Below are positions 1 to 64,000 of a stretch of 64,000 nucleotides of DNA, in pieces. The DNA is from Solirubrobacteraceae bacterium (GTDB lineage: Bacteria > Actinomycetota > Thermoleophilia > Solirubrobacterales > Solirubrobacteraceae): NCBI GenBank assembly GCA_029263125.1, contig JAJCYD010000007.1:124001-188000 (forward strand). Direction: 5' to 3'. Within the stretch, counting starts at the first letter, position 1. Each line of letters starts with the position of its first letter. The translations under genes were made by a program, and so were the position numbers. The notes beneath the pieces are model-generated. The model saw only the letters and a program-made list of their open reading frames with translations. It made no database searches and had not been told where the DNA came from.

Positions 1-631
1 ACACGCCCTTGCGCGACAGCGCGCCCATGCGCTCGAAGGCGGCCATGCACAGCGGCGTCATCGCCGCCTCGGTGCCGCCGGCGACGACGACGTCGGCCTC
101 GCCGCGCTCGATCATGCGCTTGGCCTCGCCGATCGCGTGGCTGCCGGTCGCGCACGCCGAGGAGACGCTGAACCCGGGGCCGTGGGCGCCGAGGTCCATC
201 GCGATCATGCCCGCCGCGGCGTTGGGCATCATCATCGGGACGAATAGCGGCGACACTGCGCGCACGCCGCCGTCGATGAAGGCGCGGCACTCGTCCTCGA
301 GGGTCTTCAGACCGCCGACGCCGGTGCCGACGAGGATCGCCAAGCGCTCGACGTCGGCGCTGTCGGGCAGTCCGGCCTCGGCGGTCGCCTGCGCCGCGGC
401 GCAGACCGCGAGCTGCGTGTAGCGATCCGAGCGCCGCGCACCCTTCGGGGTCATCGCGACCGTGGGATCGAACTCCGAGCACGGAGCGCCGCCATCGACG
501 ATGCCCGACCGGCGGTCGAGCAGGGCGTCGAAGAACGCGTCCGGGCCCTCGGCGATCGACGACACGACACCGCGACCGGTGATCGCGATGTCGACGTGCT
601 CGCCAGGATGTGTGGACGCGCGCGGTGTCAC
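1..631 (-). CDS. fabF: Beta-ketoacyl-ACP synthase II (FabF), C-terminus beyond window
   Basis: Elongating condensing enzyme of type II fatty-acid synthesis, joining malonyl-ACP to a growing acyl-ACP in the cytoplasm. Reading leftward from a GTG at 631, about 210 residues are visible. They include the thiolase-fold N-terminus (DIAITGRGVVSSIA) and the nucleophile cysteine, about residue 160, in VSSACATGSHAIGEA. The catalytic histidines lie beyond position 1. The GTG overlaps the acpP stop as GTGA, implying translational coupling, and fixes the start. Identity is secure; it is the last visible gene of the fabD-H-G-acpP-F operon. Confidence 0.93.
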   Translation of the reverse strand, partial: MTPRASTHPGEHVDIAITGRGVVSSIAEGPDAFFDALLDRRSGIVDGGAPCSEFDPTVAMTPKGARRSDRYTQLAVCAAAQATAEAGLPDSADVERLAILVGTGVGGLKTLEDECRAFIDGGVRAVSPLFVPMMMPNAAAGMIAMDLGAHGPGFSVSSACATGSHAIGEAKRMIERGEADVVVAGGTEAAMTPLCMAAFERMGALSRKGV

Positions 632-885
632 GCCGGCGAGCCCTCGGCGAGGCGCATGGTCAGGTCGATCGCGGCGCCGACGGACTCGATCGGCTTGAGA
701 TCGTCGTCGGAGATCGTGATGCCGAACTTGTCCTCCAGCGCCTTGACGAGCTCGACGAGGTCCAGCGAGTCCACGTCGAGCTCGGCCCACGTGTTCTCGG
801 GAGTCGCCTCGCGGGCGCCCGGAACCTTGATGGACTCCAGCTGGTCGCGGATCTCTTCCAGGACGTCGTTCTCGGTAGTAGCCAT
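628..885 (-). CDS. acpP: Acyl carrier protein
   Basis: An 85-residue acyl carrier protein that shuttles acyl intermediates on a 4'-phosphopantetheine arm. The modified serine is Ser40 in the DVDSLDLVELV motif, followed by the acidic helix II typical of ACPs. The start is the ATG at 885. The stop overlaps the fabF start (GTGA), and fabG ends 17 bases upstream. Size, acidity and operon position all fit the family; nothing is unusual. Confidence 0.96.
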   Translation of the reverse strand: MATTENDVLEEIRDQLESIKVPGAREATPENTWAELDVDSLDLVELVKALEDKFGITISDDDLKPIESVGAAIDLTMRLAEGSPA

Positions 886-902
886 GCAGGTTCTCCTCGT
901 GC

Positions 903-1583
903 TTAAGCGGCCATCGCGCCATCTACGGCGATCGTGGCTCCGTTGACGTATCCCGCGCCTTCCGAACAAAGGAAGGACACGGCGTGGGCAACCTCTTCGG
1001 GCTGCCCGGCGCGGCCAGCGGGACAGCTGGCCACAAGCTTGTCGACGACATCCGTCGTCATGTCGGTCTCGATGACGCCCGGCGTCACCGCGTTGCAGGT
1101 GATGCCCTTGCGGGCCATCTCGCGCGCGACCGTGCGCGTCAGCGACAACATCCCGGCCTTCGCGGCGCCGTAGTTGGCCTGGCCGGGGTTGGCGTGCAGG
1201 GCGATGACCGAGGAGATGTTCACGATCCGCCCCCAGCGCGCCTTGAGCATGTCGTCCAGCGCGCGGCGCGTGCAATGGAAGGCGCCGTTGAGGTTCGTGT
1301 TGACGACCGCCTCCCAGTCCTCGGCGGACATGCGGATCGTCAGGCCGTCGCGGCGTTCGCCGGCATTGTTGACCAGCACGGCGACCGGACCGAAATCCTC
1401 GCGCACCTGGTCGAATGCGGCCTGCACGGAGTCCGCGTCGCCGATGTCGGCCTGCACATCGCCGCTCGTGCGCCCGAGCGTCACGGTCGTGTAGCCGTCG
1501 GCCTTCAGGCGCTGCGTGATCGCCGCGCCGATGCCGCGCGAGCCACCGGTGATGAGCGCGACCTTGGACTCAGGCGCTGACAC
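903..1583 (-). CDS. fabG: 3-oxoacyl-ACP reductase FabG
   Basis: NADPH-dependent short-chain dehydrogenase that reduces 3-ketoacyl-ACP in fatty-acid elongation. The 226 residues show the dinucleotide motif GGSRGIG (about 13-19), VNNAG (71-75) and the catalytic set Ser125, Tyr138 and Lys142 (YGAAK). Slightly short for the family (about 240-250), chiefly through a compact segment after the second beta strand. The start overlaps the end of fabH by 14 bases, so the two are probably coupled. The C-terminus (NGATIAVDGAMAA) is complete. Confidence 0.95.
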   Translation of the reverse strand: MSAPESKVALITGGSRGIGAAITQRLKADGYTTVTLGRTSGDVQADIGDADSVQAAFDQVREDFGPVAVLVNNAGERRDGLTIRMSAEDWEAVVNTNLNGAFHCTRRALDDMLKARWGRIVNISSVIALHANPGQANYGAAKAGMLSLTRTVAREMARKGITCNAVTPGVIETDMTTDVVDKLVASCPAGRAGQPEEVAHAVSFLCSEGAGYVNGATIAVDGAMAA

Positions 1584-2529
1584 GAGCGTGCTCCTTCCAG
1601 GACATGATGCCGGCGCCCCACGCGAAGCCCGCGCCGAACGTCGCCATCGCGACGACGTGGCCGCTCTTCAGGCGACCCTCGCGCTCGGCCTGCCACAGCG
1701 CGATCGGGATCGACGCGCTTGACGTGTTGGCGACGGTGTCGACGTTGATGACGACCTTCTCCTCGGGCACCCCGAGCCTGCGCGCGGCCGCCTCGATGAT
1801 GCGCGCGTTGGCCTGATGGGCGACGAAGACGTCGACGTCTTCGGTCGTGATGCTCGCGCGCTGAAGCGCGGCCTCGGTCGCCTCGACCATCCGCGCGACG
1901 GCGTGGCGATAGACCTCGCGGCCCTCCATCCGCAACAGGCGCTCATCGATCTCGGCGTAGAGCAGGTCGGAGTGACGGCCGTCGGAGCGCAGCTCGAAGG
2001 TCGACAGGCCATGCTCGATGTCCGCGGCGGCGACGACGACCGCGCCGGCGCCGTCGGCGAAGAGGATCGCGGTGCCGCGGTCTGAGTGGTCGGTGATGCG
2101 GCTGAGCGCCTCGGCGCCGCACACGACGACGAGGTTCGCCCGACCGGACTCGACGAGCGCCGCGGCCTGGTCGAGCGCGTAGAGAAAACCCGCGCAGGCG
2201 GCGTTGAGGTCCACGGCGCCCGCGAGGTCGCAGCCGATCTGCTGCGCGACGGCGGGCGCGAGGCCGGGCATCATGCGGTCGGGCGTCAGCGAGCAGACCA
2301 TGACGCGATCGATGTCCTTGGCCTCGCGGCCGGCGTCCTTGAGGGCCATCGTGCAGGCCTCCGATGCGAGGTCGGCCAGCGTGCGCGAGCCGTTGAGCAG
2401 GCGGCGCTCGCGGATGCCGGTGCGGCGCACGATCCACTCGTCGCTCGTGTCGAGGTGCTTGACGAGGTCGGCGTTGGTGACGATCTCCTCCGGCAGTGCC
2501 GCCCCGATGCCGATGACGCCGGCCTTCAC
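1570..2529 (-). CDS. fabH: Beta-ketoacyl-ACP synthase III (FabH)
   Basis: Initiating condensing enzyme that joins an acyl-CoA primer to malonyl-ACP. The 319-residue protein starts at a GTG at 2529 overlapping the fabD stop as GTGA; the open frame runs further upstream only as an artefact inside fabD. The catalytic triad is visible: Cys112 (NAACAGFLYAL), His238 (VAHQANARI) and Asn268 (NTSSAS). Length and ends match FabH. It lies between fabD and fabG in the operon. Confidence 0.95.
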   Translation of the reverse strand: MKAGVIGIGAALPEEIVTNADLVKHLDTSDEWIVRRTGIRERRLLNGSRTLADLASEACTMALKDAGREAKDIDRVMVCSLTPDRMMPGLAPAVAQQIGCDLAGAVDLNAACAGFLYALDQAAALVESGRANLVVVCGAEALSRITDHSDRGTAILFADGAGAVVVAAADIEHGLSTFELRSDGRHSDLLYAEIDERLLRMEGREVYRHAVARMVEATEAALQRASITTEDVDVFVAHQANARIIEAAARRLGVPEEKVVINVDTVANTSSASIPIALWQAEREGRLKSGHVVAMATFGAGFAWGAGIMSWKEHARVSA

Positions 2530-3350
2530 GCGGCCGCCCGCAGCGTGCGTTTGACGAGGCCGCGCAGGACCGCGCCGGGACCGCATTCGACGTAGTCCGT
2601 CGCGCCCATCGCCTGCAGGGCCAGCAGCGTCTCGCGCCAGCGCACCGGCTTGAGCAGGTTCTCGGCGAGCTCTGAGCGCACATCGGCGAACGGCTGGGTG
2701 CTGCCGTTTGACAGCACCGGGAAGGCGGGCTTGCCGATGTCGGTCGCGTCCAGCGCGGCGCGCAGCGCATCGGCCGCGGGCGCCATCAGCGGCGAGTGAA
2801 ACGCGCCGCCCACGTCGAGCTTGCGCGCGCGGCAGCCGATCCGCTCGGAGCGGTCGACCGCGGTGTCGACGTCGTCCATGCGTCCCGACAGCACGAGCTG
2901 CCCGGGGGCGTTGTCGTTGGCCAGCGACAGCGACAGCTCGGCCGCCAGCTCGTAGACGTCCTCGCGCTCGCCGCCGAGCATCGCGACCATGCCGCCCGGC
3001 TCGCGTTCGGCTGCCTCTGACATCGCGTTGGCGCGCGCCCCGACGAGGCGCACGGCGTCCTCGAAGTCGATCGCGCCCGCGGCCGTCAGGGCTGCGTACT
3101 CGCCGAGCGAGTGGCCGGCGGCGGCGAGCGGCGGCGTGCGATCGCCCGAGGCCCATTGGCACATCGAGCACAGAAAGAGGGCGGGCTGATGGCTGCGCGT
3201 GCCGTCGGCGAGGCGCTCGAAGGGATCGAATCCCAGCAGCTCGATTCCACGCGTGAGCAGCGGGTGGTCGCGGTAGGGCTCTTCCATGCCAGCGGCATGG
3301 CTTCCCTGCCCGGGAAAGAGCAGGGCGGTGGTCGTTTCCGGCGAGGTCAT
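2526..3350 (-). CDS. fabD: Malonyl-CoA:ACP transacylase (FabD)
   Basis: Loads malonate from malonyl-CoA onto ACP. From the ATG at 3350 the protein is 274 residues, beginning with the family N-terminus ALLFPGQGSH. The nucleophile Ser81 sits in GHSLGEY and the catalytic histidine is His185 (GAFHSPLM). It is somewhat shorter than the usual 300 residues, with compact loops around residues 45-70. It is the first gene of the fab operon, and a 9-bp palindrome lies about 41 bases upstream. The longer open frame extending to 4094 runs antisense through nrdJ and is not real. Confidence 0.94.
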   Translation of the reverse strand: MTSPETTTALLFPGQGSHAAGMEEPYRDHPLLTRGIELLGFDPFERLADGTRSHQPALFLCSMCQWASGDRTPPLAAAGHSLGEYAALTAAGAIDFEDAVRLVGARANAMSEAAEREPGGMVAMLGGEREDVYELAAELSLSLANDNAPGQLVLSGRMDDVDTAVDRSERIGCRARKLDVGGAFHSPLMAPAADALRAALDATDIGKPAFPVLSNGSTQPFADVRSELAENLLKPVRWRETLLALQAMGATDYVECGPGAVLRGLVKRTLRAAA

Positions 3351-3390
3351 CCGATTGGTGTATCCCACCCTGGGTACCGAGTTACGGATC

Positions 3391-3417
3391 TTCGACGGAC
3401 TGCGCGGATCCGTCGAA
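3391..3417. promoter_or_regulatory. Palindrome upstream of fabD, candidate operator
   Basis: A perfect 9-bp inverted repeat, TTCGACGGA and TCCGTCGAA, with a 9-base spacer lies 41 bases upstream of the fabD start in the 294-bp space between fabD and nrdJ. Its size and place suit a dimeric repressor controlling the fab operon, but no regulator gene is adjacent. An RNA stem is possible. No cobalamin riboswitch core was found in this gap, and I see no other clear element in it. Confidence 0.35.
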
Positions 3418-3644
3418 ATGCGACTGCTGGCGCCGATGGGTCGATTCCGGGCTGCTCGAGGGCCGGTATCGCGTGGCGCAGCGCTACCCTGCAGCAAGAC
3501 TTTCCTCGCAGTTTCCACGCCCGCGCTCCTCGCGAGCGCTGTGCCGTCTGACACGACCGATACCTTGATCCGTCCCGCTCGCACGCTCAGAGAATGTGCC
3601 GCAAACAGCGGGATTTCGCGGTGACTAGGAGAGGAGCAGGTCCG

Positions 3645-7055
<3,411 letters not shown>

Positions 7056-7060
7056 TGTGG

Positions 7061-7194
7061 GTGCTCACCGTTTTGGCAGTCTGATTGCTCGCCGTTTGGC
7101 AGTGGTTGCTCGCCCAGATGACACTGATTGCTCATCAAACGGCAGGGCTTGCTCACGGGCGTGTCAGTCGGTTGCTCATGGAAGCGTCAGTTCC
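7061..7194 (+). repeat. Six imperfect ~22-bp direct repeats (TTGCTC...CAGT), IS21-like end
   Basis: Immediately after nrdJ, the hexamer GTGCTC or TTGCTC begins at 7061, 7085, 7106, 7128, 7149 and 7172, spaced 21-24 bases apart. Most copies are followed by about 7-8 variable bases and a GNCAG-like ending. Multiple spaced copies of a short motif are typical of transposase-binding ends of IS21-family elements, and an IstA-like fragment follows at 7319. No matching opposite end was found, so this is probably one end of a lost insertion sequence. Confidence 0.45.
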
Positions 7195-7318
7195 GTAGAG
7201 AGTCGGCACTGGGACGACGATGGACGCCTGTTCGCATGAGCTGGCGACAGGCGGAGCTGTACGGGTCTCTGGTCGAGTTGGGGGTGACGCGCGCGGCGTC
7301 CTGCCTGCGTGAACAGGG

Positions 7319-7384
7319 CGTTCGCTGTCGGCGATCAGCCGTCATACTTGCCGTGATCGCAAGACGGTCACTAAGTACGTCAAT
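7319..7384 (+). pseudogene. IstA-like transposase N-terminal fragment
   Basis: One frame here reads RSLSAISRHTCRDRKTVTKY, closely resembling the helix-turn-helix of IS21-family IstA (a serine-rich start, then DRKTVRKY). It has no start codon, is out of frame with the open frame just upstream, and stops at the junction with the RHS fragment on the opposite strand. It is short, so the assignment rests on one motif plus the neighbouring repeats. Confidence 0.4.
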
Positions 7385-7618
7385 GTTGCGCTGTGCTTCG
7401 CGCGCTCGGCGTCGTTCAGGCCGGCGACGTTGCCGCGCGGCGAGGTCTGCGTGACCTTGTTGGTAGCCACGTCGTACTCATAGCTCGTGCGGTCCTTCTC
7501 CCCGTCCGCCGTCGACGTCAGCCGATCCAAGCGGTCATAGCTGCTGGCGATGTGCGTGCCGCGCGGTGTCTGCACGTCGGTGACGTTGCTGATGCGGTCG
7601 TATGTCGACCGGGTGACG
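7342..7618 (-). pseudogene. RHS/YD-repeat protein fragment
   Basis: On the minus strand about 80 codons read as YD repeats: STYDRISNVTDVQTPRG, then SSYDRLDRLTS and TSYEYDVATNKVTQTSPRGN. YD repeats form the shell of RHS toxin-delivery proteins, which are normally over 1000 residues. This piece has no start of its own, begins directly at the stop of the immunity gene to its right, and loses similarity near 7385. It is a relic, not a functional gene. Confidence 0.7.
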
Positions 7619-7903
7619 CTATACCAACGAATCCTTCAGCCACTTCTCAAAGTCAGCTAACCACTCTAGGTAGCTCCTGCCGACCAATCGGGGGTCGTAG
7701 TAAAAGCGATGGGCCGCAAAGTAGCTTGCAAGCTGTGGAGCCGACCACTTCTTTAGTTGCACGATGCGGTCCAGCATCGGCCGTACAAGCTCGGGGTTTT
7801 CAGATGCAAACAGCTCGACGACCTCACGATCAGTGCTCGCATCGTCGCTCCAGTCCTGGTGAAAGTAACCCTCGCCCAGAAGTTCAAACGGATCATCGCT
7901 CAT
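7619..7903 (-). CDS. CdiI-type contact-dependent inhibition immunity protein
   Basis: A 94-residue acidic protein with a GEGYFHQDW motif near residue 10 and a FYYDP...SYLEWLADF C-terminus. This resembles a known family of CDI immunity proteins that open with a YFHQDW signature. The ATG at 7903 overlaps the stop of the toxin fragment as ATGA, the normal toxin-immunity arrangement. It would neutralise the cognate toxin by binding it in the cytoplasm. Base composition is visibly less GC-rich than the flanks, suggesting transfer. The reading frame is intact although its toxin is broken, so it may persist as an orphan immunity gene. Confidence 0.68.
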   Translation of the reverse strand: MSDDPFELLGEGYFHQDWSDDASTDREVVELFASENPELVRPMLDRIVQLKKWSAPQLASYFAAHRFYYDPRLVGRSYLEWLADFEKWLKDSLV

Positions 7904-8195
7904 GGAGCCGGAAAGGCAGTCCGTATGTTGTAGCCCTGTGATTGCGACGCTTCTTTCTTCAAAATCACAGCCACTCTATTTGTCGGCACAACGCTGCCCC
8001 CACGGTACAATGTCTCCCCAACCGCTTGATCGAACTCGGCACGAAGCACGAGGGTCTTCTTACCTGAGGCAGGGAAGCCGTACCGCCCGCGCATTTGAAG
8101 CTATCACGCCAGACACCGCCTCCTCGGCAACCTCCCGGGATGTAAACCTCGATGCCTTAGAAAGACTTGGTTCCCTGAGCAGGCGCTTGATAAAG
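7900..8195 (-). pseudogene. CdiA C-terminal RNase A-like toxin domain, frameshifted remnant
   Basis: Two minus-strand frames together give a toxin tip. The right part reads FIKRLLREPSLSKASRFTSR, then EVAEEAVSGVIASNARAVRLP. The left part reads GKKTLVLRAEFDQAVGETLY and later RVAVILKKEASQSQGYNIRT before its stop. The order (StF-like segment, helix with NARAV, Gly-rich strand, VAVIL, Tyr-x-Ile-x-Thr end) matches the bacterial RNase A-like CdiA domain. A frame change near 8075 separates the halves, and the N-terminal delivery part, including the first expected active-site histidine, is missing. Similarity ends at the P450 fragment near 8195. Its stop overlaps the immunity start. Confidence 0.6.
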
Positions 8196-8420
8196 GCCGA
8201 CCGGCTGGACCTCATCCGAACCGGACCCTCGGCCCTGGCGTTCGGCCACGGCGTGCACTTCTGCGTCGGCGCGGGGCTCGCCCGGTTGGAGGGCGAGGAG
8301 GCCTTCAGCCGTCTGGCCCCTTCAGCGGCGACCTGCCGGCCTGACGGCTGGGCTCACGAGCGAGACGACTCGCACACGTTTCGACGGCTGCGAAGGCTTC
8401 GCGTCGAGCCGGCAGCATGA
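8196..8420 (+). pseudogene. Cytochrome P450 C-terminal fragment
   Basis: This frame carries the P450 haem-binding loop LAFGHGVHFCVGAGLARLE, with the axial cysteine in FxxGxHxCxG. It is preceded by DRLDLIR and followed by a typical C-terminal region ending LRRLRVEPAA at a stop. Only about 75 residues of a normally 400-residue enzyme remain. The 5' side is cut abruptly by the CDI toxin remnant on the other strand, so it cannot be functional. Confidence 0.75.
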
Positions 8421-8523
8421 GCTGCCTCATCGACGCGGTCGCGCCGCTGCGTCGGCTCGACGACATCCGCCGAGCACCGCTACGCCCGTGCTGAAACGTC
8501 CGTGACACTTCACGCGGGGAAGC

Positions 8524-10065
8524 GTGGCGCAACGCGGACCCGCGGCAACACGAGCTCGGGCCGCATCGGCGCCCGCCGCGCCGGAGCGCTTCGCCGCATT
8601 CATGCGACTGCCCGGGAGCGCCGATAGCGAGGATGTGCCTCGGCTCGTGTCCATCCTCGTCCTCTGTCTCCTGCTGGGAGCCCCGGCGGCGGCCGTCGCG
8701 CTCACCGGCGGGCGAGGCGCTGACAGGCTGCGCGGCGGGCCGGGCGCCGACCGGCTCAGCGGTGGCTTCGGGCGCGACCGGCTGTACGGGCTCGGCGGCG
8801 CCGACGTCCTGCGCGGAGACTCGGGCAGCGACAAGCTGTACGGCGGGTCCGGCGCAGACCGGCTCGACGGCGGCTCGGGCAACGATCGCCTCGACGGCGG
8901 TCCCGGCAACGATCGCCTCGACGGCGCCGGGGGCGACGACACCCTGCTCGGCCGCGGAGGTCACGACTACATCGTCGAGAACGGCTTCGGCGACGACAAG
9001 CTGCTCGACGGCGGGCCGGGCGATGACTACCTCGACGGCAACCGGGGCAACGATCGCTCCATCCGCGGAGGCTCCGGCGCGGACATCCTGCGCGGCGGGG
9101 CCGGGCGTGACCGGCTCGTCGGGGGTCCCGGTGACGACCGGCTCTCCGGTGGCGCCGGGGCGGACACCCTGATCGGCGGCGACGGTGACGACATCGTCGT
9201 CAGCGGCCCGGAGTACGACGAGGTCGACCTCGGCCCGGGCGACGACCACCTGTACCGCAGCGGCTATGACAACGTCGACTGCGGCACCGGCATCGACACC
9301 ATTCACGCGACCGTCAACTCGGGGAACGCGCCGACGCCGATCCCGATCGCCCTTTACAACGGTCCGCGCCGCGGACGCATCGCCAACTGCGAGCTCATCG
9401 TCGCCGACGACACCAGCGAGCCGAACGCAGCAGGGCCGGACATCACGCTCGCGTGGACGAACGCGGGCAGGCGCACCGGCGCAGCAGCCGGCCGGAACGG
9501 GGGCTCCCTGTCCACCGACGAGCACGCCAGGATCAAGGTCCGCGGCACCAACGGCAACGACCAATTCGACCCGTCGCTCTCTCCATTCCTGCTCACGCAG
9601 CTCTTCCGGATCAGCCTCCCGCAGGGAATGCTGCCGATCCAGCCACTCGGCCTCGCCGGACTGCTCGTCCTCGGACGCGCCGGCGACGACTTCCTCATCG
9701 GCGGACCACACAGCGACCATCTCGAAGGAGAGGGTGGCGACGATCACCTTCAGGGCCGCGGCGGCGCCGACATGCTGTTCGGGCGCAAGGGCAACGATCG
9801 CCTCGACGGCGGAGGCGGCCGGGACGAGCTCGAAGGCGGGCGCGGGCGCGACGTGCTCGACGGCGGCAGCGGGAACGACACCATCAACGGCGGCCTCGAC
9901 GCCGACCGCATCTCGGGTGGCAGCGGCGCGGACCGCATCGTCGCGCTCGACGGCGCGCGCGACACCGTCGACTGCGGCCCGGGCCGCGACATCGCGATCG
10001 TCGACAGCAAGGATCGCGTCCGCCGCTGCGAGGACGTCCGCCGCGGCTCGAGCCGCCGCCGGTAG
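8524..10065 (+). CDS. Secreted RTX-type calcium-binding repeat protein
   Basis: Up to 513 residues, mostly nonapeptide repeats of the GGxGxDxLx type (GGSGADRLDGGSGNDRLDGG and similar) in two blocks, about residues 60-240 and 375-500. A less repetitive segment with one long loop lies between them. Such repeats fold as calcium-binding parallel beta-rolls outside the cell. A hydrophobic export segment (LVSILVLCLLLGAPAAAVA) sits about 40 residues into the longest frame, so the true start may be the GTG at 8635 or the ATG at 8602. No protease, lipase or haemolysin domain is visible. Phospholipase A2 follows at 10337. Confidence 0.78.
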   Translation: MAQRGPAATRARAASAPAAPERFAAFMRLPGSADSEDVPRLVSILVLCLLLGAPAAAVALTGGRGADRLRGGPGADRLSGGFGRDRLYGLGGADVLRGDSGSDKLYGGSGADRLDGGSGNDRLDGGPGNDRLDGAGGDDTLLGRGGHDYIVENGFGDDKLLDGGPGDDYLDGNRGNDRSIRGGSGADILRGGAGRDRLVGGPGDDRLSGGAGADTLIGGDGDDIVVSGPEYDEVDLGPGDDHLYRSGYDNVDCGTGIDTIHATVNSGNAPTPIPIALYNGPRRGRIANCELIVADDTSEPNAAGPDITLAWTNAGRRTGAAAGRNGGSLSTDEHARIKVRGTNGNDQFDPSLSPFLLTQLFRISLPQGMLPIQPLGLAGLLVLGRAGDDFLIGGPHSDHLEGEGGDDHLQGRGGADMLFGRKGNDRLDGGGGRDELEGGRGRDVLDGGSGNDTINGGLDADRISGGSGADRIVALDGARDTVDCGPGRDIAIVDSKDRVRRCEDVRRGSSRRR

Positions 10066-10204
10066 CCCCGATCGCGTAGGCCTCTCCGGCCCGTCGGGCC
10101 GCGCGATGGCAGCCGGGGATTCGCGCCAAGGCCGCGAGCTGCCGTGGCGTGGAGATCCTGGCGCCGCTACTAGCGGATATCGACCTCCGCAACGCGCGCA
10201 AGAC

Positions 10205-10300
10205 GCTTGCGTCGCACCGGAGAAGCCGCCGTTTCATCCCGGCGGCCATCCCGGCGGCCGCGACGACCTTCCGCAGATCAGCCTTCCGGCGGATTGACAT
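10205..10300 (+). pseudogene. Fragment of a VOC-family gene, paralogous to the gene at 18712
   Basis: In the 271-bp gap after the RTX gene one frame reads PEKPPFHPGGHPGGRDDLPQ and then stops. The intact VOC protein at 18712-19125 contains PEKPPFHPGGRDDLP, and the nucleotide match is also close (about 10216-10265 against 19000-19040), apart from a 9-bp expansion that repeats HPGG. It looks like a short relic of a duplicated VOC gene. The rest of the gap holds nothing I can identify. Confidence 0.55.
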
Positions 10301-10336
10301 CGCCATGCTCCAGCCGCGACAGTCGAGGGCACGCTC

Positions 10337-10813
10337 ATGTCCCGCCGGCCGCCACTCCACGACGTCCCGGCTCGCCGGCGGGGCACGCTTCTCCGGCTCC
10401 TGGCAGCGTTCGTCGTCCTCGCCGCCCTGAGTGCGGACGTCGCCTCGGCTCACACCGGGCAGGGGAACGCCGTTCCATCCAACGCCGGCGGCGACCCCAA
10501 GGTGACACATCCGGGCTGGTCGGATGACTACTGCACGCTGAGCCCCGACAGCGTCCCCGGAATCTTGGACTTCCGTCATGCCTGCGTGCACCACGACGGG
10601 TGCTACACCGGCTTTCCCGACGGCAACGCCCAGCCGGTGTATTGGGCGGGCAAGAGCCAGTGTGACGCATGGTTTCTCGCAGATATAAAGGCCTCCTGCG
10701 ACGATCAGCATCCGTGGCGAAGCGGCTGGGCTTATGACCGCTGCCGGAACGCTGCTGACACGTACCACTGGGCCGTCGTCGAGTACGGCTACGGGTACAA
10801 AGGTCCCGCCTAG
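10337..10813 (+). CDS. Secreted prokaryotic phospholipase A2
   Basis: A 158-residue exported enzyme predicted to cleave the sn-2 acyl ester of phospholipids with calcium. Residues 1-39 form a signal peptide (basic start, hydrophobic LLRLLAAFVVLAALSA, cut near ASA-HT). The catalytic His-Asp is in ACVHHDGCY (His86, Asp87), flanked by Cys83 and Cys89; a second conserved stretch is CDAWFLADI. Cysteines are even in number and could form disulfides. A GAGGG-like ribosome site precedes the ATG. Its stop overlaps the convergent LuxR gene by 4 bases. Confidence 0.85.
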   Translation: MSRRPPLHDVPARRRGTLLRLLAAFVVLAALSADVASAHTGQGNAVPSNAGGDPKVTHPGWSDDYCTLSPDSVPGILDFRHACVHHDGCYTGFPDGNAQPVYWAGKSQCDAWFLADIKASCDDQHPWRSGWAYDRCRNAADTYHWAVVEYGYGYKGPA

Positions 10814-11754
10814 CCGCGCGCGTCGGCGCGGGGCCGGGCGTCCTCGGATGCCCGATCCGACGCTGGCGCCGCGGTCAAGCCCTCGCGGACGGCGGTCACG
10901 ACGAGGTCCGTGCGGTTGCGTGCTCCCGCGCGCCGAACGGCACCCGAGACATGCCGCTGCACCTGGCCGACGCCGATCGACAGGCGTGCGGCGATCGCGG
11001 CGTAGGGCATTCCGTCGGCGAGCAGCGCCACCACCTGCAACTGCCGCAACGTCAGGCACTCCAGCGTGGGAGCGAGGACTGGATCGGCGCTCGATGGCGC
11101 AGACGGCGCCGGCTCGGCGTGCTGCACGGCGCCGACGCGCAGCGGTTCAAGCGCCTCAGGAGCGTCGGGTTGGGCGCGCAGACGGAGGAGGTGGCTGGCG
11201 AGACGATCGGCGGTCAGGCCGAAGGCGAGCGGCCAGAAGATCAGGCCGACCCAGAGCCCGACGACATGCACGACCGGGGTTTGCGGCAGGTCACCGGTGA
11301 CCAGGTGCGCGAGGAGGTTGGCGATCAGCACCAGCAAGCAGTAGGCGAGCGTCCGGCCGTGCGGGGCGAGGATCGAGACGAGCATCAGCAAGGCGCACGC
11401 CGGCCACCACAGCTGGCTGGCCAGCGGGTAGGACACGAGCGCCGCGGAGGCGAGCACGCACGCTCGCTCCCCCCAGCGATTGCGGCGCAACAGCGTGTAG
11501 ACCGCTGACGCGCGCGGCACGGCCAGCAGACCGCCCACGGCGAGCAGACCCGTGAGCGCCATCGTGGGCGCGGCGGCCATGCCGACCGCGGCGCGCAGCG
11601 GAAGCAGCGCCAGCGCCGTGAGCCCCGCCAACGCCACGCACACGAGTGCAGCTGCGAACAGCGCCCGGTAGAAGCGCTCGGACAGCTCGACGCGCTCCGC
11701 GCCGGTCCATCGCACCACGTCGCGGGAACGGCTCACCGCCGGCAGAGCGCACAT
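10810..11754 (-). CDS. Membrane-anchored LuxR-type regulator
   Basis: A 314-residue protein with several predicted membrane helices in the first 190 residues (for example LFAAALVCVALAGLTALALL). A cytoplasmic linker leads to a LuxR-type helix-turn-helix near residues 235-290 (LTLRQLQVVALLADGMPYAA). No receiver or known ligand domain is present, so the membrane part may be the sensor. The ATG at 11754 has a nearby GAGG; a TTG five codons earlier is possible. It overlaps the end of the next regulator by 22 bases, so the two are probably cotranscribed. Confidence 0.72.
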   Translation of the reverse strand: MCALPAVSRSRDVVRWTGAERVELSERFYRALFAAALVCVALAGLTALALLPLRAAVGMAAAPTMALTGLLAVGGLLAVPRASAVYTLLRRNRWGERACVLASAALVSYPLASQLWWPACALLMLVSILAPHGRTLAYCLLVLIANLLAHLVTGDLPQTPVVHVVGLWVGLIFWPLAFGLTADRLASHLLRLRAQPDAPEALEPLRVGAVQHAEPAPSAPSSADPVLAPTLECLTLRQLQVVALLADGMPYAAIAARLSIGVGQVQRHVSGAVRRAGARNRTDLVVTAVREGLTAAPASDRASEDARPRADARG

Positions 11755-12614
11755 GGCCTCGGCACCCAACCGGCGTCCGCGGTCAGCGCGGCCAGTTCGG
11801 GAAGGTTCCTCGCACCCGTCTTGCGCTTGGCGTTGGCGATGTGCGTGCGGACCGTTGCCAGCGAGACTCCCGAGCTTCGAGCCACCTGCTTGGGCAGCAG
11901 GCCTTCGGCCAGACCCTCGACGACCCGGCGCTCGGCGGGTGTGAGCTCAGGGCGCGCGGGCGCCTCGAGCATGCGCTGCGCCACCGCAGGCTCCGAGTTG
12001 CGGCGGATGTCGCCGAGGATCGAGGGAGCGCTGTGCACGAACCGCACGTATCGCCCGCACAGCACCATCATCACCATCGCGGCCGCGGGGTATGCGATCA
12101 GCACGCCGACGACTCCGCCGAGAGCCCCGTCGGCGACCAGCGCCCGGGGGGAGCGCTCGAGCAGGACGCCCGCGCTGTAGGCAGCCGCCAGCACGCCCAC
12201 GCACAGCCACTGCCGGCGGCGGGTGATCGCGACTGCCGCCAATCCCAGGGCCGTCAGGGTCCAGGCGACATATGGCCCGTCCACGAACCCGTCAATCCCG
12301 ACAAGCACCACCTGCCCCAGCGCGATCACCATCACAAGCCACGGCCGTGCTCGCAGGGCGCCCGCCAAGGGCCGGCGAAGCACGAATGCGGCGGCGCTGA
12401 TCGCGACGATCGCGGCGCCTACGACGCCTCGCTGGACCGGATGGTCGCCCAAGCCGCCGGCCGACGCATTCACAAAGCTGCCCAGCGCCACCCACAGCGA
12501 CAGACCCAGGGCGACCCCCAACAACGTCGTGGGCAGCGCGTCGCCGCGGACTCCAGGGTCGCCGACGGCGACGAGCGCCGCCTCGCCATCGCGTGCATCA
12601 TGTTGCACAGCCAT
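11733..12614 (-). CDS. Membrane-anchored LuxR-type regulator
   Basis: A 293-residue protein with about six hydrophobic segments (residues 25-190), then a LuxR-type helix-turn-helix near 225-280 (LTPAERRVVEGLAEGLLPKQ and VSLATVRTHIANAKRKTGAR). The start at 12614 is chosen for its strong GGGGGGAC ribosome site six bases upstream; the longer frame to 12863 runs antisense through the divergent gene. The C-terminus is CALCRR. It has the same architecture as its downstream neighbour, suggesting duplication. Target genes are unknown; nearby genes for exported proteins are candidates by position only. Confidence 0.72.
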   Translation of the reverse strand: MAVQHDARDGEAALVAVGDPGVRGDALPTTLLGVALGLSLWVALGSFVNASAGGLGDHPVQRGVVGAAIVAISAAAFVLRRPLAGALRARPWLVMVIALGQVVLVGIDGFVDGPYVAWTLTALGLAAVAITRRRQWLCVGVLAAAYSAGVLLERSPRALVADGALGGVVGVLIAYPAAAMVMMVLCGRYVRFVHSAPSILGDIRRNSEPAVAQRMLEAPARPELTPAERRVVEGLAEGLLPKQVARSSGVSLATVRTHIANAKRKTGARNLPELAALTADAGWVPRPCALCRR

Positions 12615-12714
12615 ACGACGTCCCCCCGAAAAGCCCGCCAGCACTGGGCAGTATGACGGAGTCATCACTATCTGGCCCTTGTGCAGAGGACGCAGCGGAT
12701 ACGAGGCTGGGGCT

Positions 12715-12972
12715 ATGTACAGCGCCTCCCGAGCCGCACCGATACTCAGCGACCGTGAGGTCGAGGTTGCCAGGCATCTCATCGAAGGGCGCTCCAACCG
12801 TGACATCGCGGCGCTGTTGAACATCTCCGCACGGACGGTGCAGAGCCATGTGGCAAACGCCATGGAGAAGACCGATGCCAGATCCCGGACGCATCTGGCG
12901 GTCTGGGTACTGCGCGCCGGGCTGGTCCCGCTGGATGCGACGCGGACGCAGTGCCCGTTCTGCGCACTGTGA
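12715..12972 (+). CDS. Small single-domain LuxR-type DNA-binding protein
   Basis: An 85-residue protein consisting almost only of a LuxR helix-turn-helix (LSDREVEVARHLIEGRSNRD, ISARTVQSHVANAMEKT). It ends with a CPFC pair. The ATG at 12715 follows a GAGG site; longer frames upstream overlap the divergent regulator and lack coding character. It is divergent from the two membrane LuxR genes across about 100 bp. It may act as a stand-alone regulator or compete for their sites. The 240 bp after it show no clear gene. Confidence 0.68.
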   Translation: MYSASRAAPILSDREVEVARHLIEGRSNRDIAALLNISARTVQSHVANAMEKTDARSRTHLAVWVLRAGLVPLDATRTQCPFCAL

Positions 12973-13212
12973 CGTTCGGCAATTCAGCGGATTGTGCGTG
13001 ACCTCATCACCAGCGACGATGGCCGTCACAACACGCGCCGCCCAAATGTGTTCGTTTCACCCCAAGCAGTCCGCGCACGATGTGATGGGCGCTTGACGCT
13101 CAGGGTCATCTCCGCGCCGACTTGCTGAAGGTCGCAATGCAGCCGGGACGGGCGGGCGTCGCGAACGCCCGGCAGGGCTCGGCCTACAAACCGCAACAAC
13201 GGAGGAAGCGCA

Positions 13213-15012
13213 ATGACGAAGGACGATGTCTCATCCGACGGTATCCCTGGGTGCGTGTCAAGCCATCAACGGCGACGAGGCGTCGGCGCCGCGCTGTCGG
13301 TGCTCGTCTCGCTGGCGCTCGCGCTGGTGCTCGTCCCGTCTGCGCAGGCCGTCAGCTGGCCCAACGAGCAGGCGATGGTCGACAGCCCGACCGGCCGCCA
13401 GACCTTCGTGGCTCCGCCGACGCAGGGCACACGGTGGGAAAGGGAAGCTCTGATCGCCGCACACGGCGAGTACTTCAGGAGCCGCGGTTTCGGCAACGTC
13501 CTCACGTGGGGTGCCAAGAAGTTGAACTTCGATCCGGGCACGACGGGGCGCTGGGCAGGATGTGGCAGCTCGGGTGAGCAGATCCCGGGCGCGTGTCCCA
13601 ACGGCGACACGCTGCACCTCGGAAGAGTCGGTGACGCGCTCACGTCCAGCAGGCTGCTGACGGTGATCGAGACGGACGGCGCGTTCATCGCGCTGGCGTG
13701 CGGCAACTTCTCCGAGCGCACGGTGACGGGTGACACACCAACGATCAAGGGCGTGAAGTTCGAAGACCTCAACGGCGATGGCAATCGTGATCCCGGCGAA
13801 CCGGGTCGCGGCGGGTGGACGATCGAGCTGCTCAATGCTGGTCAGGTCATCGCGACCACCGTCACCACCCAGACCGGTGATTACAGCTTTGACCTGGATG
13901 CCAACGCCCTCCCGATCACCTCGGAGAACTTCGGGCTGCGAGAGGTCATGAAGGCGGGATGGGTGCAGAGCCGCGCGCCGGGCACCGTCCGAGTGCCGTT
14001 CGGGTCCGGTAACGACATGTTCGCCGGCAACGACTTTGGCAACTACCGCCCGGCCAGCATCGTCGGCACGAAGTACGACGACCAGAACATCAACGGCGCC
14101 CGCGATGCGGGCGAGCCTGGGCTCGAGGGCTGGAAGATCACCCTGAGCAATGGGAACACGCAGACGACCGGTCCTGACGGGGCCTACCGGTTCGATGGTC
14201 TCAAGCCGGACGAGTTCACGGTCTCGGAGACCCAGCAGGCCCACTACCGACAGACCGCGCCCGCGACCGGCGAGGGGACGCACACCGTCACGTTGCAAAG
14301 CGGCCAGACCTCCGATGCGCTGCTGTTCGGCAACACCTGCCTGGGATCGTCGAGCATCACCGTGACCGACATCTCGACCGGCGGGCAGGTCGACGGTGCG
14401 CAGATGCGCTTGGAGGAGATCGACGTGCCGGGCATACTCGACAACGAACCCGCGCTGCCGCGAACCACCACCCAGGGCAGCTTCGACGATCTGCTGCCCG
14501 GCCGCTATCGGATCACCGTGTTCCTGCCCGAGGGTGTGTACTCCGCTGATCCGGATACACGCGTCGTCGACGGGCGCTGGGCGACCGTGAAGGAGATCGT
14601 CGTCTCCGCGTGCGAGGACACCGGCCTGAACGTCAAGGCCTTCACGGCCAGCAACGGCAAGGTCACCGGCGGCATGAAGAACGTCCCCGGCGGCTTCGCC
14701 ACGGCAGGCTTTCAGTTCCAGACGGGCCCGAAGGGCGACGCGCGCGGCACGCTGCAGTACAACGACCACGCTGACGACGGTCCCAAGCTGCACACCAAGG
14801 ACATCGCCGCGATCTACGTGAGCGACGATCGCCGTGAGGCCTACGTCTGGGGCTTCATCGAGTATGAAGGCGAGTCCTCCCTGTTTCGCCTGCACCTCGT
14901 AGACGAGGGCGAGCCCGGCACGCTGGACCGCTTCGAGCTCGACGTGCTCGACCGCTATCGGGCCGGCCATGACCAGACGATCATCGGCGGCAACGTCCAG
15001 ATCCACAAGTAG
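13213..15012 (+). CDS. Secreted SdrD-B/prealbumin-like repeat protein
   Basis: A 599-residue exported protein. A signal peptide covers residues 1-46 (basic QRRR, hydrophobic stretch, AQA-VS). Two SdrD B-type Ig-like domains begin IKGVKFEDLNGDGNRDPGEP (about 177) and IVGTKYDDQNINGARDAGEP (about 290); the DxNxDGxxDxGE motif is a calcium site. A third carboxypeptidase-like beta domain spans about 385-475. The C-terminal 120 residues resemble a domain found at the end of other secreted actinobacterial proteins. No sortase signal or membrane anchor is visible. The ATG has a GGAGG site 8 bases upstream. Likely structural or adhesive. Confidence 0.75.
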   Translation: MTKDDVSSDGIPGCVSSHQRRRGVGAALSVLVSLALALVLVPSAQAVSWPNEQAMVDSPTGRQTFVAPPTQGTRWEREALIAAHGEYFRSRGFGNVLTWGAKKLNFDPGTTGRWAGCGSSGEQIPGACPNGDTLHLGRVGDALTSSRLLTVIETDGAFIALACGNFSERTVTGDTPTIKGVKFEDLNGDGNRDPGEPGRGGWTIELLNAGQVIATTVTTQTGDYSFDLDANALPITSENFGLREVMKAGWVQSRAPGTVRVPFGSGNDMFAGNDFGNYRPASIVGTKYDDQNINGARDAGEPGLEGWKITLSNGNTQTTGPDGAYRFDGLKPDEFTVSETQQAHYRQTAPATGEGTHTVTLQSGQTSDALLFGNTCLGSSSITVTDISTGGQVDGAQMRLEEIDVPGILDNEPALPRTTTQGSFDDLLPGRYRITVFLPEGVYSADPDTRVVDGRWATVKEIVVSACEDTGLNVKAFTASNGKVTGGMKNVPGGFATAGFQFQTGPKGDARGTLQYNDHADDGPKLHTKDIAAIYVSDDRREAYVWGFIEYEGESSLFRLHLVDEGEPGTLDRFELDVLDRYRAGHDQTIIGGNVQIHK

Positions 15013-15219
15013 CGCCGGCAAGCCCCCGACATCATCGCTGCGGTCAGCCCAATCCGGGGCTGGCCGTAGCACGGGGCTCCCGGCGTCAGGTCGGCGCTAC
15101 GGCTGATCTGGAGAGGTGTGTGTGTCATGACACGCCGCGGGCCACCGAGCACGCCTGCAACAGCGATGGTCCCTCGACGTCTAGGACCGCACGCGGGGTC
15201 GGCCATCGTGAGCCGGTAC

Positions 15220-15567
15220 CTACTCGTGGGCCAGCACGCTGATCACGACACCGTGCGGATCGCGAACAAAGAAGCGACGGACCCCCCAGGGCTCATCGGT
15301 CGGACCGTAGATGACCTCGTGCCCGGCTTGGACCGCTTCAGCATGAGCCGCGTCGACGGCTGCCCGGGATCCGACGTCCACGCCCATGTTGGGCAGCTCG
15401 GGCTCCACGCCTGGCGGGGCGAAAACGACCTGCGCCTGACCGGATCCGAAGCCGATGTAACCGCCGCCGAAGTGCCCCTCCTCGAGCCCGAGCACACGCG
15501 TATAGAAGGTGCGCGTGGCCTCGAAGTCGGGCGACTCGTGGTAGGGCATGATGCGTCGGACAGCCAT
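15220..15567 (-). CDS. VOC-family (glyoxalase-like) protein
   Basis: A 115-residue single vicinal-oxygen-chelate domain protein: MPYHESPDFEATRTFYTRVL at the start, GGGYIGFGS centrally and a VRDPHGVVISVLAHE end. The two half-modules of the fold are recognisable. Such proteins bind a metal and act as lyases, dioxygenases or drug-binding proteins; the substrate cannot be told from sequence. The ATG at 15567 agrees with the conserved domain start, and longer frames upstream lie antisense to the next gene. The 207 bp to its left contain no clear gene. Confidence 0.8.
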   Translation of the reverse strand: MAVRRIMPYHESPDFEATRTFYTRVLGLEEGHFGGGYIGFGSGQAQVVFAPPGVEPELPNMGVDVGSRAAVDAAHAEAVQAGHEVIYGPTDEPWGVRRFFVRDPHGVVISVLAHE

Positions 15568-15692
15568 GCCCGATGGAGTGTGGCACGTCGCCTCGCAGCG
15601 GCTTGCCCGGCGGCACGGGCCCCATCGCCGGTCGGCGGTGTCGAGGTTCTCAGGGCCGGACCGACCGACGCTTTCGGCACCCGTTCCCGAGG

Positions 15693-16781
15693 TCAGACGA
15701 CGCGCTGCAACCGCGGGTTCGGGCGCTCCTCGCGCCCGACCTTCGCCAGCGGCCGCCCGTCGACGGACACCACGTCGGCGGTGAAGTCGTTCGCGCCTCG
15801 CAGCAGCGACGAGCCGACGCCGTAGGCGTCGACGGGCGCCCCGGCTTCCTCGAATGCGGCGATGCGCGCCGCGTCGAATCCGCCTGAGGCGACGATGCGC
15901 GTCGTGGGATGGCCGGCGTCGTCCAGCGCCGCGCGGACACGGCGGGCGAGCTCGATGCTGACCCCTCGCGGCGCCGCGTCGCCGAGGTCGGCGAGACCGC
16001 GATCCACGAGGGACTCCGACGTGTCGAGCCTGACGCCCCACAGGTCGACCCCGAGGGCGTCCGCGACGTCCACCGCGGTCCGCAGCGAGTCGTTGTCGAA
16101 GTCGACGAGGACGGTGACGTTCATCTCCGCGGCGTAGCGGCCGGCGAACGCGCGCGCGGCGGCCACGGTGTCGCCGCCGTAGGCCGCGATCAGCGCATGC
16201 GGGACGGTGCCGACGCCGCGCCCACCCCACCACGACGCCTGCGCGTCGGTGGAGACGCCGATCGCGCCGGCGACGTGCGCCGACCAGCCATCCCCGGTCT
16301 GCACGAGCCAGTGATCGTGGCGAGCGGGGAAGAACAGGATCTGCTTGCCCCGCGCGGCGTCGACCACGGCCCGAACGTTGCGCATGACGCGCGACCGGCG
16401 CGCCAGCGCACCGAGATACACCGTCTCCAGGTGCGCGAACAGGGCGTAGTCGCCCTCGATCGTCAGCACCGTCTCGCGCGGCGCGATCTCGTCGCCCTCG
16501 TAGAGGGCGTGGACGGCGAGCTCGTCCCAGCCCGCCAGCCAGCCGCCATCGGGTGCAGTGCGTCCCGCGCCGACCTTGAGCACCGCGATCGCCTCGTCGA
16601 TCCCGCCGAGCAGCGAATCGTGCTTCTGAAAGACCTGCATCAGCACGCGCGGATGGCGATCCTCGGCCTCCAGCAGCTCCTTGGCGAAGTTGAAGTACGC
16701 GTCGCTGTAGTACCCGGCGCGCAGGCGGCCGACGGGCAGGTTGAAGACCGCCGGGTCAAGCCGGCGCGACGGCGCGTTCAC
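15693..16781 (-). CDS. pncB: Nicotinate phosphoribosyltransferase
   Basis: NAD salvage enzyme making nicotinate mononucleotide from nicotinate and PRPP. The 362 residues from GTG 16781 begin PAVFNLPVGRLRAGYYSDAY, contain a likely autophosphorylated histidine region (FFPARHDHW) and finish with the phosphate-binding barrel segment IVASGGFDAARIAAFEEAGA plus YGVGSSLL. Shorter than E. coli PncB and closer to the short actinobacterial/archaeal type, so a nicotinamide-using or quinolinate-like activity cannot be fully excluded. About 250 bp to its right hold no recognisable gene. Confidence 0.85.
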   Translation of the reverse strand: MNAPSRRLDPAVFNLPVGRLRAGYYSDAYFNFAKELLEAEDRHPRVLMQVFQKHDSLLGGIDEAIAVLKVGAGRTAPDGGWLAGWDELAVHALYEGDEIAPRETVLTIEGDYALFAHLETVYLGALARRSRVMRNVRAVVDAARGKQILFFPARHDHWLVQTGDGWSAHVAGAIGVSTDAQASWWGGRGVGTVPHALIAAYGGDTVAAARAFAGRYAAEMNVTVLVDFDNDSLRTAVDVADALGVDLWGVRLDTSESLVDRGLADLGDAAPRGVSIELARRVRAALDDAGHPTTRIVASGGFDAARIAAFEEAGAPVDAYGVGSSLLRGANDFTADVVSVDGRPLAKVGREERPNPRLQRVV

Positions 16782-17033
16782 GGCCGCTTGCCTGCGGCGT
16801 TCGTCGCCGGCGGTGACGCCGGCGCACCTCGGGCGGTCGCGGGCAGTGGAGGTCTGGCGGCTGACGGCGGCGGCACGTACCAGGAGGCTAGTGCGCACCG
16901 GCGTCTCGCGACCGCCGAGAAACCGGGGCCGTCCTCACGGCTGGCCGTCCGCGGGCGTCACCGGTATCGAGCAGGCCTCTTCGCACGTGCGGGTCGCGCG
17001 ACGCCCGGCCAGAGGGCTTGGCGGCAGATCTCC

Positions 17034-17339
17034 TCAGCGACCCGCCGTCACCGTCCGGCGCGCCCACCCTCGGCGCGGCGCGGCGCGCCGCCGGCGCGCG
17101 CCGCCACCGCGCAGCTGCCGCGCGCGCACCGCGAGCAGCGCCACGAGCTCGGCCGTCGGGTGAAACGGATCGGCGATCGTTGAGTCGTCCTCGATCCGCA
17201 GCGCCGCGACGATGACGCCGTCCACGCCGGCGATCAGCAGCGCGCCTCCGTCGGGCACCGTCGAGGAGTCCAGGGCCGCCAGGCGCTCGAGTGCGGCGCT
17301 GTCATCGGGAAACGCCGGTCGGATCGTCACCTCGCTCAT
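17034..17339 (-). CDS. Small conserved-type protein, function unknown
   Basis: A 101-residue protein. The first 75 residues (TIRPAFPDDSAALERLAALD ... IADPFHPTAELVALLAVRAR) look genuinely coded and recall the start of GNAT acyltransferases, but no acetyl-CoA-binding motif follows. The last 25 residues are nearly all Arg, Gly and Ala and may be read-through of noncoding or frameshifted sequence. The ATG overlaps the stop of the upstream sigma/amidotransferase reading as ATGA, which supports the start and suggests coupling. Confidence 0.6.
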   Translation of the reverse strand: MSEVTIRPAFPDDSAALERLAALDSSTVPDGGALLIAGVDGVIVAALRIEDDSTIADPFHPTAELVALLAVRARQLRGGGARRRRAAPRRGWARRTVTAGR

Positions 17340-18466
17340 GCCGCCGCCCTCCGCTTGGTCGCGTCGACGAGCGCCTCGGCGATCCGGTCGCCCGGGCCGT
17401 CGCGCCCGACCTCCGGGTGCCATTGCAGCCCGAGCGCCAGGTGGCGGTCGGTGCGCTCGATCGTCTCGATCAGGCCGTCGTGCGAGGTCGCGTCCACGCG
17501 CAGTGGCGCCCGAGGCGCCGGACCGCCTGGTGGTGCTGGCTGTGGACCTCTGCGCGGCGGCCGAGCAGCGCGCGGATCGTGCTGCCGCTGTGCGTCTCGA
17601 CGCGATGGCGCGCCGCGTCGTGTGACTCGCCGGCCGCGCCGTCCGCGACGACGTCCTGAAACAGGCTCCCTCCGGAGGCGATGTTCAGCAGCTGATGGCC
17701 GCGGCAGACGCCGACGATCGGCAGGTCGAGCGCGAGCGCGCCGCGCACGACGGCGAGATCGGCGCGGTCTCGCTCGAGGTCGGGATCTCCGCGCAGCGAA
17801 CGCGGCTGCTCGCCGTACATCGCGGAGTGCACGTCGCGGACGGCCCCGGTGAGCATGAGCCCGTCGGCGAGCGCCAGCTCGCGTTCGCTCGGAGGGCTCG
17901 TGAGCACCCGCGCTCGTGCGCCGGCATCGGCGAGCCAGCTGACGTATGGCGCCGGCGACTCGTCGCGGGCGAGCAGCAGGACGAGCGGCAGCGAGTCGGC
18001 GCGCGCCGCACGGTAAGCGTTGACGAACGCCGCGCGAGCCCGAGCGACCCGTTTGCGCGCGGCCCCATCGCTGACGTCGAGCAGCCGCGCGATCTCGGCG
18101 TGGGCGAGGCCGCCCTCGAAGCGCAGCAGCAGGACGAAGCGCTCGTGCGCGCCGAGTGTCAACAGCGCCTCGCGTGCCGCGTCGGGCTCGGCGACGTCGG
18201 TGGCTCCCGCGAGCTCGGGCCCGTCGTCCAGCGCGCTGACCGGCCGGCGGACGCGGCGGCGCACCTCGTCGACAACGAGGTTGGAGGCCGTGCGGTGCAG
18301 CCAAGCGCGCTGGCGGTCGTCGTCGAGGTCGCGGGAGACGCTGCCAGGCGCGGACGAACGCCTCCTGGCACACGTCCTGCGCGCCGTGGACGTCACCGCC
18401 GAGCATGCGCGCGAGGCGGCGAGTGAGCCCGTCCTGCTCGTCTCCTATCAGCGTTTCGAAGTCCAT
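17336..18466 (-). pseudogene. ECF-like sigma factor fused to class I glutamine amidotransferase (peptidase C26), two frameshifts
   Basis: Three successive frames make one protein. It starts MDFETLIGDEQDGLTRRLAR with sigma region 2 (GAQDVCQEAFVRAWQRLP), shifts near 18335 into RDLDDDRQRAWLHRTASNLV, and continues through sigma region 4 (HAEIARLLDVSDGAARKRV). Without a break it then enters a PuuD-like amidotransferase with nucleophile GVCRGHQLLN. A second shift near 17510 leads to HDGLIETIERTDRHLALGLQ and the catalytic WHPE. Sigma-to-amidotransferase fusion lies within a single open frame, so it is not produced by the shifts. Both shifts are in GC-rich runs and may be sequence errors. If intact, it might couple transcription to breakdown of a gamma-glutamyl compound. 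Confidence 0.7.
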
Positions 18467-18711
18467 CTCACCACATGAAACGCTACGCGTGCCCCGGACC
18501 GGACATCAAGCGCACCGATCGCCGCGAACCGGCGGCTCAGCGAAACGGCCGAGAACGGCGTGCGCTGGAGGCGCCCCGCCTTCGGGCGTCGCTCGAGGTC
18601 AGGACACGGGAAGCATGGGCGGGAGTCGGACCGCGTAGGCCGCCCCCGCAGCGGGCAGGCTGTGAGCCGTCGCGCTCATGGATCACACCAGTCAGCCGAA
18701 GGAGCTCTGTG

Positions 18712-19125
18712 ATGGCCAACCACGTCGTCCACACCTGCATCCGGGTCCTCGACGCCAAGGCGTCCCAGCGCTTCTACGAGGCGCTCGGCTTCCAGGCGCG
18801 AGGACGGCTGAACTTCGACACTGCGTACAACCTCTACATGGGGCTGCCGGGCGACGGCGACACGCTGGAGCTCACGGTCAACCTCGACCAGGACGAGCCG
18901 TATGACCTCGGCACGGGCTACAACCACATGGCGCTGACGGTCGGCGACATCGAGGACGTGCTCACCTCCCTGAGCTCGCTCGGCGTCGAGCCGGAGAAGC
19001 CGCCGTTTCATCCTGGCGGTCGCGACGACCTCCCGCTGATCGCGTTCGTCGCCGATCCCGACGGCTACCGCGTCGAGCTCATCGACGGCGGCGTGTTCGA
19101 CACGCCCCAGGACCCGGCCGGCTGA
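18712..19125 (+). CDS. VOC-family protein, lactoylglutathione lyase-like
   Basis: A 137-residue glyoxalase-fold protein: VVHTCIRVLDAKASQRFYEA, then LELTVN, GYNHMALTV and DPDGYRVELID, giving the usual His and Glu metal ligands of the family. The ATG at 18712 is preceded by GGAG at good spacing. It may detoxify methylglyoxal adducts, but the substrate is not proven. An MFS transporter begins two bases after its stop, so the two may form an operon. A decayed fragment of a similar gene lies at 10205-10300. The 245 bp upstream hold the promoter region and no clear gene. Confidence 0.85.
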   Translation: MANHVVHTCIRVLDAKASQRFYEALGFQARGRLNFDTAYNLYMGLPGDGDTLELTVNLDQDEPYDLGTGYNHMALTVGDIEDVLTSLSSLGVEPEKPPFHPGGRDDLPLIAFVADPDGYRVELIDGGVFDTPQDPAG

Positions 19126-19126
19126 G

Positions 19127-20648
19127 ATGCAGCGCAAGAACTGGACGCTGCTCGCCGTCTGCGTCGCCGACGTTCATGCTGTTGATCGACGTGACGATCG
19201 TCAACGTCGCCCTGCCCGACATCCAGAGCGACCTCGACGCTAGCCTGTCCAGCCTGCAATGGGTCATCGACGCCTACGCGCTGACGCTGGCCTCGTTTCT
19301 GCTCGTCGCCGGCTCGATCGGCGACCGGCTCGGGCGCCGCCGGGTCTTCAGCATCGGCTTCATGATCTTCGTCGTCGCGTCCGCGCTCTGCGGGCTCTCT
19401 CCGACCTCGACGCTGCTCAACGTGGCGCGCGGGCTGCAGGGCATCGGAGCGGCCGCGATGTTCGCGACCGCGCTGGCGCTGATCGCCCAGGAGTTCGAGG
19501 GGCGCGAGCGGGCGAACGCGATCGGGATCTGGGGTGCGACCGTTGGCGGGGCGGTGGCGGTCGGGCCGCTGGTGGGCGGCATCCTCACCGAGACGCTCGG
19601 CTGGCAGTGGATCTTCTTCGTCAACCTGCCGATCGGTCTCGCCGCGCTGGCGCTCACCCAGACCAAGCTCGTCAACGTCAAGGCCACCGACCCGCAGCCG
19701 ATCGACGCGCCCGGCGTGGTCACGTTCTCGGCGGCGCTGTTTCTGCTGATCTTCGGGCTGATCCGCGGCAACGCCGAGGGCTGGGGAAGCCCCGTGATCG
19801 TCGCGTGCCTCACTGCCGCGACCGCGCTGATGATCGCGTTCGTCGCCATCCAGCTGCGCCGCAGAAACGCGATGCTCGACATGTCGCTGTTTCGCGCGTC
19901 CTCCTTCACGGGAGTCTCGATCGTCGCGTTCTGCCTGTCGGCCGGGATCTTCGCGATGTTCCTGTACCTCAGCCTCTACATCCAGGACGTGCTGGCGTAC
20001 TCCCCGCTGCAGGCCGGCCTGCGCTTCCTGCCGCTGTCGATGGTCTCCTTCCTTGTCGCGCCGATCTCCGCGAGGCTCTCTGCGCGCATCCCGTTCCGCG
20101 CGTTGATGGGAACCGGCCTGCTCCTCGCCGGGATCGGCCTCCTGCTGATCAGCGGGATCAAGGTCGGCGACGGGTGGACCGGGCTGCTGCCCGGCTTCCT
20201 GCTTGCCGGGATCGGCATCGGCATGGCCAATCCCGGGATCGCCTCGGTCGCGATCGGGGTCGTCGAACCGGCCCGTGCCGGGATGGCGTCGGGCATCAAC
20301 AGCACCTTTCGCCAGGTCGGGATCGCGACCGGCACAGCCGCGCTCGGCGCGATCTTCCACAGCCGGGTTGCATCCGAGCTCGCCGACTCCATGCCGCGAG
20401 CGCCGCAGGCCTTCTCGGAAGCGGTCTCGTCCGGCGCGACACGCAGCGCGCTGCAATCGATCCCGGCCCAGCTGCGCGATCAGGCCGCCGCGGCCGCTGA
20501 CCAGGCCTTCGTCAGCGGGCTCAACGAGATCCTCCTCGTCGGGGGTGCGGTCGCGATCGCGGGCGGCCTGGCCTCGTGGCTGCTGGTCCGCAACAACCCT
20601 GAGCCACCTGCGCAGTCGGCCTCGCCGATCAAATCGCTCACGGGTTGA
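19127..20648 (+). CDS. MFS drug-efflux transporter (DHA2/EmrB-QacA type), 5' frameshift
   Basis: A 14-helix-type proton-driven multidrug exporter of about 505 residues. From 19176 the frame is open for 490 residues: DVTIVNVALPDIQ in helix 1, the loop motif GDRLGRRRVFS, and motif C-like GPLVGGILTE. The natural N-terminus MQRKNWTLLAVCVA is encoded from 19127, two bases after the VOC stop, but is one base out of frame; removing one base near 19168-19170 joins it to TFMLLIDVTIV. The gene is either frameshifted, started internally at 19176 with helix 1 truncated, or carries a sequence error. Its 3' end overlaps the convergent gene by 11 bases. Confidence 0.85.
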
Positions 20649-21519
20649 CCGTCAGCTTGACGATCTGCTCCCCGGTGTCTTCGACCTCGACCTCGAAGAT
20701 GCCCTCGATGGCGGCCTTGAAGTCGAACGTCGCGGGCTTGCCGGGCCCGGCGTCCTTCATGATGTCGTAGGCGTGGACGTGGATCTCGGAGGTCGTGTCT
20801 GAGCTGACGGTGAAGCGCACGCGGTCGCCCTTCTTGACCGTCAGCGACTTCACGCCGCCGACCGGCGTGCCGCCCTTGACGTCGATCGCGAGCGACTCGG
20901 AATCCTCCGACGCCGGCGTGCTCGGCGTCGGCTTGGTCGTGGCGGCGCTCGCGCCGTCAGACGCGTCCCCGGTGTCAAGCGACGCGCACGCGATCTTCGC
21001 CGCGCGCGAAGGCGTGCTCGCGTGATCGTCGGAGCCCGCGTCGGACGTCTCGGCGGCCGGGGCCGTGTGGACCACGATCGACTTGCCCTCACCGACGGGC
21101 ACCGTCTGGTCGTTATGCGCCGTGGCGGAGCCGTTGCCATCGGCGTCTGACTGAAACGGCAGATGGATCTCGTTGGGCGGCGTGTCCGCGCCGTCGGCCG
21201 CGAACTTGAAGTGCGGGCCGCCAGGATCGGCCTGATCGCAGAAGTCGGCGTGGACGTGCGAGGCGTACTTCATGTCGGGCTTGAGGCCCGACAGCTCGAT
21301 CGCGACGTCCGTGCCGGCGTCGTTGCGTACGAGCGTGGCGGTGCCGGAGACGTCGTCGAAGCCGTCCGGCGCGCCCGTGACGAGCGCGAAGCTGCCCATC
21401 TCGGTGGTGGTGTCGCCGGCATCGCTCGTCTGGCTGGTGGTCTCGTCGTCGCCGCATCCGGCGATGACGCCGGTCGCAAGCAGCGCGGCCAGGGGCAGGG
21501 TGATCGTTCTCATGGTCAT
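20638..21519 (-). CDS. Lipoprotein with Cu/Zn-SOD-like and cupredoxin-like domains
   Basis: A 293-residue exported lipoprotein with lipobox VIAGC (Cys22). Residues about 35-185 resemble copper-zinc superoxide dismutase: HVH, GPHFKF and SIVVH supply the four copper histidines, and the DFC/IAC cysteines could form the family disulfide. The zinc-loop histidines are not obvious, and the catalytic arginine position appears to be lysine (AAKIAC). A Thr/Ser/Ala linker leads to a C-terminal cupredoxin-like beta domain (LTVKKGDRVRFTV ... SEIHVHAYDI). It may bind copper or act as a surface redox or metal-handling protein; true dismutase activity is doubtful. Start chosen at the first of two close ATGs. 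Confidence 0.75.
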   Translation of the reverse strand: MTMRTITLPLAALLATGVIAGCGDDETTSQTSDAGDTTTEMGSFALVTGAPDGFDDVSGTATLVRNDAGTDVAIELSGLKPDMKYASHVHADFCDQADPGGPHFKFAADGADTPPNEIHLPFQSDADGNGSATAHNDQTVPVGEGKSIVVHTAPAAETSDAGSDDHASTPSRAAKIACASLDTGDASDGASAATTKPTPSTPASEDSESLAIDVKGGTPVGGVKSLTVKKGDRVRFTVSSDTTSEIHVHAYDIMKDAGPGKPATFDFKAAIEGIFEVEVEDTGEQIVKLTVNP

Positions 21520-21626
21520 GGCGTTGATCCTCTCGTCTCGCGTGCGTGCTCTACGCGCTGGAGCGCTCCATCGGAGCGGCGCGGAGGCGGCGTCCGTATC
21601 CGGCCTTGTCGGGGACGCTGCGGGTG

Positions 21627-21950
21627 CTAGCGAGCGGGAAGCGGCGGGGCGCGCCCGCACAGGCGGCGGGCGATCAGCAGTCCGCCGTTGGTGAGGCCGA
21701 CGTTCGCCGTCGCCGGCCTGACTGCCCGCGAGCCGCCGCGCGTCCGCGGCGCGCGCTGGGCGACCTTGGCCGCCATCCAGACCAGCGTTGCCTCGCCGGG
21801 GTAGCAGCCGCCGAGCAGCGAGGACACCAGCAGCGCCATCGGCGCGAACGCGAGCGCGATCTCGGCGTCACCGACGTTGGCCAGCGCGCACAGCACGCTC
21901 ACGCAGAGGACCAGGGCGACCGCGTGCTGGCGGTTGGCGGACTGCGTCAT
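21627..21950 (-). CDS. Small membrane protein, function unknown
   Basis: A 107-residue protein with two hydrophobic segments (VALVLCVSVLCALANV and LAFAPMALLVSSLLGG) followed by a basic tail rich in Arg. No family is recognised. Codon use over the hydrophobic part looks genuine; the last 30 residues are less convincing. Start at the ATG at 21950. The 217 bp to its right, up to the plus-strand reading frame at 22168, hold no clear element. Confidence 0.5.
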   Translation of the reverse strand: MTQSANRQHAVALVLCVSVLCALANVGDAEIALAFAPMALLVSSLLGGCYPGEATLVWMAAKVAQRAPRTRGGSRAVRPATANVGLTNGGLLIARRLCGRAPPLPAR

Positions 21951-22167
21951 GGCATCAGTTCTACCGAATCGCGGCGTGCGCGCACGCCGGCCACCGCGCG
22001 CTCGGACGGCATTCCCTCGGCTGCGGGCCGGCCGGTTGGGCATCGGAATGCCGGGCCTCGGCCCCGGCACGGACTGGGAGTTCGACATCGCGCGGCGCTC
22101 GTGCGAAGGGCATCCGTTCGCAGGTCCCGGCCTCATGTCGCAGCGCTTCGCATCCGATACATGAGTC

Positions 22168-22569
22168 ATGTGCACCAGCCGACCTCGAGGATGCGACCCG
22201 GCGACCGCTGCCGAGCTCACGCTCGACCAGGCGCGCGAGATCGTGCGGCTGCGCCACCGCCATCCGCGCGCCGACGTGCTCGTGCACCAGAAGCCGTGGG
22301 GCGTGATCGTCGAGGCCCGCCGGTCGGGCCACACGGTCGAGCTCGAGCGCTTCGACTGGACGGGCGCCGTGTCACCCGATCAGCAGATCGCGCGCTGGCC
22401 ACGTAGCCCGCCGCGGCCGGCGCCGCGCCCGACCTCCGCCCGTCAGCCTTCCGCGCGCGCCTTCAGGTCGCCGGGGCGCGAGTCGACGAGCAGCGCGCGC
22501 AGCTTCTCGGTGCGCTCGGCGTTGAGCAGGAAGCCGATCACGCCGCCGGGGTCGACGTCCAGCGCGTAG
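22168..22569 (+). CDS. Small hypothetical protein, 3' end uncertain
   Basis: The segment LTLDQAREIVRLRHRHPRAD ... VEARRSGHTVELERFDWTGA (residues about 16-66) has strongly biased, protein-like composition on the plus strand and looks like a real small protein. Beyond residue 75 the frame enters the antisense of the SRPBCC gene and loses coding character, so the true protein probably ends near 22400, perhaps after a frame change. The function is unknown. Confidence 0.42.
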   Translation: MCTSRPRGCDPATAAELTLDQAREIVRLRHRHPRADVLVHQKPWGVIVEARRSGHTVELERFDWTGAVSPDQQIARWPRSPPRPAPRPTSARQPSARAFRSPGRESTSSARSFSVRSALSRKPITPPGSTSSA

Positions 22570-22889
22570 GTCGCGCGCGTGCGCCCGTTGCCGAGGTCGT
22601 CGAGCTGCCATGACCCCTCCAGCGAGCTGAGGTCACCGGACGTGCGCTCGAAGGTCATCCGCGTGGGCGGCAAGTACGAGCACGCGAGCCGCATCGAGAT
22701 CGTCGTCAGCTTGGCGTCGATCTTGACCGCGCAGGTCGCCACGCGATCGGTGCCATCGCGCTCTCCGGGCGTCACCTCGCCGAGCGTGTCCTGCCACTGC
22801 GCCCACTGCCCGACGTCCTGCACGACCGCCCACACCGCGTCGATCGGCGCGTCGATCTCGGTGCTCGCGATGCCTGAGATGTTGGCCAT
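22443..22889 (-). CDS. SRPBCC-family (START-like) protein
   Basis: A 148-residue protein of the polyketide cyclase/START-like fold: IDAPIDAVWAVVQDVGQWAQ at the start, a beta-rich centre (MTFERTSGDLSSLEGSWQL) and a long C-terminal helix. Such proteins form a hydrophobic pocket for lipids or aromatic ligands. No catalytic residues can be assigned. The ATG at 22889 is the first after the divergent FAD oxidoreductase promoter space of about 50 bp. Confidence 0.8.
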   Translation of the reverse strand: MANISGIASTEIDAPIDAVWAVVQDVGQWAQWQDTLGEVTPGERDGTDRVATCAVKIDAKLTTISMRLACSYLPPTRMTFERTSGDLSSLEGSWQLDDLGNGRTRATYALDVDPGGVIGFLLNAERTEKLRALLVDSRPGDLKARAEG

Positions 22890-22940
22890 GAGCGCACGAT
22901 AGCCGCGCCGCGCGCGACGGCGACGCCGGACGGCCGGGGC

Positions 22941-24503
22941 GTGAAGTTCCGTAACGTTGGCGTCCTGCCCAGGACGATCGTCATCGGCGCGGGACACAAC
23001 GGCCTGGTGTGCGCCTGCTACCTCGCGCGGGCGGGCCTGGACGTGCTGGTGCTGGAGGCATCTGACCGGGCGGGCGGTGGATCGCGGACCGAGGAGACGG
23101 TGCCCGGCTACCGCTTCGACACGCATTCGGTCGCGCACAACATCATCAACATGACCTCGATCCCGCGCGAGTTGCGGCTCGCCGAGGCGGGCCTGGACTA
23201 CCGCGAGATGGACCCGTTCGCGATCGCGATCTTCGCCGACCAGCGGCGCGTGCGCTTTCACCGCTCCGTCGAGCAGACGGTCGCGTCGATCGCGGAGATC
23301 GATCGCTGCGAGGCGGAGGCCTACAGCGCGTTCATGCAGGAGGCGCTGCCGCTCGTGGACCTCGTCGCGCTCGGCCTGCAGGGCGGGGCGACGCCGCGCG
23401 AGCTCAGCGGTCGGCTGTTGCGGCGGATGCCCCAGGCGGTGCGCCTGCTGCGTCGCGGAGGGCTGCGGCTGAGCAGCGAACTGCTCGGCGGCTACGGCAC
23501 GATGCTGCGTCACCGGCTGCCGTCGGACCTCACGCGCGGACCGGTGAGCGCCTTCGCCGCGCATGCGGGCGCCGGACCGGACCTTCCCGGCAGCGCGCTG
23601 TTCGGCTTCTGGCAGGCGGTCTATCACCGCTACGGCCAGTGGCATGCCGCCGGCGGCTCGCAGGGCCTCATCGACGCGCTGACGCGGCGGCTGGAGCAGC
23701 TCGGCGGCCGCGTGCGCTGTGGCGCGCGGGTGGTGCGGATCGACGCCGGCGGCGGACGCGTCAGCGCCGTCGAGCTGCACGACGGCGAACGCATCGACGC
23801 CGATCGCGTCGTCAGCGCGATGCATCCTCAGACCGCGTTGCTGGAGCTGCTCGATCCGCCGCTGACAGGAACCGTCGCCAGCGACCTCGCGGCGGCGCAC
23901 GCCTCCAACACCGTGCAGATGCTCGTCCATGTCGCGGTCGACCGGCTGCCGCCGTACACCGGCGCGCGCCCCGGCGACCACAACGGGCTGCAGAGCTTCG
24001 TCGACGAGCTCGACGAGCTGCAGGCGGCGTTCAGCGCCGCCGAGGCGCGGCGCGTGCACCTGCCCGCTCCCGCCTACGCGTTCACGACGTCCGCGCTCGA
24101 CGACAGCCTCGCGCCGCCCGGACACCACACCGTCTACCTCGCCTATCCCGCCGCGCCGTTTGACGTCGAGGGCGGATGGGAGCAGGCGGCGCCGGCGGTG
24201 GTGGAGAGCCTGTTTGATCAGATGGAGGCGCGCGCACCCGGATTTCGCGACTCGATCCAGGGCCTCGCCGTGCGCACGCCCGAGCTGATGGCCAGCGAGC
24301 TGCGCTGGCCCGGCGCGCACCCGATGCACCTCGACGTCACGCTCGACCAGCTCGGCATGCTGCGACCGATTCCCGCGCTCGGATCGCACCGCACGCCGGT
24401 GCGCGGCATGGTCGTCAGCGGCGCGGGGACCGCGCCGTCCGGCGGGATCGCCGGAGGACCGGGTCGCGGTGCCGCGCGCGCGGTGCTGCGCGACCTCAGC
24501 TGA
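22941..24503 (+). CDS. Phytoene dehydrogenase-like FAD oxidoreductase
   Basis: A 520-residue flavoprotein of the carotenoid desaturase/amine oxidase-like group. The ADP-binding motif is TIVIGAGHNGLVCACYLARA (about 12-31), ending with an acidic residue in LEASDRAGG. FGFWQAVYHRYGQWHAAGG and a C-terminal GTAPSGGIAGGPGRGAAR complete the FAD fold. No carotenoid genes are adjacent, so the substrate is unknown. The GTG at 22941 gives an 11-residue lead before the Rossmann strand; a slightly later start is possible. It is divergent from the SRPBCC gene. Confidence 0.85.
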   Translation: MKFRNVGVLPRTIVIGAGHNGLVCACYLARAGLDVLVLEASDRAGGGSRTEETVPGYRFDTHSVAHNIINMTSIPRELRLAEAGLDYREMDPFAIAIFADQRRVRFHRSVEQTVASIAEIDRCEAEAYSAFMQEALPLVDLVALGLQGGATPRELSGRLLRRMPQAVRLLRRGGLRLSSELLGGYGTMLRHRLPSDLTRGPVSAFAAHAGAGPDLPGSALFGFWQAVYHRYGQWHAAGGSQGLIDALTRRLEQLGGRVRCGARVVRIDAGGGRVSAVELHDGERIDADRVVSAMHPQTALLELLDPPLTGTVASDLAAAHASNTVQMLVHVAVDRLPPYTGARPGDHNGLQSFVDELDELQAAFSAAEARRVHLPAPAYAFTTSALDDSLAPPGHHTVYLAYPAAPFDVEGGWEQAAPAVVESLFDQMEARAPGFRDSIQGLAVRTPELMASELRWPGAHPMHLDVTLDQLGMLRPIPALGSHRTPVRGMVVSGAGTAPSGGIAGGPGRGAARAVLRDLS

Positions 24504-25425
24504 GCGCGCGCAGGCGCGCGGCGAAGAACTCGAGCGCCAGCGCGCGCTGGTCCTCGGCCGCCAGCAGCTCGGCGTAGTCCAGCTGCGCGCCGGCGAAGCC
24601 GTCGGCCTTCCACAGCTCGCCGGCCGGCGTGGCGGTCCACGGCGCCACGTACAGGTAGGGCTTGGGATGTGCGTCGTCGCCGGGCGAGCAGCCGTAGGCG
24701 GCGCGGGTGCCCGCCGCCTCGTCGCCGAGCTCGACCGCCGGGTCGAAGTGCTCGGGCCACAGTTGCACGCGCGAGGGCGCATGAGCCGCCCCCTCGCCGG
24801 CTCGCAGCTCCTCCAGCACGGAGGTCGAGAAGCCAAACCAGTCGCCGATCGCGCGCGCGGCGCCATCGTCGATGTCCAACGGCGCCTCGTCGAGCTGCGC
24901 CGGGCCGCCGACCGCGCGCTCGGCCGCCGCCAGCGACGTCAGCGGCGTGCTCGTGCGCGTGGCGCCGCGCACGACGTGCAGCATCGCGGCCTCGACGCTG
25001 ACCTGCACGTCGTCGCCGAAGAACGGCGTGCCAAAGCCGCCGCGCACCCAGCGCAGGCCGAACTTGCCGCACGCGCGCTCGCGAGCCTTCGCCACGACCT
25101 GCTCGGCGACGGCGTGCAGGGCCAGCCGCGTGGCCGTGTAGGCGGACGGCAGCTCGCCCAGCGCGCGGTGGGGCCCGAGCCAGCGCTCGCGACACCACGC
25201 GGCGAGCTCGTCGTCGCCGGCGGCACGCTGCGCCCATGTCAGGTCGCCGCCGGGCAGCGGCGACACGACGGGTCCCGCGGCGTCGTCGCGGGCCACGGGA
25301 TCGTCGGCGAACCACGGTCCGCGCAGCACCGCCGGCGGCGAGGGCTCGAGCACGCGCGCGTCGTAGCCGTCGCCGGCGCGGTCGCGCGCCTCGCTGCGGG
25401 GGTCGGAGGCGGTCTCGCTGGTCAT
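24496..25425 (-). CDS. Conserved-type hypothetical protein
   Basis: A 309-residue soluble protein with normal codon use and no recognised domain. Segments include WAQRAAGDDELAAWCRERWL, FGLRWVRGGFGTPFFGDDVQ and YLYVAPWTATPAGELWKADG. No signal peptide or membrane segment is visible. It starts at the ATG at 25425; the much longer open frame to 27477 is antisense to the Rieske-ThDP gene. It is divergent from that gene across 135 bp and convergent with the FAD oxidoreductase (8-base overlap). A link to either neighbour is only positional. Confidence 0.75.
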   Translation of the reverse strand: MTSETASDPRSEARDRAGDGYDARVLEPSPPAVLRGPWFADDPVARDDAAGPVVSPLPGGDLTWAQRAAGDDELAAWCRERWLGPHRALGELPSAYTATRLALHAVAEQVVAKARERACGKFGLRWVRGGFGTPFFGDDVQVSVEAAMLHVVRGATRTSTPLTSLAAAERAVGGPAQLDEAPLDIDDGAARAIGDWFGFSTSVLEELRAGEGAAHAPSRVQLWPEHFDPAVELGDEAAGTRAAYGCSPGDDAHPKPYLYVAPWTATPAGELWKADGFAGAQLDYAELLAAEDQRALALEFFAARLRALS

Positions 25426-25560
25426 GGTGGCAACGATGACCGCCCGGCGCCCTGCGGGCAAGTGCGGCCATCCAAGAGTAAGCCCCTCGTAACGTGCCGC
25501 CGCGCGGTCACGGATACGGTCGGTGCCAACGTTCCGCCGACAGACCAGAGAGGATCGGTC

Positions 25561-27525
25561 ATGGCGACCACCACCGCTTCGCTGCAATGGCACCGAGTGC
25601 TCGGCGCCGACGAGCTGCCCGAGGGCCGCGTGACGACCGTCACCGCGGGCCACCTGAGCCTCGCGCTCACCCACGTGGAGGGCGCGTACGCCGCGCTGGA
25701 CAACCACTGCCCCCACCAGGGCGGCCCGCTGGGCGAGGGGTCGATCGAGAACGGGCTGCTGCGCTGCCCGTGGCACGGCTTTGACTACTGCCCGCTGACG
25801 GGCCAGTCGCCCGGCGCGTTCGGCGACAAGGTGCGCACGCACCCCGTCGAGCTGCGCGGCGACGGCATCTACATCGGCGTCGACCCCGAGGCCGCCCACC
25901 AGCGGACGGTCTCCGACGTCATGTGCGACACGCTCGTCGCGTGGGGCGTGCGCCACGTCTTCGGGATGGTCGGCCACTCGAACCTCGGGATGGCCGACGC
26001 GATCCGCCGGCGCGTGCAGGCCGGCGAGATGACCTACATCGGCATCCGCCACGAGGGCGCCGCGGCATTCGCGGCGTCGGCGTACGGCAAGCTCACCGGA
26101 CGGCCCGCCGCATGCCTGACGATCGCCGGCCCGGGCGCGACGAACCTGCTGACGGGCATGTGGGACGCGAAGGTCGACCGGGCGCCGGTGCTCGCGCTGA
26201 CCGGCCAGGTGCAGACCTCCGTCCTGGGCGTGCACAACTTCCAGGAGGTCGACCTGCGCGCCGCCTTCGAGGCGGTCGCCGACTGGTCGCAGACCGTGCT
26301 GCCCGGCTCGCCACACGCCGAGCTCGTCTCGCTGGCCTGCAAGCAGGCGATCCTGCGCCAGGGCGTCGCGCATCTCGTGCTGCCCGACGAGGTGCAGACG
26401 ATCGCGGCCGGCGAGGGCGTCAAGGCCGGCGGTCCCGACGGGCGCGTGCCGGACGCCGAGATCGCGCCGCCCGCCGCGGCGCTCGACGACGCGATCACCA
26501 GGATCGCGGCCGCCAAGCGCCCGGTGATCATCGCCGGCCACGGCGCGCGCTTTGCGATGGACGACGTCGTCGCGCTGGCCGAGCGCACGGGGGCGCCGGT
26601 GATCACGACGTTCAAGGCCAAGGGGCAGATCGCCGACGACCACCCGCTCGCCGGCGGCGTGCTCGGGCGGTCGGGCACCCCGGTCGCGAGCTGGGTGATG
26701 AACGAGGCCGACCTGCTCGTCGTGCTCGGTGCGTCGTTCTCCAACCACACGGGCATCTACCGCGGCCACCCGATCGTGCAGGTCGACCTCGATCCGCTGC
26801 AGCTGGGCAAGTTCCACATGGTCGACGTGCCCGTATGGGGCGAGGTCGGCGTGACGGCGCGGGCGATCCTCGCGGCGCTCGACCCTGATCTGCCCGAGCA
26901 CCGCGCAGACCAGGCCGCGGACCTCGCGGCGCGGTGGGCGATCTGGCGAGCCGAGAAGCGATCGCGCCGCGGCGACGATCGCGGCCACGGCGTGGCGAGC
27001 GCGTCGATCTTTGACAGCCTCTCGCGGCTGACGCCGCCGGACACGGTGATCGCGGTCGACGTCGGCAACAACACGTACTCGTTCGGGCGCTACTTCGAAT
27101 GCCAGCCCGGCCAGCGCGTGCTGATGTCCGGATACCTCGGCTCGATCGGGTTCGGCTACCCGGCGGCGATCGGCGCGTGGGCGGCGACCGGCGGCGACGT
27201 GCCCGTGCTGTGCGTGACCGGCGATGGCGGCTTCGGCCAGTACATGGGCGAGCTGCTGACGGCCGTCAAGTACGACATGAACATCACCCACGTCCTGCTC
27301 AACAACGGCCAGCTCGGCAAGATCTCCAAGGAGCAGCAGGCCGGCCGCTGGGACGTCTGGGAGACCGCGCTGCACAACCCCGACTTCAGCGAGTACGCAC
27401 GCGTCTGCGGGGCGCTCGGCATCCGGGTGACCGCCGCCGGCGAGCTCGACGACGCGATCGCGCGTGCGTTCGCGCACGACGGGCCCGCGCTGGTGGAGGT
27501 CGTGACCGATCCCGAGCTCATCTGA
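25561..27525 (+). CDS. Rieske [2Fe-2S] domain fused to ThDP-dependent pyruvate oxidase/dehydrogenase-like enzyme
   Basis: A 654-residue fusion. Residues 1-110 form a Rieske ferredoxin domain with CPH (Cys50, His52) and CPWH (Cys69, His72). Residues 115-654 are a complete ThDP enzyme: PYR domain with catalytic Glu165 in GIRHEGAAAFAASAYG, central FAD/nucleotide-type domain, and PP domain with GDGGFGQYMGELL leading to LLNN. It resembles POXB/acetolactate synthase-type enzymes acting on 2-oxo acids. The Rieske part could accept electrons from the hydroxyethyl-ThDP intermediate, an inference. The ATG at 25561 has AGAGGATC upstream; the longer frame before it runs antisense to the divergent gene. 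Confidence 0.88.
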   Translation: MATTTASLQWHRVLGADELPEGRVTTVTAGHLSLALTHVEGAYAALDNHCPHQGGPLGEGSIENGLLRCPWHGFDYCPLTGQSPGAFGDKVRTHPVELRGDGIYIGVDPEAAHQRTVSDVMCDTLVAWGVRHVFGMVGHSNLGMADAIRRRVQAGEMTYIGIRHEGAAAFAASAYGKLTGRPAACLTIAGPGATNLLTGMWDAKVDRAPVLALTGQVQTSVLGVHNFQEVDLRAAFEAVADWSQTVLPGSPHAELVSLACKQAILRQGVAHLVLPDEVQTIAAGEGVKAGGPDGRVPDAEIAPPAAALDDAITRIAAAKRPVIIAGHGARFAMDDVVALAERTGAPVITTFKAKGQIADDHPLAGGVLGRSGTPVASWVMNEADLLVVLGASFSNHTGIYRGHPIVQVDLDPLQLGKFHMVDVPVWGEVGVTARAILAALDPDLPEHRADQAADLAARWAIWRAEKRSRRGDDRGHGVASASIFDSLSRLTPPDTVIAVDVGNNTYSFGRYFECQPGQRVLMSGYLGSIGFGYPAAIGAWAATGGDVPVLCVTGDGGFGQYMGELLTAVKYDMNITHVLLNNGQLGKISKEQQAGRWDVWETALHNPDFSEYARVCGALGIRVTAAGELDDAIARAFAHDGPALVEVVTDPELI

Positions 27526-27546
27526 CGCGGACAGCCCAGGACGCCG

Positions 27547-28569
27547 CTAGCGCCTTCGCGCGGTGGCCTGCAGCGCCGCGTTCGTCCAGCCCGCGTCGGT
27601 CGGGTTGACGTTGTGGCCCGGGGCGACGATCTCGTCGATGCGGTCCAGCAGGTCGTCGTCGAGGTGCACGTCGGCGGCGTCGAGCTGGGACTCAAGCTGC
27701 GCCATCGTGCGGACCCCGATGATCGCCGCCGTCACCGCCGGGTGGCGGATGACGAACGCCAGCGACATGTGGATCAGCGAGATCCCAGCCTCGTCGGCGA
27801 GCGTGCCGAGCGCGTCGGCGGCGTCGAGCTTGGCCTGGTTGGCCGGGATCGAGAGGTCATAGCGGGCCGGCAGCATCGCCGAGCGTCGCGACGTGAGGTC
27901 CTCGGCGCCCGTGCGCCAGCGCCCCGACAGCCAGCCGCCGCCGAGCGGGCTCCACGGGATGACGCCCATGTCGTGCTCCAGGCACGTCGGGAGGACGTCG
28001 GCCTCGATGCCGCGCGCGAGGATCGAGTACGGCGGCTGCTCGCAGACGAAGCGCTGCAGCCCGCGCTCGCGCGCGACCCACTGCGCCTTGACGATCTGCG
28101 CCGCGGGGTAGGTCGACGAGCCGATGGAGCGGATCTTGCCCTGCGCGACGAGGTCTGACAGCGCGCCGAGCGTCTCCTCGTGGTCGGTCCACGGGTCCCA
28201 GCGGTGCACCTGGTAGAGGTCGATCCAGTCGGTCTGCAGGCGCGTGAGCGACGCCTCGACCTCGCGGAAGATCCAGCGCCGCGAGTTGCCGGATTCGTTG
28301 GGATCGTCGCCCATCGTGCCGTGGAACTTCGTCGCGAGCACGACGTTGTCGCGCCGGCCCCCGGCGAGCGCCTTGCCGACGATCTGCTCGGATTCGCCGC
28401 GCGAGTAGACGTCGGCGGTGTCGACGAAGTTGATCCCCGCGTCCAGCGCCCGGTGGATGATGCGGATGCTCTCGTCGTGGTCGGTCTCGCCCCAGGCGCC
28501 GAACATCATCGTGCCGAGGCAGAGCGGGCTGACGTGTACGCCGGTGCGGCCGAGTGCGCGCTGATCCAT
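27547..28569 (-). CDS. Aldo/keto reductase
   Basis: A 340-residue NADPH-dependent reductase of the YajO/Kv-beta-like group. The catalytic tetrad is visible as Asp and Tyr in FVDTADVYSRGESE, Lys in VLATKFHG and His in DLYQVHRWD. NADP-binding residues lie in the C-terminal IIGVRTMAQLESQL. The substrate is unknown. Start ATG 28569; an LLM-type oxidoreductase is divergent across 41 bp, so they may share a control region. Convergent with the Rieske-ThDP gene, 21 bp apart. Confidence 0.9.
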   Translation of the reverse strand: MDQRALGRTGVHVSPLCLGTMMFGAWGETDHDESIRIIHRALDAGINFVDTADVYSRGESEQIVGKALAGGRRDNVVLATKFHGTMGDDPNESGNSRRWIFREVEASLTRLQTDWIDLYQVHRWDPWTDHEETLGALSDLVAQGKIRSIGSSTYPAAQIVKAQWVARERGLQRFVCEQPPYSILARGIEADVLPTCLEHDMGVIPWSPLGGGWLSGRWRTGAEDLTSRRSAMLPARYDLSIPANQAKLDAADALGTLADEAGISLIHMSLAFVIRHPAVTAAIIGVRTMAQLESQLDAADVHLDDDLLDRIDEIVAPGHNVNPTDAGWTNAALQATARRR

Positions 28570-28610
28570 GTAACTGACGATAGCCCGGTGGCTGTGACTA
28601 GCCTCAACCC

Positions 28611-29609
28611 ATGAGCGTTCCCATCTCCGTGCTGGATCTCGCGCCGGTCGGCGCCGGCCGCACAGCCGCCGAGGCGCTTGCCGGCACGACCGAGCTGGCT
28701 CGCCGCGCCGACGCGCTCGGCTACCGACGCTTCTGGGTCGCCGAGCACCACAACATCCCGTCCGTCGCGTCGACCGCGCCCGAGACGCTGATCGCCCACC
28801 TCGCCGCGAGCACCCAGCGCATTCGCGTCGGCTCGGGCGGCGTGATGCTGCCCAACCACGCGCCGCTGGCGGTCGCCGAGCGCTTCGGCATGCTGGAGGC
28901 GCTGCATCCCGACCGCATCGACCTCGGATTGGGTCGTGCCCCCGGCACCGACCAGCGCACCGCGATGGTCCTGCGCAGCGGCGATCCCAACCGCTTCGCC
29001 GAGCAGTTCGCCGAGCTGCGCGGCTACCTCGGCTCCGGCCACCACGGCATCCGGGCGGTGGCGGGCGAGCACTCACAGCCCCAGCTGTGGATGCTCGGCT
29101 CGACCGACGGCGGCGCACGGATCGCCGGCCCGCTGGGCATCCCGTTCGTCTTCGCCCACCACTTCCACCCGCACTTCACCGAGCCGGCGCTGGCGCTCTA
29201 CCGCGAGCTGTTTCAGCCGTCAGAGCTCGCGGACACGCCGCGCACGATCGTCGCCGCCGGCGTCGTCGTCGGCGAGGACGACGAGCATGCCGCCCGCCTC
29301 GCGCTGCCGGGCGGCGTCTCGATGCTGTGGCTGCGCCAGGGCCGCCCGGCGCCGATGCCGACGATCGAGCAGGCCGAGGCGATTGTCGCCGGGCTGTCGG
29401 GCACGGAGCTCGCGGTCGTGCAGGACGCCGTCAACCGCGCGATCGTCGGCGGCCCCGAGACGGTGCACGGACAGCTGCTGGAGCTCGTCGAGCGCACCGG
29501 CACCGACGAGCTGATGATCACCTCACACGTGGCCGACCCCGCCGTGCGGGCGCGCGGACTGGAGCATGTGGCGCGAGCGTTCGAGTTGCAGGAGCAGCCC
29601 GTCGGCTGA
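28611..29609 (+). CDS. LLM-class flavin-dependent oxidoreductase
   Basis: A 332-residue luciferase-like monooxygenase-fold enzyme of the short YtnJ/alkanal-type group. Typical features are ISVLDLAPVGAGRTAAEAL, FWVAEHHNIP (the conserved EHH), GSGGVMLPNHAPLAVAERFG and IDLGLGRAPGTD. These bind FMN or F420; the sequence does not settle which. It is divergent from the aldo/keto reductase and convergent with the phosphoribulokinase-type gene (8 bp apart). Confidence 0.9.
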   Translation: MSVPISVLDLAPVGAGRTAAEALAGTTELARRADALGYRRFWVAEHHNIPSVASTAPETLIAHLAASTQRIRVGSGGVMLPNHAPLAVAERFGMLEALHPDRIDLGLGRAPGTDQRTAMVLRSGDPNRFAEQFAELRGYLGSGHHGIRAVAGEHSQPQLWMLGSTDGGARIAGPLGIPFVFAHHFHPHFTEPALALYRELFQPSELADTPRTIVAAGVVVGEDDEHAARLALPGGVSMLWLRQGRPAPMPTIEQAEAIVAGLSGTELAVVQDAVNRAIVGGPETVHGQLLELVERTGTDELMITSHVADPAVRARGLEHVARAFELQEQPVG

Positions 29610-29617
29610 CCCGGCGC

Positions 29618-30538
29618 CTACCCGCCGTTGCCCGGTTCGCCGCCGAGTGCGACGGTCGCGCGAGCCGTCGTGAGGTGGTAGAGGATCAGCAGCTGCACGA
29701 GCGCCAGGGACTCGGAGCGGTGGATCTCCTTGCCGACCGTGAACTCGCCGAGCGTGTCGGTGCGCAGGTGGCTGGCGAAGTGCATGCGGTCCCAGATCGC
29801 CTCCTCGATCTCCTCCGCGCGCTCGCGCTCAAGATCGCCGGGGATGTGCAGCACGCGCTCACCGTGGCGCTCGGTCATCGTGAACGCGCCGTCGCCGTCG
29901 CCGCCGTCGACGAACGAGGACAGGTCGGGATGGGGCAGCGAGTCGCGCAGCGTCAGCACGGCGTCGAGCACGAACGGGTCGGCCGCGCTGGGTTGGCGGC
30001 AGACGACCATGTCGGCGTGGGCGCGCTGCGGGCGGATGAACGCTGCGGAGTCGGGCTCGCGGCGATCGAGGTCCTCGAGCACCTGGTCGGTCGTGTACCC
30101 GCGCTTGGAGCAGTCGCGGTCGACCTTCCACTGGCGCCGCAGGGACTCCGGCGGGTCGAGGTAGACGCGTACGTCGTAGGACTCGCGCATCTCGGGCGTG
30201 TAGTACCCCAGCAGCCCTTCGACGACGGCGAATGGATCGGGCTCGACGTAGGTCAGCGGGCCGAAGGTGCCGTTGGAGTGCAGGTAGACAGGCTTGAGGA
30301 TCGGCCGGCCCTCGTGCAGGCACTCCAGATGCGAGGCCATGATGTCGAGGTAGTTGCAGTCGGGATGCAGCGGCGTGATCGCGCGATCGGCGCGCTGCTT
30401 GCGGTCGTACTTGTGGTAGTCGTCGGTGCAGATGTGGGTGACGACGTCCTCGCCGAGCAGGCGAACGAGACCCTTGCTCAACGTCGTCTTGCCGGAGGCG
30501 GAATCACCGACGATCCCGAGAATGATTGGTCGTGGCAC
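29618..30538 (-). CDS. Phosphoribulokinase/uridine kinase-family protein
   Basis: A 306-residue P-loop kinase with GDSASGKTT at about 11-19, the DDYHKYDR motif of phosphoribulokinases, and RDCSKRGYTTDQVLEDLDRR. The long C-terminal half fits the cyanobacterial-type phosphoribulokinase rather than uridine kinase. It would phosphorylate ribulose 5-phosphate or a related sugar phosphate. No RuBisCO or Calvin-cycle gene is in the window, so autotrophy is not implied. The start is the GTG at 30538, nine residues before the P-loop; longer frames lack a ribosome site. Confidence 0.85.
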   Translation of the reverse strand: MPRPIILGIVGDSASGKTTLSKGLVRLLGEDVVTHICTDDYHKYDRKQRADRAITPLHPDCNYLDIMASHLECLHEGRPILKPVYLHSNGTFGPLTYVEPDPFAVVEGLLGYYTPEMRESYDVRVYLDPPESLRRQWKVDRDCSKRGYTTDQVLEDLDRREPDSAAFIRPQRAHADMVVCRQPSAADPFVLDAVLTLRDSLPHPDLSSFVDGGDGDGAFTMTERHGERVLHIPGDLERERAEEIEEAIWDRMHFASHLRTDTLGEFTVGKEIHRSESLALVQLLILYHLTTARATVALGGEPGNGG

Positions 30539-30658
30539 GCCGTGAGCGTAGTACGGCGGCCCCGGCGGCCACAACCTGGATCCACGCATCGTGGCGCAAC
30601 GTCGAACCTGCCGGCCGCGCGTCGCAGAACGAGGCCGTTCGGCGCGAGGGCAAGCGGG

Positions 30659-30829
30659 TCAGCCCACGGCGCGATACCTGCCCGCGCGGCGCCAGCGGCG
30701 GGTTGGCGGAGCCGCGATCTGCGCGGCTCCGATGCGCTTGTTGCGGGTGATCGCTCCGGCGAGGGCCTGGGCCTGCTTGACGGCCGCCAGCGGGGCGCGC
30801 GACGTGATGTGACGGTGCTTGGATTCCAT
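30659..30829 (-). CDS. Small basic protein (56 aa), function unknown
   Basis: A 56-residue protein reading MESKHRHITSRAPLAAVKQA and ending RRWRRAGRYRAVG. It has a strong AGGAG ribosome site seven bases before the ATG and a low-ambiguity reading (KQAQALAGAITRNKRIGAA). The C-terminal half is highly basic, suggesting nucleic-acid or ribosome contact; no family is recognised. It lies upstream of the phosphoribulokinase-type gene on the same strand, with 120 bp between. The 264 bp to its right show only a promoter candidate at 31060. Confidence 0.55.
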   Translation of the reverse strand: MESKHRHITSRAPLAAVKQAQALAGAITRNKRIGAAQIAAPPTRRWRRAGRYRAVG

Positions 30830-31059
30830 GCGGTTCACTCCTGATCGGTTGTCGCGTGCGGGCGGCGACGTCGACGCGTCGCACGCGGGTCCGGCACGGG
30901 ATCGCGATGGTCATCGGCTGCTCCGCGATGACGGCGCTGTCCCTCGCACAACCGGCGTCCTACCGGTGCGGTTGTGGCGTATCGCCCAGTCGGGGCGCTC
31001 TGCTGGTGCGCCGGATCCTAGCGGACCCGGCGGCTTGGCGAGGGATCCTTTGAGGGCGT

Positions 31060-31087
31060 TTGAAACCGTCCCCGAATGGGGTACAAC
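31060..31087 (+). promoter_or_regulatory. Candidate promoter giving a leaderless transcript
   Basis: TTGAAA at 31060-31065 and TACAAC at 31082-31087 are separated by 16 bases. The hexamer ends six bases before the ATG at 31094, so transcription would start at or next to the A of the start codon. Actinobacteria commonly use such leaderless starts, and no Shine-Dalgarno sequence precedes this ATG. The match to consensus is partial. Confidence 0.35.
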
Positions 31088-31093
31088 GCGGCG

Positions 31094-31492
31094 ATGCACC
31101 TTCTCGTTCTGGCCTCGGACCCCGTCGACACCGGCACGTTGCGCGGCATCGTCGGCGACGAGATCGACGGCGCGCGCGTGCTCGTCGTGTCCCCGGCGCT
31201 CAACGAGTCGCCGGTCGCGTTCTGGGCATCGGACGCCGACGAGGCGATCGAGGATGCCGACGCGGCAGGCACGCAGATCGTCGAGCAGCTGCGCGCCGAG
31301 GGTGTCGCCGCCAACAGCGCGACCGGCGAGAGCGAGCCGCTGCTCGCGCTGCAGGACGCGCTCGCGACGTTCCCCGCCGACCGGATCGTCATCTTCGTCC
31401 GTGACGAGGACGATCAGCGCTACCGCGAGGACGACCTTTGCGGCGAGGTGCAGCGCCGCTTCGATCTGCCGGTCACGCTGGCCACGCTGTAG
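31094..31492 (+). CDS. Small soluble protein, universal-stress-like, function unknown
   Basis: A 132-residue protein: MHLLVLASDPVDTGTLRGIV, then RVLVVSPALNESPVAFWASD and a C-terminal IVIFVRDEDDQRYREDDLCG. The alternating strands and helices recall an alpha/beta nucleotide-type fold such as UspA, but no ATP motif is clear. The start at 31094 is preferred over the ATG six codons earlier because of the promoter spacing. An SRPBCC gene follows 27 bases downstream and is probably cotranscribed. Confidence 0.7.
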   Translation: MHLLVLASDPVDTGTLRGIVGDEIDGARVLVVSPALNESPVAFWASDADEAIEDADAAGTQIVEQLRAEGVAANSATGESEPLLALQDALATFPADRIVIFVRDEDDQRYREDDLCGEVQRRFDLPVTLATL

Positions 31493-31519
31493 CTCGTCGC
31501 GCTCGCGTCGTCCGCCGCG

Positions 31520-31972
31520 ATGCAGTTCGATAACTCCTTCTCCGTGCAGGCCCCGATCGACGCGGTCTTCGCCGCCGTGTCGGACATCGAGCGCGTGGTG
31601 GTGTGCGTGCCCGGAGCGCAGGTGCTCAGCAGTCGCGGCGACGATGTCTTCGAAGTCGCGCTGCGGTCGCGGGTCGGCCTCGTCTCGCGGCGCTACGCGG
31701 GCACGATCACCGTCCACGAGCGCGACGCCGGCGCGCGCCGGGTCACGATGACCAACCGCGCGCGCGACGCGACGGGCAAGAGCGTCGGCGATGCGCGCAT
31801 CGAGATCGGCCTCGCCGAGCTCGGCTCGCACACGAACGTCTCGATCCACTCGCGGGTGACGATCGCCGGCGGGACGCTCGCCGAGACGACGATCGGCAGG
31901 GCCGCCGCCGAGCAGATGGCGCTGTTCACCGCCAACCTGCGCGCGCTGGTCGGCGGCGAAACGCCACCATGA
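31520..31972 (+). CDS. SRPBCC/CoxG-like protein
   Basis: A 150-residue START-fold protein similar to carbon monoxide dehydrogenase subunit G family members: NSFSVQAPIDAVFAAVSDIE, VVVCVPGAQVLSSRGDDVFE, then RVTIAGGTLAETTIGRAAAE. CoxG recruits CO dehydrogenase to the membrane, but no cox genes are here, so the role is open. The ATG is at 31520. It is convergent with the LCP gene across 63 bp. Confidence 0.78.
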   Translation: MQFDNSFSVQAPIDAVFAAVSDIERVVVCVPGAQVLSSRGDDVFEVALRSRVGLVSRRYAGTITVHERDAGARRVTMTNRARDATGKSVGDARIEIGLAELGSHTNVSIHSRVTIAGGTLAETTIGRAAAEQMALFTANLRALVGGETPP

Positions 31973-32035
31973 CGTCCGCGCAGCCCGTGCTTGCGAACTG
32001 CCTCGGGCCGCGCCGGGTCGCGCGCTGAGATCGGC

Positions 32036-33526
32036 CTACTCGCCGCGGCGCAGCGACTCGGCGATGCTCATCATCTGCGCGTTGGTGAGCTTGCGCGAGA
32101 GCGTGTTGGACACCCAGTAGACGGCCAGCGGCGTCTGAAACGCGATCAGCCGGATGCGCTTGCCGTCGAAGTAGCGCTGATAGGTGCGCGAGCCGACTCG
32201 CCGCTCGTCGGTTGGGCTCTGCAGGATCGGCGGGGCCTTCCACGTCGTTGCCTGGATGCCGTAGTACTCGCCGATCTCGCCCGCGTAGAGCACGATCCGA
32301 TACGCACGCTGGCGGCGCTTGTCGTCATCGACGATCTCGTAGGAGCGCGGGCTGGAGTCGCTGTAGCGGCCGCGCCCGAGGCGGACGGTGGGGTAGTAGA
32401 CGGGCAGGCCGAGCGCGCCGAGCTCCAGCTGCATCGCTCGCACGTGACGTGCGCCGCCCGCGGGATCGCGGACGAGACCCGCCGCGAGGCTGCCGGGCTT
32501 GACAGGCTTGGGCTTGGGCTCGGACGTGCGCTCCGTGAGATCGGGGTTGGCATCGAGCAGCGCGTCGTCGGAGCCGCGCACGTCGATGAAGCTGTCGACC
32601 GTCTGCTGAAGATCCGCCTGGGAGACCTCGACGCAGGTGCCGTCCGGGCAATCGGTGGCCGGGAAGCGCACCTCGGTGATCGGAGACTTGGAGGCCTCGT
32701 AGACGACCTTGAGCAGGCCGAGGATCTCGGTCGTGTCCTGCTGGGGAATGTCGCTCTGGGTGTAGGCCCCGAAGATCCGCAGCAGCTCCTTGCGGTCCGA
32801 GAAGACCTTGCCGAGCCCGATCTGCCCCTTGGCCTGGCGCAGGAACTCCTGCTGGCGCGCGGCGCGCACGAAGTCCGAGTCCTCGTGACGGAAGCGCACG
32901 AAGTCCAGCGCATCCGAGCCGCACAGCCGCTGGTAGCCGGGCCGCAGGTCGATCGTCGCGTAGCGAGGGCCCGGACGCGTGTTGTCGTTGAAGTAGCGGC
33001 GGTCGACCTCGGCGTAGACGCAGCCAAGCCGGTTGACCGCTCGCCTGAAGCCGCCGAAGTTCACGTTGATGACATGGTTGATCGGGATCCCGAGCAGCAG
33101 CGTGACCGTCTCGACGCTCAGCGCGGCGCCGCCGAGCTCAAAGGCCTCGTTGATCTTGCGCATCCCCCGATAGCCCGGGATCTGCACCTGCAGGTCGCGC
33201 GGCAGCGACATGATCGCCGTCGCGCCACGGTCGGGATCGAGGTGCGCGACGATGATCGTGTCCGAGCGCGGCGGCATGTCCACCGTGTCGGCGAAGCGCT
33301 TGTCGGAGCCCAGCAGCAGGATCGTCTGCGGCCCGCCGGACAGGACGTCCTCGAGCACCTCCTCGACGCGCGGGATCGGCTTGGAGGCCTTCTTGACGAT
33401 CTCGATGTCCTCCTTGACCTCGGCGAGGAGGATGGTCGCGACCGCCGTCGCCGAGCACACGACGATGATCGCGCCGCCGAGCACGAACTTCTTCAGGTGC
33501 TGACGGAGCCTGCCCACGCAGGCCAT
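32036..33526 (-). CDS. LytR-CpsA-Psr (LCP) family cell-wall ligase
   Basis: A 496-residue membrane-anchored protein. An N-terminal helix (FVLGGAIIVVCSATAVATIL) is followed by the LCP catalytic domain: ILLLGSDKR, PRSDTIIVAHLDPDRGATAI, SLPRDLQVQIPGYRGMRKIN and RFRHEDSDFVRAARQQEFL. LCP enzymes transfer polymers such as arabinogalactan or teichoic acid onto peptidoglycan. The C-terminal 180 residues after about 315 form an additional domain. It lies 27 bases after cbtA on the same strand and could be read from the cobalamin-controlled transcript, although functional linkage is doubtful. Confidence 0.9.
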   Translation of the reverse strand: MACVGRLRQHLKKFVLGGAIIVVCSATAVATILLAEVKEDIEIVKKASKPIPRVEEVLEDVLSGGPQTILLLGSDKRFADTVDMPPRSDTIIVAHLDPDRGATAIMSLPRDLQVQIPGYRGMRKINEAFELGGAALSVETVTLLLGIPINHVINVNFGGFRRAVNRLGCVYAEVDRRYFNDNTRPGPRYATIDLRPGYQRLCGSDALDFVRFRHEDSDFVRAARQQEFLRQAKGQIGLGKVFSDRKELLRIFGAYTQSDIPQQDTTEILGLLKVVYEASKSPITEVRFPATDCPDGTCVEVSQADLQQTVDSFIDVRGSDDALLDANPDLTERTSEPKPKPVKPGSLAAGLVRDPAGGARHVRAMQLELGALGLPVYYPTVRLGRGRYSDSSPRSYEIVDDDKRRQRAYRIVLYAGEIGEYYGIQATTWKAPPILQSPTDERRVGSRTYQRYFDGKRIRLIAFQTPLAVYWVSNTLSRKLTNAQMMSIAESLRRGE

Positions 33527-33553
33527 TCAACCGCAGCCGGGGGCCGCGCGGGC

Positions 33554-34303
33554 CTACGCCTGGAGCGCCGGCCCCGCGGCGTCGCGCTCATGCCCGCGCA
33601 GCAGCTGCTCGGCCGCGGCGCCGAAGCCCAGGCCGATCGCCGCGAACAGGATCGCGCTGATCGCCAGCGACGCGACGCGGAAGTCCCACAGCACGTCGGC
33701 GGGAAACCCGCCGGGAGGACCGTCGACGCCCGGCAGGACGACCTGGGCGAGCACGATCAGCGCGACGAATCCACCGGCGCCCGCGATCGTCGCGTTCCAC
33801 GCGCCCAGGCGCTCCAACAGCTCGCGGCGGATGCGCATGGCGGCGGTCGCCGCGGCGACCGAGATGCAGATCATCGTGACGAACAGTGCGGTGCGCGTGC
33901 CCAGCGACTCGGGCGTGGCGGTCGCCGGCGGCCCAGCGGGGTACTTCGCGAACGGCACGAGAACGATCGTCAGGTAGGCGCCGAGCGCGAGCGTCGCCGA
34001 CATCGCCCGCGCCCCGATGGCGCCGATGCGCCCGTAGGCCCAGGCGAAGACGAGCGCGAACAGGCCGCCGAGGGCGACGCCCATCGCGGCGAGCGCGGTC
34101 AGCAGGCCGACCGTGCGCTGCGTGCCGCGCGCCACGACCTCCGGCTCGGCTGGCGCCCCGGGTTGGGGCGCAGGAGCGACGCGCTGCTCGAAGTCGATGG
34201 CCGCCTGCACCGGCGGCTCGCCGATCGCGTAGGCGACCGGGAAGGCGAGCACGCCGGCGCACAGCCCGGCGAGCATGCCCCTGATCAGCAGGGAGCGGAT
34301 CAT
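33554..34303 (-). CDS. cbtA: Cobalt transporter subunit CbtA
   Basis: A 249-residue integral membrane protein with about six helices, from SLLIRGMLAGLCAGVLAFPV to SLAISAILFAAIGLGFGAAA. Sequence and partner match CbtA, the predicted cobalt-uptake protein found with CbtB under cobalamin riboswitches. It supplies cobalt for the chelatase encoded at 45-51 kb. cbtB precedes it by 49 bp, with a hairpin between. Confidence 0.88.
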   Translation of the reverse strand: MIRSLLIRGMLAGLCAGVLAFPVAYAIGEPPVQAAIDFEQRVAPAPQPGAPAEPEVVARGTQRTVGLLTALAAMGVALGGLFALVFAWAYGRIGAIGARAMSATLALGAYLTIVLVPFAKYPAGPPATATPESLGTRTALFVTMICISVAAATAAMRIRRELLERLGAWNATIAGAGGFVALIVLAQVVLPGVDGPPGGFPADVLWDFRVASLAISAILFAAIGLGFGAAAEQLLRGHERDAAGPALQA

Positions 34304-34321
34304 GTGTCGACCAGCAGGCTG

Positions 34322-34356
34322 CTAGTACGCGCAGAACGTGCGGACGCGTGTACTAG
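34322..34356 (-). other. Hairpin between cbtB and cbtA
   Basis: CTAGTAC and GTACTAG, extended by a GCG/CGC pair, form a stem around a 14-16 base loop right at the cbtB stop. There is no T tract. Such an intercistronic stem could protect upstream mRNA or lower cbtA expression relative to cbtB. The role is inferred from position only. Confidence 0.4.
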
Positions 34357-34571
34357 TGGCAGGGGAAGCCGAGCAGGTGCCGGCCGTCGTGCAGGAACTC
34401 GTGGACGCCGGCGCCCGAGACCAGCGAGGCGACGCCCTGCTCGCCGCCGACGAAGTACATCAGCACGAACAGCGCGAACCCGGCGAAGATCGCGTAGGGC
34501 AGGATCTCGCCCGGCGAGGCGATCGGTGCGGGCGCGGTTGTGATCCCCCGCTCGGCGACGACGTCAGACAT
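34353..34571 (-). CDS. cbtB: Cobalt transporter subunit CbtB
   Basis: A 72-residue protein with one membrane helix (LPYAIFAGFALFVLMYFVGG) and a C-terminal histidine cluster HEFLHDGRHLLGFPCH, the hallmark of CbtB and a likely cobalt ligand site. AAGGAG precedes the ATG at good spacing. A cobalamin riboswitch lies 45-140 bases upstream, so expression should fall when B12 is plentiful. It works with cbtA downstream. Confidence 0.9.
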   Translation of the reverse strand: MSDVVAERGITTAPAPIASPGEILPYAIFAGFALFVLMYFVGGEQGVASLVSGAGVHEFLHDGRHLLGFPCH

Positions 34572-34616
34572 GCTGGTCTCCTTCTCGGGATCACGCGTCC
34601 CGTCGATGATCAGAGC

Positions 34617-34710
34617 GCGTGACGGAGAAGTGTCTGGCTCACGGATCCTCGTCCGCTCACAGTGGCGCGACCGCGCCGGTCTTTCACCGGCTTCCTCGCA
34701 CCGTCACACG
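34617..34710 (-). promoter_or_regulatory. Cobalamin riboswitch controlling cbtB-cbtA
   Basis: Minus-strand RNA with the conserved core GAAGCCGGTGAAAGACCGGC, then GGTCGCGCCACTGTGA and a B12-box-like GTGAGCCAGACAC. Outer strands CGTGTGACGG and CCGTCACGCG close stem P1 with one mismatch. The compact size, about 94 nt, is short for the class. It lies just upstream of cbtB and is expected to repress translation or transcription on cobalamin binding. Confidence 0.85.
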
Positions 34711-34779
34711 AGGCACGGACCATAGTCGCGCGACGGGTCGCCCGCAACACTGCCGCTATGCTGCGCCGCATCAGCGCGA

Positions 34780-34867
34780 TGGTCGCGAGGAACCCGGTGA
34801 GAAGCCGGGACGGTCGCGCCACTGTGACCGGGAACCGCACGATCCCGGGAGTCAGGAACTCCGACCA
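34780..34867 (+). promoter_or_regulatory. Cobalamin riboswitch controlling cobG-cobH-cobIJ-cobF
   Basis: Plus-strand core GGAACCCGGTGAGAAGCCGG, GGTCGCGCCACTGTGACCGG and B12 box GGGAGTCAGGAACT, closed by TGGTCG and CGACCA strands. It ends about 30 bases before the AGGAGG site of cobG. It is divergent from the cbtBA riboswitch with only about 70 bp between, so both promoters must lie in that short space. The core is almost identical to the riboswitch at 54763. Confidence 0.88.
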
Positions 34868-34914
34868 CCGCGAATGCCGCTGACGGGAACGCGCTCTTCC
34901 CAGGAGGTAGTCCG

Positions 34915-36108
34915 ATGGACGCATGCCGCACCCCCGTCGCAGGCCGGGCGGACCGCTGCCCGGGCGTGCTGGACCCGCACGAGGCGGCCGATGGCCGGCT
35001 GGTCCGCGTGCGCGTGCCGGGCGGGCGCATCGACGCGGCCGGGTTGCGTGCCGTCGCCGACGTGGCGGCGCTCGGCAATGGCATCGTCGAGCTGACGTCG
35101 CGCGCGAGCCTGCAGATCCGCGGGCTCGCCGCCGACGCCGGTCAGGCGGTCGTGGTGGGCCTGCGCTCCGGCGGCCTGCTGGCGTCGCCGGAGCACGACC
35201 GTGTCCGCAACGTGCTCGCCAGTCCGGTCGCCGGGCGCCATCCGCGTTCGCACACCGCCACCGACGAGGTCGTGGTCGCCTTCGACGAGGCGCTGTGCTC
35301 GGACGCGGGTCTCGCGTCGTTGCCGGGACGCTTCCTGTTCGCCTTCGACGACGGGAGCGCCATCGCCGATTGGCGGCGAGCCGACGTCGGGCTCGTGGCG
35401 CTGGGATCCGCAACGTTCGAGCTGTGGATCGGCGGCCGCCCGACGACGTTGCTGGCCTCACCGCACGACGCGCCGCGGCTCGCGCTCGCCGCCGCCGGCG
35501 CCTTCCTGCAGCGCGCCGGCGGAGCGTGGCACGTCGCCGACCTCGACGACGGCGCGCGGCGGATCGCATGCGCACTCGGCGGCGAGCTGCGCGACCGCCT
35601 GCCGCAAGCGACGCGGGACCTGCCCGCCGGCGTGCTCGAGCAGCTCGACGGGCGCGTCGCCGTGACGGCGCTCGCGCCGCTTGGCCGCCTCAGCGGCGCC
35701 GACGTGCTCGCGCTCGCGGCGCTCGCCGGTGAGGTCCGGCTGTCTGCGGCTCGCACGCTGACGATCGTCGACGTCGCCCGCGACGACGTGCACGCGTTGA
35801 CCGCGGCGCTGACCGCGCTCGGCCTCGTCACGGCGCCCGGGTCCGGCTGGCAGGGCCTGTCGGCATGCGCCGGTCTGGGCGCCTGCTCCGGCGCGCGCGT
35901 GGATGTGCGTGCCGCGGCGACGGCTCGGGCTCGGGTGCGCGAATCCGACGCCCCGCCGGAGCACTGGTCGGCGTGCGAGCGTGGTTGCGGACGCCCGCGC
36001 GACGTGGCGATCGAGATCTGCGCGACCGGCGGTGGGCTGGCCGTCGGCGACCTCCATGTCGGCGACGTGCCGGCGGCGCTCGCGCTGCTCGCGGACAGCC
36101 CCCCGTGA
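34915..36108 (+). CDS. cobG: Precorrin-3B synthase (CobG)
   Basis: Iron-sulfur/sirohaem-type monooxygenase that hydroxylates precorrin-3A at C-20 using oxygen; it marks the aerobic cobalamin route. The 397 residues show the sulfite-reductase fold (LTSRASLQIRGL, GAFLQRAGGAWHVADLDDGA) and four cysteines for the 4Fe-4S cluster in SACAGLGACSG and CERGCG. A strong AGGAGG precedes the ATG. The stop overlaps cobH as GTGA. It is the first gene behind the plus-strand riboswitch. Confidence 0.9.
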   Translation: MDACRTPVAGRADRCPGVLDPHEAADGRLVRVRVPGGRIDAAGLRAVADVAALGNGIVELTSRASLQIRGLAADAGQAVVVGLRSGGLLASPEHDRVRNVLASPVAGRHPRSHTATDEVVVAFDEALCSDAGLASLPGRFLFAFDDGSAIADWRRADVGLVALGSATFELWIGGRPTTLLASPHDAPRLALAAAGAFLQRAGGAWHVADLDDGARRIACALGGELRDRLPQATRDLPAGVLEQLDGRVAVTALAPLGRLSGADVLALAALAGEVRLSAARTLTIVDVARDDVHALTAALTALGLVTAPGSGWQGLSACAGLGACSGARVDVRAAATARARVRESDAPPEHWSACERGCGRPRDVAIEICATGGGLAVGDLHVGDVPAALALLADSPP

Positions 36109-36734
36109 CCGCCTACATCCGCGACGGCGCGGAGATCTATCGCCGCTCGTTTCAGACGATCCGCTCCGAGGCCGACCTCGACGGGCTGGAGGTGGTGCTC
36201 GAACGCACCGTCGTGCGGATGATCCACGCGTGTGGGATGGTCGACCTCGCGGCCGACGTCGCCGCCTCGCCGGGCTTCGGACCGGCCGCCGAGCGGGCGC
36301 TGCGAGCCGGGGCGCCGATCCTCTGCGACACGTCGATGGTCGCCGCCGGGGTGACCCGCGCGCGCCTGCCCGCCGGCAACGACGTCGTCTGCACGCTCGC
36401 CGACGAGCGCGTCGCGTCGCTCGCACGGGAGCTCGGCACGACGCGCAGTGCCGCCGCGCTGCAGCTGTGGCGCCCGCGGCTGGAGGGATCGGTCGTCGTC
36501 GTCGGCAACGCGCCGACCGCGCTGTTCGCGCTGCTGGAGATGCTCGAGCGCGACGCCGTCGCCGGGCCCGCGGCGGTCATCGGCGTCCCGGTCGGCTTCA
36601 TCGGCGCGGCGGAGTCGAAGGTCGCGCTGGCCACGCACCCGGCGGTCGCCGAGCACCTCGTGGTGCACGGCCGTCGCGGTGGCAGCGCGATCGCCGCGGC
36701 GGCGGTCAACGCGCTGGCGAGCGCGACCGAATGA
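36105..36734 (+). CDS. cobH: Precorrin-8X methylmutase (CobH)
   Basis: Moves the C-11 methyl group to C-12, giving hydrogenobyrinate. The 209-residue protein starts at a GTG overlapping the cobG stop. Typical motifs: IYRRSFQTIRSEADL, the catalytic histidine in RMIHACGMVD, ILCDTSMVAAGV and GFIGAAESKVAL. The stop overlaps the next ATG (ATGA). Length and motifs are normal. Confidence 0.94.
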   Translation: MTAYIRDGAEIYRRSFQTIRSEADLDGLEVVLERTVVRMIHACGMVDLAADVAASPGFGPAAERALRAGAPILCDTSMVAAGVTRARLPAGNDVVCTLADERVASLARELGTTRSAAALQLWRPRLEGSVVVVGNAPTALFALLEMLERDAVAGPAAVIGVPVGFIGAAESKVALATHPAVAEHLVVHGRRGGSAIAAAAVNALASATE

Positions 36735-38194
36735 GCGGATGCCTGTACGGCGTCGGCGTCGGTCCCGGCGACCCCGAGCTGCTGACGCTGAAGGCCGCGC
36801 GCGTGATCGAGGCGGCGGGCGTCGTGGCCTACCCCGTGGCCCGGCACGGCCGCAGCGTCGCTCGCGCGATCGCCGCGTCGCACCTGCGCGCGGACGCGAT
36901 CGAGATCGCGCTGACCTATCCGGTGACGACCGAGACGACCGATCACCCCGGTGGTTACGAGGGCGCCCTGTGCGCCTTCTACGACGACGCCGCGGCGACG
37001 ATCGCCGCGCACCTCGATGGCGGGCGCGACGTCGCCGTGCTGTGCGAGGGCGACCCGTTCTTCTACGGCTCCTACATGTACCTGCACGAGCGCCTCGCCC
37101 CGCGCTTTGCGACCGAGGTCGTCGCGGGCGTGACCTCGTTCAGCGCCGCGGCCGCCTCGGCCGGTATGCCGCTGGCCAAGCGCGACGACGTGCTCAGCGT
37201 GCTGCCCGGCACGCTGTCGCCCGATGCGCTGGCGGCGCACCTCCAGGGCGCCGACGCGTCCGTCGTGATCAAGCTCGGGCGCACCTTTGACGGCGTGCGC
37301 GCGGCGGCGGAGGCCGCCGGCGTGGCCGGGCGCGCGGTGTACGTCGAGCGCGCGAGCTCGGAGAGCGAGCGGCGCGTGGCGCTGCGCGATGTCGAGGGTC
37401 CCGTGCCGTACATGTCGCTCGTGCTCGTCCCCGCGGCGCGTCGGGCAGCGACCGCGCGAGCCGGCCGGCCGGGCAGCGTCGTGGTCGTGGGCATCGGGCC
37501 CGCCGGGGTGCGCTGGCTGACACACGAGGCGCACGTCGAGCTGGCCGCGGCCGACGACCTCGTCGGCTATGAGGCCTACCTGGCGCGCGTGCCGGTGCGA
37601 CGGGGGCAGCGCCGTCACGCCAGCGACAACCGCGTCGAGGCGCAGCGCGCGCGCCACGCCCTCAAGCTTGCCGCCGGCGGGTCGCGCGTGGCGGTCGTGT
37701 CCTCGGGCGATCCTGGCATCTTCGCGATGGCCGCCGCCGTGTTCGAGCAGGCGGAGTCCAATGGCGCCGTGGACGTGCGCGTCGTGCCCGGGCTGTCGGC
37801 GATGCAGGCCGTTGCGGCGCGCGTCGGCGCGCCCCTGGGCCACGACTTCTGCGTGATCTCGCTGTCTGATCAGCTCAAGCCCTGGGAGGTCGTGGAGCGG
37901 CGACTGCAAGCCGCCGGCGCGGCCGACCTCGTGCTCGCGCTGTACAACCCCGCATCGCGCTCGCGCCGTGAGCAGCTGCACCGCGCCTTTGAGATCCTGC
38001 GCGAGCATCGCGCGCTGCAGACCCCGGTGGTCGTAGCTCGCGCCGTTGGCGCGCCCGACGAGCAGGTCACGGTCGCGACGCTCGCCGACGTCGATCTCGG
38101 CGTGGTCGACATGCGCACGCTGCTGATCGTCGGGTCCTCGACGACGCGCGTGACCGCCGGCGGCGCCGTCTACACCCCGCGCCGCTACCCATGA
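36731..38194 (+). CDS. cobIJ: Bifunctional CobI-CobJ: precorrin-2 C20- and precorrin-3B C17-methyltransferase
   Basis: A 487-residue fusion of two SAM-dependent corrin methyltransferases. CobI (about 1-235) starts LYGVGVGPGDPELLTLKAAR and has VLCEGDPFFYGSYMYLHERL. CobJ (about 245-487) starts VVVVGIGPAGVRWLTHEA and has VSSGDPGIFAMAA and ALYNPASRSRREQL. It performs C-20 methylation and, after CobG, ring contraction with C-17 methylation. Overlaps both neighbours by 4 bases (ATGA). This fusion is common in actinobacteria. Confidence 0.93.
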   Translation: MSGCLYGVGVGPGDPELLTLKAARVIEAAGVVAYPVARHGRSVARAIAASHLRADAIEIALTYPVTTETTDHPGGYEGALCAFYDDAAATIAAHLDGGRDVAVLCEGDPFFYGSYMYLHERLAPRFATEVVAGVTSFSAAAASAGMPLAKRDDVLSVLPGTLSPDALAAHLQGADASVVIKLGRTFDGVRAAAEAAGVAGRAVYVERASSESERRVALRDVEGPVPYMSLVLVPAARRAATARAGRPGSVVVVGIGPAGVRWLTHEAHVELAAADDLVGYEAYLARVPVRRGQRRHASDNRVEAQRARHALKLAAGGSRVAVVSSGDPGIFAMAAAVFEQAESNGAVDVRVVPGLSAMQAVAARVGAPLGHDFCVISLSDQLKPWEVVERRLQAAGAADLVLALYNPASRSRREQLHRAFEILREHRALQTPVVVARAVGAPDEQVTVATLADVDLGVVDMRTLLIVGSSTTRVTAGGAVYTPRRYP

Positions 38195-38961
38195 GGCGCG
38201 TGTCGGTGATCGGGATCGGCGCGGGCAACCCCGACGACCTCACGCTCGCGGCGATCGCGGCGATCGCCGCGGCCGACGTCTTCTTCGTGATCGACAAGCC
38301 GGGCGCGCGCGAGGAGCTCTCGCGCGCGCGCCTGGCGATCATCGACCGCCATGCGCCGGGCTCGGGGCAGCGCACGGCCCTCGTCGAGGACCCGCAGCGC
38401 GACCGGTCGGCGGAGGCATACGTCGAGGCCGTGGACGACTGGCGCGCGCGCCGGGCAACCGCCTGGGGCCGGCTGATCGCCCGCGAGCTGGCCGGCGACG
38501 AGCACGGCGCGTTCCTCGTCTGGGGCGACCCGGCGCTCTATGACAGCACGATCGCGGTGCTCGACCGGATCGCCGCCGACGGGACGTTGGCCTTCGAGCT
38601 GGACGTCATCCCCGGCATCAGCGCCATCGCGTCGCTGACGGCGCGCCATCGCATCGCGCTGAACCGGGTCGGCCAGGCCGTGCTCGTGACGACGGGGCGG
38701 CGACTCGCCGCGGGCCTGGACTCCGACGCGGCGGACGTCGTCGTGATGCTCGACGCGGGCTGCGCGTTCACGACGGTCGCCGACCGCGACCTGGAGATCT
38801 ACTGGGGCGCGTACCTCGGCACCGAGGACGAGCTGCTCGTCTCCGGCCGCCTCGCCGACGTCGCCGACGACATCGTCCGCTTGCGTGCGCAGGCGCGGGC
38901 GCGCAAGGGCTGGATCATGGACACCTACCTGCTTCGCAAGCCCAGCGCAGCGCTGCGCTGA
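38191..38961 (+). CDS. cobF: Precorrin-6A synthase, deacetylating (CobF)
   Basis: C-1 methyltransferase of the aerobic route that also releases acetate. The 256 residues begin VSVIGIGAGNPDDLTLAAIA and contain FLVWGDPALYDSTI, DVIPGISAIASLTARH and a C-terminal DTYLLRKP. The start overlaps the CobJ stop. The last 47 bases overlap the end of cobK on the other strand. Presence of CobF with CobG confirms the aerobic route. Confidence 0.93.
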   Translation: MRRVSVIGIGAGNPDDLTLAAIAAIAAADVFFVIDKPGAREELSRARLAIIDRHAPGSGQRTALVEDPQRDRSAEAYVEAVDDWRARRATAWGRLIARELAGDEHGAFLVWGDPALYDSTIAVLDRIAADGTLAFELDVIPGISAIASLTARHRIALNRVGQAVLVTTGRRLAAGLDSDAADVVVMLDAGCAFTTVADRDLEIYWGAYLGTEDELLVSGRLADVADDIVRLRAQARARKGWIMDTYLLRKPSAALR

Positions 38962-39649
38962 CGCCCGTCACGGTGGCCGTCTCCCGGCGCGGGGGCCGGC
39001 GCACGACGATGACCGGCAGGCCGCGCTCGCGCGCGGCGTGCAGCTTGGCGACGGTGTGCGGGCCGCCGCTGTCCTTCGTGACGACGACGTCGATGCCGTG
39101 CTCGTCGATCAGGGCGAGCTCTCCGGCGATGTCGTAGGGCCCGCGGTCGAGCAGCAGCTCGTGGTGGCGCGGCAGCGGCGGGGACGGTGGGTCGACGCAG
39201 CGCACGAGAAACCACGCGTCATCGCGCGAGGCGAACGCCGCGAGGCCCTGGCGACCGGTCGTCAGCAGCACCCGCGCGCCGGCCGTGATCGCGCCGGCGG
39301 CGCCGGCGAGGTCCTGCACCCACTGCCAGCGGTCGCCCTCGCGTTCGCGGTATCCGGGGCGCTCGAGGCGCAGCAGCGGGACGTTCGCCTGCGGGCACGC
39401 CCGTGCCGCAGACGACGAGATGCGCTCGGCGAAGGGATGGGTCGCGTCGACGACCGCGCGCACGCGATGCTCATCGATCCAGCCGGCCAGCGCGTCGGGT
39501 CCGCCGAAGCCGCCGATTCGCGTGTGTCCCGGCGGCAGCCGCGGGTTGCTGACACGACCGGCAAGCGATGTCGTCACCGGCACCCCGGCGGCGTGCAGTC
39601 CGGCGGCCAGTTCGCGTGCTTCGGCGGTCCCTCCGAGGATCAGGATCAT
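38915..39649 (-). CDS. cobK: Precorrin-6A reductase (CobK)
   Basis: NADPH-dependent reductase giving precorrin-6B. The 244 residues begin MILILGGTAEARELAAGL and contain VVDATHPFAERISSSA, VLLTTGRQGLAAF and VTKDSGGPHTVAKL, all family motifs. It lies convergent to cobF with a 47-bp overlap, unusual for this tightly packed locus. The start faces the plus-strand gene at 39724 across about 75 bp. Confidence 0.93.
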   Translation of the reverse strand: MILILGGTAEARELAAGLHAAGVPVTTSLAGRVSNPRLPPGHTRIGGFGGPDALAGWIDEHRVRAVVDATHPFAERISSSAARACPQANVPLLRLERPGYREREGDRWQWVQDLAGAAGAITAGARVLLTTGRQGLAAFASRDDAWFLVRCVDPPSPPLPRHHELLLDRGPYDIAGELALIDEHGIDVVVTKDSGGPHTVAKLHAARERGLPVIVVRRPPRRETATVTGVSAALRWACEAGRCP

Positions 39650-39723
39650 CGGAGGCGAGCGTGGCACACCTGCGACCCCCGATCGTGTACAACGCCTGCA
39701 CGACTTCCGAGGAGGTGAGCACC

Positions 39724-40050
39724 GTGCAGTGGGGAGCAGCGAGGACCAGCGTCGACACGATCCGCCGCTATGGCGAGCTCGCCGACCAGGGCGGCGACGC
39801 CTCCGCGGTCGCCGACGCATGGACAGCCGCGGAATTCGACGACGAGATGACCACGCGCTGGCTGGAGGCGCGGTGCTTCGATCCGCAGTCCGCGCGCGAG
39901 CTGGCCGAGCTCGACGTCAGCCCCGAGCAGGCCTCCAAGCGCACGCGCGACGGGGCCGGCGGGGACTACATCGACACGATCGCCTTCAAGGTCGCCAAGG
40001 GCCATCTGTCCGCGCGCCAGGGCGCGGCTCGCGCGGCGTCGAGCCGATGA
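39724..40050 (+). CDS. Small soluble protein of unknown function
   Basis: A 108-residue acidic protein (VDTIRRYGELADQGGDASAV, FDPQSARELAELDVSPEQAS, DTIAFKVAKGHLSARQGAAR). The spacing of helices resembles small regulatory or adaptor proteins, but no family is recognised. The GTG at 39724 follows GAGGAGG at ideal distance, which decides the start. Its stop overlaps the next ATG (ATGA). Position inside the cob locus suggests nothing specific. Confidence 0.7.
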   Translation: MQWGAARTSVDTIRRYGELADQGGDASAVADAWTAAEFDDEMTTRWLEARCFDPQSARELAELDVSPEQASKRTRDGAGGDYIDTIAFKVAKGHLSARQGAARAASSR

Positions 40051-40271
40051 GCGAGGTCGGCAAGGACTTCCCCGAGCCACGGCCGCACCCCAACACGCTG
40101 CCGTGCGCCGACTGCGGTCACGTATGGTTCGAGGGCGAGCGCCGCCACCAGTACGTCGAGGCCGACGGCACGATCACGATCGAGCAGGACGCCGACGTCG
40201 TGTGCCAGCTCTGCCACGTCAAGCGCACGCGGCCGGTCAGCGGCGGCGACGAGGGGGTCAAGTACTGGTAG
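40047..40271 (+). CDS. Small zinc-ribbon-like protein
   Basis: A 74-residue protein with two CxxC pairs, CADCGH near residue 20 and CQLCHV near 53, the pattern of a zinc ribbon. The intervening segment (HVWFEGERRHQYVEADGTIT) is beta-rich. It is translationally coupled to the preceding gene. A strong inverted repeat begins at its stop. It may bind nucleic acid or serve as a small metal-binding adaptor; the family is not recognised. Confidence 0.7.
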   Translation: MSEVGKDFPEPRPHPNTLPCADCGHVWFEGERRHQYVEADGTITIEQDADVVCQLCHVKRTRPVSGGDEGVKYW

Positions 40272-40322
40272 GGGGCGTGTCGAATAGCTCGCGCTGGGCG
40301 CGACTCATTCGACACACCCCCT
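40270..40322. terminator. Bidirectional terminator-like inverted repeat
   Basis: AGGGGGCGTGTCGAAT (40270-40285) and ATTCGACACACCCCCT (40307-40322) form a 16-bp stem with one mismatch and a 21-base loop, between two convergent genes. The plus-strand gene stops at its left arm and cobM stops inside the loop. It should end transcription from both sides, though neither side has a long T tract. Confidence 0.65.
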
Positions 40323-41063
40323 GCCGCGGTCACGCTCGGCGGAGTACAGGTGGCTCTCGCCGGCGCCTCCCGCCTCCAGCGCCGGCCCCACGAGGATCGT
40401 CGCGGTGCGGCGGACGCCGGCGTCGCGAACCTGGCCGGCGATCGTGGCCAGGGTGCCCGTCAGCACGATCTCGTCGGGCCAGCTGGCTCGTGCGACGACC
40501 GCGGCCGGGCAGTGCTCGCCGTAGTGGGCCATCAGCGTCGCGACAATCTCCTCGATCGCCTGCGCGCCGAGGTGGACGACGAGCGTCGCTCCGTGCGCCG
40601 CGAGGTCGGCGAGGCGCTCCCCGCCGGGCATCGCCGAGGCCCGCTTGCCGTAGCGCGTGAGGATGACCGTCTGGGCGACGCCCGGGACGGTCAGCTCGCG
40701 GCCCAGCGCGGCAGCGGCGGCGGCGAACGCGGGCACGCCGGGCGTCACGTCCCACGGGATCTCGAGCTCGTCGAGGCGTCGCATCTGCTCGGCGACCGCG
40801 CTGTAGATCGAGAGGTCACCGGAGTGCAGGCGGGCGGCGTCATGGCCGGCGTGGTGGGCGGCTCGCAGCTCGTCGACGATCTCGTCGAGCGTGAGGTCCT
40901 GGGTGTCGACGATGCGGGCGCCGGCGGGCGCGTTGCCGACGATCTCCGGCGAGACGAGCGCGCCCGCGTACAGGCACACCGGGCTGCCCGCGATCAGGCG
41001 CTGGGCGCGCAGCGTGAGCAGGTCGGGCGCGCCGGGGCCGGCGCCGATGAAGTGCACGGTCAC
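40305..41063 (-). CDS. cobM: Precorrin-4 C11-methyltransferase (CobM)
   Basis: SAM-dependent methyltransferase converting precorrin-4 to precorrin-5. The 252 residues begin VHFIGAGPGAPDLLTLRAQR and contain LHSGDLSIYSAVAEQM, DVTPGVPAFAAAAAALGREL and TRYGKRASAMPGGE. The GTG at 41063 overlaps the cobL stop (GTGA). It is the last gene of the long minus-strand cob operon and ends at the terminator. Confidence 0.94.
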   Translation of the reverse strand: MTVHFIGAGPGAPDLLTLRAQRLIAGSPVCLYAGALVSPEIVGNAPAGARIVDTQDLTLDEIVDELRAAHHAGHDAARLHSGDLSIYSAVAEQMRRLDELEIPWDVTPGVPAFAAAAAALGRELTVPGVAQTVILTRYGKRASAMPGGERLADLAAHGATLVVHLGAQAIEEIVATLMAHYGEHCPAAVVARASWPDEIVLTGTLATIAGQVRDAGVRRTATILVGPALEAGGAGESHLYSAERDRGRGCVE

Positions 41064-42265
41064 GGCTTGATGGCCGTCCACTGCACGACGGGCATCTGCG
41101 CGCGCCAGGAGGTGAACGCGCCGAGCGGCTCGGCGTGGGAGATCTCGATGCGCACGAGCTGGCCGCCGCGGGTCGCGCGGGCCTGCACGAGCGCCTGCTC
41201 ACCCTCCAAGGTCACGGCGTTGGCGACGATGCGCCCGCCTGCGTCCAGCGCCTTCCAGCAGGCGGCCAGGAGTCCATCCGTCGTCAGGCCGCCGCCGATG
41301 AAGATCGCGTCGGGTGACGGCAGGCCGTCGAGCGCGCCGGGCGCCCGGCCGACGCGGACCTCCAGCTCCGGAACGCCGAGCGTGAGCGCGTTGCGCTGCG
41401 CCTGCTGCGCGCGGTCGCGGCGCTCCTCGATGGCGATCGCCTGCGCGGTCGGCTCCGCGCGCAGCCACTCGATCGCGATCGAGCCGCTCGCGGCGCCGAC
41501 GTCCCACAGGCACTGGCCGGGGCCGGGCGCCAGCGCGGCGAGCGTCATCGCGCGGACGTGGCGCTTGGTGAGCTGGCCGTCGCCGCCGTAGGCGTCGTCG
41601 AGCAGGCCGGGGACGCGCGGCAGCAGCGGCGTTCCGGGCACCGCGCGGCACTCGATCGCGACGGCGTGCAGCGGATCGGCCCAGCGCGAGCCCCACGTCG
41701 CCGGCGTCAGCTCGACGATCCGCTCGGCCGGGCCGCCGAGCTGCTCGAGCACGACGAACCGGCTGGCGCCGTACCCGCGCGCGATCAGGATGCGCGCGAT
41801 CCGCGCAGCGCCGTTCTCGCCGGTGACGTAGGCGACGATCCTGCGGCCGGGGGCCAGCTCGCGAACGACGGTCTCCGGGGGCCGCGCGACGGCGCTGACG
41901 AGCCGTACCTCGGCGGCCGGCCAGCCCAACCGCGCGCAGGCGAGCGCGAAGGCGGACGGGTGCGGGTGGACGTCCAGACGCTCCGCTCCGAGCCGGCGCG
42001 CGAGCGTGGCGCCGATGCCATGCAGCATCGGATCGCCGCTGGCGAGCACGCACAGCCTGGCGTCGGTGCGCTGCGCGAGCTCGTCGATCAGCGGCTGCAT
42101 CGGCGATGGCCACGCGCGTGTGTTCGCCGTGACGTCCGACGCGAGCAGCGCGAGCTGGCGCTCGGAGCCGATGACCTCCTCGGCGCCGAGGATCGCGTCG
42201 CGGGCGTGCTCGCCGAGCCCGGCCCAGCCGTCGGCCCCGATTCCGACGACGGCGATCGGCCTCAT
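41060..42265 (-). CDS. cobL: Precorrin-6Y C5,15-methyltransferase, decarboxylating (CobL)
   Basis: Two-domain enzyme methylating C-5 and C-15 and decarboxylating ring C. Residues about 1-195 are the CbiE-like domain (IAVVGIGADGWAGLGEHARD, ASGDPMLHGIGATL); about 205-401 the CbiT-like domain with SAM motif LWDVGAASGSIAIEWLRAEP. The 401-residue length is normal. The ATG overlaps the stop of the cobU-cobC fusion (ATGA). Confidence 0.93.
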   Translation of the reverse strand: MRPIAVVGIGADGWAGLGEHARDAILGAEEVIGSERQLALLASDVTANTRAWPSPMQPLIDELAQRTDARLCVLASGDPMLHGIGATLARRLGAERLDVHPHPSAFALACARLGWPAAEVRLVSAVARPPETVVRELAPGRRIVAYVTGENGAARIARILIARGYGASRFVVLEQLGGPAERIVELTPATWGSRWADPLHAVAIECRAVPGTPLLPRVPGLLDDAYGGDGQLTKRHVRAMTLAALAPGPGQCLWDVGAASGSIAIEWLRAEPTAQAIAIEERRDRAQQAQRNALTLGVPELEVRVGRAPGALDGLPSPDAIFIGGGLTTDGLLAACWKALDAGGRIVANAVTLEGEQALVQARATRGGQLVRIEISHAEPLGAFTSWRAQMPVVQWTAIKP

Positions 42266-43863
42266 CGCCGCGCGGCCATCGCGTCGGCGAGCGCGGCCTC
42301 GATCGCCTCCGCGAGGCGCGCGTTCTCCTGCGGCGAGCGCGCGGTCAGCCGCACGTGACGCTCGTCGAGGCCGGGGAAGCTCGCCGCGGGTCGCACGGCG
42401 ATGTGGTGCTCGCGCAGGGCGGCCGCGAGCGCGACACCGTCGTCGACCTCGATCAGGCAGAAGTTCGTCGCGCTCGGCCACGTGCGCACGCCCGGAATGT
42501 CGCGCAACCGGCTGCAGAGATCGTCGCGTTCGGCGACGACGCGGTCGGCGATCTGCGCTCTCGCCTGCGGGCGACGGGCACTGGCGGCGAGGGCGGCCAG
42601 CGCCAGCGCGTTGGACGACCACGGCGGTCGCACCCCGCGCAGCCGGCGGGCCAGGCGCGGCGGTGCGACGGCGTAGCCCGCGCGCAGGCCGGGGATCCCC
42701 AGCGCCTTCGTGAGGCTGCGTACGACGATCACGTCGTCCAGCGTCTCGCCCGCCAGCGAGCCGGGCTCGCCGGGGACCATGTCCATGAAGGCCTCGTCCA
42801 CGACGACGATCCTTCCACGGCGTCGCAGCACGAGCAGCGCGTGCGCGGGATCCAGCGTGCCGCTCGGCGACGCCGGGTTGCCGACGATCACGAGGTCGGC
42901 CGCATCCGGGACCGCGGCCGGGTCCAGCGCGAATCCGCGGGCGGGGTCGCGCAGCACCCGCGCGACGGGCACGCCATGCGCGCGCAGCGCCGCCTCGGAT
43001 TCGGTGAAGCTCGGATGCACGCAGGCGGCGAGGCGGGGCCGAAGCGCGGGTGCCAGCAGCCACAGCGCCTCGGCCGCGCCGTTGGTCGGGACGATCTCCT
43101 CCGGGTCGCGGCCGTGCAATGCCGACAGCGCGGCGACGGCATCGGCCTCGTCGGGGTAGCGCGTGGCGCCCGCGTCGAGCGCCTGCGCGAGCGCGTCGCG
43201 CAACCACGCCGGCGGGCCGCCGGCGAGGACGTTGACGGCGTGGTCGGCATCGCCGGATGAGACGACGCTGTCGCCATGGTGGCGCAGCTCGTCGACGTCC
43301 GCGGGCATCGTCGCGGGCGCCGCCGCGGCCCCGATCGTGAGCGCCCGGCCGGCCACCACGAGCTCGACGCGACTCGCGCGCGCCGCGAATCGCTGCGTCG
43401 CCTCGCCGAGCAGATCCAGCCATGCGCGCGACGGCGCGTCGGGCGGCAGGAGACCCTCCCCCGCCTGCTCGGCGACGACGATCGCCGTCCCGGCTCGCCG
43501 CGCCGCCGGCACGGCGCGGTCGACGCGACCCAGGACCTCGCCGCAAGCCGCGTCGAGCACCGCCGGGTCGTCGAACGCGCCGGCCTCGTGCAGCGCGCCG
43601 GCGATCCAGGGACCGAGGCCGTCGAGGAGCACGCACACGTCCTCGGCGCCGGAGAAGGCTTCGGCGAGCTCGGCGCCGGCCTGCACCGTCGTCCATGTCG
43701 CGGGCCGCCGCGCGACGTGCGCCTGGATCCGCGCGCGCATCGACGGATCGGCGGCGTCCGCGGTCGCCACGAAGCGCACGGGCAGCCCCGAAGCGAGCGC
43801 CAGGCGCTCGGCATGCGCGCTCTTGCCCGACCGCGTGCCGCCGACGACGAGCAACAGGGTCAT
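42262..43863 (-). CDS. cobU/cobC: CobU-CobC fusion: adenosylcobinamide kinase/guanylyltransferase plus PLP aminotransferase-type domain
   Basis: A 533-residue two-domain protein. The N-terminal 175 residues are CobU/CobP with P-loop GGTRSGKS (8-15) and RARIQAHVARRPATWTT, which phosphorylates and guanylylates adenosylcobinamide. The C-terminal part, from about 190, is a fold-type I PLP enzyme like CobC/CobD (L-threonine-phosphate decarboxylase type), with PTNGAAEALWLLAPAL, VGNPASPSGTLD and the PLP lysine in SLTKALGIPGLRAGY; it would make the aminopropanol linker. No stop or frameshift lies between the domains. The linker is about 15 residues. Confidence 0.9.
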   Translation of the reverse strand: MTLLLVVGGTRSGKSAHAERLALASGLPVRFVATADAADPSMRARIQAHVARRPATWTTVQAGAELAEAFSGAEDVCVLLDGLGPWIAGALHEAGAFDDPAVLDAACGEVLGRVDRAVPAARRAGTAIVVAEQAGEGLLPPDAPSRAWLDLLGEATQRFAARASRVELVVAGRALTIGAAAAPATMPADVDELRHHGDSVVSSGDADHAVNVLAGGPPAWLRDALAQALDAGATRYPDEADAVAALSALHGRDPEEIVPTNGAAEALWLLAPALRPRLAACVHPSFTESEAALRAHGVPVARVLRDPARGFALDPAAVPDAADLVIVGNPASPSGTLDPAHALLVLRRRGRIVVVDEAFMDMVPGEPGSLAGETLDDVIVVRSLTKALGIPGLRAGYAVAPPRLARRLRGVRPPWSSNALALAALAASARRPQARAQIADRVVAERDDLCSRLRDIPGVRTWPSATNFCLIEVDDGVALAAALREHHIAVRPAASFPGLDERHVRLTARSPQENARLAEAIEAALADAMAARR

Positions 43864-43886
43864 GCCAGTGGATGGGTAGCGGGCGC

Positions 43887-43910
43887 TAGCACCAGTGCTA
43901 TCCGGTGCTA
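43887..43910 (-). other. Stem-loop between cobB and the cobU-cobC gene
   Basis: TAGCACC and GGTGCTA flank a 10-base loop in the only non-overlapping junction of the long cob operon (48 bp between genes). It starts two bases after the cobB stop on the minus strand. There is no T tract. It may be an attenuator, a processing site or a weak terminator. Confidence 0.4.
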
Positions 43911-43911
43911 C

Positions 43912-45276
43912 TCATGCCGGAAGCGACGCATGGCGAGCGGCCGCCGCGAACCGCCGCGCGAGCTGCGGGTGGGCGGCCCAGTGGACGTGCAGGTAGCTCG
44001 CGTGCAGCGCGTCCGCGACCCACCCCTCCGATCGCGTCGTGCCGCGCGCCGTCAGCGACCACGCCGCGCATGCCGCGCCGTCCAGCGGGCGCACCTGCGA
44101 GTAGTGGAACTCGTGACCGCGCACGCGCTGGCCGGCGTCCACCCACGGCGTCGGCGTCGACGCTTCGGCCTCGCGGTAGCCGAGCGTCAGTCGTCCGGTC
44201 ATCGTCGCGCGCGCCGCGATCGCCCCGCACATCTCATGTCCGTCGAGATCGACGCAGAGGTAGAGCAGCCCACCGCACTCGGCGAGCACCGGGCGCCCGG
44301 CGGCGGCGAACGCCGCGACGTCCGCGCGCAGCGAGTCGTTGGCCGCCAGCTCGGCGCCGAAGACCTCCGGAAAGCCGCCGGCCAGGATCAGCGCGCCGCA
44401 GTCCGGGGGCAGCGTCTCGTCGCGCAGCGGGTCGACGTCGGCGAGCTCGGCGCCCGCGGCTCGCAACAGCTCGAGGTTCTCCTCGTAGTGAAAGGAGAAC
44501 GCCGGGCCACGGGCGATCGCGATCCGCGATTCGGCCGATGGGGTGTCGGCCGTGTACGCGGTCCAGCTTGGGCCGGCGGGCGGTGACGGCGCGGCCCGCG
44601 CGAGACGCTCGATCCCGGCCACGTCGACCTGCCCGGTCACCGCGTCGGCGAGCGTGTCGAGCGCGACGCGCGTGCGCTGCTCGCGCTCGCCGGCCGGCAC
44701 GAGGCCGAGGTGGCGCTCGGGCGCGACCACGCGCTCGTCGCGGCGCAGGGCGCCCAGTACCGGCACGCCGAGTGGCGCGACCGCCTCGCGCAGCAGTTGC
44801 TCGTGGTGATCGGAGCCGACGCGGTTGAAGACGACGCCGGCGACGTTCACGTCGGGGTCGAAGGTCGTGTAGCCGTGGACGATCGCGGCCGCCGAGCGGG
44901 CCATCGACGAGGCGTCGACGACGAGCAGCACCGGCGCGCGCAGGAGTTTGGCGACATGCGCCGTCGAGGCCAGCTCGCCGCGGCCCGATGCGCCGTCGAA
45001 GAGCCCCATGACGCCCTCGATCACCGCGACGTCTGCGCCCGCCGAGCCGTGGCGCACGAGCGGCGCGATCAGCTCCGGGCCGCTGAGGAACGCGTCGAGG
45101 TTGCGGCCCGGGCGCCCGGATGCCAGCGCGTGGTAGCTGGGGTCGATGTAGTCGGGGCCGACCTTGAAACCCTGCACGGCCAGGCCGCTGGCACGCAGCG
45201 CGCCGATCAGCCCGCAGGCGACGGTCGTCTTGCCCGCTCCCGAGCTCGTGCCCGCGACGACGACGCGCGCTACCAC
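43912..45276 (-). CDS. cobB: Cobyrinic acid a,c-diamide synthase (CobB, hydrogenobyrinate type)
   Basis: ATP- and glutamine-dependent amidase acting on the a and c carboxylates of hydrogenobyrinate in the aerobic route. From GTG 45276 it is 454 residues. The P-loop is GTSSGAGKTT (about 9-18), followed by GFKVGPDYIDPSYH and EGVMGLFDG. The C-terminal amidotransferase has nucleophile AECGGLLYL and HEFHYSQV. It overlaps cobO by 7 bases. Confidence 0.93.
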   Translation of the reverse strand: MVARVVVAGTSSGAGKTTVACGLIGALRASGLAVQGFKVGPDYIDPSYHALASGRPGRNLDAFLSGPELIAPLVRHGSAGADVAVIEGVMGLFDGASGRGELASTAHVAKLLRAPVLLVVDASSMARSAAAIVHGYTTFDPDVNVAGVVFNRVGSDHHEQLLREAVAPLGVPVLGALRRDERVVAPERHLGLVPAGEREQRTRVALDTLADAVTGQVDVAGIERLARAAPSPPAGPSWTAYTADTPSAESRIAIARGPAFSFHYEENLELLRAAGAELADVDPLRDETLPPDCGALILAGGFPEVFGAELAANDSLRADVAAFAAAGRPVLAECGGLLYLCVDLDGHEMCGAIAARATMTGRLTLGYREAEASTPTPWVDAGQRVRGHEFHYSQVRPLDGAACAAWSLTARGTTRSEGWVADALHASYLHVHWAAHPQLARRFAAAARHASLPA

Positions 45277-45899
45277 TCGATCCCCTGCTGAGCGCGAACG
45301 CCCGCGTCCATCGGGTGCTTGACCTTCGCGATCTCCGAGACGAGGTCGGCAAGCTCCAGCAGCTCCGGCGCCGCATCGCGGCCGGTGATGACGACGTGCT
45401 GAAAGCCGGGCCGGTCGCGCAGCGTCGCGACGACGTCGTGGACGTCGATCCAGCCCCACGTGATCGGGTAGGTGATCTCGTCGAGCAGCAGGAACTCGTA
45501 GCGCTCGGCGGCGATCGCGCGCTTGACCTCGGACCATCCCTCGCGTGCGAGGTCGGCGGATTCGTCGAGGTCGCGTGACAGCCACGACCAGCCGTCGCCC
45601 ATCTTCTCCCAGTCGATGCCGCCGAGCGCGGCGGCGGCCTTCGCCTCGCCGACCTTCCACTTGCCCGACTTCACGAACTGAAAGACGCCGCACGCGTAGC
45701 CGCGCGCCCACGAGCGCAGCAGCATCCCGAACGCCGACGTGCTCTTGCCCTTGCCGTGGCCGGTGATGACGATCACGAGTGGCTTGTCGCGACGCTTGCG
45801 GCGCTTGGGCTCGGCGCTGCCCTGGTCGCCGGGCCGGTGTGGAACGTCGATGCCGTCGGCGCTGTGGCGCTGCAGCGGCGTGCCGGTCGTGTCGGTCAT
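45270..45899 (-). CDS. cobO: Cob(I)yrinic acid a,c-diamide adenosyltransferase (CobO)
   Basis: Transfers the adenosyl group from ATP to the cobalt. The 209 residues carry P-loop GHGKGKST (47-54), FQFVKSGKWKVGE and DEITYPITWGW, all diagnostic of the CobO/BtuR type. A 40-residue basic N-terminal extension (EPKRRKRRDKP) precedes the core. The ATG overlaps the chelatase stop (ATGA). Confidence 0.94.
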   Translation of the reverse strand: MTDTTGTPLQRHSADGIDVPHRPGDQGSAEPKRRKRRDKPLVIVITGHGKGKSTSAFGMLLRSWARGYACGVFQFVKSGKWKVGEAKAAAALGGIDWEKMGDGWSWLSRDLDESADLAREGWSEVKRAIAAERYEFLLLDEITYPITWGWIDVHDVVATLRDRPGFQHVVITGRDAAPELLELADLVSEIAKVKHPMDAGVRAQQGIEW

Positions 45900-47851
45900 G
45901 CGGCCCTCCGGGTCGTCGTGGCCAGGTCGTGGATCTGCCCGCCGGCGGCGCGCGCCAGCCGGGCGGCGAGACCGAGTCGCACCGGCCCCTCCTCGGTGTC
46001 GACGACGTGTACGGCTGCGGCGACGGTTGCGAGTCGCGCGGCGGCGCGAGTGATGGCACCATCGGAGTCCGCGACCCGGCCGTCGGTGAGCACGACGGCG
46101 ATCGTGCGACGGTCGGGCTCGCGCAACGCCTCGCGGCGGATGAGGTCGGTCGCCGCGTCCAGCCCGGCGGCGAGCGGCGTGCGTCCGCCCGTCGGCAGCT
46201 CTCGCAGCGCCTGCGCGGCGTGCGCGAGCGGCGCGCCGGGCTTCACGATCAGCGTGGCGGCGCTGTCTCGGAAGGCGATGACGGCGACGCGGTCGCGGCG
46301 CGTGTAGGCGTCGCGCAGCAGCCCGATCAGCGCGCCCTTGACGCGCGCCAGGCGCCGGCGCGCGCCCATCGACCCACTGGCGTCCACGACGAGGCAGACG
46401 AGCGTGGCCTCGCGACCGGCGCGGACGTGCTCGCGCAGGTCGGTCCCCGGGCCGCCGAGCAGCCGCTCGCGCACCGTCGCGACGAGGGCGAGGTCGCGCG
46501 ATGTGGCGCCGGCGGGGCGGCTGTCGATCGCGCCCGCGTCCGGCCCGCGCGTGCGCGCGCGACGGCCGGCCGGTCCGCGTCCGGTGCCGGTGAGCGCGAG
46601 CGCATGGAGCCCAAGCTCGGCGGGCGACGGCGCGTCGCGGCGTTCGCGCGCGGGATGCGGTCCGGCCGGCGCGACGTCGCCTGGCGCTCGTGCCGAGCCG
46701 GCCGTCGCGGACCTCGTGCTCGCTTCCGAGGTGGCGCCGCCGCGGTCAGCGCCGCGGTTGGACGAGCGACCGGCCTCGCGCGGTGTCCCCCCGGCGGGCG
46801 GCGGGGGCTCCTCGTCGGGCGACCCCGCGTCGTCGAGCGCGCGCTCAAGCTCCTCCGGCCGCGGCTCGCTGCCGTCCAGCGGATCGCGCCTGCGGCGATG
46901 AGCGAGCGCGAGGGCGGCGGCGCCGCGCACGTGCTCCTCGGCGACCTCGCCGGCGCCGTCGAGCGCGGCGAGCGCGCAGGCGGCCTGCGCGCAGACGATG
47001 TCGCCGCGGACGCCGTCGACGCCCAGCGCGGCGCAGGCGCCGGTGATCCGCAGCAGCTCGCGCTCGGGCAGGCGCACGCGATCCAGGAGCGTGCGCGCCG
47101 CCGCGATCCGCGCCGCGAGCTCGCGCTCGGCCAGCTCGTAGTCACCACTAAACGCGGTCGGGTCGGCATCGAAGGCCAGGTGCCTTCGCACGATCTCCGC
47201 CCGCTGCGCGGGATCCTCCGGAGCGCGCACCTCGACGCCCAACCCGAAGCGGTCCAGCAGCTGCGGGCGCAGCTCGCCCTCCTCGGCGTTCATCGTCCCG
47301 ACGAGCAGGAAGCGCGCCGCATGGACGACCGACACCGCCTCGCGCTCGACGCGCGCGACCCCCGTCGCGGCGGCGTCCAGCAGCGCGTCGACGAGGTGGT
47401 CGGGCAAGAGGTTGACCTCGTCGACGTAGAGGATCCCGCGGTGCGCGCGGGCGAGCAGCCCGGCTTCGAATGCCTGCTCGCCGGCCAGCGCGCGGCCGAG
47501 GTCCAGCGCGCCGACGAGGCGGTCAAGCGTCGTGCCGAGCGGCAGCTCGACGAGCGGCGCCGGACGCGGCGCGGTCGGCGCATCGGGCGCGACGGGCCCG
47601 CCCGGCGCGAGCTCCCCGGGCGCGAAGGCGAAAGTCTCGCTCGCCGCCGCTTGAACGGGCGGCAGGAGCGGCGCCAGCGCACGCACGGCGGTCGACTTCG
47701 CCGTCCCGCGCTCGCCACGGACCAGCACGCCGCCGACGGAGGGCGCGACGGCGTTGATCAGCAGCGCCTCGATCAGCGCCTCCTGGCCGACGATCGCGCT
47801 GAGCGGATAGGCCACCGCGCCGCGATCCCCGCCTGTCGCTCCCGACGTCAC
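45896..47851 (-). CDS. ChlI/ChlD-type chelatase subunit, cobaltochelatase partner of CobN
   Basis: A 651-residue fusion of AAA+ and von Willebrand A modules. The AAA+ part (1-340) has Walker A GERGTAKS (46-53) and Walker B ILYVDEVNLLPD. A proline- and acid-rich linker follows (about 345-460). The VWA part has the MIDAS motif DASGSM and TDGRVADSDG. In magnesium chelatase these functions are ChlI and ChlD; next to cobN, with no CobS/CobT chelatase genes, this protein most likely drives cobalt insertion into hydrogenobyrinate diamide. The GTG at 47851 overlaps the cobN stop. Confidence 0.88.
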   Translation of the reverse strand: MTSGATGGDRGAVAYPLSAIVGQEALIEALLINAVAPSVGGVLVRGERGTAKSTAVRALAPLLPPVQAAASETFAFAPGELAPGGPVAPDAPTAPRPAPLVELPLGTTLDRLVGALDLGRALAGEQAFEAGLLARAHRGILYVDEVNLLPDHLVDALLDAAATGVARVEREAVSVVHAARFLLVGTMNAEEGELRPQLLDRFGLGVEVRAPEDPAQRAEIVRRHLAFDADPTAFSGDYELAERELAARIAAARTLLDRVRLPERELLRITGACAALGVDGVRGDIVCAQAACALAALDGAGEVAEEHVRGAAALALAHRRRRDPLDGSEPRPEELERALDDAGSPDEEPPPPAGGTPREAGRSSNRGADRGGATSEASTRSATAGSARAPGDVAPAGPHPARERRDAPSPAELGLHALALTGTGRGPAGRRARTRGPDAGAIDSRPAGATSRDLALVATVRERLLGGPGTDLREHVRAGREATLVCLVVDASGSMGARRRLARVKGALIGLLRDAYTRRDRVAVIAFRDSAATLIVKPGAPLAHAAQALRELPTGGRTPLAAGLDAATDLIRREALREPDRRTIAVVLTDGRVADSDGAITRAAARLATVAAAVHVVDTEEGPVRLGLAARLARAAGGQIHDLATTTRRAA

Positions 47852-50800
47852 GCCGACGCCTCCTCGAGCTCGCCCTCGAGCTGGAGGTAGCGCTCGCGGA
47901 TCGCGTCGAGCGCGCCCTCCGGCGGCGCCGCCCACAGCCCGCGATTCGCCGCCTCCAGCAGGCGCTCGGCGATCTCGCGCGCGGCCCATGGGTTGGACTG
48001 CGCCATGAACGCCGCCACGTCCTCGTCGAGCAGGTACTTCGCGGCGACCTGCTCGTACATCCAGTCCTCGGCGACGCCGGCCGTCGCGTCGTAGCCGAAG
48101 AGGTAGTCGACGGTCGCCGACAGCTCGGCCGCGCCCTTATAGCCGTGACGGATCATCGACGCGATCCAGCGCGGGTTGGCGACGCGGGCGCGGAAGACGC
48201 GGCGCGTCTCCTCCGCCAGCGTGCGCGCGACGACGCGCGAGGGGTCCGAGCTGTCGCCGAGGTAGGCGGCCGGATCCTTGCCGGTCAGCGCCCGGACGGT
48301 CGCGATCATGCCGCCGTGGTACTGGTAGTAGTCGTCGGAGTCCAGGATGTCGTGCTCGCGCGAGTCGACGTTCTTCACGGCGACCTCGATGCGCGCATAG
48401 CAGTCGCGCATCGGCGCGGCCGCCCGCGCGCCGTCCAGGCCGCGGCCGTACGCGTAGCCGCCCCACGCCTCGTAGACGGCCGCGAGGTCGGCGTCGTCGC
48501 GCCAGTCGCGCGCGTCGAGCAGCTGCAGGAGCCCCGCGCCGTACGTGCCGGGCTTGGAGCCGAAGATCCGCGTCGTCGCGCGGCGCCATGCTGGGTCGTC
48601 GCCGAGTTCCGCCGCCAGCCGTTGCGCGTCGGCGCGCGCGTGGGCGGCGACGAAGTTCTGCTCGGCCGGCTCGTCGAGCCCCGCGACCGTCGCGACCGCA
48701 TCGTCGAGCAGCGCCACGAGGTGCGGGAACGCGTCGCGAAAGAAGCCCGAGATGCGGATCGTGACGTCGATCCGCGGCCGTCCGAGCTCGTGCAGCGAGA
48801 CCACTTCGATCCCCGTCACGCGGCGCGACTCGGGGTGCCACGTCGGCCGGACGCCGAGCAGCGCGAGGATCTCCGCGACGTCGTCGCCATGCGTGCGCAT
48901 CGCGGCCGTGCCCCACGCGACGAGGCCGACCATCCGCGGCAGCTCGCCGGTGTCGTCGACGTGGCGGTCCAGCAGCGCGTCGGCGAGCCCGCGGCCGACC
49001 TCGTAGGACAGCTCGGAGGGCAGTGAACGCGGGTCGACGGAGTAGAAGTTGCGCCCCGTCGGCAGGACGTCCAGGCGCCCGCGCGTCGGCGCCCCGGACG
49101 GTCCCGCGGGGACGTGGCGGCCGTGCAGCGCGGCGACGACGTTGCCCAGCTCGTCGCCGGTGCGGCGGATGCGCGGCACGACCTCCGACGCGGCGAAGCG
49201 CAGCACCCGCTCGACGCCCGCGTCGGCGCGGCCGAGGACGTCGGTGCACACCGCCCCGGCGGCGTCCGCATCCCACCCGGCAGCGGCGAGCGCGTCGAGC
49301 AGCGCCATCTGCGCGGCCTCGAGCCGGTCCACGAGGTCGCCGGCGGAGGCGGCGGGTCCGCGCAAGCGCTCGGCCAGGTCAGCGGCCGCGCCGCCCGCCG
49401 GCGCGGGTGCGCCGGGCGTCGCCACGAGCGCCGGTTCGTCGAGCCCGAACGCGGCGCCGACCGCGCGTCGCAGGCCGGGGACCTCGCCCGAGCCCAGGCG
49501 CAGCATCGCCGCGGTCAACCCGCGCAGCTGGTCGCCCTCGGGCGCCTGGCCGAGCACGTGCAGGCCGTCCTTGATCTGGATGTCCTTGACCTCGCAGAGG
49601 TAGCCGTCGATGTGTTCGACGAGCGCGCCGAGGTCGTCGGGTCGCTCGCTGACACCGAGGTCGGACTGCAGGTTCGCCGCTTCGATCCCAGCCCAGATCC
49701 GGGCGGCCAGCGCCGGCAGCTTCGGCGGATCGAGGATCTCCAGGCGCGCGTACTCGTCGAGCATCGCCTCCAGCTCGGCGATCTCGTCGTAGCTGTCGGC
49801 GCGCATCATCGGCGGCACGAGGTGGTCGACGATGACGGCGTGGGCGCGGCGCTTGGCCTGCATGCCCTCGCCGGGATCGTTGACGACGAACGGGTAGATC
49901 AGCGGCATGTCAGCGAGCGCCGCGTCCGGCGCGCACCCCCGCGACAGCGCGAGCATCTTGCCCGGCAGCCACTCCAGCGTTCCGTGCTTGCCGAGGTGCA
50001 CGATCGCGTCGGCGCCCCATGTCGCCTGCAGCCAGCGGTAGCAGGCGAGGTAGTGGTGGGTCGGCGGCAGCTCGGGGTCGTGGTAGATGCCGACCGGGTC
50101 CTCGCCATAGCCGCGCGGCGGCTGGATCGCGAGCACGACGTTGCCGAGCTGCAGGCCCGCGATGACGAAGTCCTCTCCGTCGAGGTAGCGGTCGCCGGGC
50201 GGCGGTCCCCAGCGCTCCTGCATCGCGTCGCGCATCGATGAGGGCAGCGTCGCGTACCAGTCCAGGTAGTCGGCGACGGGCAGGCGCAGGTTCGACGAGG
50301 CGAGCTGGTCGTCGGTGAGGAACTCCGGGTCGTGACCGCCGGAAGCGATCAGCGCGCGCATGAGCTCGTCGCCGTGCTCGTAGGGCGAGTCGATCCGCAT
50401 GCCGTCGGCGCGCAGCGCGTCGAGCAGCGTCAGGGCGCTCGCGGGCGTGTCGAGGCCGACGGCCATGCCGACCGTCGCGTGCTTGGTCGGAAAGCTCGTC
50501 AGCAGCAGCGCGACACGGCGTTCTGCCGGCGGCAGTCGCCGCAGTCGGGCGCTGCGCACGGCCAGTCCCGCGACGCGCGCGCAGCGCTCGGGGTCCGGGA
50601 CGTACCGGGGGATCGCGACGCCGACGGGGGAGTGATCGGCCTCGCGCTCCTTGAAGGAGATGACGCCGCCGAGGATGCGCCCGTCGAACTCGGGGATCGC
50701 GACCTGCGTCGCGGCGTCCAGCGGGCTCAGGCCGCTGTCGGACGCAAGCCAGCTCGCGCGGGAGGCCGTGGCGCAGACGGCTTGGAAGACCGGCACGTCG

Positions 50801-51615
50801 AGGGCCGCCAGCGCCGTCGCGTCCCATTCCTGCCACTGCTCGCCGACGCCCTCCCCGGTCGCGGCGCCGGCGTCGGCGGCGCCCGATCCGCCGGTCGCGA
50901 GCATCGTCGTGATGAGCGCGTCGACCTTGCCGTCCAGCAGCGCGAGCGCCGGCACTCGGCCGTCGGCGTCGCGGCGCAGGGTGTAGGACCAGACCGCAAG
51001 CGCGTTGGCGCCGGCATCCTCGATCGCGGCGCACAGCGCGTCGACGAACGCCGTGTTGCCGGTGAGCCGATGCGAGCGATAGAAGCAGATCCCGATCGTC
51101 GGGCGGTCGGCGTCGTGGTGCTCGGTCGCCCGATCGATCGCGACATCGCCGGCGCCGGGCAGGTACACGCCGAGGTCGGCAACCTCGCGCGGCGCCTCGA
51201 AACCGAACCCCTCCAGCAGGAACGTGTCGGCGAGGAAGCGCAGCAACTGCTCGACGTTGTCGACATCCCCATGGCGCAGATACTCGCCCGCCTGCGCGAC
51301 GGCGCCGGCGGGCGCCAGCGACAGGCCCGTCATCTCGGCGTCGGGCTGCGCCTCGCCGCCGAGGGCGAGCAGGGCGATCTGCCGTTCGGCGCAGCGCTCG
51401 CGCAGCAGGTCAAAGCCCGGCCAGCCGCGGCGGCCGCCGAGCACGCGGCACAGCACGACGCGCGCGCCGTCGAGGATCTCCTCGACGAGCTGCTCGTCGT
51501 CGGGCGCGCCGCCCGGGTTCGCGCAGCGGACCAACGGGAAGTCGTCGGGGAGCGCGTGGACCGCGGCGGCGGTCGCGAGGATCTCGGTGTCGGCGGTCGT
51601 CACGAAGCGCAGCAC
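47848..51615 (-). CDS. cobN: Cobaltochelatase subunit CobN
   Basis: Large subunit of the ATP-dependent aerobic cobaltochelatase, 1255 residues, normal for the family. Family landmarks are LGKHGTLEWLPGKMLALS, YPFVVNDPGEGMQAKRRAHA and a C-terminal DYLFGYDATAGVAEDWMYEQ. It resembles the magnesium chelatase H subunit. The start is the GTG at 51615 (LRFVTTADTEIL); a GTG at 51603 overlapping the cobQ stop as GTGA is an alternative. It works with the downstream ChlI/ChlD-type subunit. Confidence 0.94.
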   Translation of the reverse strand: MLRFVTTADTEILATAAAVHALPDDFPLVRCANPGGAPDDEQLVEEILDGARVVLCRVLGGRRGWPGFDLLRERCAERQIALLALGGEAQPDAEMTGLSLAPAGAVAQAGEYLRHGDVDNVEQLLRFLADTFLLEGFGFEAPREVADLGVYLPGAGDVAIDRATEHHDADRPTIGICFYRSHRLTGNTAFVDALCAAIEDAGANALAVWSYTLRRDADGRVPALALLDGKVDALITTMLATGGSGAADAGAATGEGVGEQWQEWDATALAALDVPVFQAVCATASRASWLASDSGLSPLDAATQVAIPEFDGRILGGVISFKEREADHSPVGVAIPRYVPDPERCARVAGLAVRSARLRRLPPAERRVALLLTSFPTKHATVGMAVGLDTPASALTLLDALRADGMRIDSPYEHGDELMRALIASGGHDPEFLTDDQLASSNLRLPVADYLDWYATLPSSMRDAMQERWGPPPGDRYLDGEDFVIAGLQLGNVVLAIQPPRGYGEDPVGIYHDPELPPTHHYLACYRWLQATWGADAIVHLGKHGTLEWLPGKMLALSRGCAPDAALADMPLIYPFVVNDPGEGMQAKRRAHAVIVDHLVPPMMRADSYDEIAELEAMLDEYARLEILDPPKLPALAARIWAGIEAANLQSDLGVSERPDDLGALVEHIDGYLCEVKDIQIKDGLHVLGQAPEGDQLRGLTAAMLRLGSGEVPGLRRAVGAAFGLDEPALVATPGAPAPAGGAAADLAERLRGPAASAGDLVDRLEAAQMALLDALAAAGWDADAAGAVCTDVLGRADAGVERVLRFAASEVVPRIRRTGDELGNVVAALHGRHVPAGPSGAPTRGRLDVLPTGRNFYSVDPRSLPSELSYEVGRGLADALLDRHVDDTGELPRMVGLVAWGTAAMRTHGDDVAEILALLGVRPTWHPESRRVTGIEVVSLHELGRPRIDVTIRISGFFRDAFPHLVALLDDAVATVAGLDEPAEQNFVAAHARADAQRLAAELGDDPAWRRATTRIFGSKPGTYGAGLLQLLDARDWRDDADLAAVYEAWGGYAYGRGLDGARAAAPMRDCYARIEVAVKNVDSREHDILDSDDYYQYHGGMIATVRALTGKDPAAYLGDSSDPSRVVARTLAEETRRVFRARVANPRWIASMIRHGYKGAAELSATVDYLFGYDATAGVAEDWMYEQVAAKYLLDEDVAAFMAQSNPWAAREIAERLLEAANRGLWAAPPEGALDAIRERYLQLEGELEEASA

Positions 51616-53126
51616 GGGCGCACCTCCGTCTGGATGGTCGGAAGGCCAGCGGGAACGCCGCCCTCGATGAGGCCGGTGAGGCGTCGCGTGTCGACGTGCT
51701 CGCCGATGAGATCGCCGAGGACGTCGAGCCTGGCCGCGCGGGCCGCGCTGAACGCGGTGGTGCCAGGCAGGAAGCGTCGACCGCGTCGAGCCGCGACGTC
51801 TCGCAGCAGCGCGCGGCGAAAGTCGTCGTGCTCCAGCGCGCCGTGCCAGGACGTGCCGGCGACGCTGCCCGCGCGGCAGCCGTCGGGCTCGCCGTCGTCG
51901 GCGACGAGCAGCTGCTCGGTGCCGTCGCGGACCGCGACCCGGCCGTGGCGGATCTCATAGCCGCCCGCCGGCGCATCGAGCCACGCGCAGCGACCGGACC
52001 GGCGGCGCAGCACCTTGTCGCGCTCGAACGTCGTGACGACCGGCAGCACGCCGAGCCCTTCGACGCTCCCGCGGCCGGACTCGACGTCGTCGACGATGTG
52101 ATCGCCGAGCAGCTGGTAGCCGCCGCAGATCCCGAGGATCGGCGCGCCGGCCGCGGCGCGGGCGACGATCGCGCGATCCAGGCCGGCGTCGCGCAACAGG
52201 CCGAGGTCCTCGACCGTCGCCTTGGTGCCGGGAACGACGAGCAGGTCGGCGCGCTCGACGTCGGCGATCGAGCGCGTGAAGCGCACGCGCACGCCCGGCT
52301 CGGCGGACAGCGCGTCGAGGTCGGTGAAGTTGCTCATCCAGCGCAGGCGCAGGACCGCGACGTCGAGCGTGTCCGCACCGGCCGGCGCCTCGGGTCGCGG
52401 GGCTTCGAGGGCGAGCGAGTCCTCGACGTCCATCCACAGGTCGGCGACGTGCGGCAGCACGCCGAGGGTCGGGCGCCCGGTCAGCTCCTCGATCTGCGTC
52501 AGGCCCGGCGCGAGGATCGACGCGTCGCCGCGGAACTTGTTGATGAGAAAGCCCGCGACGTGCGCCTGGTCTTCCGCGCAGAGCAGCGCGAGCGTCCCGA
52601 ACAGCGACGCGAAGACGCCGCCGCGGTCGATGTCGCCGACGACGAGCACCGGCAGCCCCGCCTCGCGGGCGAGTCCCATGTTCGTGAGGTCCGCGTGGCG
52701 CAGGTTGATCTCGGCGGGGCTGCCGGCGCCCTCGCAGACGACGACGTCGAAGCGCGCGCGGAGGTCGGCGAGCGCGGTCGCGACCACCGGCTTGAGCTCG
52801 TGCTTGAGCTGCTGGTAGGAGCGCGAGCCGGCGTCGGCGTAGGGCCTGCCCATGACGATCACCTGGCTGTGGCGCCGGCCCGACGGCTTGATGAGGATCG
52901 GGTTCATCGCCGCCTCGGGCTCGATCCCGGCGGCTGTCGCCTGCACGGCCTGCGCGCGCCCGATCTCGCTGCCGTCGGGCGCGACGACGGAGTTCAGCGC
53001 CATGTTCTGCGCCTTGAACGGCGCGACGCTGACGCCCTGGCGGTGCAGCCAGCGGCAGATGCCGGTCGTGACGACGGACTTGCCGGCGTCGGAATGGGTG
53101 CCGCAGACGAGGATCGCGCCGTTCAT
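51600..53126 (-). CDS. cobQ: Cobyric acid synthase (CobQ)
   Basis: Amidates four peripheral carboxylates of adenosylcobyrinate diamide using glutamine and ATP. The 508 residues start MNGAILVCGTHSDAGKSVV with the P-loop-like nucleotide site, continue with KAQNMALNSVV and AMNPILIKPSG, and contain the amidotransferase nucleophile GICGGYQLLG and GTSWHGAL near the end. The ATG overlaps the cobD stop. Confidence 0.95.
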   Translation of the reverse strand: MNGAILVCGTHSDAGKSVVTTGICRWLHRQGVSVAPFKAQNMALNSVVAPDGSEIGRAQAVQATAAGIEPEAAMNPILIKPSGRRHSQVIVMGRPYADAGSRSYQQLKHELKPVVATALADLRARFDVVVCEGAGSPAEINLRHADLTNMGLAREAGLPVLVVGDIDRGGVFASLFGTLALLCAEDQAHVAGFLINKFRGDASILAPGLTQIEELTGRPTLGVLPHVADLWMDVEDSLALEAPRPEAPAGADTLDVAVLRLRWMSNFTDLDALSAEPGVRVRFTRSIADVERADLLVVPGTKATVEDLGLLRDAGLDRAIVARAAAGAPILGICGGYQLLGDHIVDDVESGRGSVEGLGVLPVVTTFERDKVLRRRSGRCAWLDAPAGGYEIRHGRVAVRDGTEQLLVADDGEPDGCRAGSVAGTSWHGALEHDDFRRALLRDVAARRGRRFLPGTTAFSAARAARLDVLGDLIGEHVDTRRLTGLIEGGVPAGLPTIQTEVRPCCAS

Positions 53127-54055
53127 CGCCGGGTCCTTCGCGGACGCGCCGCTCGCGCCGCGGCGCACAGCGCGGCGGCCGCCGCGCCGACGGCCCACGA
53201 CAGCCTCGTGGCCCGCTGGATGTCCCGCGGCTGCGGCGCACGGCCCGTGCCGAGTCGCGGGCGCAGCTCGGTAATGCCGCGGTAGGCCAGCGGACCGCCG
53301 AGCGTGACGCCCAGCGCGCCGGCGAACGCGGCCTCGATCGGTCCGGCGTTCGGACTGGGATGCCGGGAGCCGTCGTCGCGGACGGTGCGCCACGTCGTTC
53401 GGGGCTTGCCGCCGACGAGTGGCGAGCACAGGGCGGTCAGGCCGGCCGCCACGCGGGCGCCGGGCCAGCTCATCGCGTCGTCGCAGCGCGCGGCCGCCCA
53501 GCCGAAGGAGGCGTAGCGGTCGCTGCGATGGCCGACCATCGCGTCAAGCGTGTTGGCGGCGCGGTAGGCGGCGACCCCGGCCGGGCCCGCGATCGCGCCC
53601 CACACGAGCGCCCCGACGACCGCGTCGCCGGTGTTCTCCGCCACCGACTCGACGGTCGCGCGGGACAGCTGCCGGGCGTCGAGGTCCTTCGGATCGCGCC
53701 CGCACAGCGAAGGCAGCCTCGTGCGGGCGCCCTGGACGTCGTCGAGCTCCAGGCAGGAGGCGAGGCGCATCGCCTCGCCGGTCAGCGAGCGCCCGCCGAG
53801 CGCCGCCCACGTGACGGCCGCCAGCGCGAGCCCGCGAGGGGCGCCGGCGCGCGCGGCCCCGCGCGCCAGCAGCTCGCCGGTGGCGCCGGCGGCGGCCACG
53901 AGCCCGCCGGCGAAGAGCGCCCCGCGCAGCCGGGTCGGCTTGTAGGTCGCCTGCTCGACGGCCAGCGCGACGCGACCGAAGCCGGCGACCGGGTGCCAGC
54001 GCCGCGGGTCGCCGAACAGGACGTCGGCCGCGTATCCGGCGGCGAGCGCGCTCAT
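53123..54055 (-). CDS. cobD: Adenosylcobinamide-phosphate synthase (CobD/CbiB)
   Basis: Membrane protein attaching the aminopropanol (phosphate) side chain to adenosylcobyric acid. The 310 residues begin AAGYAADVLFGDPRRWHPVA and contain SVAENTGDAVVGALVWGAIA, AANTLDAMVGHRSDRYASFG and HPSPNAGPIEAAFAGALGV, the CbiB signatures. Several hydrophobic stretches are present. The ATG overlaps the phosphatase stop (ATGA). Confidence 0.94.
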   Translation of the reverse strand: MSALAAGYAADVLFGDPRRWHPVAGFGRVALAVEQATYKPTRLRGALFAGGLVAAAGATGELLARGAARAGAPRGLALAAVTWAALGGRSLTGEAMRLASCLELDDVQGARTRLPSLCGRDPKDLDARQLSRATVESVAENTGDAVVGALVWGAIAGPAGVAAYRAANTLDAMVGHRSDRYASFGWAAARCDDAMSWPGARVAAGLTALCSPLVGGKPRTTWRTVRDDGSRHPSPNAGPIEAAFAGALGVTLGGPLAYRGITELRPRLGTGRAPQPRDIQRATRLSWAVGAAAAALCAAARAARPRRTRR

Positions 54056-54678
54056 GCTCGGGCTCGCGCGGCGGGTGCGTGTCGAATCGTTGCCGGATGC
54101 CGGGCACGATGCGACACGCAGTTGACGCGCGTCACCGTCCAGCGGCCGTCGTGGGCATGCAGCTCGGTGATCGACAGCGGCGAGACGTCGATGTGCCAGA
54201 AGGCCTCGATCGGCGCCCCGAGCGCATGCACCAGCGCCGCCTTGACGACCCCACCGTGCGTGATCGCGACCGCGCGCCCGTCGCTGCGGGCCTGCACGTC
54301 GAGCCATCCCGCGATGCGCCCCGCGAAGGCGGCCAGCGACTCCCCGCCGTGCGGCTTGGCCTGCGGGTCGGTCATCCAGGCGGCGGCGGCCGCGGGATCG
54401 CCGGCGTGGACGTCGGCGAGCGAGCGCCCGGCCCAGGTGCCGAAGTCGCACTCGGCGAGCTCGGGCCGCTGGACTGGTTCGGCCAGTCCCGCCGCGGCGG
54501 CGGTCTCGACGCAGCGGCGTGCCGGGCTGCACAGCACCTCGTCCGGCGACGCCGGCAGCCGGGCGGCCAGCGTGGCCGCGTCAGCGCTGCCACGGTCATC
54601 CAGCGGCTCGTCGAGCGGGAACGCGGCCGCACGCGTGGCGCCGGTGGCCGCGTGGCGCACGAGCAGCAGGCGCCTCAC
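54052..54678 (-). CDS. Histidine phosphatase, probable alpha-ribazole phosphatase
   Basis: A 208-residue phosphoglycerate-mutase-fold phosphatase: LLLVRHA with the phosphohistidine, the ECDFGTWAGRSL motif and ITHGGVVKAAL with the second histidine. As first main gene of the cob operon it probably removes phosphate from alpha-ribazole phosphate or adenosylcobalamin phosphate in the nucleotide-loop pathway; general phosphatase activity cannot be excluded. The GTG at 54678 overlaps the stop of a 13-codon leader ORF as GTGA and has no ribosome site of its own, so it is probably translated by coupling. Confidence 0.85.
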   Translation of the reverse strand: MRRLLLVRHAATGATRAAAFPLDEPLDDRGSADAATLAARLPASPDEVLCSPARRCVETAAAAGLAEPVQRPELAECDFGTWAGRSLADVHAGDPAAAAAWMTDPQAKPHGGESLAAFAGRIAGWLDVQARSDGRAVAITHGGVVKAALVHALGAPIEAFWHIDVSPLSITELHAHDGRWTVTRVNCVSHRARHPATIRHAPAARARA

Positions 54679-54716
54679 GAGCGAGGGGTCCGATTCACGG
54701 CGACCTGCGCGACCAT
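54675..54716 (-). CDS. 13-codon leader ORF upstream of the phosphatase
   Basis: Downstream of the riboswitch, a GGAGG site is followed by an ATG opening MVAQVAVNRTPRS and a stop that overlaps the phosphatase GTG (GTGA). The phosphatase start has no Shine-Dalgarno sequence, whereas this one does. The riboswitch could thus control ribosome entry at the leader, with reinitiation at the main gene. Whether the peptide itself matters is unknown. Confidence 0.5.
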   Translation of the reverse strand: MVAQVAVNRTPRS

Positions 54717-54762
54717 CTCGATACCTCCGCGGGATCCTGCGTCCCGGACTGGAAGGGCTCGC

Positions 54763-54851
54763 GGCGGACGAGTTCCTGACTCCCGGGACACGCTGGCCCC
54801 GGTCACAGTGGCGCGACCGTCCCGGATTCACACCGGGTTCCTCGCACCGCC
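54763..54851 (-). promoter_or_regulatory. Cobalamin riboswitch heading the long minus-strand cob operon
   Basis: Minus-strand core GGAACCCGGTGTGAATCCGG, GGTCGCGCCACTGTGACCGG and B12 box CCCGGGAGTCAGGAACTC, with P1 strands CTCGCACCGCC and GGCGGACGAG on the plus strand. It sits about 45 bases upstream of the leader ORF. A small CGGGA/TCCCG hairpin between it and the ribosome site could serve as the switching element. The core is nearly identical to the riboswitch at 34780. Confidence 0.88.
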
Positions 54852-54903
54852 ACGCTTGACGCGGCCGATCCTACCGTGCGCCAACCGCCTCTACGCTTGG
54901 CCC

Positions 54904-55692
54904 GTGCCCGACCCGGACCACCTCGTGCGCTCAGCGGGCGCCGCGATCCGGCGAGCCTTCGGCGCCGCCGGCCTCGCGCTCGCGTTCCTGACCGTCATCC
55001 CGGTGCGCCTGCGCGACGGCGGCCGCCCGCTCGGGGATGCGGCCGCGTGGCTTCCCGTCGTGGGCGCGCTGGTCGGAGGGCTCGCGGGCCTGACGCGCTA
55101 CTACGGCGAGCCGCTCTTCGGCCCCGCCGTCGCCTCGGTCCTCGCGGTGATCGTGCTCGTCGGCGTGACCGGGGGCCTGCACCAGGACGGCCTCGCCGAC
55201 TGCGCCGACGGTCTCGGCGTCCGCGGCGACCGCGAGCGGCGCCTGGCCGTCATGCGCGACTCGGCAATCGGAACGTTCGGCGCGCTCGCGCTGATCGGCT
55301 GGGCCCTGCTACTCGTGACCGCCCTTTCGACGCTGTCCGACGCCGACGCCCTGCGCGCGCTCGTCATCGCAGCGATCGTGGGCCGCTGGGCCGCGCTCGC
55401 GCAGGCGGCAGTGGCCCCGCAGGCGCGACCGGACGGCCTCGGAGCCCGGTTTGCCGTTCGCCGCTCGACGGTGGCCCTCGCGAGCGCGACCAGCGCCGGC
55501 GCGGCAGTCCTGCTGCTTGGCTTCCTGCACGGCCTCGCGGTGTTCGCCGCGGGCGCGTTCGTCGCGCTCCTCGTCACGTCCTGGACGCGTCGGGCGCTCG
55601 GCGGGCGGACCGGGGACACGCTGGGCGCGACGGTCGCGATCGTCGAGGTCGCCGTCTGCCTCACAGCGCTGGCGCTTGCGAGTGTCGTCTGA
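54904..55692 (+). CDS. cobS: Adenosylcobinamide-GDP ribazoletransferase (CobS)
   Basis: Membrane enzyme joining alpha-ribazole to adenosylcobinamide-GDP, the final step. From GTG 54904 it is 262 residues with about six helices. The signature GGLHQDGLADCADGLG and RDSAIGTFGALALIGWALL are present. It is divergent from the riboswitch-controlled operon, with about 50 bp between, and carries no riboswitch of its own on this strand. The 168 bp after it, before the convergent hydrolase, show no clear gene. Confidence 0.9.
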   Translation: MPDPDHLVRSAGAAIRRAFGAAGLALAFLTVIPVRLRDGGRPLGDAAAWLPVVGALVGGLAGLTRYYGEPLFGPAVASVLAVIVLVGVTGGLHQDGLADCADGLGVRGDRERRLAVMRDSAIGTFGALALIGWALLLVTALSTLSDADALRALVIAAIVGRWAALAQAAVAPQARPDGLGARFAVRRSTVALASATSAGAAVLLLGFLHGLAVFAAGAFVALLVTSWTRRALGGRTGDTLGATVAIVEVAVCLTALALASVV

Positions 55693-55860
55693 CCGCGGAC
55701 CGCGCGGCGCGGTACTGCGCCGGGGATCCTCAGCGTGCTGCGCTGCCAGGGTTGCCGGCCGACGGGTGTCACAGCGCTCTCGCGCATACGAGCGCCCTTG
55801 GCCGGCGCGGTGCGCACTGCCGCCTGTCGTCCACAGCGAAAGCCTCGGCCGAGCCAAACG

Positions 55861-56721
55861 TCAGGAGGCCGAGCTGCCGCTGTGGGCAGTGTGCGCGAGG
55901 ATTGCGCCGGCGATCGTCTCCCAGTCGGCTCGATCAACGCCGTGGCCGGCTTCCTCCAGCCGCAGCAGCCGCGCTGCGGGGATCTCCCGCGCCAGCGCTT
56001 CGCCGTGCTCGATCGGAAACATCGGGTCGGCGGTTCCATGGATGACCAAGGTCGGCGCGGCGATCGACGACAGGCTCCCGGTCACCGTCGTACCTTCCGT
56101 CAGCATGTCGTGGTTCTGGACGGCCGCGACGTCGCGGGCACGCTCGACGTCGTGGCGCACGAGGCTCCGCATCGGCACCTCGGCGAATGGCCGCCGCCCT
56201 CCCGCGAGCACGCGTGCGTAGCCGACGAGGTACTCGATGACTGACTCGGCGTCTGACCAATCGACTACGGCCGTTGACACGAAGCTGCCGAAGCTCGCGG
56301 TCGGGGGTGGCAGCGCGCGATCCCCGGGCAGCGCGGGCGAGGTGCTGATCAGCACGAGCGAGGAGACGCGATCGGGGTTGCCCAGCGCGACGAGTTGCGC
56401 TAGCGCGCCGCCCGCCGAGACTCCGACCAGATCGGCGAGCGCGATCCCATAGCCGTCCAGCACGCCGGTGACGTCGGCAACGAGGTCGGCGCCGGTGTAT
56501 CCCGGGCGGCCTGGCTCGTAGGTGACCGAACGCCCGGTGTCGCGGTGGTCATAGCGAATCACGAACCTCCCGCCATCGGCCAGCAGTCGACAGAAGCCCT
56601 CCTCCCACCACAGCATCGACGCACCGGTGCCCATGATGAGGAGAAGCGGCGGGTCGGCGGGGTCGCCAACAGGCTCCGTGCACAGCTCGACACCGTTCGC
56701 CTGGACCATGCGCTCGGTCAT
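55861..56721 (-). CDS. Alpha/beta-fold hydrolase
   Basis: A 286-residue serine hydrolase: LLLIMGTGASMLWWEEGFC with the oxyanion glycine, YDHRDTGRS, nucleophile elbow GVSAGGALAQLVAL, acid in IHGTADPMFPIEH and histidine in EEAGHGVDRADW. This subgroup includes aclacinomycin methylesterase-like enzymes; the substrate is unknown. A GAGGAGG site precedes the ATG at 56721. The 147 bp to its right contain only upstream sequence. Confidence 0.88.
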   Translation of the reverse strand: MTERMVQANGVELCTEPVGDPADPPLLLIMGTGASMLWWEEGFCRLLADGGRFVIRYDHRDTGRSVTYEPGRPGYTGADLVADVTGVLDGYGIALADLVGVSAGGALAQLVALGNPDRVSSLVLISTSPALPGDRALPPPTASFGSFVSTAVVDWSDAESVIEYLVGYARVLAGGRRPFAEVPMRSLVRHDVERARDVAAVQNHDMLTEGTTVTGSLSSIAAPTLVIHGTADPMFPIEHGEALAREIPAARLLRLEEAGHGVDRADWETIAGAILAHTAHSGSSAS

Positions 56722-56868
56722 CCGGCCTCCTCTCGTCGCACGACGCTCAGACGAGAGAAGAATGCCGCGTTTCATGCACTTGGGCGGCGCGGGCTTCGCG
56801 CCGGCAGCGTGTCCCAACCGCGTGATAGGAGCGCTGAGAAACCCCCACTCGTGACCGTCGAGACCGAA

Positions 56869-57930
56869 TCAGAAGACGAAGAACGCCCGCAGGATCATCA
56901 CCAGCAGCAGGATGAACGCGATCGCGGCGGCGGTGCCGAGAACGCGCGCCGCCCACAGATCGAAGTGGGTCAGCCCGCGGGAGGGCTCGCGCTGGGCGCG
57001 ATGCAGGGTTGCGGCGACCGTGCGCGCCGCGGGGATGATGCGCACCCCGCTCGGCCGATCACGATCGTCGTCGGCGGGTGCGACGGCGACCGGTGCCGTC
57101 GTCGTGTCGGCGGCCGCAGGATCGGCGTCGGGCTCGTCGCGGTCGCGCCGCGCCCACTCGCCTCGCAGCCGGCGCTGCAGCGTCTGGTGGGCCAGCAGCA
57201 GCTCGTCGCGCCGGCGGGAGGTCTCTTCACGCTGCGCCACCGCCTCGTCGCGTTCGGCGAACGCCTCGTCGCGCTCGCGCTCCATGCGCGTGCGCCACCG
57301 CATCGCGGCCTCGCGATCGTCGACGGCTTCGGCGTGCTGGGCGACTGCGCGGTCGCGATCGGCGATGGCCGCCGCTTCGCTGCGCACGGCCTTGTCGCGG
57401 CCGACACGGGCGTGGTCGACCGCTTCGCGATCACGGGCAACGATCTGCTCGAGCTCGCGGAAGCGCCGCTCGCCGGCGATCACCGCCTCCTCGGCGTCAC
57501 GCAGCTTGGCGAGCAGCAGCCGCTGCTCGTCGAGGACGGGTCTGGCGCTGCCATCGGCGGGCCGCTCGGGCGCCGCCGGCCCGCGGTCGGGCACGACGAC
57601 CGCCGCGATCGGCGCGGGCGCGCCGCCATCCAGCGGGACCTGCACGCTCGGCGCCACGACGAGCGTCACGTCACCGGCCTTGGGCGGCGCGTCGTCCTGC
57701 CAGGGAAAGGCTGCCGTCCAGACGCCGTCGGGCTCGGCCGCCCACGGCTTGTGTTCGAGCGTTGCCAGCCGCTGGCGGCCGTCGATGATCAGCGCGGGAC
57801 GCACGAAGCGCATCCCGCGCACGCCGTGCCACCAGCCGCTGACGACAAGCTGGCCGTCGTCGAGATCGAGCCGTTCGAGCTCGAAGCTCGCGCCATCGCG
57901 ACGCGTCCGTTCACCCAGCGCTGCAGTCAT
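56869..57930 (-). CDS. Coiled-coil protein with C-terminal membrane anchor
   Basis: A 353-residue protein of unknown function. Residues 1-120 form a beta-rich globular part (LDDGQLVVSGWWHGVRGMRF). A long heptad-rich coiled coil spans about 130-260 (RERDEAFAERDEAVAQREET), then a disordered acidic linker and one membrane helix at the extreme C-terminus (AAAIAFILLLVMILRAFFVF). Tail-anchored topology would leave the coiled coil in the cytoplasm. It is divergent from prfC. The 154 bp between hold a CGCTGCCGG-type inverted repeat at 57980-58011. Confidence 0.78.
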   Translation of the reverse strand: MTAALGERTRRDGASFELERLDLDDGQLVVSGWWHGVRGMRFVRPALIIDGRQRLATLEHKPWAAEPDGVWTAAFPWQDDAPPKAGDVTLVVAPSVQVPLDGGAPAPIAAVVVPDRGPAAPERPADGSARPVLDEQRLLLAKLRDAEEAVIAGERRFRELEQIVARDREAVDHARVGRDKAVRSEAAAIADRDRAVAQHAEAVDDREAAMRWRTRMERERDEAFAERDEAVAQREETSRRRDELLLAHQTLQRRLRGEWARRDRDEPDADPAAADTTTAPVAVAPADDDRDRPSGVRIIPAARTVAATLHRAQREPSRGLTHFDLWAARVLGTAAAIAFILLLVMILRAFFVF

Positions 57931-58084
57931 GCGCGATCCCTACCCCGGCAACGCGCGTTCGATGCTCGATCAGCGCCCGCGCTGCCGGTGGCAAGCCAAC
58001 CGGCGGCAGCGAAGCGGACAGGCGCCGCTTCGCCTGCAGCTGCGGTTGTGGGCATGGCCGGCGTGACCCGACGCTCTACCCTCG

Positions 58085-59686
58085 ATGCTCGTGAGCATCG
58101 CGCCGACCCCCACAGCCGCCGCGGTGACGCAGGAGGCCGCCCGCCGGCGAACGTTCGCGATCATCTCCCACCCGGACGCGGGCAAGACGACGCTGACCGA
58201 GAAGCTGTTGCTCTACAGCGACATGATCGACATCGCGGGGGCGGTGCAGGGGCGCCGCAGCCGCCGCTCGACGACCTCGGACTGGATGGACATCGAGCGT
58301 CGCCGCGGCATCTCCGTCACCTCCACGGTGCTGCGCTTCGAGTACGCCGGCACCGTATTCAACCTGCTCGACACGCCCGGCCACAAGGACTTCTCCGAGG
58401 ACACGCTGCGCGTGCTCGCCGCCGCCGACTGCGCGGTGATGCTGCTCGACGCGGCCAAGGGCGTCGAGGCGCAGACGCTGCGGCTGTTCGAGGTCGCGCG
58501 CGCGCGCCACATCCCGCTGATCACGTTCGTCAACAAGTACGACCGGCCGGGGCTGGATCCGCTGGAGATGATCGATCACATCGAATCCGTCCTCGGGCTC
58601 ACGCCTGTTGCAGCGACGTGGCCGGTCGGGATCCCGGGCGACTTCCGCGGCGTCGTCGACCGCCACACCGGCACCTTCCACCGCTTCACGCGCACCGCCG
58701 GCGGCGCCAAGCGCGCGCCCGAGGAGCTGCTCACGATCGAGCAGGCGGCCGAGCGCGAGGGCGACGCGTGGACCGTCGCCGCCGACGAGCTCGAGCTGCT
58801 CGACGGCGCCGGCGGCACGCTGGACGAGGACGACTTCGCCACCGGCAAGGCCACGCCGGTCTTCTTCGGGTCGGCGGTCTCGAATTTCGGCGTCGGGCTG
58901 CTGCTCGACACGCTGCTCGCCAGCGCTCCCTCACCGCGACCACGCCAGGACGTCGACGGCGCGCCGCGCCCGATCGACATGCCGTTCTCGGGCCTCGTCT
59001 TCAAGGTCCAGGCGAACATGGACCCGCGCCATCGCGACCGCGTCGCATTCCTGCGCGTCGCCTCCGGGCGCTTCGAGCGCGGGATGCGCGTGACGAACGC
59101 GCGCACGTCCAAGCCGTTCACGCTCGCTCACGCGCACGAGGTCTTCGGCGATGACCGCGTCGTGCTCGACGAGGCGTTCCCCGGCGACGTCGTCGGGGTC
59201 ATCAACGCCGCCGATCTGCGCGTCGGCGACACGCTCTACCTCGACGAGCACGTCGAGTTCCCGCCGATCCCGACGCTGGCGCCCGAGCACTTCGTCACCG
59301 TCAGAAACCGCGACGCCACGCGCCACAAGCAGTTTCACCGCGGCCTGGAGCAGCTCGCCGAGGAAGGCGTCGTGCATCTGCTGCGCCGCGACCCCGGCGC
59401 GGACCCCGCGCCGGTCCTGGCCGCCGTCGGACCGCTGCAGTTCGAGGTCGTCGTCGCTCGCCTCGAGCACGAGTTCGGCGTCACCGTCGGCCTGGACCCG
59501 ACGAACTGGACGCTCGCCCGGCGCACCGATACCGAGGGCGCCGAGATCCTGCGTCAGAGCCGCCACGCCGACGTGCTCTACCGCAGCGACGGCACGTTCA
59601 TGGCGCTCTTCACCAGCGACTTCATGCTCAATCGCTTCGAAGGCCTGCATCCCGACGTGCTGCTCGAACGGATGCTCACGCGGTAG
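58085..59686 (+). CDS. prfC: Peptide chain release factor 3
   Basis: GTPase that recycles RF1/RF2 after translation termination. The 533 residues show G1 HPDAGKTT (29-36), the RF3-specific RRSRRSTTSDWMDIERRRGI, G3 DTPGHKDFSEDTLR and G4 NKYD, with the RF3 C-terminal domain to the end. Length is normal. Alternative starts a few codons downstream are possible. It is not in an operon with the GH65 gene, which starts 53 bases later. Confidence 0.93.
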   Translation: MLVSIAPTPTAAAVTQEAARRRTFAIISHPDAGKTTLTEKLLLYSDMIDIAGAVQGRRSRRSTTSDWMDIERRRGISVTSTVLRFEYAGTVFNLLDTPGHKDFSEDTLRVLAAADCAVMLLDAAKGVEAQTLRLFEVARARHIPLITFVNKYDRPGLDPLEMIDHIESVLGLTPVAATWPVGIPGDFRGVVDRHTGTFHRFTRTAGGAKRAPEELLTIEQAAEREGDAWTVAADELELLDGAGGTLDEDDFATGKATPVFFGSAVSNFGVGLLLDTLLASAPSPRPRQDVDGAPRPIDMPFSGLVFKVQANMDPRHRDRVAFLRVASGRFERGMRVTNARTSKPFTLAHAHEVFGDDRVVLDEAFPGDVVGVINAADLRVGDTLYLDEHVEFPPIPTLAPEHFVTVRNRDATRHKQFHRGLEQLAEEGVVHLLRRDPGADPAPVLAAVGPLQFEVVVARLEHEFGVTVGLDPTNWTLARRTDTEGAEILRQSRHADVLYRSDGTFMALFTSDFMLNRFEGLHPDVLLERMLTR

Positions 59687-59738
59687 CGGCCGGCGGCGGC
59701 AACGACTTGGCAGCGGCGTTGCGCTAGCGTCACCCGAC

Positions 59739-62168
59739 GTGGACGAGCGCGCGCTGGAGTACGACGGCTTCGACCCGGTCGAGGAGGGGCTCCGAGAAGC
59801 GCTGACCTCGACCGGCAACGGCTACTTCTGCACCCGCGGAGCGGCTGAGTGGGAGGACGCCGACGACGTCCACTATCCGGGCACGTACGCCCACGGCCTC
59901 TACAACCGCGAGACGACGATCATGGGCGGGCGGCCGGTCCTCAACGAGGATCTCGTCAACCTCCCCAACTGGCTGGCGTTGAAGCTGAAGATCGAGGACG
60001 AGGACGCGATCCGCTTCGGCAACATCGAGCTGCTGGACTACCGCCACAGCTACGACATCGGCACGGCGACGATCGTCCGCGAGCTGCGCTTCCGCGACCG
60101 CTCCGGGCGCGAGACGTCACTGCGCAGCCGCCGCTTCGTCAGCATGGCCCACTCCCATCAGGCCGCGATCGAATGGACCCTGACCGCGGAGAACTGGTCG
60201 GGCGCCGTCGAGGTGGTCTCCGCGCTGGACGGGCGCGTCACCAACGGCGGCGTCGCGCGCTATCGCCAGCTCGAGGGACGCCACCTGGATCCGGTCTCCC
60301 CGCGCACGTTCGGCCCCGAGGTCATCGCGCTGCACGTCGAGACGCGCCAGTCGAACATCTACGTCGCGCAGGCGGCGCGCACGCGGGTCTTCGCCGGCGA
60401 CGAGCAGCTCGACGTCGACCGCTCGCTCTACCAGATGGAGGACTACATCCAGCAGGTGCACGGCTTCGAGCTGGCGCGGGGCGAGCCGGTGCGCGTCGAG
60501 AAGCTCGTCTCGATGTTCACCTCACGCGACCGTGCCATCAACGAGCCGCTGACCAACGCCGGCAAGGCCGTGCGCCGCTACCCGGACTTCGATGTCGCGC
60601 TGCAGCGCCACACGCGCGCATGGGACCAGCTGTGGCGCTCGGCCGACGTGGTCCTTCCCGGCGATCAGCACGTCCAGCAGCTGCTGCGGCTGCACATCTC
60701 CCACATCCTGCAGGTCTGCTCGCTGCACACGACCAATCACGACGCCGGCGTGCCCGCCCGCGGCCTCAACGGCGAGGCCTACCGTGGTCACGTCTTCTGG
60801 GACGAGCTATACGTCTTTCGCTACCTCACCTCACGGCTTCCGGGGATCACGCGCGAATTGCTGATGTATCGCTACCGGCGCCTGGGGGAGGCGTGCTCCG
60901 CCGCCCGCGACGCCGGCTACGAGGGCGCGATGTTCCCCTGGCAGAGCGGCAGCGACGGCAGCGAGGAGACGCAGATCGTCCACCTCAACCCCCTCTCAGG
61001 CCACTGGGATCCCGACCTCAGCCACCGCCAGCGCCACGTCAACGCGGCGATCTTCTACAACATCTGGCACTACCACAGGGCGACCGAGGACCACGACTTC
61101 CTGCGCGACCACGGCGCGGAGATCATGCTGGAGATCGCCCGCTTCTGGAGCTCGATCGCGCACCACAACGCCGACCGCGACCGCTACGAGATCCACGGCG
61201 TCATGGGCCCCGACGAGTTCCACGAGAAGTACCCCGGCGCGCAGGAGAACGGCCTGCGCAACAACGCCTACACGAACGTCATGGTGGCCTGGATCTGCGA
61301 GCAGGCCGAGGTCGTGCTCGGCCTGCTCAGCCAGCGCCGCCGCGAGACGCTGCGAGCGAAGATCGGCCTGACCGACGACGAGATCGAACGCTGGCGCGAC
61401 ATGAGCACGAAGATGTACGTGCCATTCCACGGCGACGGGATCATCAGCCAGTTCGAGGGCTATGAGGACCTGGAGGAGCTCGACTGGGACGCCTACCGCG
61501 CCGAGCACGGCAACATCCAGCGCCTGGACCGGATCCTGCGGGCCGAGGGCGACGATCCCGACCGCTACAAGCTCGCAAAGCAGGCCGACACCGTGCTGCT
61601 GTTCTTCCTCTTTCCACCCGAGGAGATCGCCCGGCTGTTCGGGCGGCTGGGATATGACTGGGACGCCGACGGCGCGCAGCGCAACATCGAGTACTACGAC
61701 GAGCGCACCTCCCACGGCTCGACGCTGAGCTACATCGCGCATGCCGGCGTGCTGGCGCCGATCGACGCCGCGCACGCGTGGGAGCGCTTCCTGGTCGCGC
61801 TGGAATCCGATGTCGGCGACGTCCAGGGCGGGACGACGAAGGAGGGCATCCACCTCGGCGTGATGGCCGGGACGCTGGACCTCGTGCAGCGAGCGTTCAC
61901 CGGCGCGGAGATCCGCGACGGCGTCCTGTACTTCGCTCCCACGCTCAGCGAGCGCCTGGATGGGCTGTCGTTTCCGATGCACGTGCGCGGCACGCCGATC
62001 CGCGTCACGATCGGCGGCGGCCAGCTGACCGTGGTGATCACCGGCGGCTACAGCCGGCCCGTGAGGATCGGCATCGGCGACGACGTGCGCAAGCTCGGTC
62101 CGGGCGAGAGCTGCACGTTCGCGCTGGGCGAGACGGCTGCCGTCGGCACTTCGAACGAGAGGCAGTGA
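59739..62168 (+). CDS. Glycoside hydrolase family 65 disaccharide phosphorylase
   Basis: An 809-residue enzyme that splits an alpha-glucosyl disaccharide (trehalose, maltose or kojibiose type) with phosphate to beta-glucose 1-phosphate. The N-terminal beta-sandwich covers about 1-270; the (alpha/alpha)6 barrel follows with GHVFWDELYVFRYL and the catalytic acid Glu493 in GVMGPDEFHE; KQADTVLLFFLFPPEE and THGSTLS-like SHGSTLSYIAHAG complete it. The start is the GTG at 59739. The adjacent beta-phosphoglucomutase-like gene, two bases downstream, would convert its product to glucose 6-phosphate. Confidence 0.9.
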   Translation: MDERALEYDGFDPVEEGLREALTSTGNGYFCTRGAAEWEDADDVHYPGTYAHGLYNRETTIMGGRPVLNEDLVNLPNWLALKLKIEDEDAIRFGNIELLDYRHSYDIGTATIVRELRFRDRSGRETSLRSRRFVSMAHSHQAAIEWTLTAENWSGAVEVVSALDGRVTNGGVARYRQLEGRHLDPVSPRTFGPEVIALHVETRQSNIYVAQAARTRVFAGDEQLDVDRSLYQMEDYIQQVHGFELARGEPVRVEKLVSMFTSRDRAINEPLTNAGKAVRRYPDFDVALQRHTRAWDQLWRSADVVLPGDQHVQQLLRLHISHILQVCSLHTTNHDAGVPARGLNGEAYRGHVFWDELYVFRYLTSRLPGITRELLMYRYRRLGEACSAARDAGYEGAMFPWQSGSDGSEETQIVHLNPLSGHWDPDLSHRQRHVNAAIFYNIWHYHRATEDHDFLRDHGAEIMLEIARFWSSIAHHNADRDRYEIHGVMGPDEFHEKYPGAQENGLRNNAYTNVMVAWICEQAEVVLGLLSQRRRETLRAKIGLTDDEIERWRDMSTKMYVPFHGDGIISQFEGYEDLEELDWDAYRAEHGNIQRLDRILRAEGDDPDRYKLAKQADTVLLFFLFPPEEIARLFGRLGYDWDADGAQRNIEYYDERTSHGSTLSYIAHAGVLAPIDAAHAWERFLVALESDVGDVQGGTTKEGIHLGVMAGTLDLVQRAFTGAEIRDGVLYFAPTLSERLDGLSFPMHVRGTPIRVTIGGGQLTVVITGGYSRPVRIGIGDDVRKLGPGESCTFALGETAAVGTSNERQ

Positions 62169-62170
62169 CG

Positions 62171-62959
62171 ATGGCCGACGGGTTTCGCGGAGCGATCTTC
62201 GATGTCGACGGGGTGCTCGTGGACTCCCCGCACGAGGCGGCGTGGCGCGACACGTTCACCGAGCTGATGGAGAACGAGTGGGCGCCGATCCGCGACCGGA
62301 CATCGTGGACGCCCGAGGCCTTCACGGCGCAGGTCTACCAGCAGGTGCTGTCGGGCAAGCCGCGGATGGAGGGGGCGATGGCGGCGCTCGAGCACTTCGG
62401 CGTCCCGGAGCCCGACACGCGCGTCGATGCGTACGCAACGCTCAAGCAGGAGATGGTCGTCGAGTTGATCGAGGCCGGGAAGTTCTCCGCCTACGACGAC
62501 GCGTTGCGCTTCCTGCTGGCGATGAAGGACTCCGGGGTGCGGATCGCGGCGGCATCCTCCTCGCGCAACGCCGGCCTCTTCCTGCGTCAGATCCGCCTCG
62601 ACGAGTTCGCCGCCTCCGAGGGCCTGCAGTACGACTGGATCGAGTCCGGCCTGACGCTGCTTGAGTCATTCGACGTCGACATCTCCGGCCGCCACTTCGA
62701 GCGCGGCAAGCCGCACCCGGAGATCTTCCTCACGGCGGCATCCGAGCTCGGTGTCGAGCCGGGCGCCGCGTTTGTCATCGAGGACGCCGAGTCCGGCGTG
62801 CAGGCCGCCAAGGCCGGCGAGTTCGCCGCGCTGGGGCTCGCGCGCCACGACGACGAGGCGCTGCTCGAGAGGGCCGGGGCGGACATCGTCGTCAGCACAT
62901 TGGATGACGTCGACCTCGGTGGGGTGGCCGAGGGACAGCTGGTGGCGCGCTCGGCGTAG
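62171..62959 (+). CDS. HAD-family beta-phosphoglucomutase-like enzyme
   Basis: A 262-residue HAD phosphatase/mutase: nucleophile Asp11 in FDVDGVLVDSP, the ASSSRN threonine-position motif, the lysine in GKPHPEIFL and the acidic pair in VIEDAESGVQAAKAG. The helical cap begins at about 20. Its place two bases after a GH65 phosphorylase strongly suggests conversion of beta-glucose 1-phosphate to glucose 6-phosphate. The ATG at 62171 is right after the GH65 stop. Confidence 0.87.
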   Translation: MADGFRGAIFDVDGVLVDSPHEAAWRDTFTELMENEWAPIRDRTSWTPEAFTAQVYQQVLSGKPRMEGAMAALEHFGVPEPDTRVDAYATLKQEMVVELIEAGKFSAYDDALRFLLAMKDSGVRIAAASSSRNAGLFLRQIRLDEFAASEGLQYDWIESGLTLLESFDVDISGRHFERGKPHPEIFLTAASELGVEPGAAFVIEDAESGVQAAKAGEFAALGLARHDDEALLERAGADIVVSTLDDVDLGGVAEGQLVARSA

Positions 62960-62993
62960 GCCTCGCCCGGGCATCGCGCGGGCTAGTTATCAG

Positions 62994-63009
62994 TTCAAGT
63001 GAGCTTGAA
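62994..63009. promoter_or_regulatory. SoxR-box-like operator
   Basis: TTCAAGTGAGCTTGAA is a perfect palindrome of 6-bp arms around a 4-base centre, close to the known SoxR site (TCAAG...CTTGA arms). It lies about 31 bases before the soxR start. MerR-type sites normally sit between -35 and -10 elements, and TTATCA precedes it. It probably mediates autoregulation. Confidence 0.65.
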
Positions 63010-63039
63010 GTCAACGACGGCATGTGATTGCCTGCCGCC

Positions 63040-63480
63040 ATGTCCGAGCTCCTGACGATCGGCGAGGTCGCACGACGCAGCGGCGTCGCCACATCGGCAT
63101 TGCGCTACTACGACGAGCGGGGCCTGATCACATCCCAGCGAGCCGGCTCGGGACACCGCCGCTATCAGCGCCCCGTGCTGCGGCGGATCGCGTTCATCGT
63201 GTTCGCTCAGCGGGTCGGGCTCACGCTCGACGACATCGCCTCCGAGCTTGAGAAGCTGCCCGACAACCGCGTGCCGTCGCGACGCGACTGGTCGCGGCTG
63301 TCGGCCACCTGGACGGCGCGCATCGACGCGCGCATCGCCGAGCTCGAACTCCTGAAGAGCGGCCTCACCAGGTGCATCGGCTGCGGCTGCCTGTCGTTGG
63401 ACCGCTGCCAGCTGACCAATCCCGGCGACCGCGCCGCCGGCCTCGGCCCCGGACCGGCGTACTGGATGGGGAATCTATGA
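63040..63480 (+). CDS. soxR: Redox-sensing MerR-family regulator SoxR
   Basis: A 146-residue transcription factor with MerR helix-turn-helix (TIGEVARRSGVATSALRYYD), dimerising helix and a [2Fe-2S] site Cys112, Cys115, Cys117 and Cys123 in CIGCGCLSLDRC. Oxidation of the cluster by redox-cycling compounds activates target promoters. The ATG at 63040 gives the family N-terminus; an ATG four codons earlier is less likely. A palindromic operator lies just upstream. The stop overlaps the convergent aldo/keto reductase by 6 bases. Confidence 0.92.
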   Translation: MSELLTIGEVARRSGVATSALRYYDERGLITSQRAGSGHRRYQRPVLRRIAFIVFAQRVGLTLDDIASELEKLPDNRVPSRRDWSRLSATWTARIDARIAELELLKSGLTRCIGCGCLSLDRCQLTNPGDRAAGLGPGPAYWMGNL

Positions 63481-64000
63481 CCCCATCGTCGTGCGGTGGT
63501 CGTCGATGAGGCCGAGGGCGTCGCCGTGCACCATCGAGTCGGCGTCGAAGTCGCCGGGAAAGCCGAGCTCGATACGACTGGCCTCGTCGAGGCGCTCGAG
63601 CTCGCTCGCGTCGAGGTCGAACTCGACGGCCGAGACGGCGTCGGTCATCTGCGCTTCGGTGCGCACACCGACGATCGGGATGGTCACCGCACGGTGCTGC
63701 TGAGCGCGCAGCCAGGCGATCGCCAGCCGGCTGGCGCTCACGCCACGCGCCGCGGCAACCTCGTTGAGCGCATCGCAGATCAGCAGGTCGCGCTCCGACG
63801 GCGTCCTGTCGGCCCAGCGACCGTCGGCCGGGCGGTCGCGGTCTGATCCGAAGCGGCCGGTCAGCAGGCCGCCGCCGAGCGGCGCCCACGCCGTGACGGC
63901 AAGATCCAGCGCCCGCGCCATCGGCAGCAGCTCGCGCTCCACGTCGCGCCGCACCAGGCTGTAGGGCACCTGCAGCGCGCTGAAGCGCTGCAGGCCGCGT
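63475..64000 (-). CDS. Aldo/keto reductase, N-terminus beyond window
   Basis: The C-terminal 175 or so residues of a 300-odd residue reductase: VPYSLVRRDVERELLPMARA, AWAPLGGGLLTGRFG and the NADP-binding IPIVGVRTEAQMTDAVSAVE. The catalytic tetrad lies beyond position 64000. The downstream end overlaps soxR by 6 bases tail to tail. A role in redox or carbonyl stress would fit SoxR, but the convergent arrangement gives no direct evidence. Confidence 0.88.
   Translation of the reverse strand, partial: RGLQRFSALQVPYSLVRRDVERELLPMARALDLAVTAWAPLGGGLLTGRFGSDRDRPADGRWADRTPSERDLLICDALNEVAAARGVSASRLAIAWLRAQQHRAVTIPIVGVRTEAQMTDAVSAVEFDLDASELERLDEASRIELGFPGDFDADSMVHGDALGLIDDHRTTMGS

What the first reader, a model, noticed from the sequence alone, without database searches (positions are those of the whole stretch)
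17336..18466. Sigma factor fused to a class I glutamine amidotransferase
Sigma region 4 and the PuuD-like amidotransferase are joined within one uninterrupted frame, so the fusion is real even though the reading frame shifts twice (near 18335 and 17510). Such a protein would combine transcription initiation with gamma-glutamyl hydrolysis. Catalytic Cys (GVCRGHQ) and His-Glu (WHPE) are both retained.
Basis: partly seen in the sequence, partly recalled or inferred. Interest (0 to 1): 0.6.

Follow-up and report, generated by a model that had tools for sequence, protein, structure and literature searches.

The report
Sigma factor fused to amidotransferase enzyme
In one lineage of soil bacteria a gene-switch protein (an ECF sigma factor) is joined to a PuuD-like enzyme and sits behind a conserved promoter that suggests it switches on its own gene and a few others; the copy in this window has two frame breaks, but intact copies exist in many related genomes.

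Summary
The minus-strand gene at 18466-17336 encodes an ECF sigma factor (sigma2, sigma4) followed by a PuuD-like class I amidotransferase (Peptidase_C26). Sigma4 and the amidotransferase share one open frame. Two frame breaks (about 18345 and 17507) cut off the first half of sigma2 and the end carrying WHPE. The fusion is not an artefact: 23 other genomes, all in the same order (Solirubrobacterales, Conexibacter included), carry the same domain order; none was found in the rest of the class or phylum sampled. The breaks were seen in no relative and are the only ones in the window: a recent pseudogene or a local sequence error, undecided. Nearly every fusion gene, this one included, is preceded by TGTCCGGT-N15-CGTCT about 8-13 bases before its start: an ECF-type promoter, very probably autoregulated. 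In relatives the same promoter recurs before orthologous genes (alpha/beta hydrolase, OsmC-like protein, cupin, second amidotransferase, small protein). Best reading: a self-contained regulator in which the amidotransferase takes the place of an anti-sigma factor, working like ECF41 but with a different sensor. I found no published description of this extension in the papers I could search. Signal, activity and direction of control are inferred, not shown.

The parts
18498..18505 (-). -35 element TGTCCGGT of the conserved ECF-type promoter
   Evidence: Same element before nearly all fusion genes; best site in the window, 21.4 bits against 10.1 for the next (the site was itself one of the 25 training sites)
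18477..18482 (-). -10 element CGTTTC, 15 bases after the -35 element
18344..18466 (-). Start codon (ATG) and first half of sigma region 2, first frame
   Evidence: Pfam Sigma70_r2; frame model
18343..18347 (-). First frame break (first frame to middle frame)
   Evidence: Frame model; absent from the homologues
17512..18343 (-). Rest of sigma2, sigma region 4 and most of the PuuD-like amidotransferase with GVCRGHQ, in one uninterrupted frame
   Evidence: Sigma70_r4_2 E 1e-10, Peptidase_C26 E 1e-30
17501..17512 (-). Second frame break (back to the first frame)
17336..17501 (-). End of the amidotransferase with WHPE, and the stop codon
   Evidence: Peptidase_C26 positions 187-219
17034..17339 (-). 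Small GNAT-like gene (about 101 aa) whose start overlaps the fusion's stop (ATGA); related genes adjoin the fusion in several relatives
   Evidence: Sequence; neighbours; no Pfam match, so 'GNAT-like' is by eye only

Best explanation
It is a frame-broken copy of a lineage-specific regulator: an ECF sigma factor whose C-terminal extension is a PuuD-like amidotransferase. In intact relatives the amidotransferase most likely acts as a built-in cytoplasmic sensor in place of an anti-sigma factor: it binds, and perhaps cleaves, a gamma-glutamyl or related small compound, and the change of shape frees or blocks sigma2/sigma4. Active sigma then transcribes its own gene from TGTCCGGT-N15-CGTCT and a handful of other genes. 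Shown by sequence: the fusion, its conservation, the promoter and its recurrence before other genes. Inferred: that this sigma uses this promoter, that the amidotransferase senses, what it senses, and the direction of control.
For: Same domain order in 23 other genomes and 11 of 11 intact members tested have Sigma70_r2, Sigma70_r4_2 and Peptidase_C26. The fused amidotransferases form one clade, SH-aLRT 99. Model of an intact homologue pLDDT 83.5, pTM 0.69, nearest solved folds PuuD 6vtv, Lin1909 3fij, SpuA. Promoter before nearly every fusion gene. Motif plus start codon: 33 matches in 16 carriers against 8 for the reversed control, 27 against 36 in 85 non-carriers; 42 against 10 in ten carriers with a relaxed form. 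The motif recurs before orthologous genes in different genomes; in G398, searched after the motif was set, it again precedes the alpha/beta hydrolase and the small protein. In G339 the cupin lies directly behind the fusion. No anti-sigma gene recurs beside it. ECF41 is a tested precedent for a fused controlling domain with a tiny target set (PMC3426412).
Against: No experiment. No ligand known. Two relatives lack the catalytic His and Glu, so hydrolysis is not always needed. Some orthologues of the predicted targets lack the motif, and the target list was partly assembled by looking at hits. In the window's own genome only the fusion's promoter stands out; the relaxed motif gives 13 hits against 21 in the control. 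The contact between the two parts was not examined. The window copy is broken.
Confidence: 0.6

Rival explanations
1. The amidotransferase is a working metabolic enzyme tethered to a sigma factor; the fusion keeps enzyme and gene control in step, and the enzyme does not control sigma.
For: Cys kept in every copy that covers it, His-Glu in all but two; fold and active-site motifs as in PuuD and SpuA; a second amidotransferase among the predicted targets.
Against: G014 and G339 lost His and Glu but keep the fusion and promoter; known ECF extensions are mostly regulatory (PMC8999054).
Confidence: 0.2
2. In this genome the gene is a pseudogene in decay: both breaks are real and the regulator is being lost.
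For: Both breaks are in one gene and no other gene in 64 kb has a frame switch without a stop; the six other same-genus genomes searched showed only amidotransferase matches, no fusion. Compatible with the best explanation for the intact relatives.
Against: Promoter, codon usage and motifs are kept on both sides of the breaks; both breaks lie in GC-rich runs, where sequence errors are common; no reads were available.
Confidence: 0.5
3. The breaks are local sequence or assembly errors and the gene is intact in the organism.
For: Breaks absent from all homologues, in GC-rich runs; conserved promoter and motifs.
Against: No other break in the window, so errors would have to cluster in one gene.
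Confidence: 0.5
4. Two separate neighbouring genes appear fused only because of the frame breaks.
For: Two breaks in the gene.
Against: Neither break lies between sigma4 and the amidotransferase; homologues carry both in one frame.
Confidence: 0.02

Closest known systems
ECF41 sigma factors (SigJ, Ecf41Bli; SnoaL-like C-terminal extension)
   Same: ECF sigma with a fused C-terminal domain, no anti-sigma gene recurring beside it, conserved own promoter, small target set (PMC3426412, PMC8999054)
   Different: The extension is an amidotransferase, not SnoaL-like; -35 is TGTCCGGT rather than TGTCACA
Other ECF groups with extensions (ECF42 TPR, ECF57 WD40, ECF238 Cys-rich, ECF56/205/294/295 SnoaL-like)
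   Same: General plan of a sigma factor with a controlling extension (PMC8999054)
   Different: The review sections read (3.5, tables) name no amidotransferase extension
PuuD / SpuA / Lin1909 class I amidotransferases (Peptidase_C26)
   Same: Fold and active-site motifs; Foldseek E 2.5e-17 (6vtv), 1.4e-16 (3fij)
   Different: Free-standing enzymes; fused copy L038 scores 82.8 bits against the PuuD equivalog cut-off of 266; the fused domains form their own clade
SigL, SigE, SigW (ECF sigma factors of known structure)
   Same: Sigma2-sigma4 part; best PDB profile matches for that half
   Different: No amidotransferase domain

Membership tests
ECF sigma factors | Sigma regions 2 and 4, without region 3 | tested here: met
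   Sigma70_r2 and Sigma70_r4_2 in 11 of 11 intact members; sigma70-ECF TIGR02937 62.7 bits against cut-off 42.9 for L038
Peptidase_C26 / class I amidotransferase | Pfam match over most of the domain | tested here: met
   L038 145.8 bits, positions 26-219 of 219; 11 of 11 members match; window fragment 107.5 bits
Peptidase_C26 / class I amidotransferase | Cys-His-Glu catalytic triad | tested here: met
   Cys in every copy that covers it; His-Glu in all but G014 and G339. In the window the residues lie in different frames
PuuD equivalog (NF008471) | Score above the curated cut-off (266 bits) | tested here: not met
   82.8 bits for L038
ECF41 | SnoaL-like C-terminal domain | tested here: not met
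   No SnoaL match in any of 11 members
ECF41 | TGTCACA -35 promoter motif | tested here: not met
   TGTCCGGT/TGTCCGCT in nearly all; only L039 has TGTCACAA
Named ECF groups of Casas-Pastor et al. 2021 | Assignment by the group's own model | not testable with these tools
   The paper is not held and the group models are not on hand
Gamma-glutamyl hydrolase (activity) | Hydrolysis of gamma-glutamyl bonds | not testable with these tools
   Needs an enzyme assay

The most novel reading that the evidence does not exclude
A sigma factor gated by its own enzyme reaction: the gamma-glutamyl-thioester formed on the cysteine of the fused amidotransferase (or its turnover) is the on/off state that controls promoter binding, so the cell measures a metabolite by consuming it.
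Probability: 0.2. Interest if true: 0.85.

Novelty: new variant of a known kind. Interest (0 to 1): 0.55.

Why it matters
ECF sigma factors are a main route of bacterial signalling. A fused enzyme as the sensor would add a new type of input, from a cytoplasmic metabolite to transcription in one polypeptide and without an anti-sigma factor. The conserved promoter and predicted targets make the idea directly testable in cultured Conexibacter, and the compact design (sensor, sigma, defined promoter) could serve as a biosensor part.

Tried and rejected
Artefact of two joined genes: rejected, fusions in one frame exist in many genomes. General indel noise of the assembly: not supported, no other gene in the window shows a frame break. 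Programmed frameshifting: judged unlikely, homologues need no shift. The single-sequence scan of genome contigs found nothing; the alignment did. Relaxed motif in the window's own genome: 13 hits against 21 in the reversed control, so no further targets are claimed there. Motif hits before EamA transporter and chorismate synthase genes were set aside by judgement: the matching stretch, spacer included, is alike between genomes and lies under long open frames, as expected of coding sequence. The second promoter hit near the fusion in G031 precedes a short stub resembling the fusion's 5' end, not a new target; the one in G047 looks the same. Paper searches for ECF sigma with Peptidase C26, with PuuD, in Conexibacter or in Solirubrobacter gave nothing relevant; most subscription papers are not held.

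Full report
What is there. On the minus strand at 18466-17336 lies a gene that begins as an ECF sigma factor and ends as a class I amidotransferase of the PuuD type. The 376-aa start-to-stop ORF is open, but only its first 40-odd and last 50-odd residues are in the right frame. The middle, with the rest of sigma2, sigma4 and most of the amidotransferase, is in the frame of ORF 17470-18396, without interruption between the two domains. A codon-usage frame model finds the two switches by itself. They cancel modulo 3, and no other gene in the 64-kb window has a switch that lacks a nearby stop codon.

The fusion is real. A search of 100 relatives gives 15 genomes with the same order in one frame, 46-64% identical; three of these are cut off by contig ends or runs of N. 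A profile search of 399 genomes of the class adds eight, one of them with a run of N in the sigma part, and the phylum sample of 396 adds none outside the order; elsewhere only the amidotransferase half matches. All 11 members tested have Sigma70_r2, Sigma70_r4_2 and Peptidase_C26. In a tree of 100 amidotransferase domains the 18 fused ones form one clade (SH-aLRT 99), joined only by L050, whose contig begins inside the gene. Of the six other same-genus genomes, none showed the fusion; two of them are under 80% complete.

Structure and active site. AlphaFold on the intact L038 protein (11-sequence alignment) gives pLDDT 83.5 and pTM 0.69; sigma4's last helix runs almost directly into the first strand of the amidotransferase. 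The nearest solved folds are PuuD, Lin1909 and SpuA. The catalytic Cys is kept in every copy that covers it; the His-Glu pair is kept in all but G014 (WKPQ) and G339 (WQPQ). So the active site is under selection in most, but catalysis is not needed in all.

Promoter. Upstream of nearly every fusion gene, this one included, stands TGTCCGGT or TGTCCGCT (first base variable), exactly 15 bases, then CGTCT or a near form, and the start codon usually 8-13 bases after the CGTC. L039 departs from it (TGTCACAA-N15-CGTT). In the window the fusion's site scores 21.4 bits and the next best 10.1; it was one of the 25 training sites. Motif plus start codon is enriched in carriers (33 matches, 8 in the reversed control) and not in non-carriers (27 and 36) (totals added by hand from its table). 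The 33 include alternative starts; they are 25 distinct sites.

Predicted targets. The motif lies just before the likely start of the following: a membrane-anchored alpha/beta hydrolase in G027, G044, G057 and G398; an OsmC-like protein in G027 and G044; a cupin in G035 and G049; a second amidotransferase in G035 and G049; the GNAT-like neighbour in G035; and, some 30 bases upstream, a small protein ending in GFFGREHG in G027, G044 and G398. G398 was searched after the motif had been set, though its hydrolase was found with the relaxed form. In G339 the cupin lies directly behind the fusion. The list was partly assembled by looking at hits, and some orthologues lack the motif, so single members are less certain than the recurrence as a whole. 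OsmC-like proteins often act on organic peroxides (general knowledge), which hints at oxidative or electrophile stress; this is a guess. In the window's own genome no target beyond the gene itself and its overlapping neighbour stands out.

Neighbourhood. In the window the small GNAT-like gene overlaps the fusion's stop (ATGA). Related genes adjoin the fusion in several genomes; in Conexibacter the fusion is followed by moaC. No anti-sigma gene was seen to recur.

How it probably works. By analogy with ECF41, where a fused C-terminal domain controls sigma and the target set is tiny (PMC3426412), I propose that the amidotransferase is the sensor. Membership of ECF41 is excluded (no SnoaL domain, other -35). 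The sections of PMC8999054 that I read list ECF groups with extensions and name none with an amidotransferase. The 2021 classification paper was not available to me, so an earlier description there is not excluded.

This copy. Whether the window's gene is a recent pseudogene or a local sequence error is open. Both breaks in one gene, and absence from sister genomes, lean to loss; breaks in GC-rich runs with everything else kept lean to error. The two rival entries on this point are each given 0.5 and concern this copy only; they do not compete with the explanation of the intact fusion.

Noticed in passing
L050 and L212:3-776 (G322, record isolate RSA11): An amidotransferase of the same clade preceded by a TPR-like stretch (judged by eye), at the edge of a contig; possibly a second fusion partner.
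   Followed up: partly
L136, L146, L040:37-288 (G031): A 52-aa stub resembling the 5' end of the fusion gene, with its own copy of the promoter, upstream of the intact fusion; looks like a decayed duplicate.
   Followed up: partly
L124, L143, L233: A small protein of about 70 aa ending in GFFGREHG, conserved in three genomes of genus g22, without a Pfam match for the one tested.
   Followed up: partly
window 17034-17339: Small GNAT-like protein without a Pfam match; related genes adjoin the fusion in several relatives.
   Followed up: partly
window 13213-15012: Predicted secreted protein with repeats of the SdrD_B type (for example KYDDQNINGARDAGEPGLEGW), by eye.
   Followed up: no
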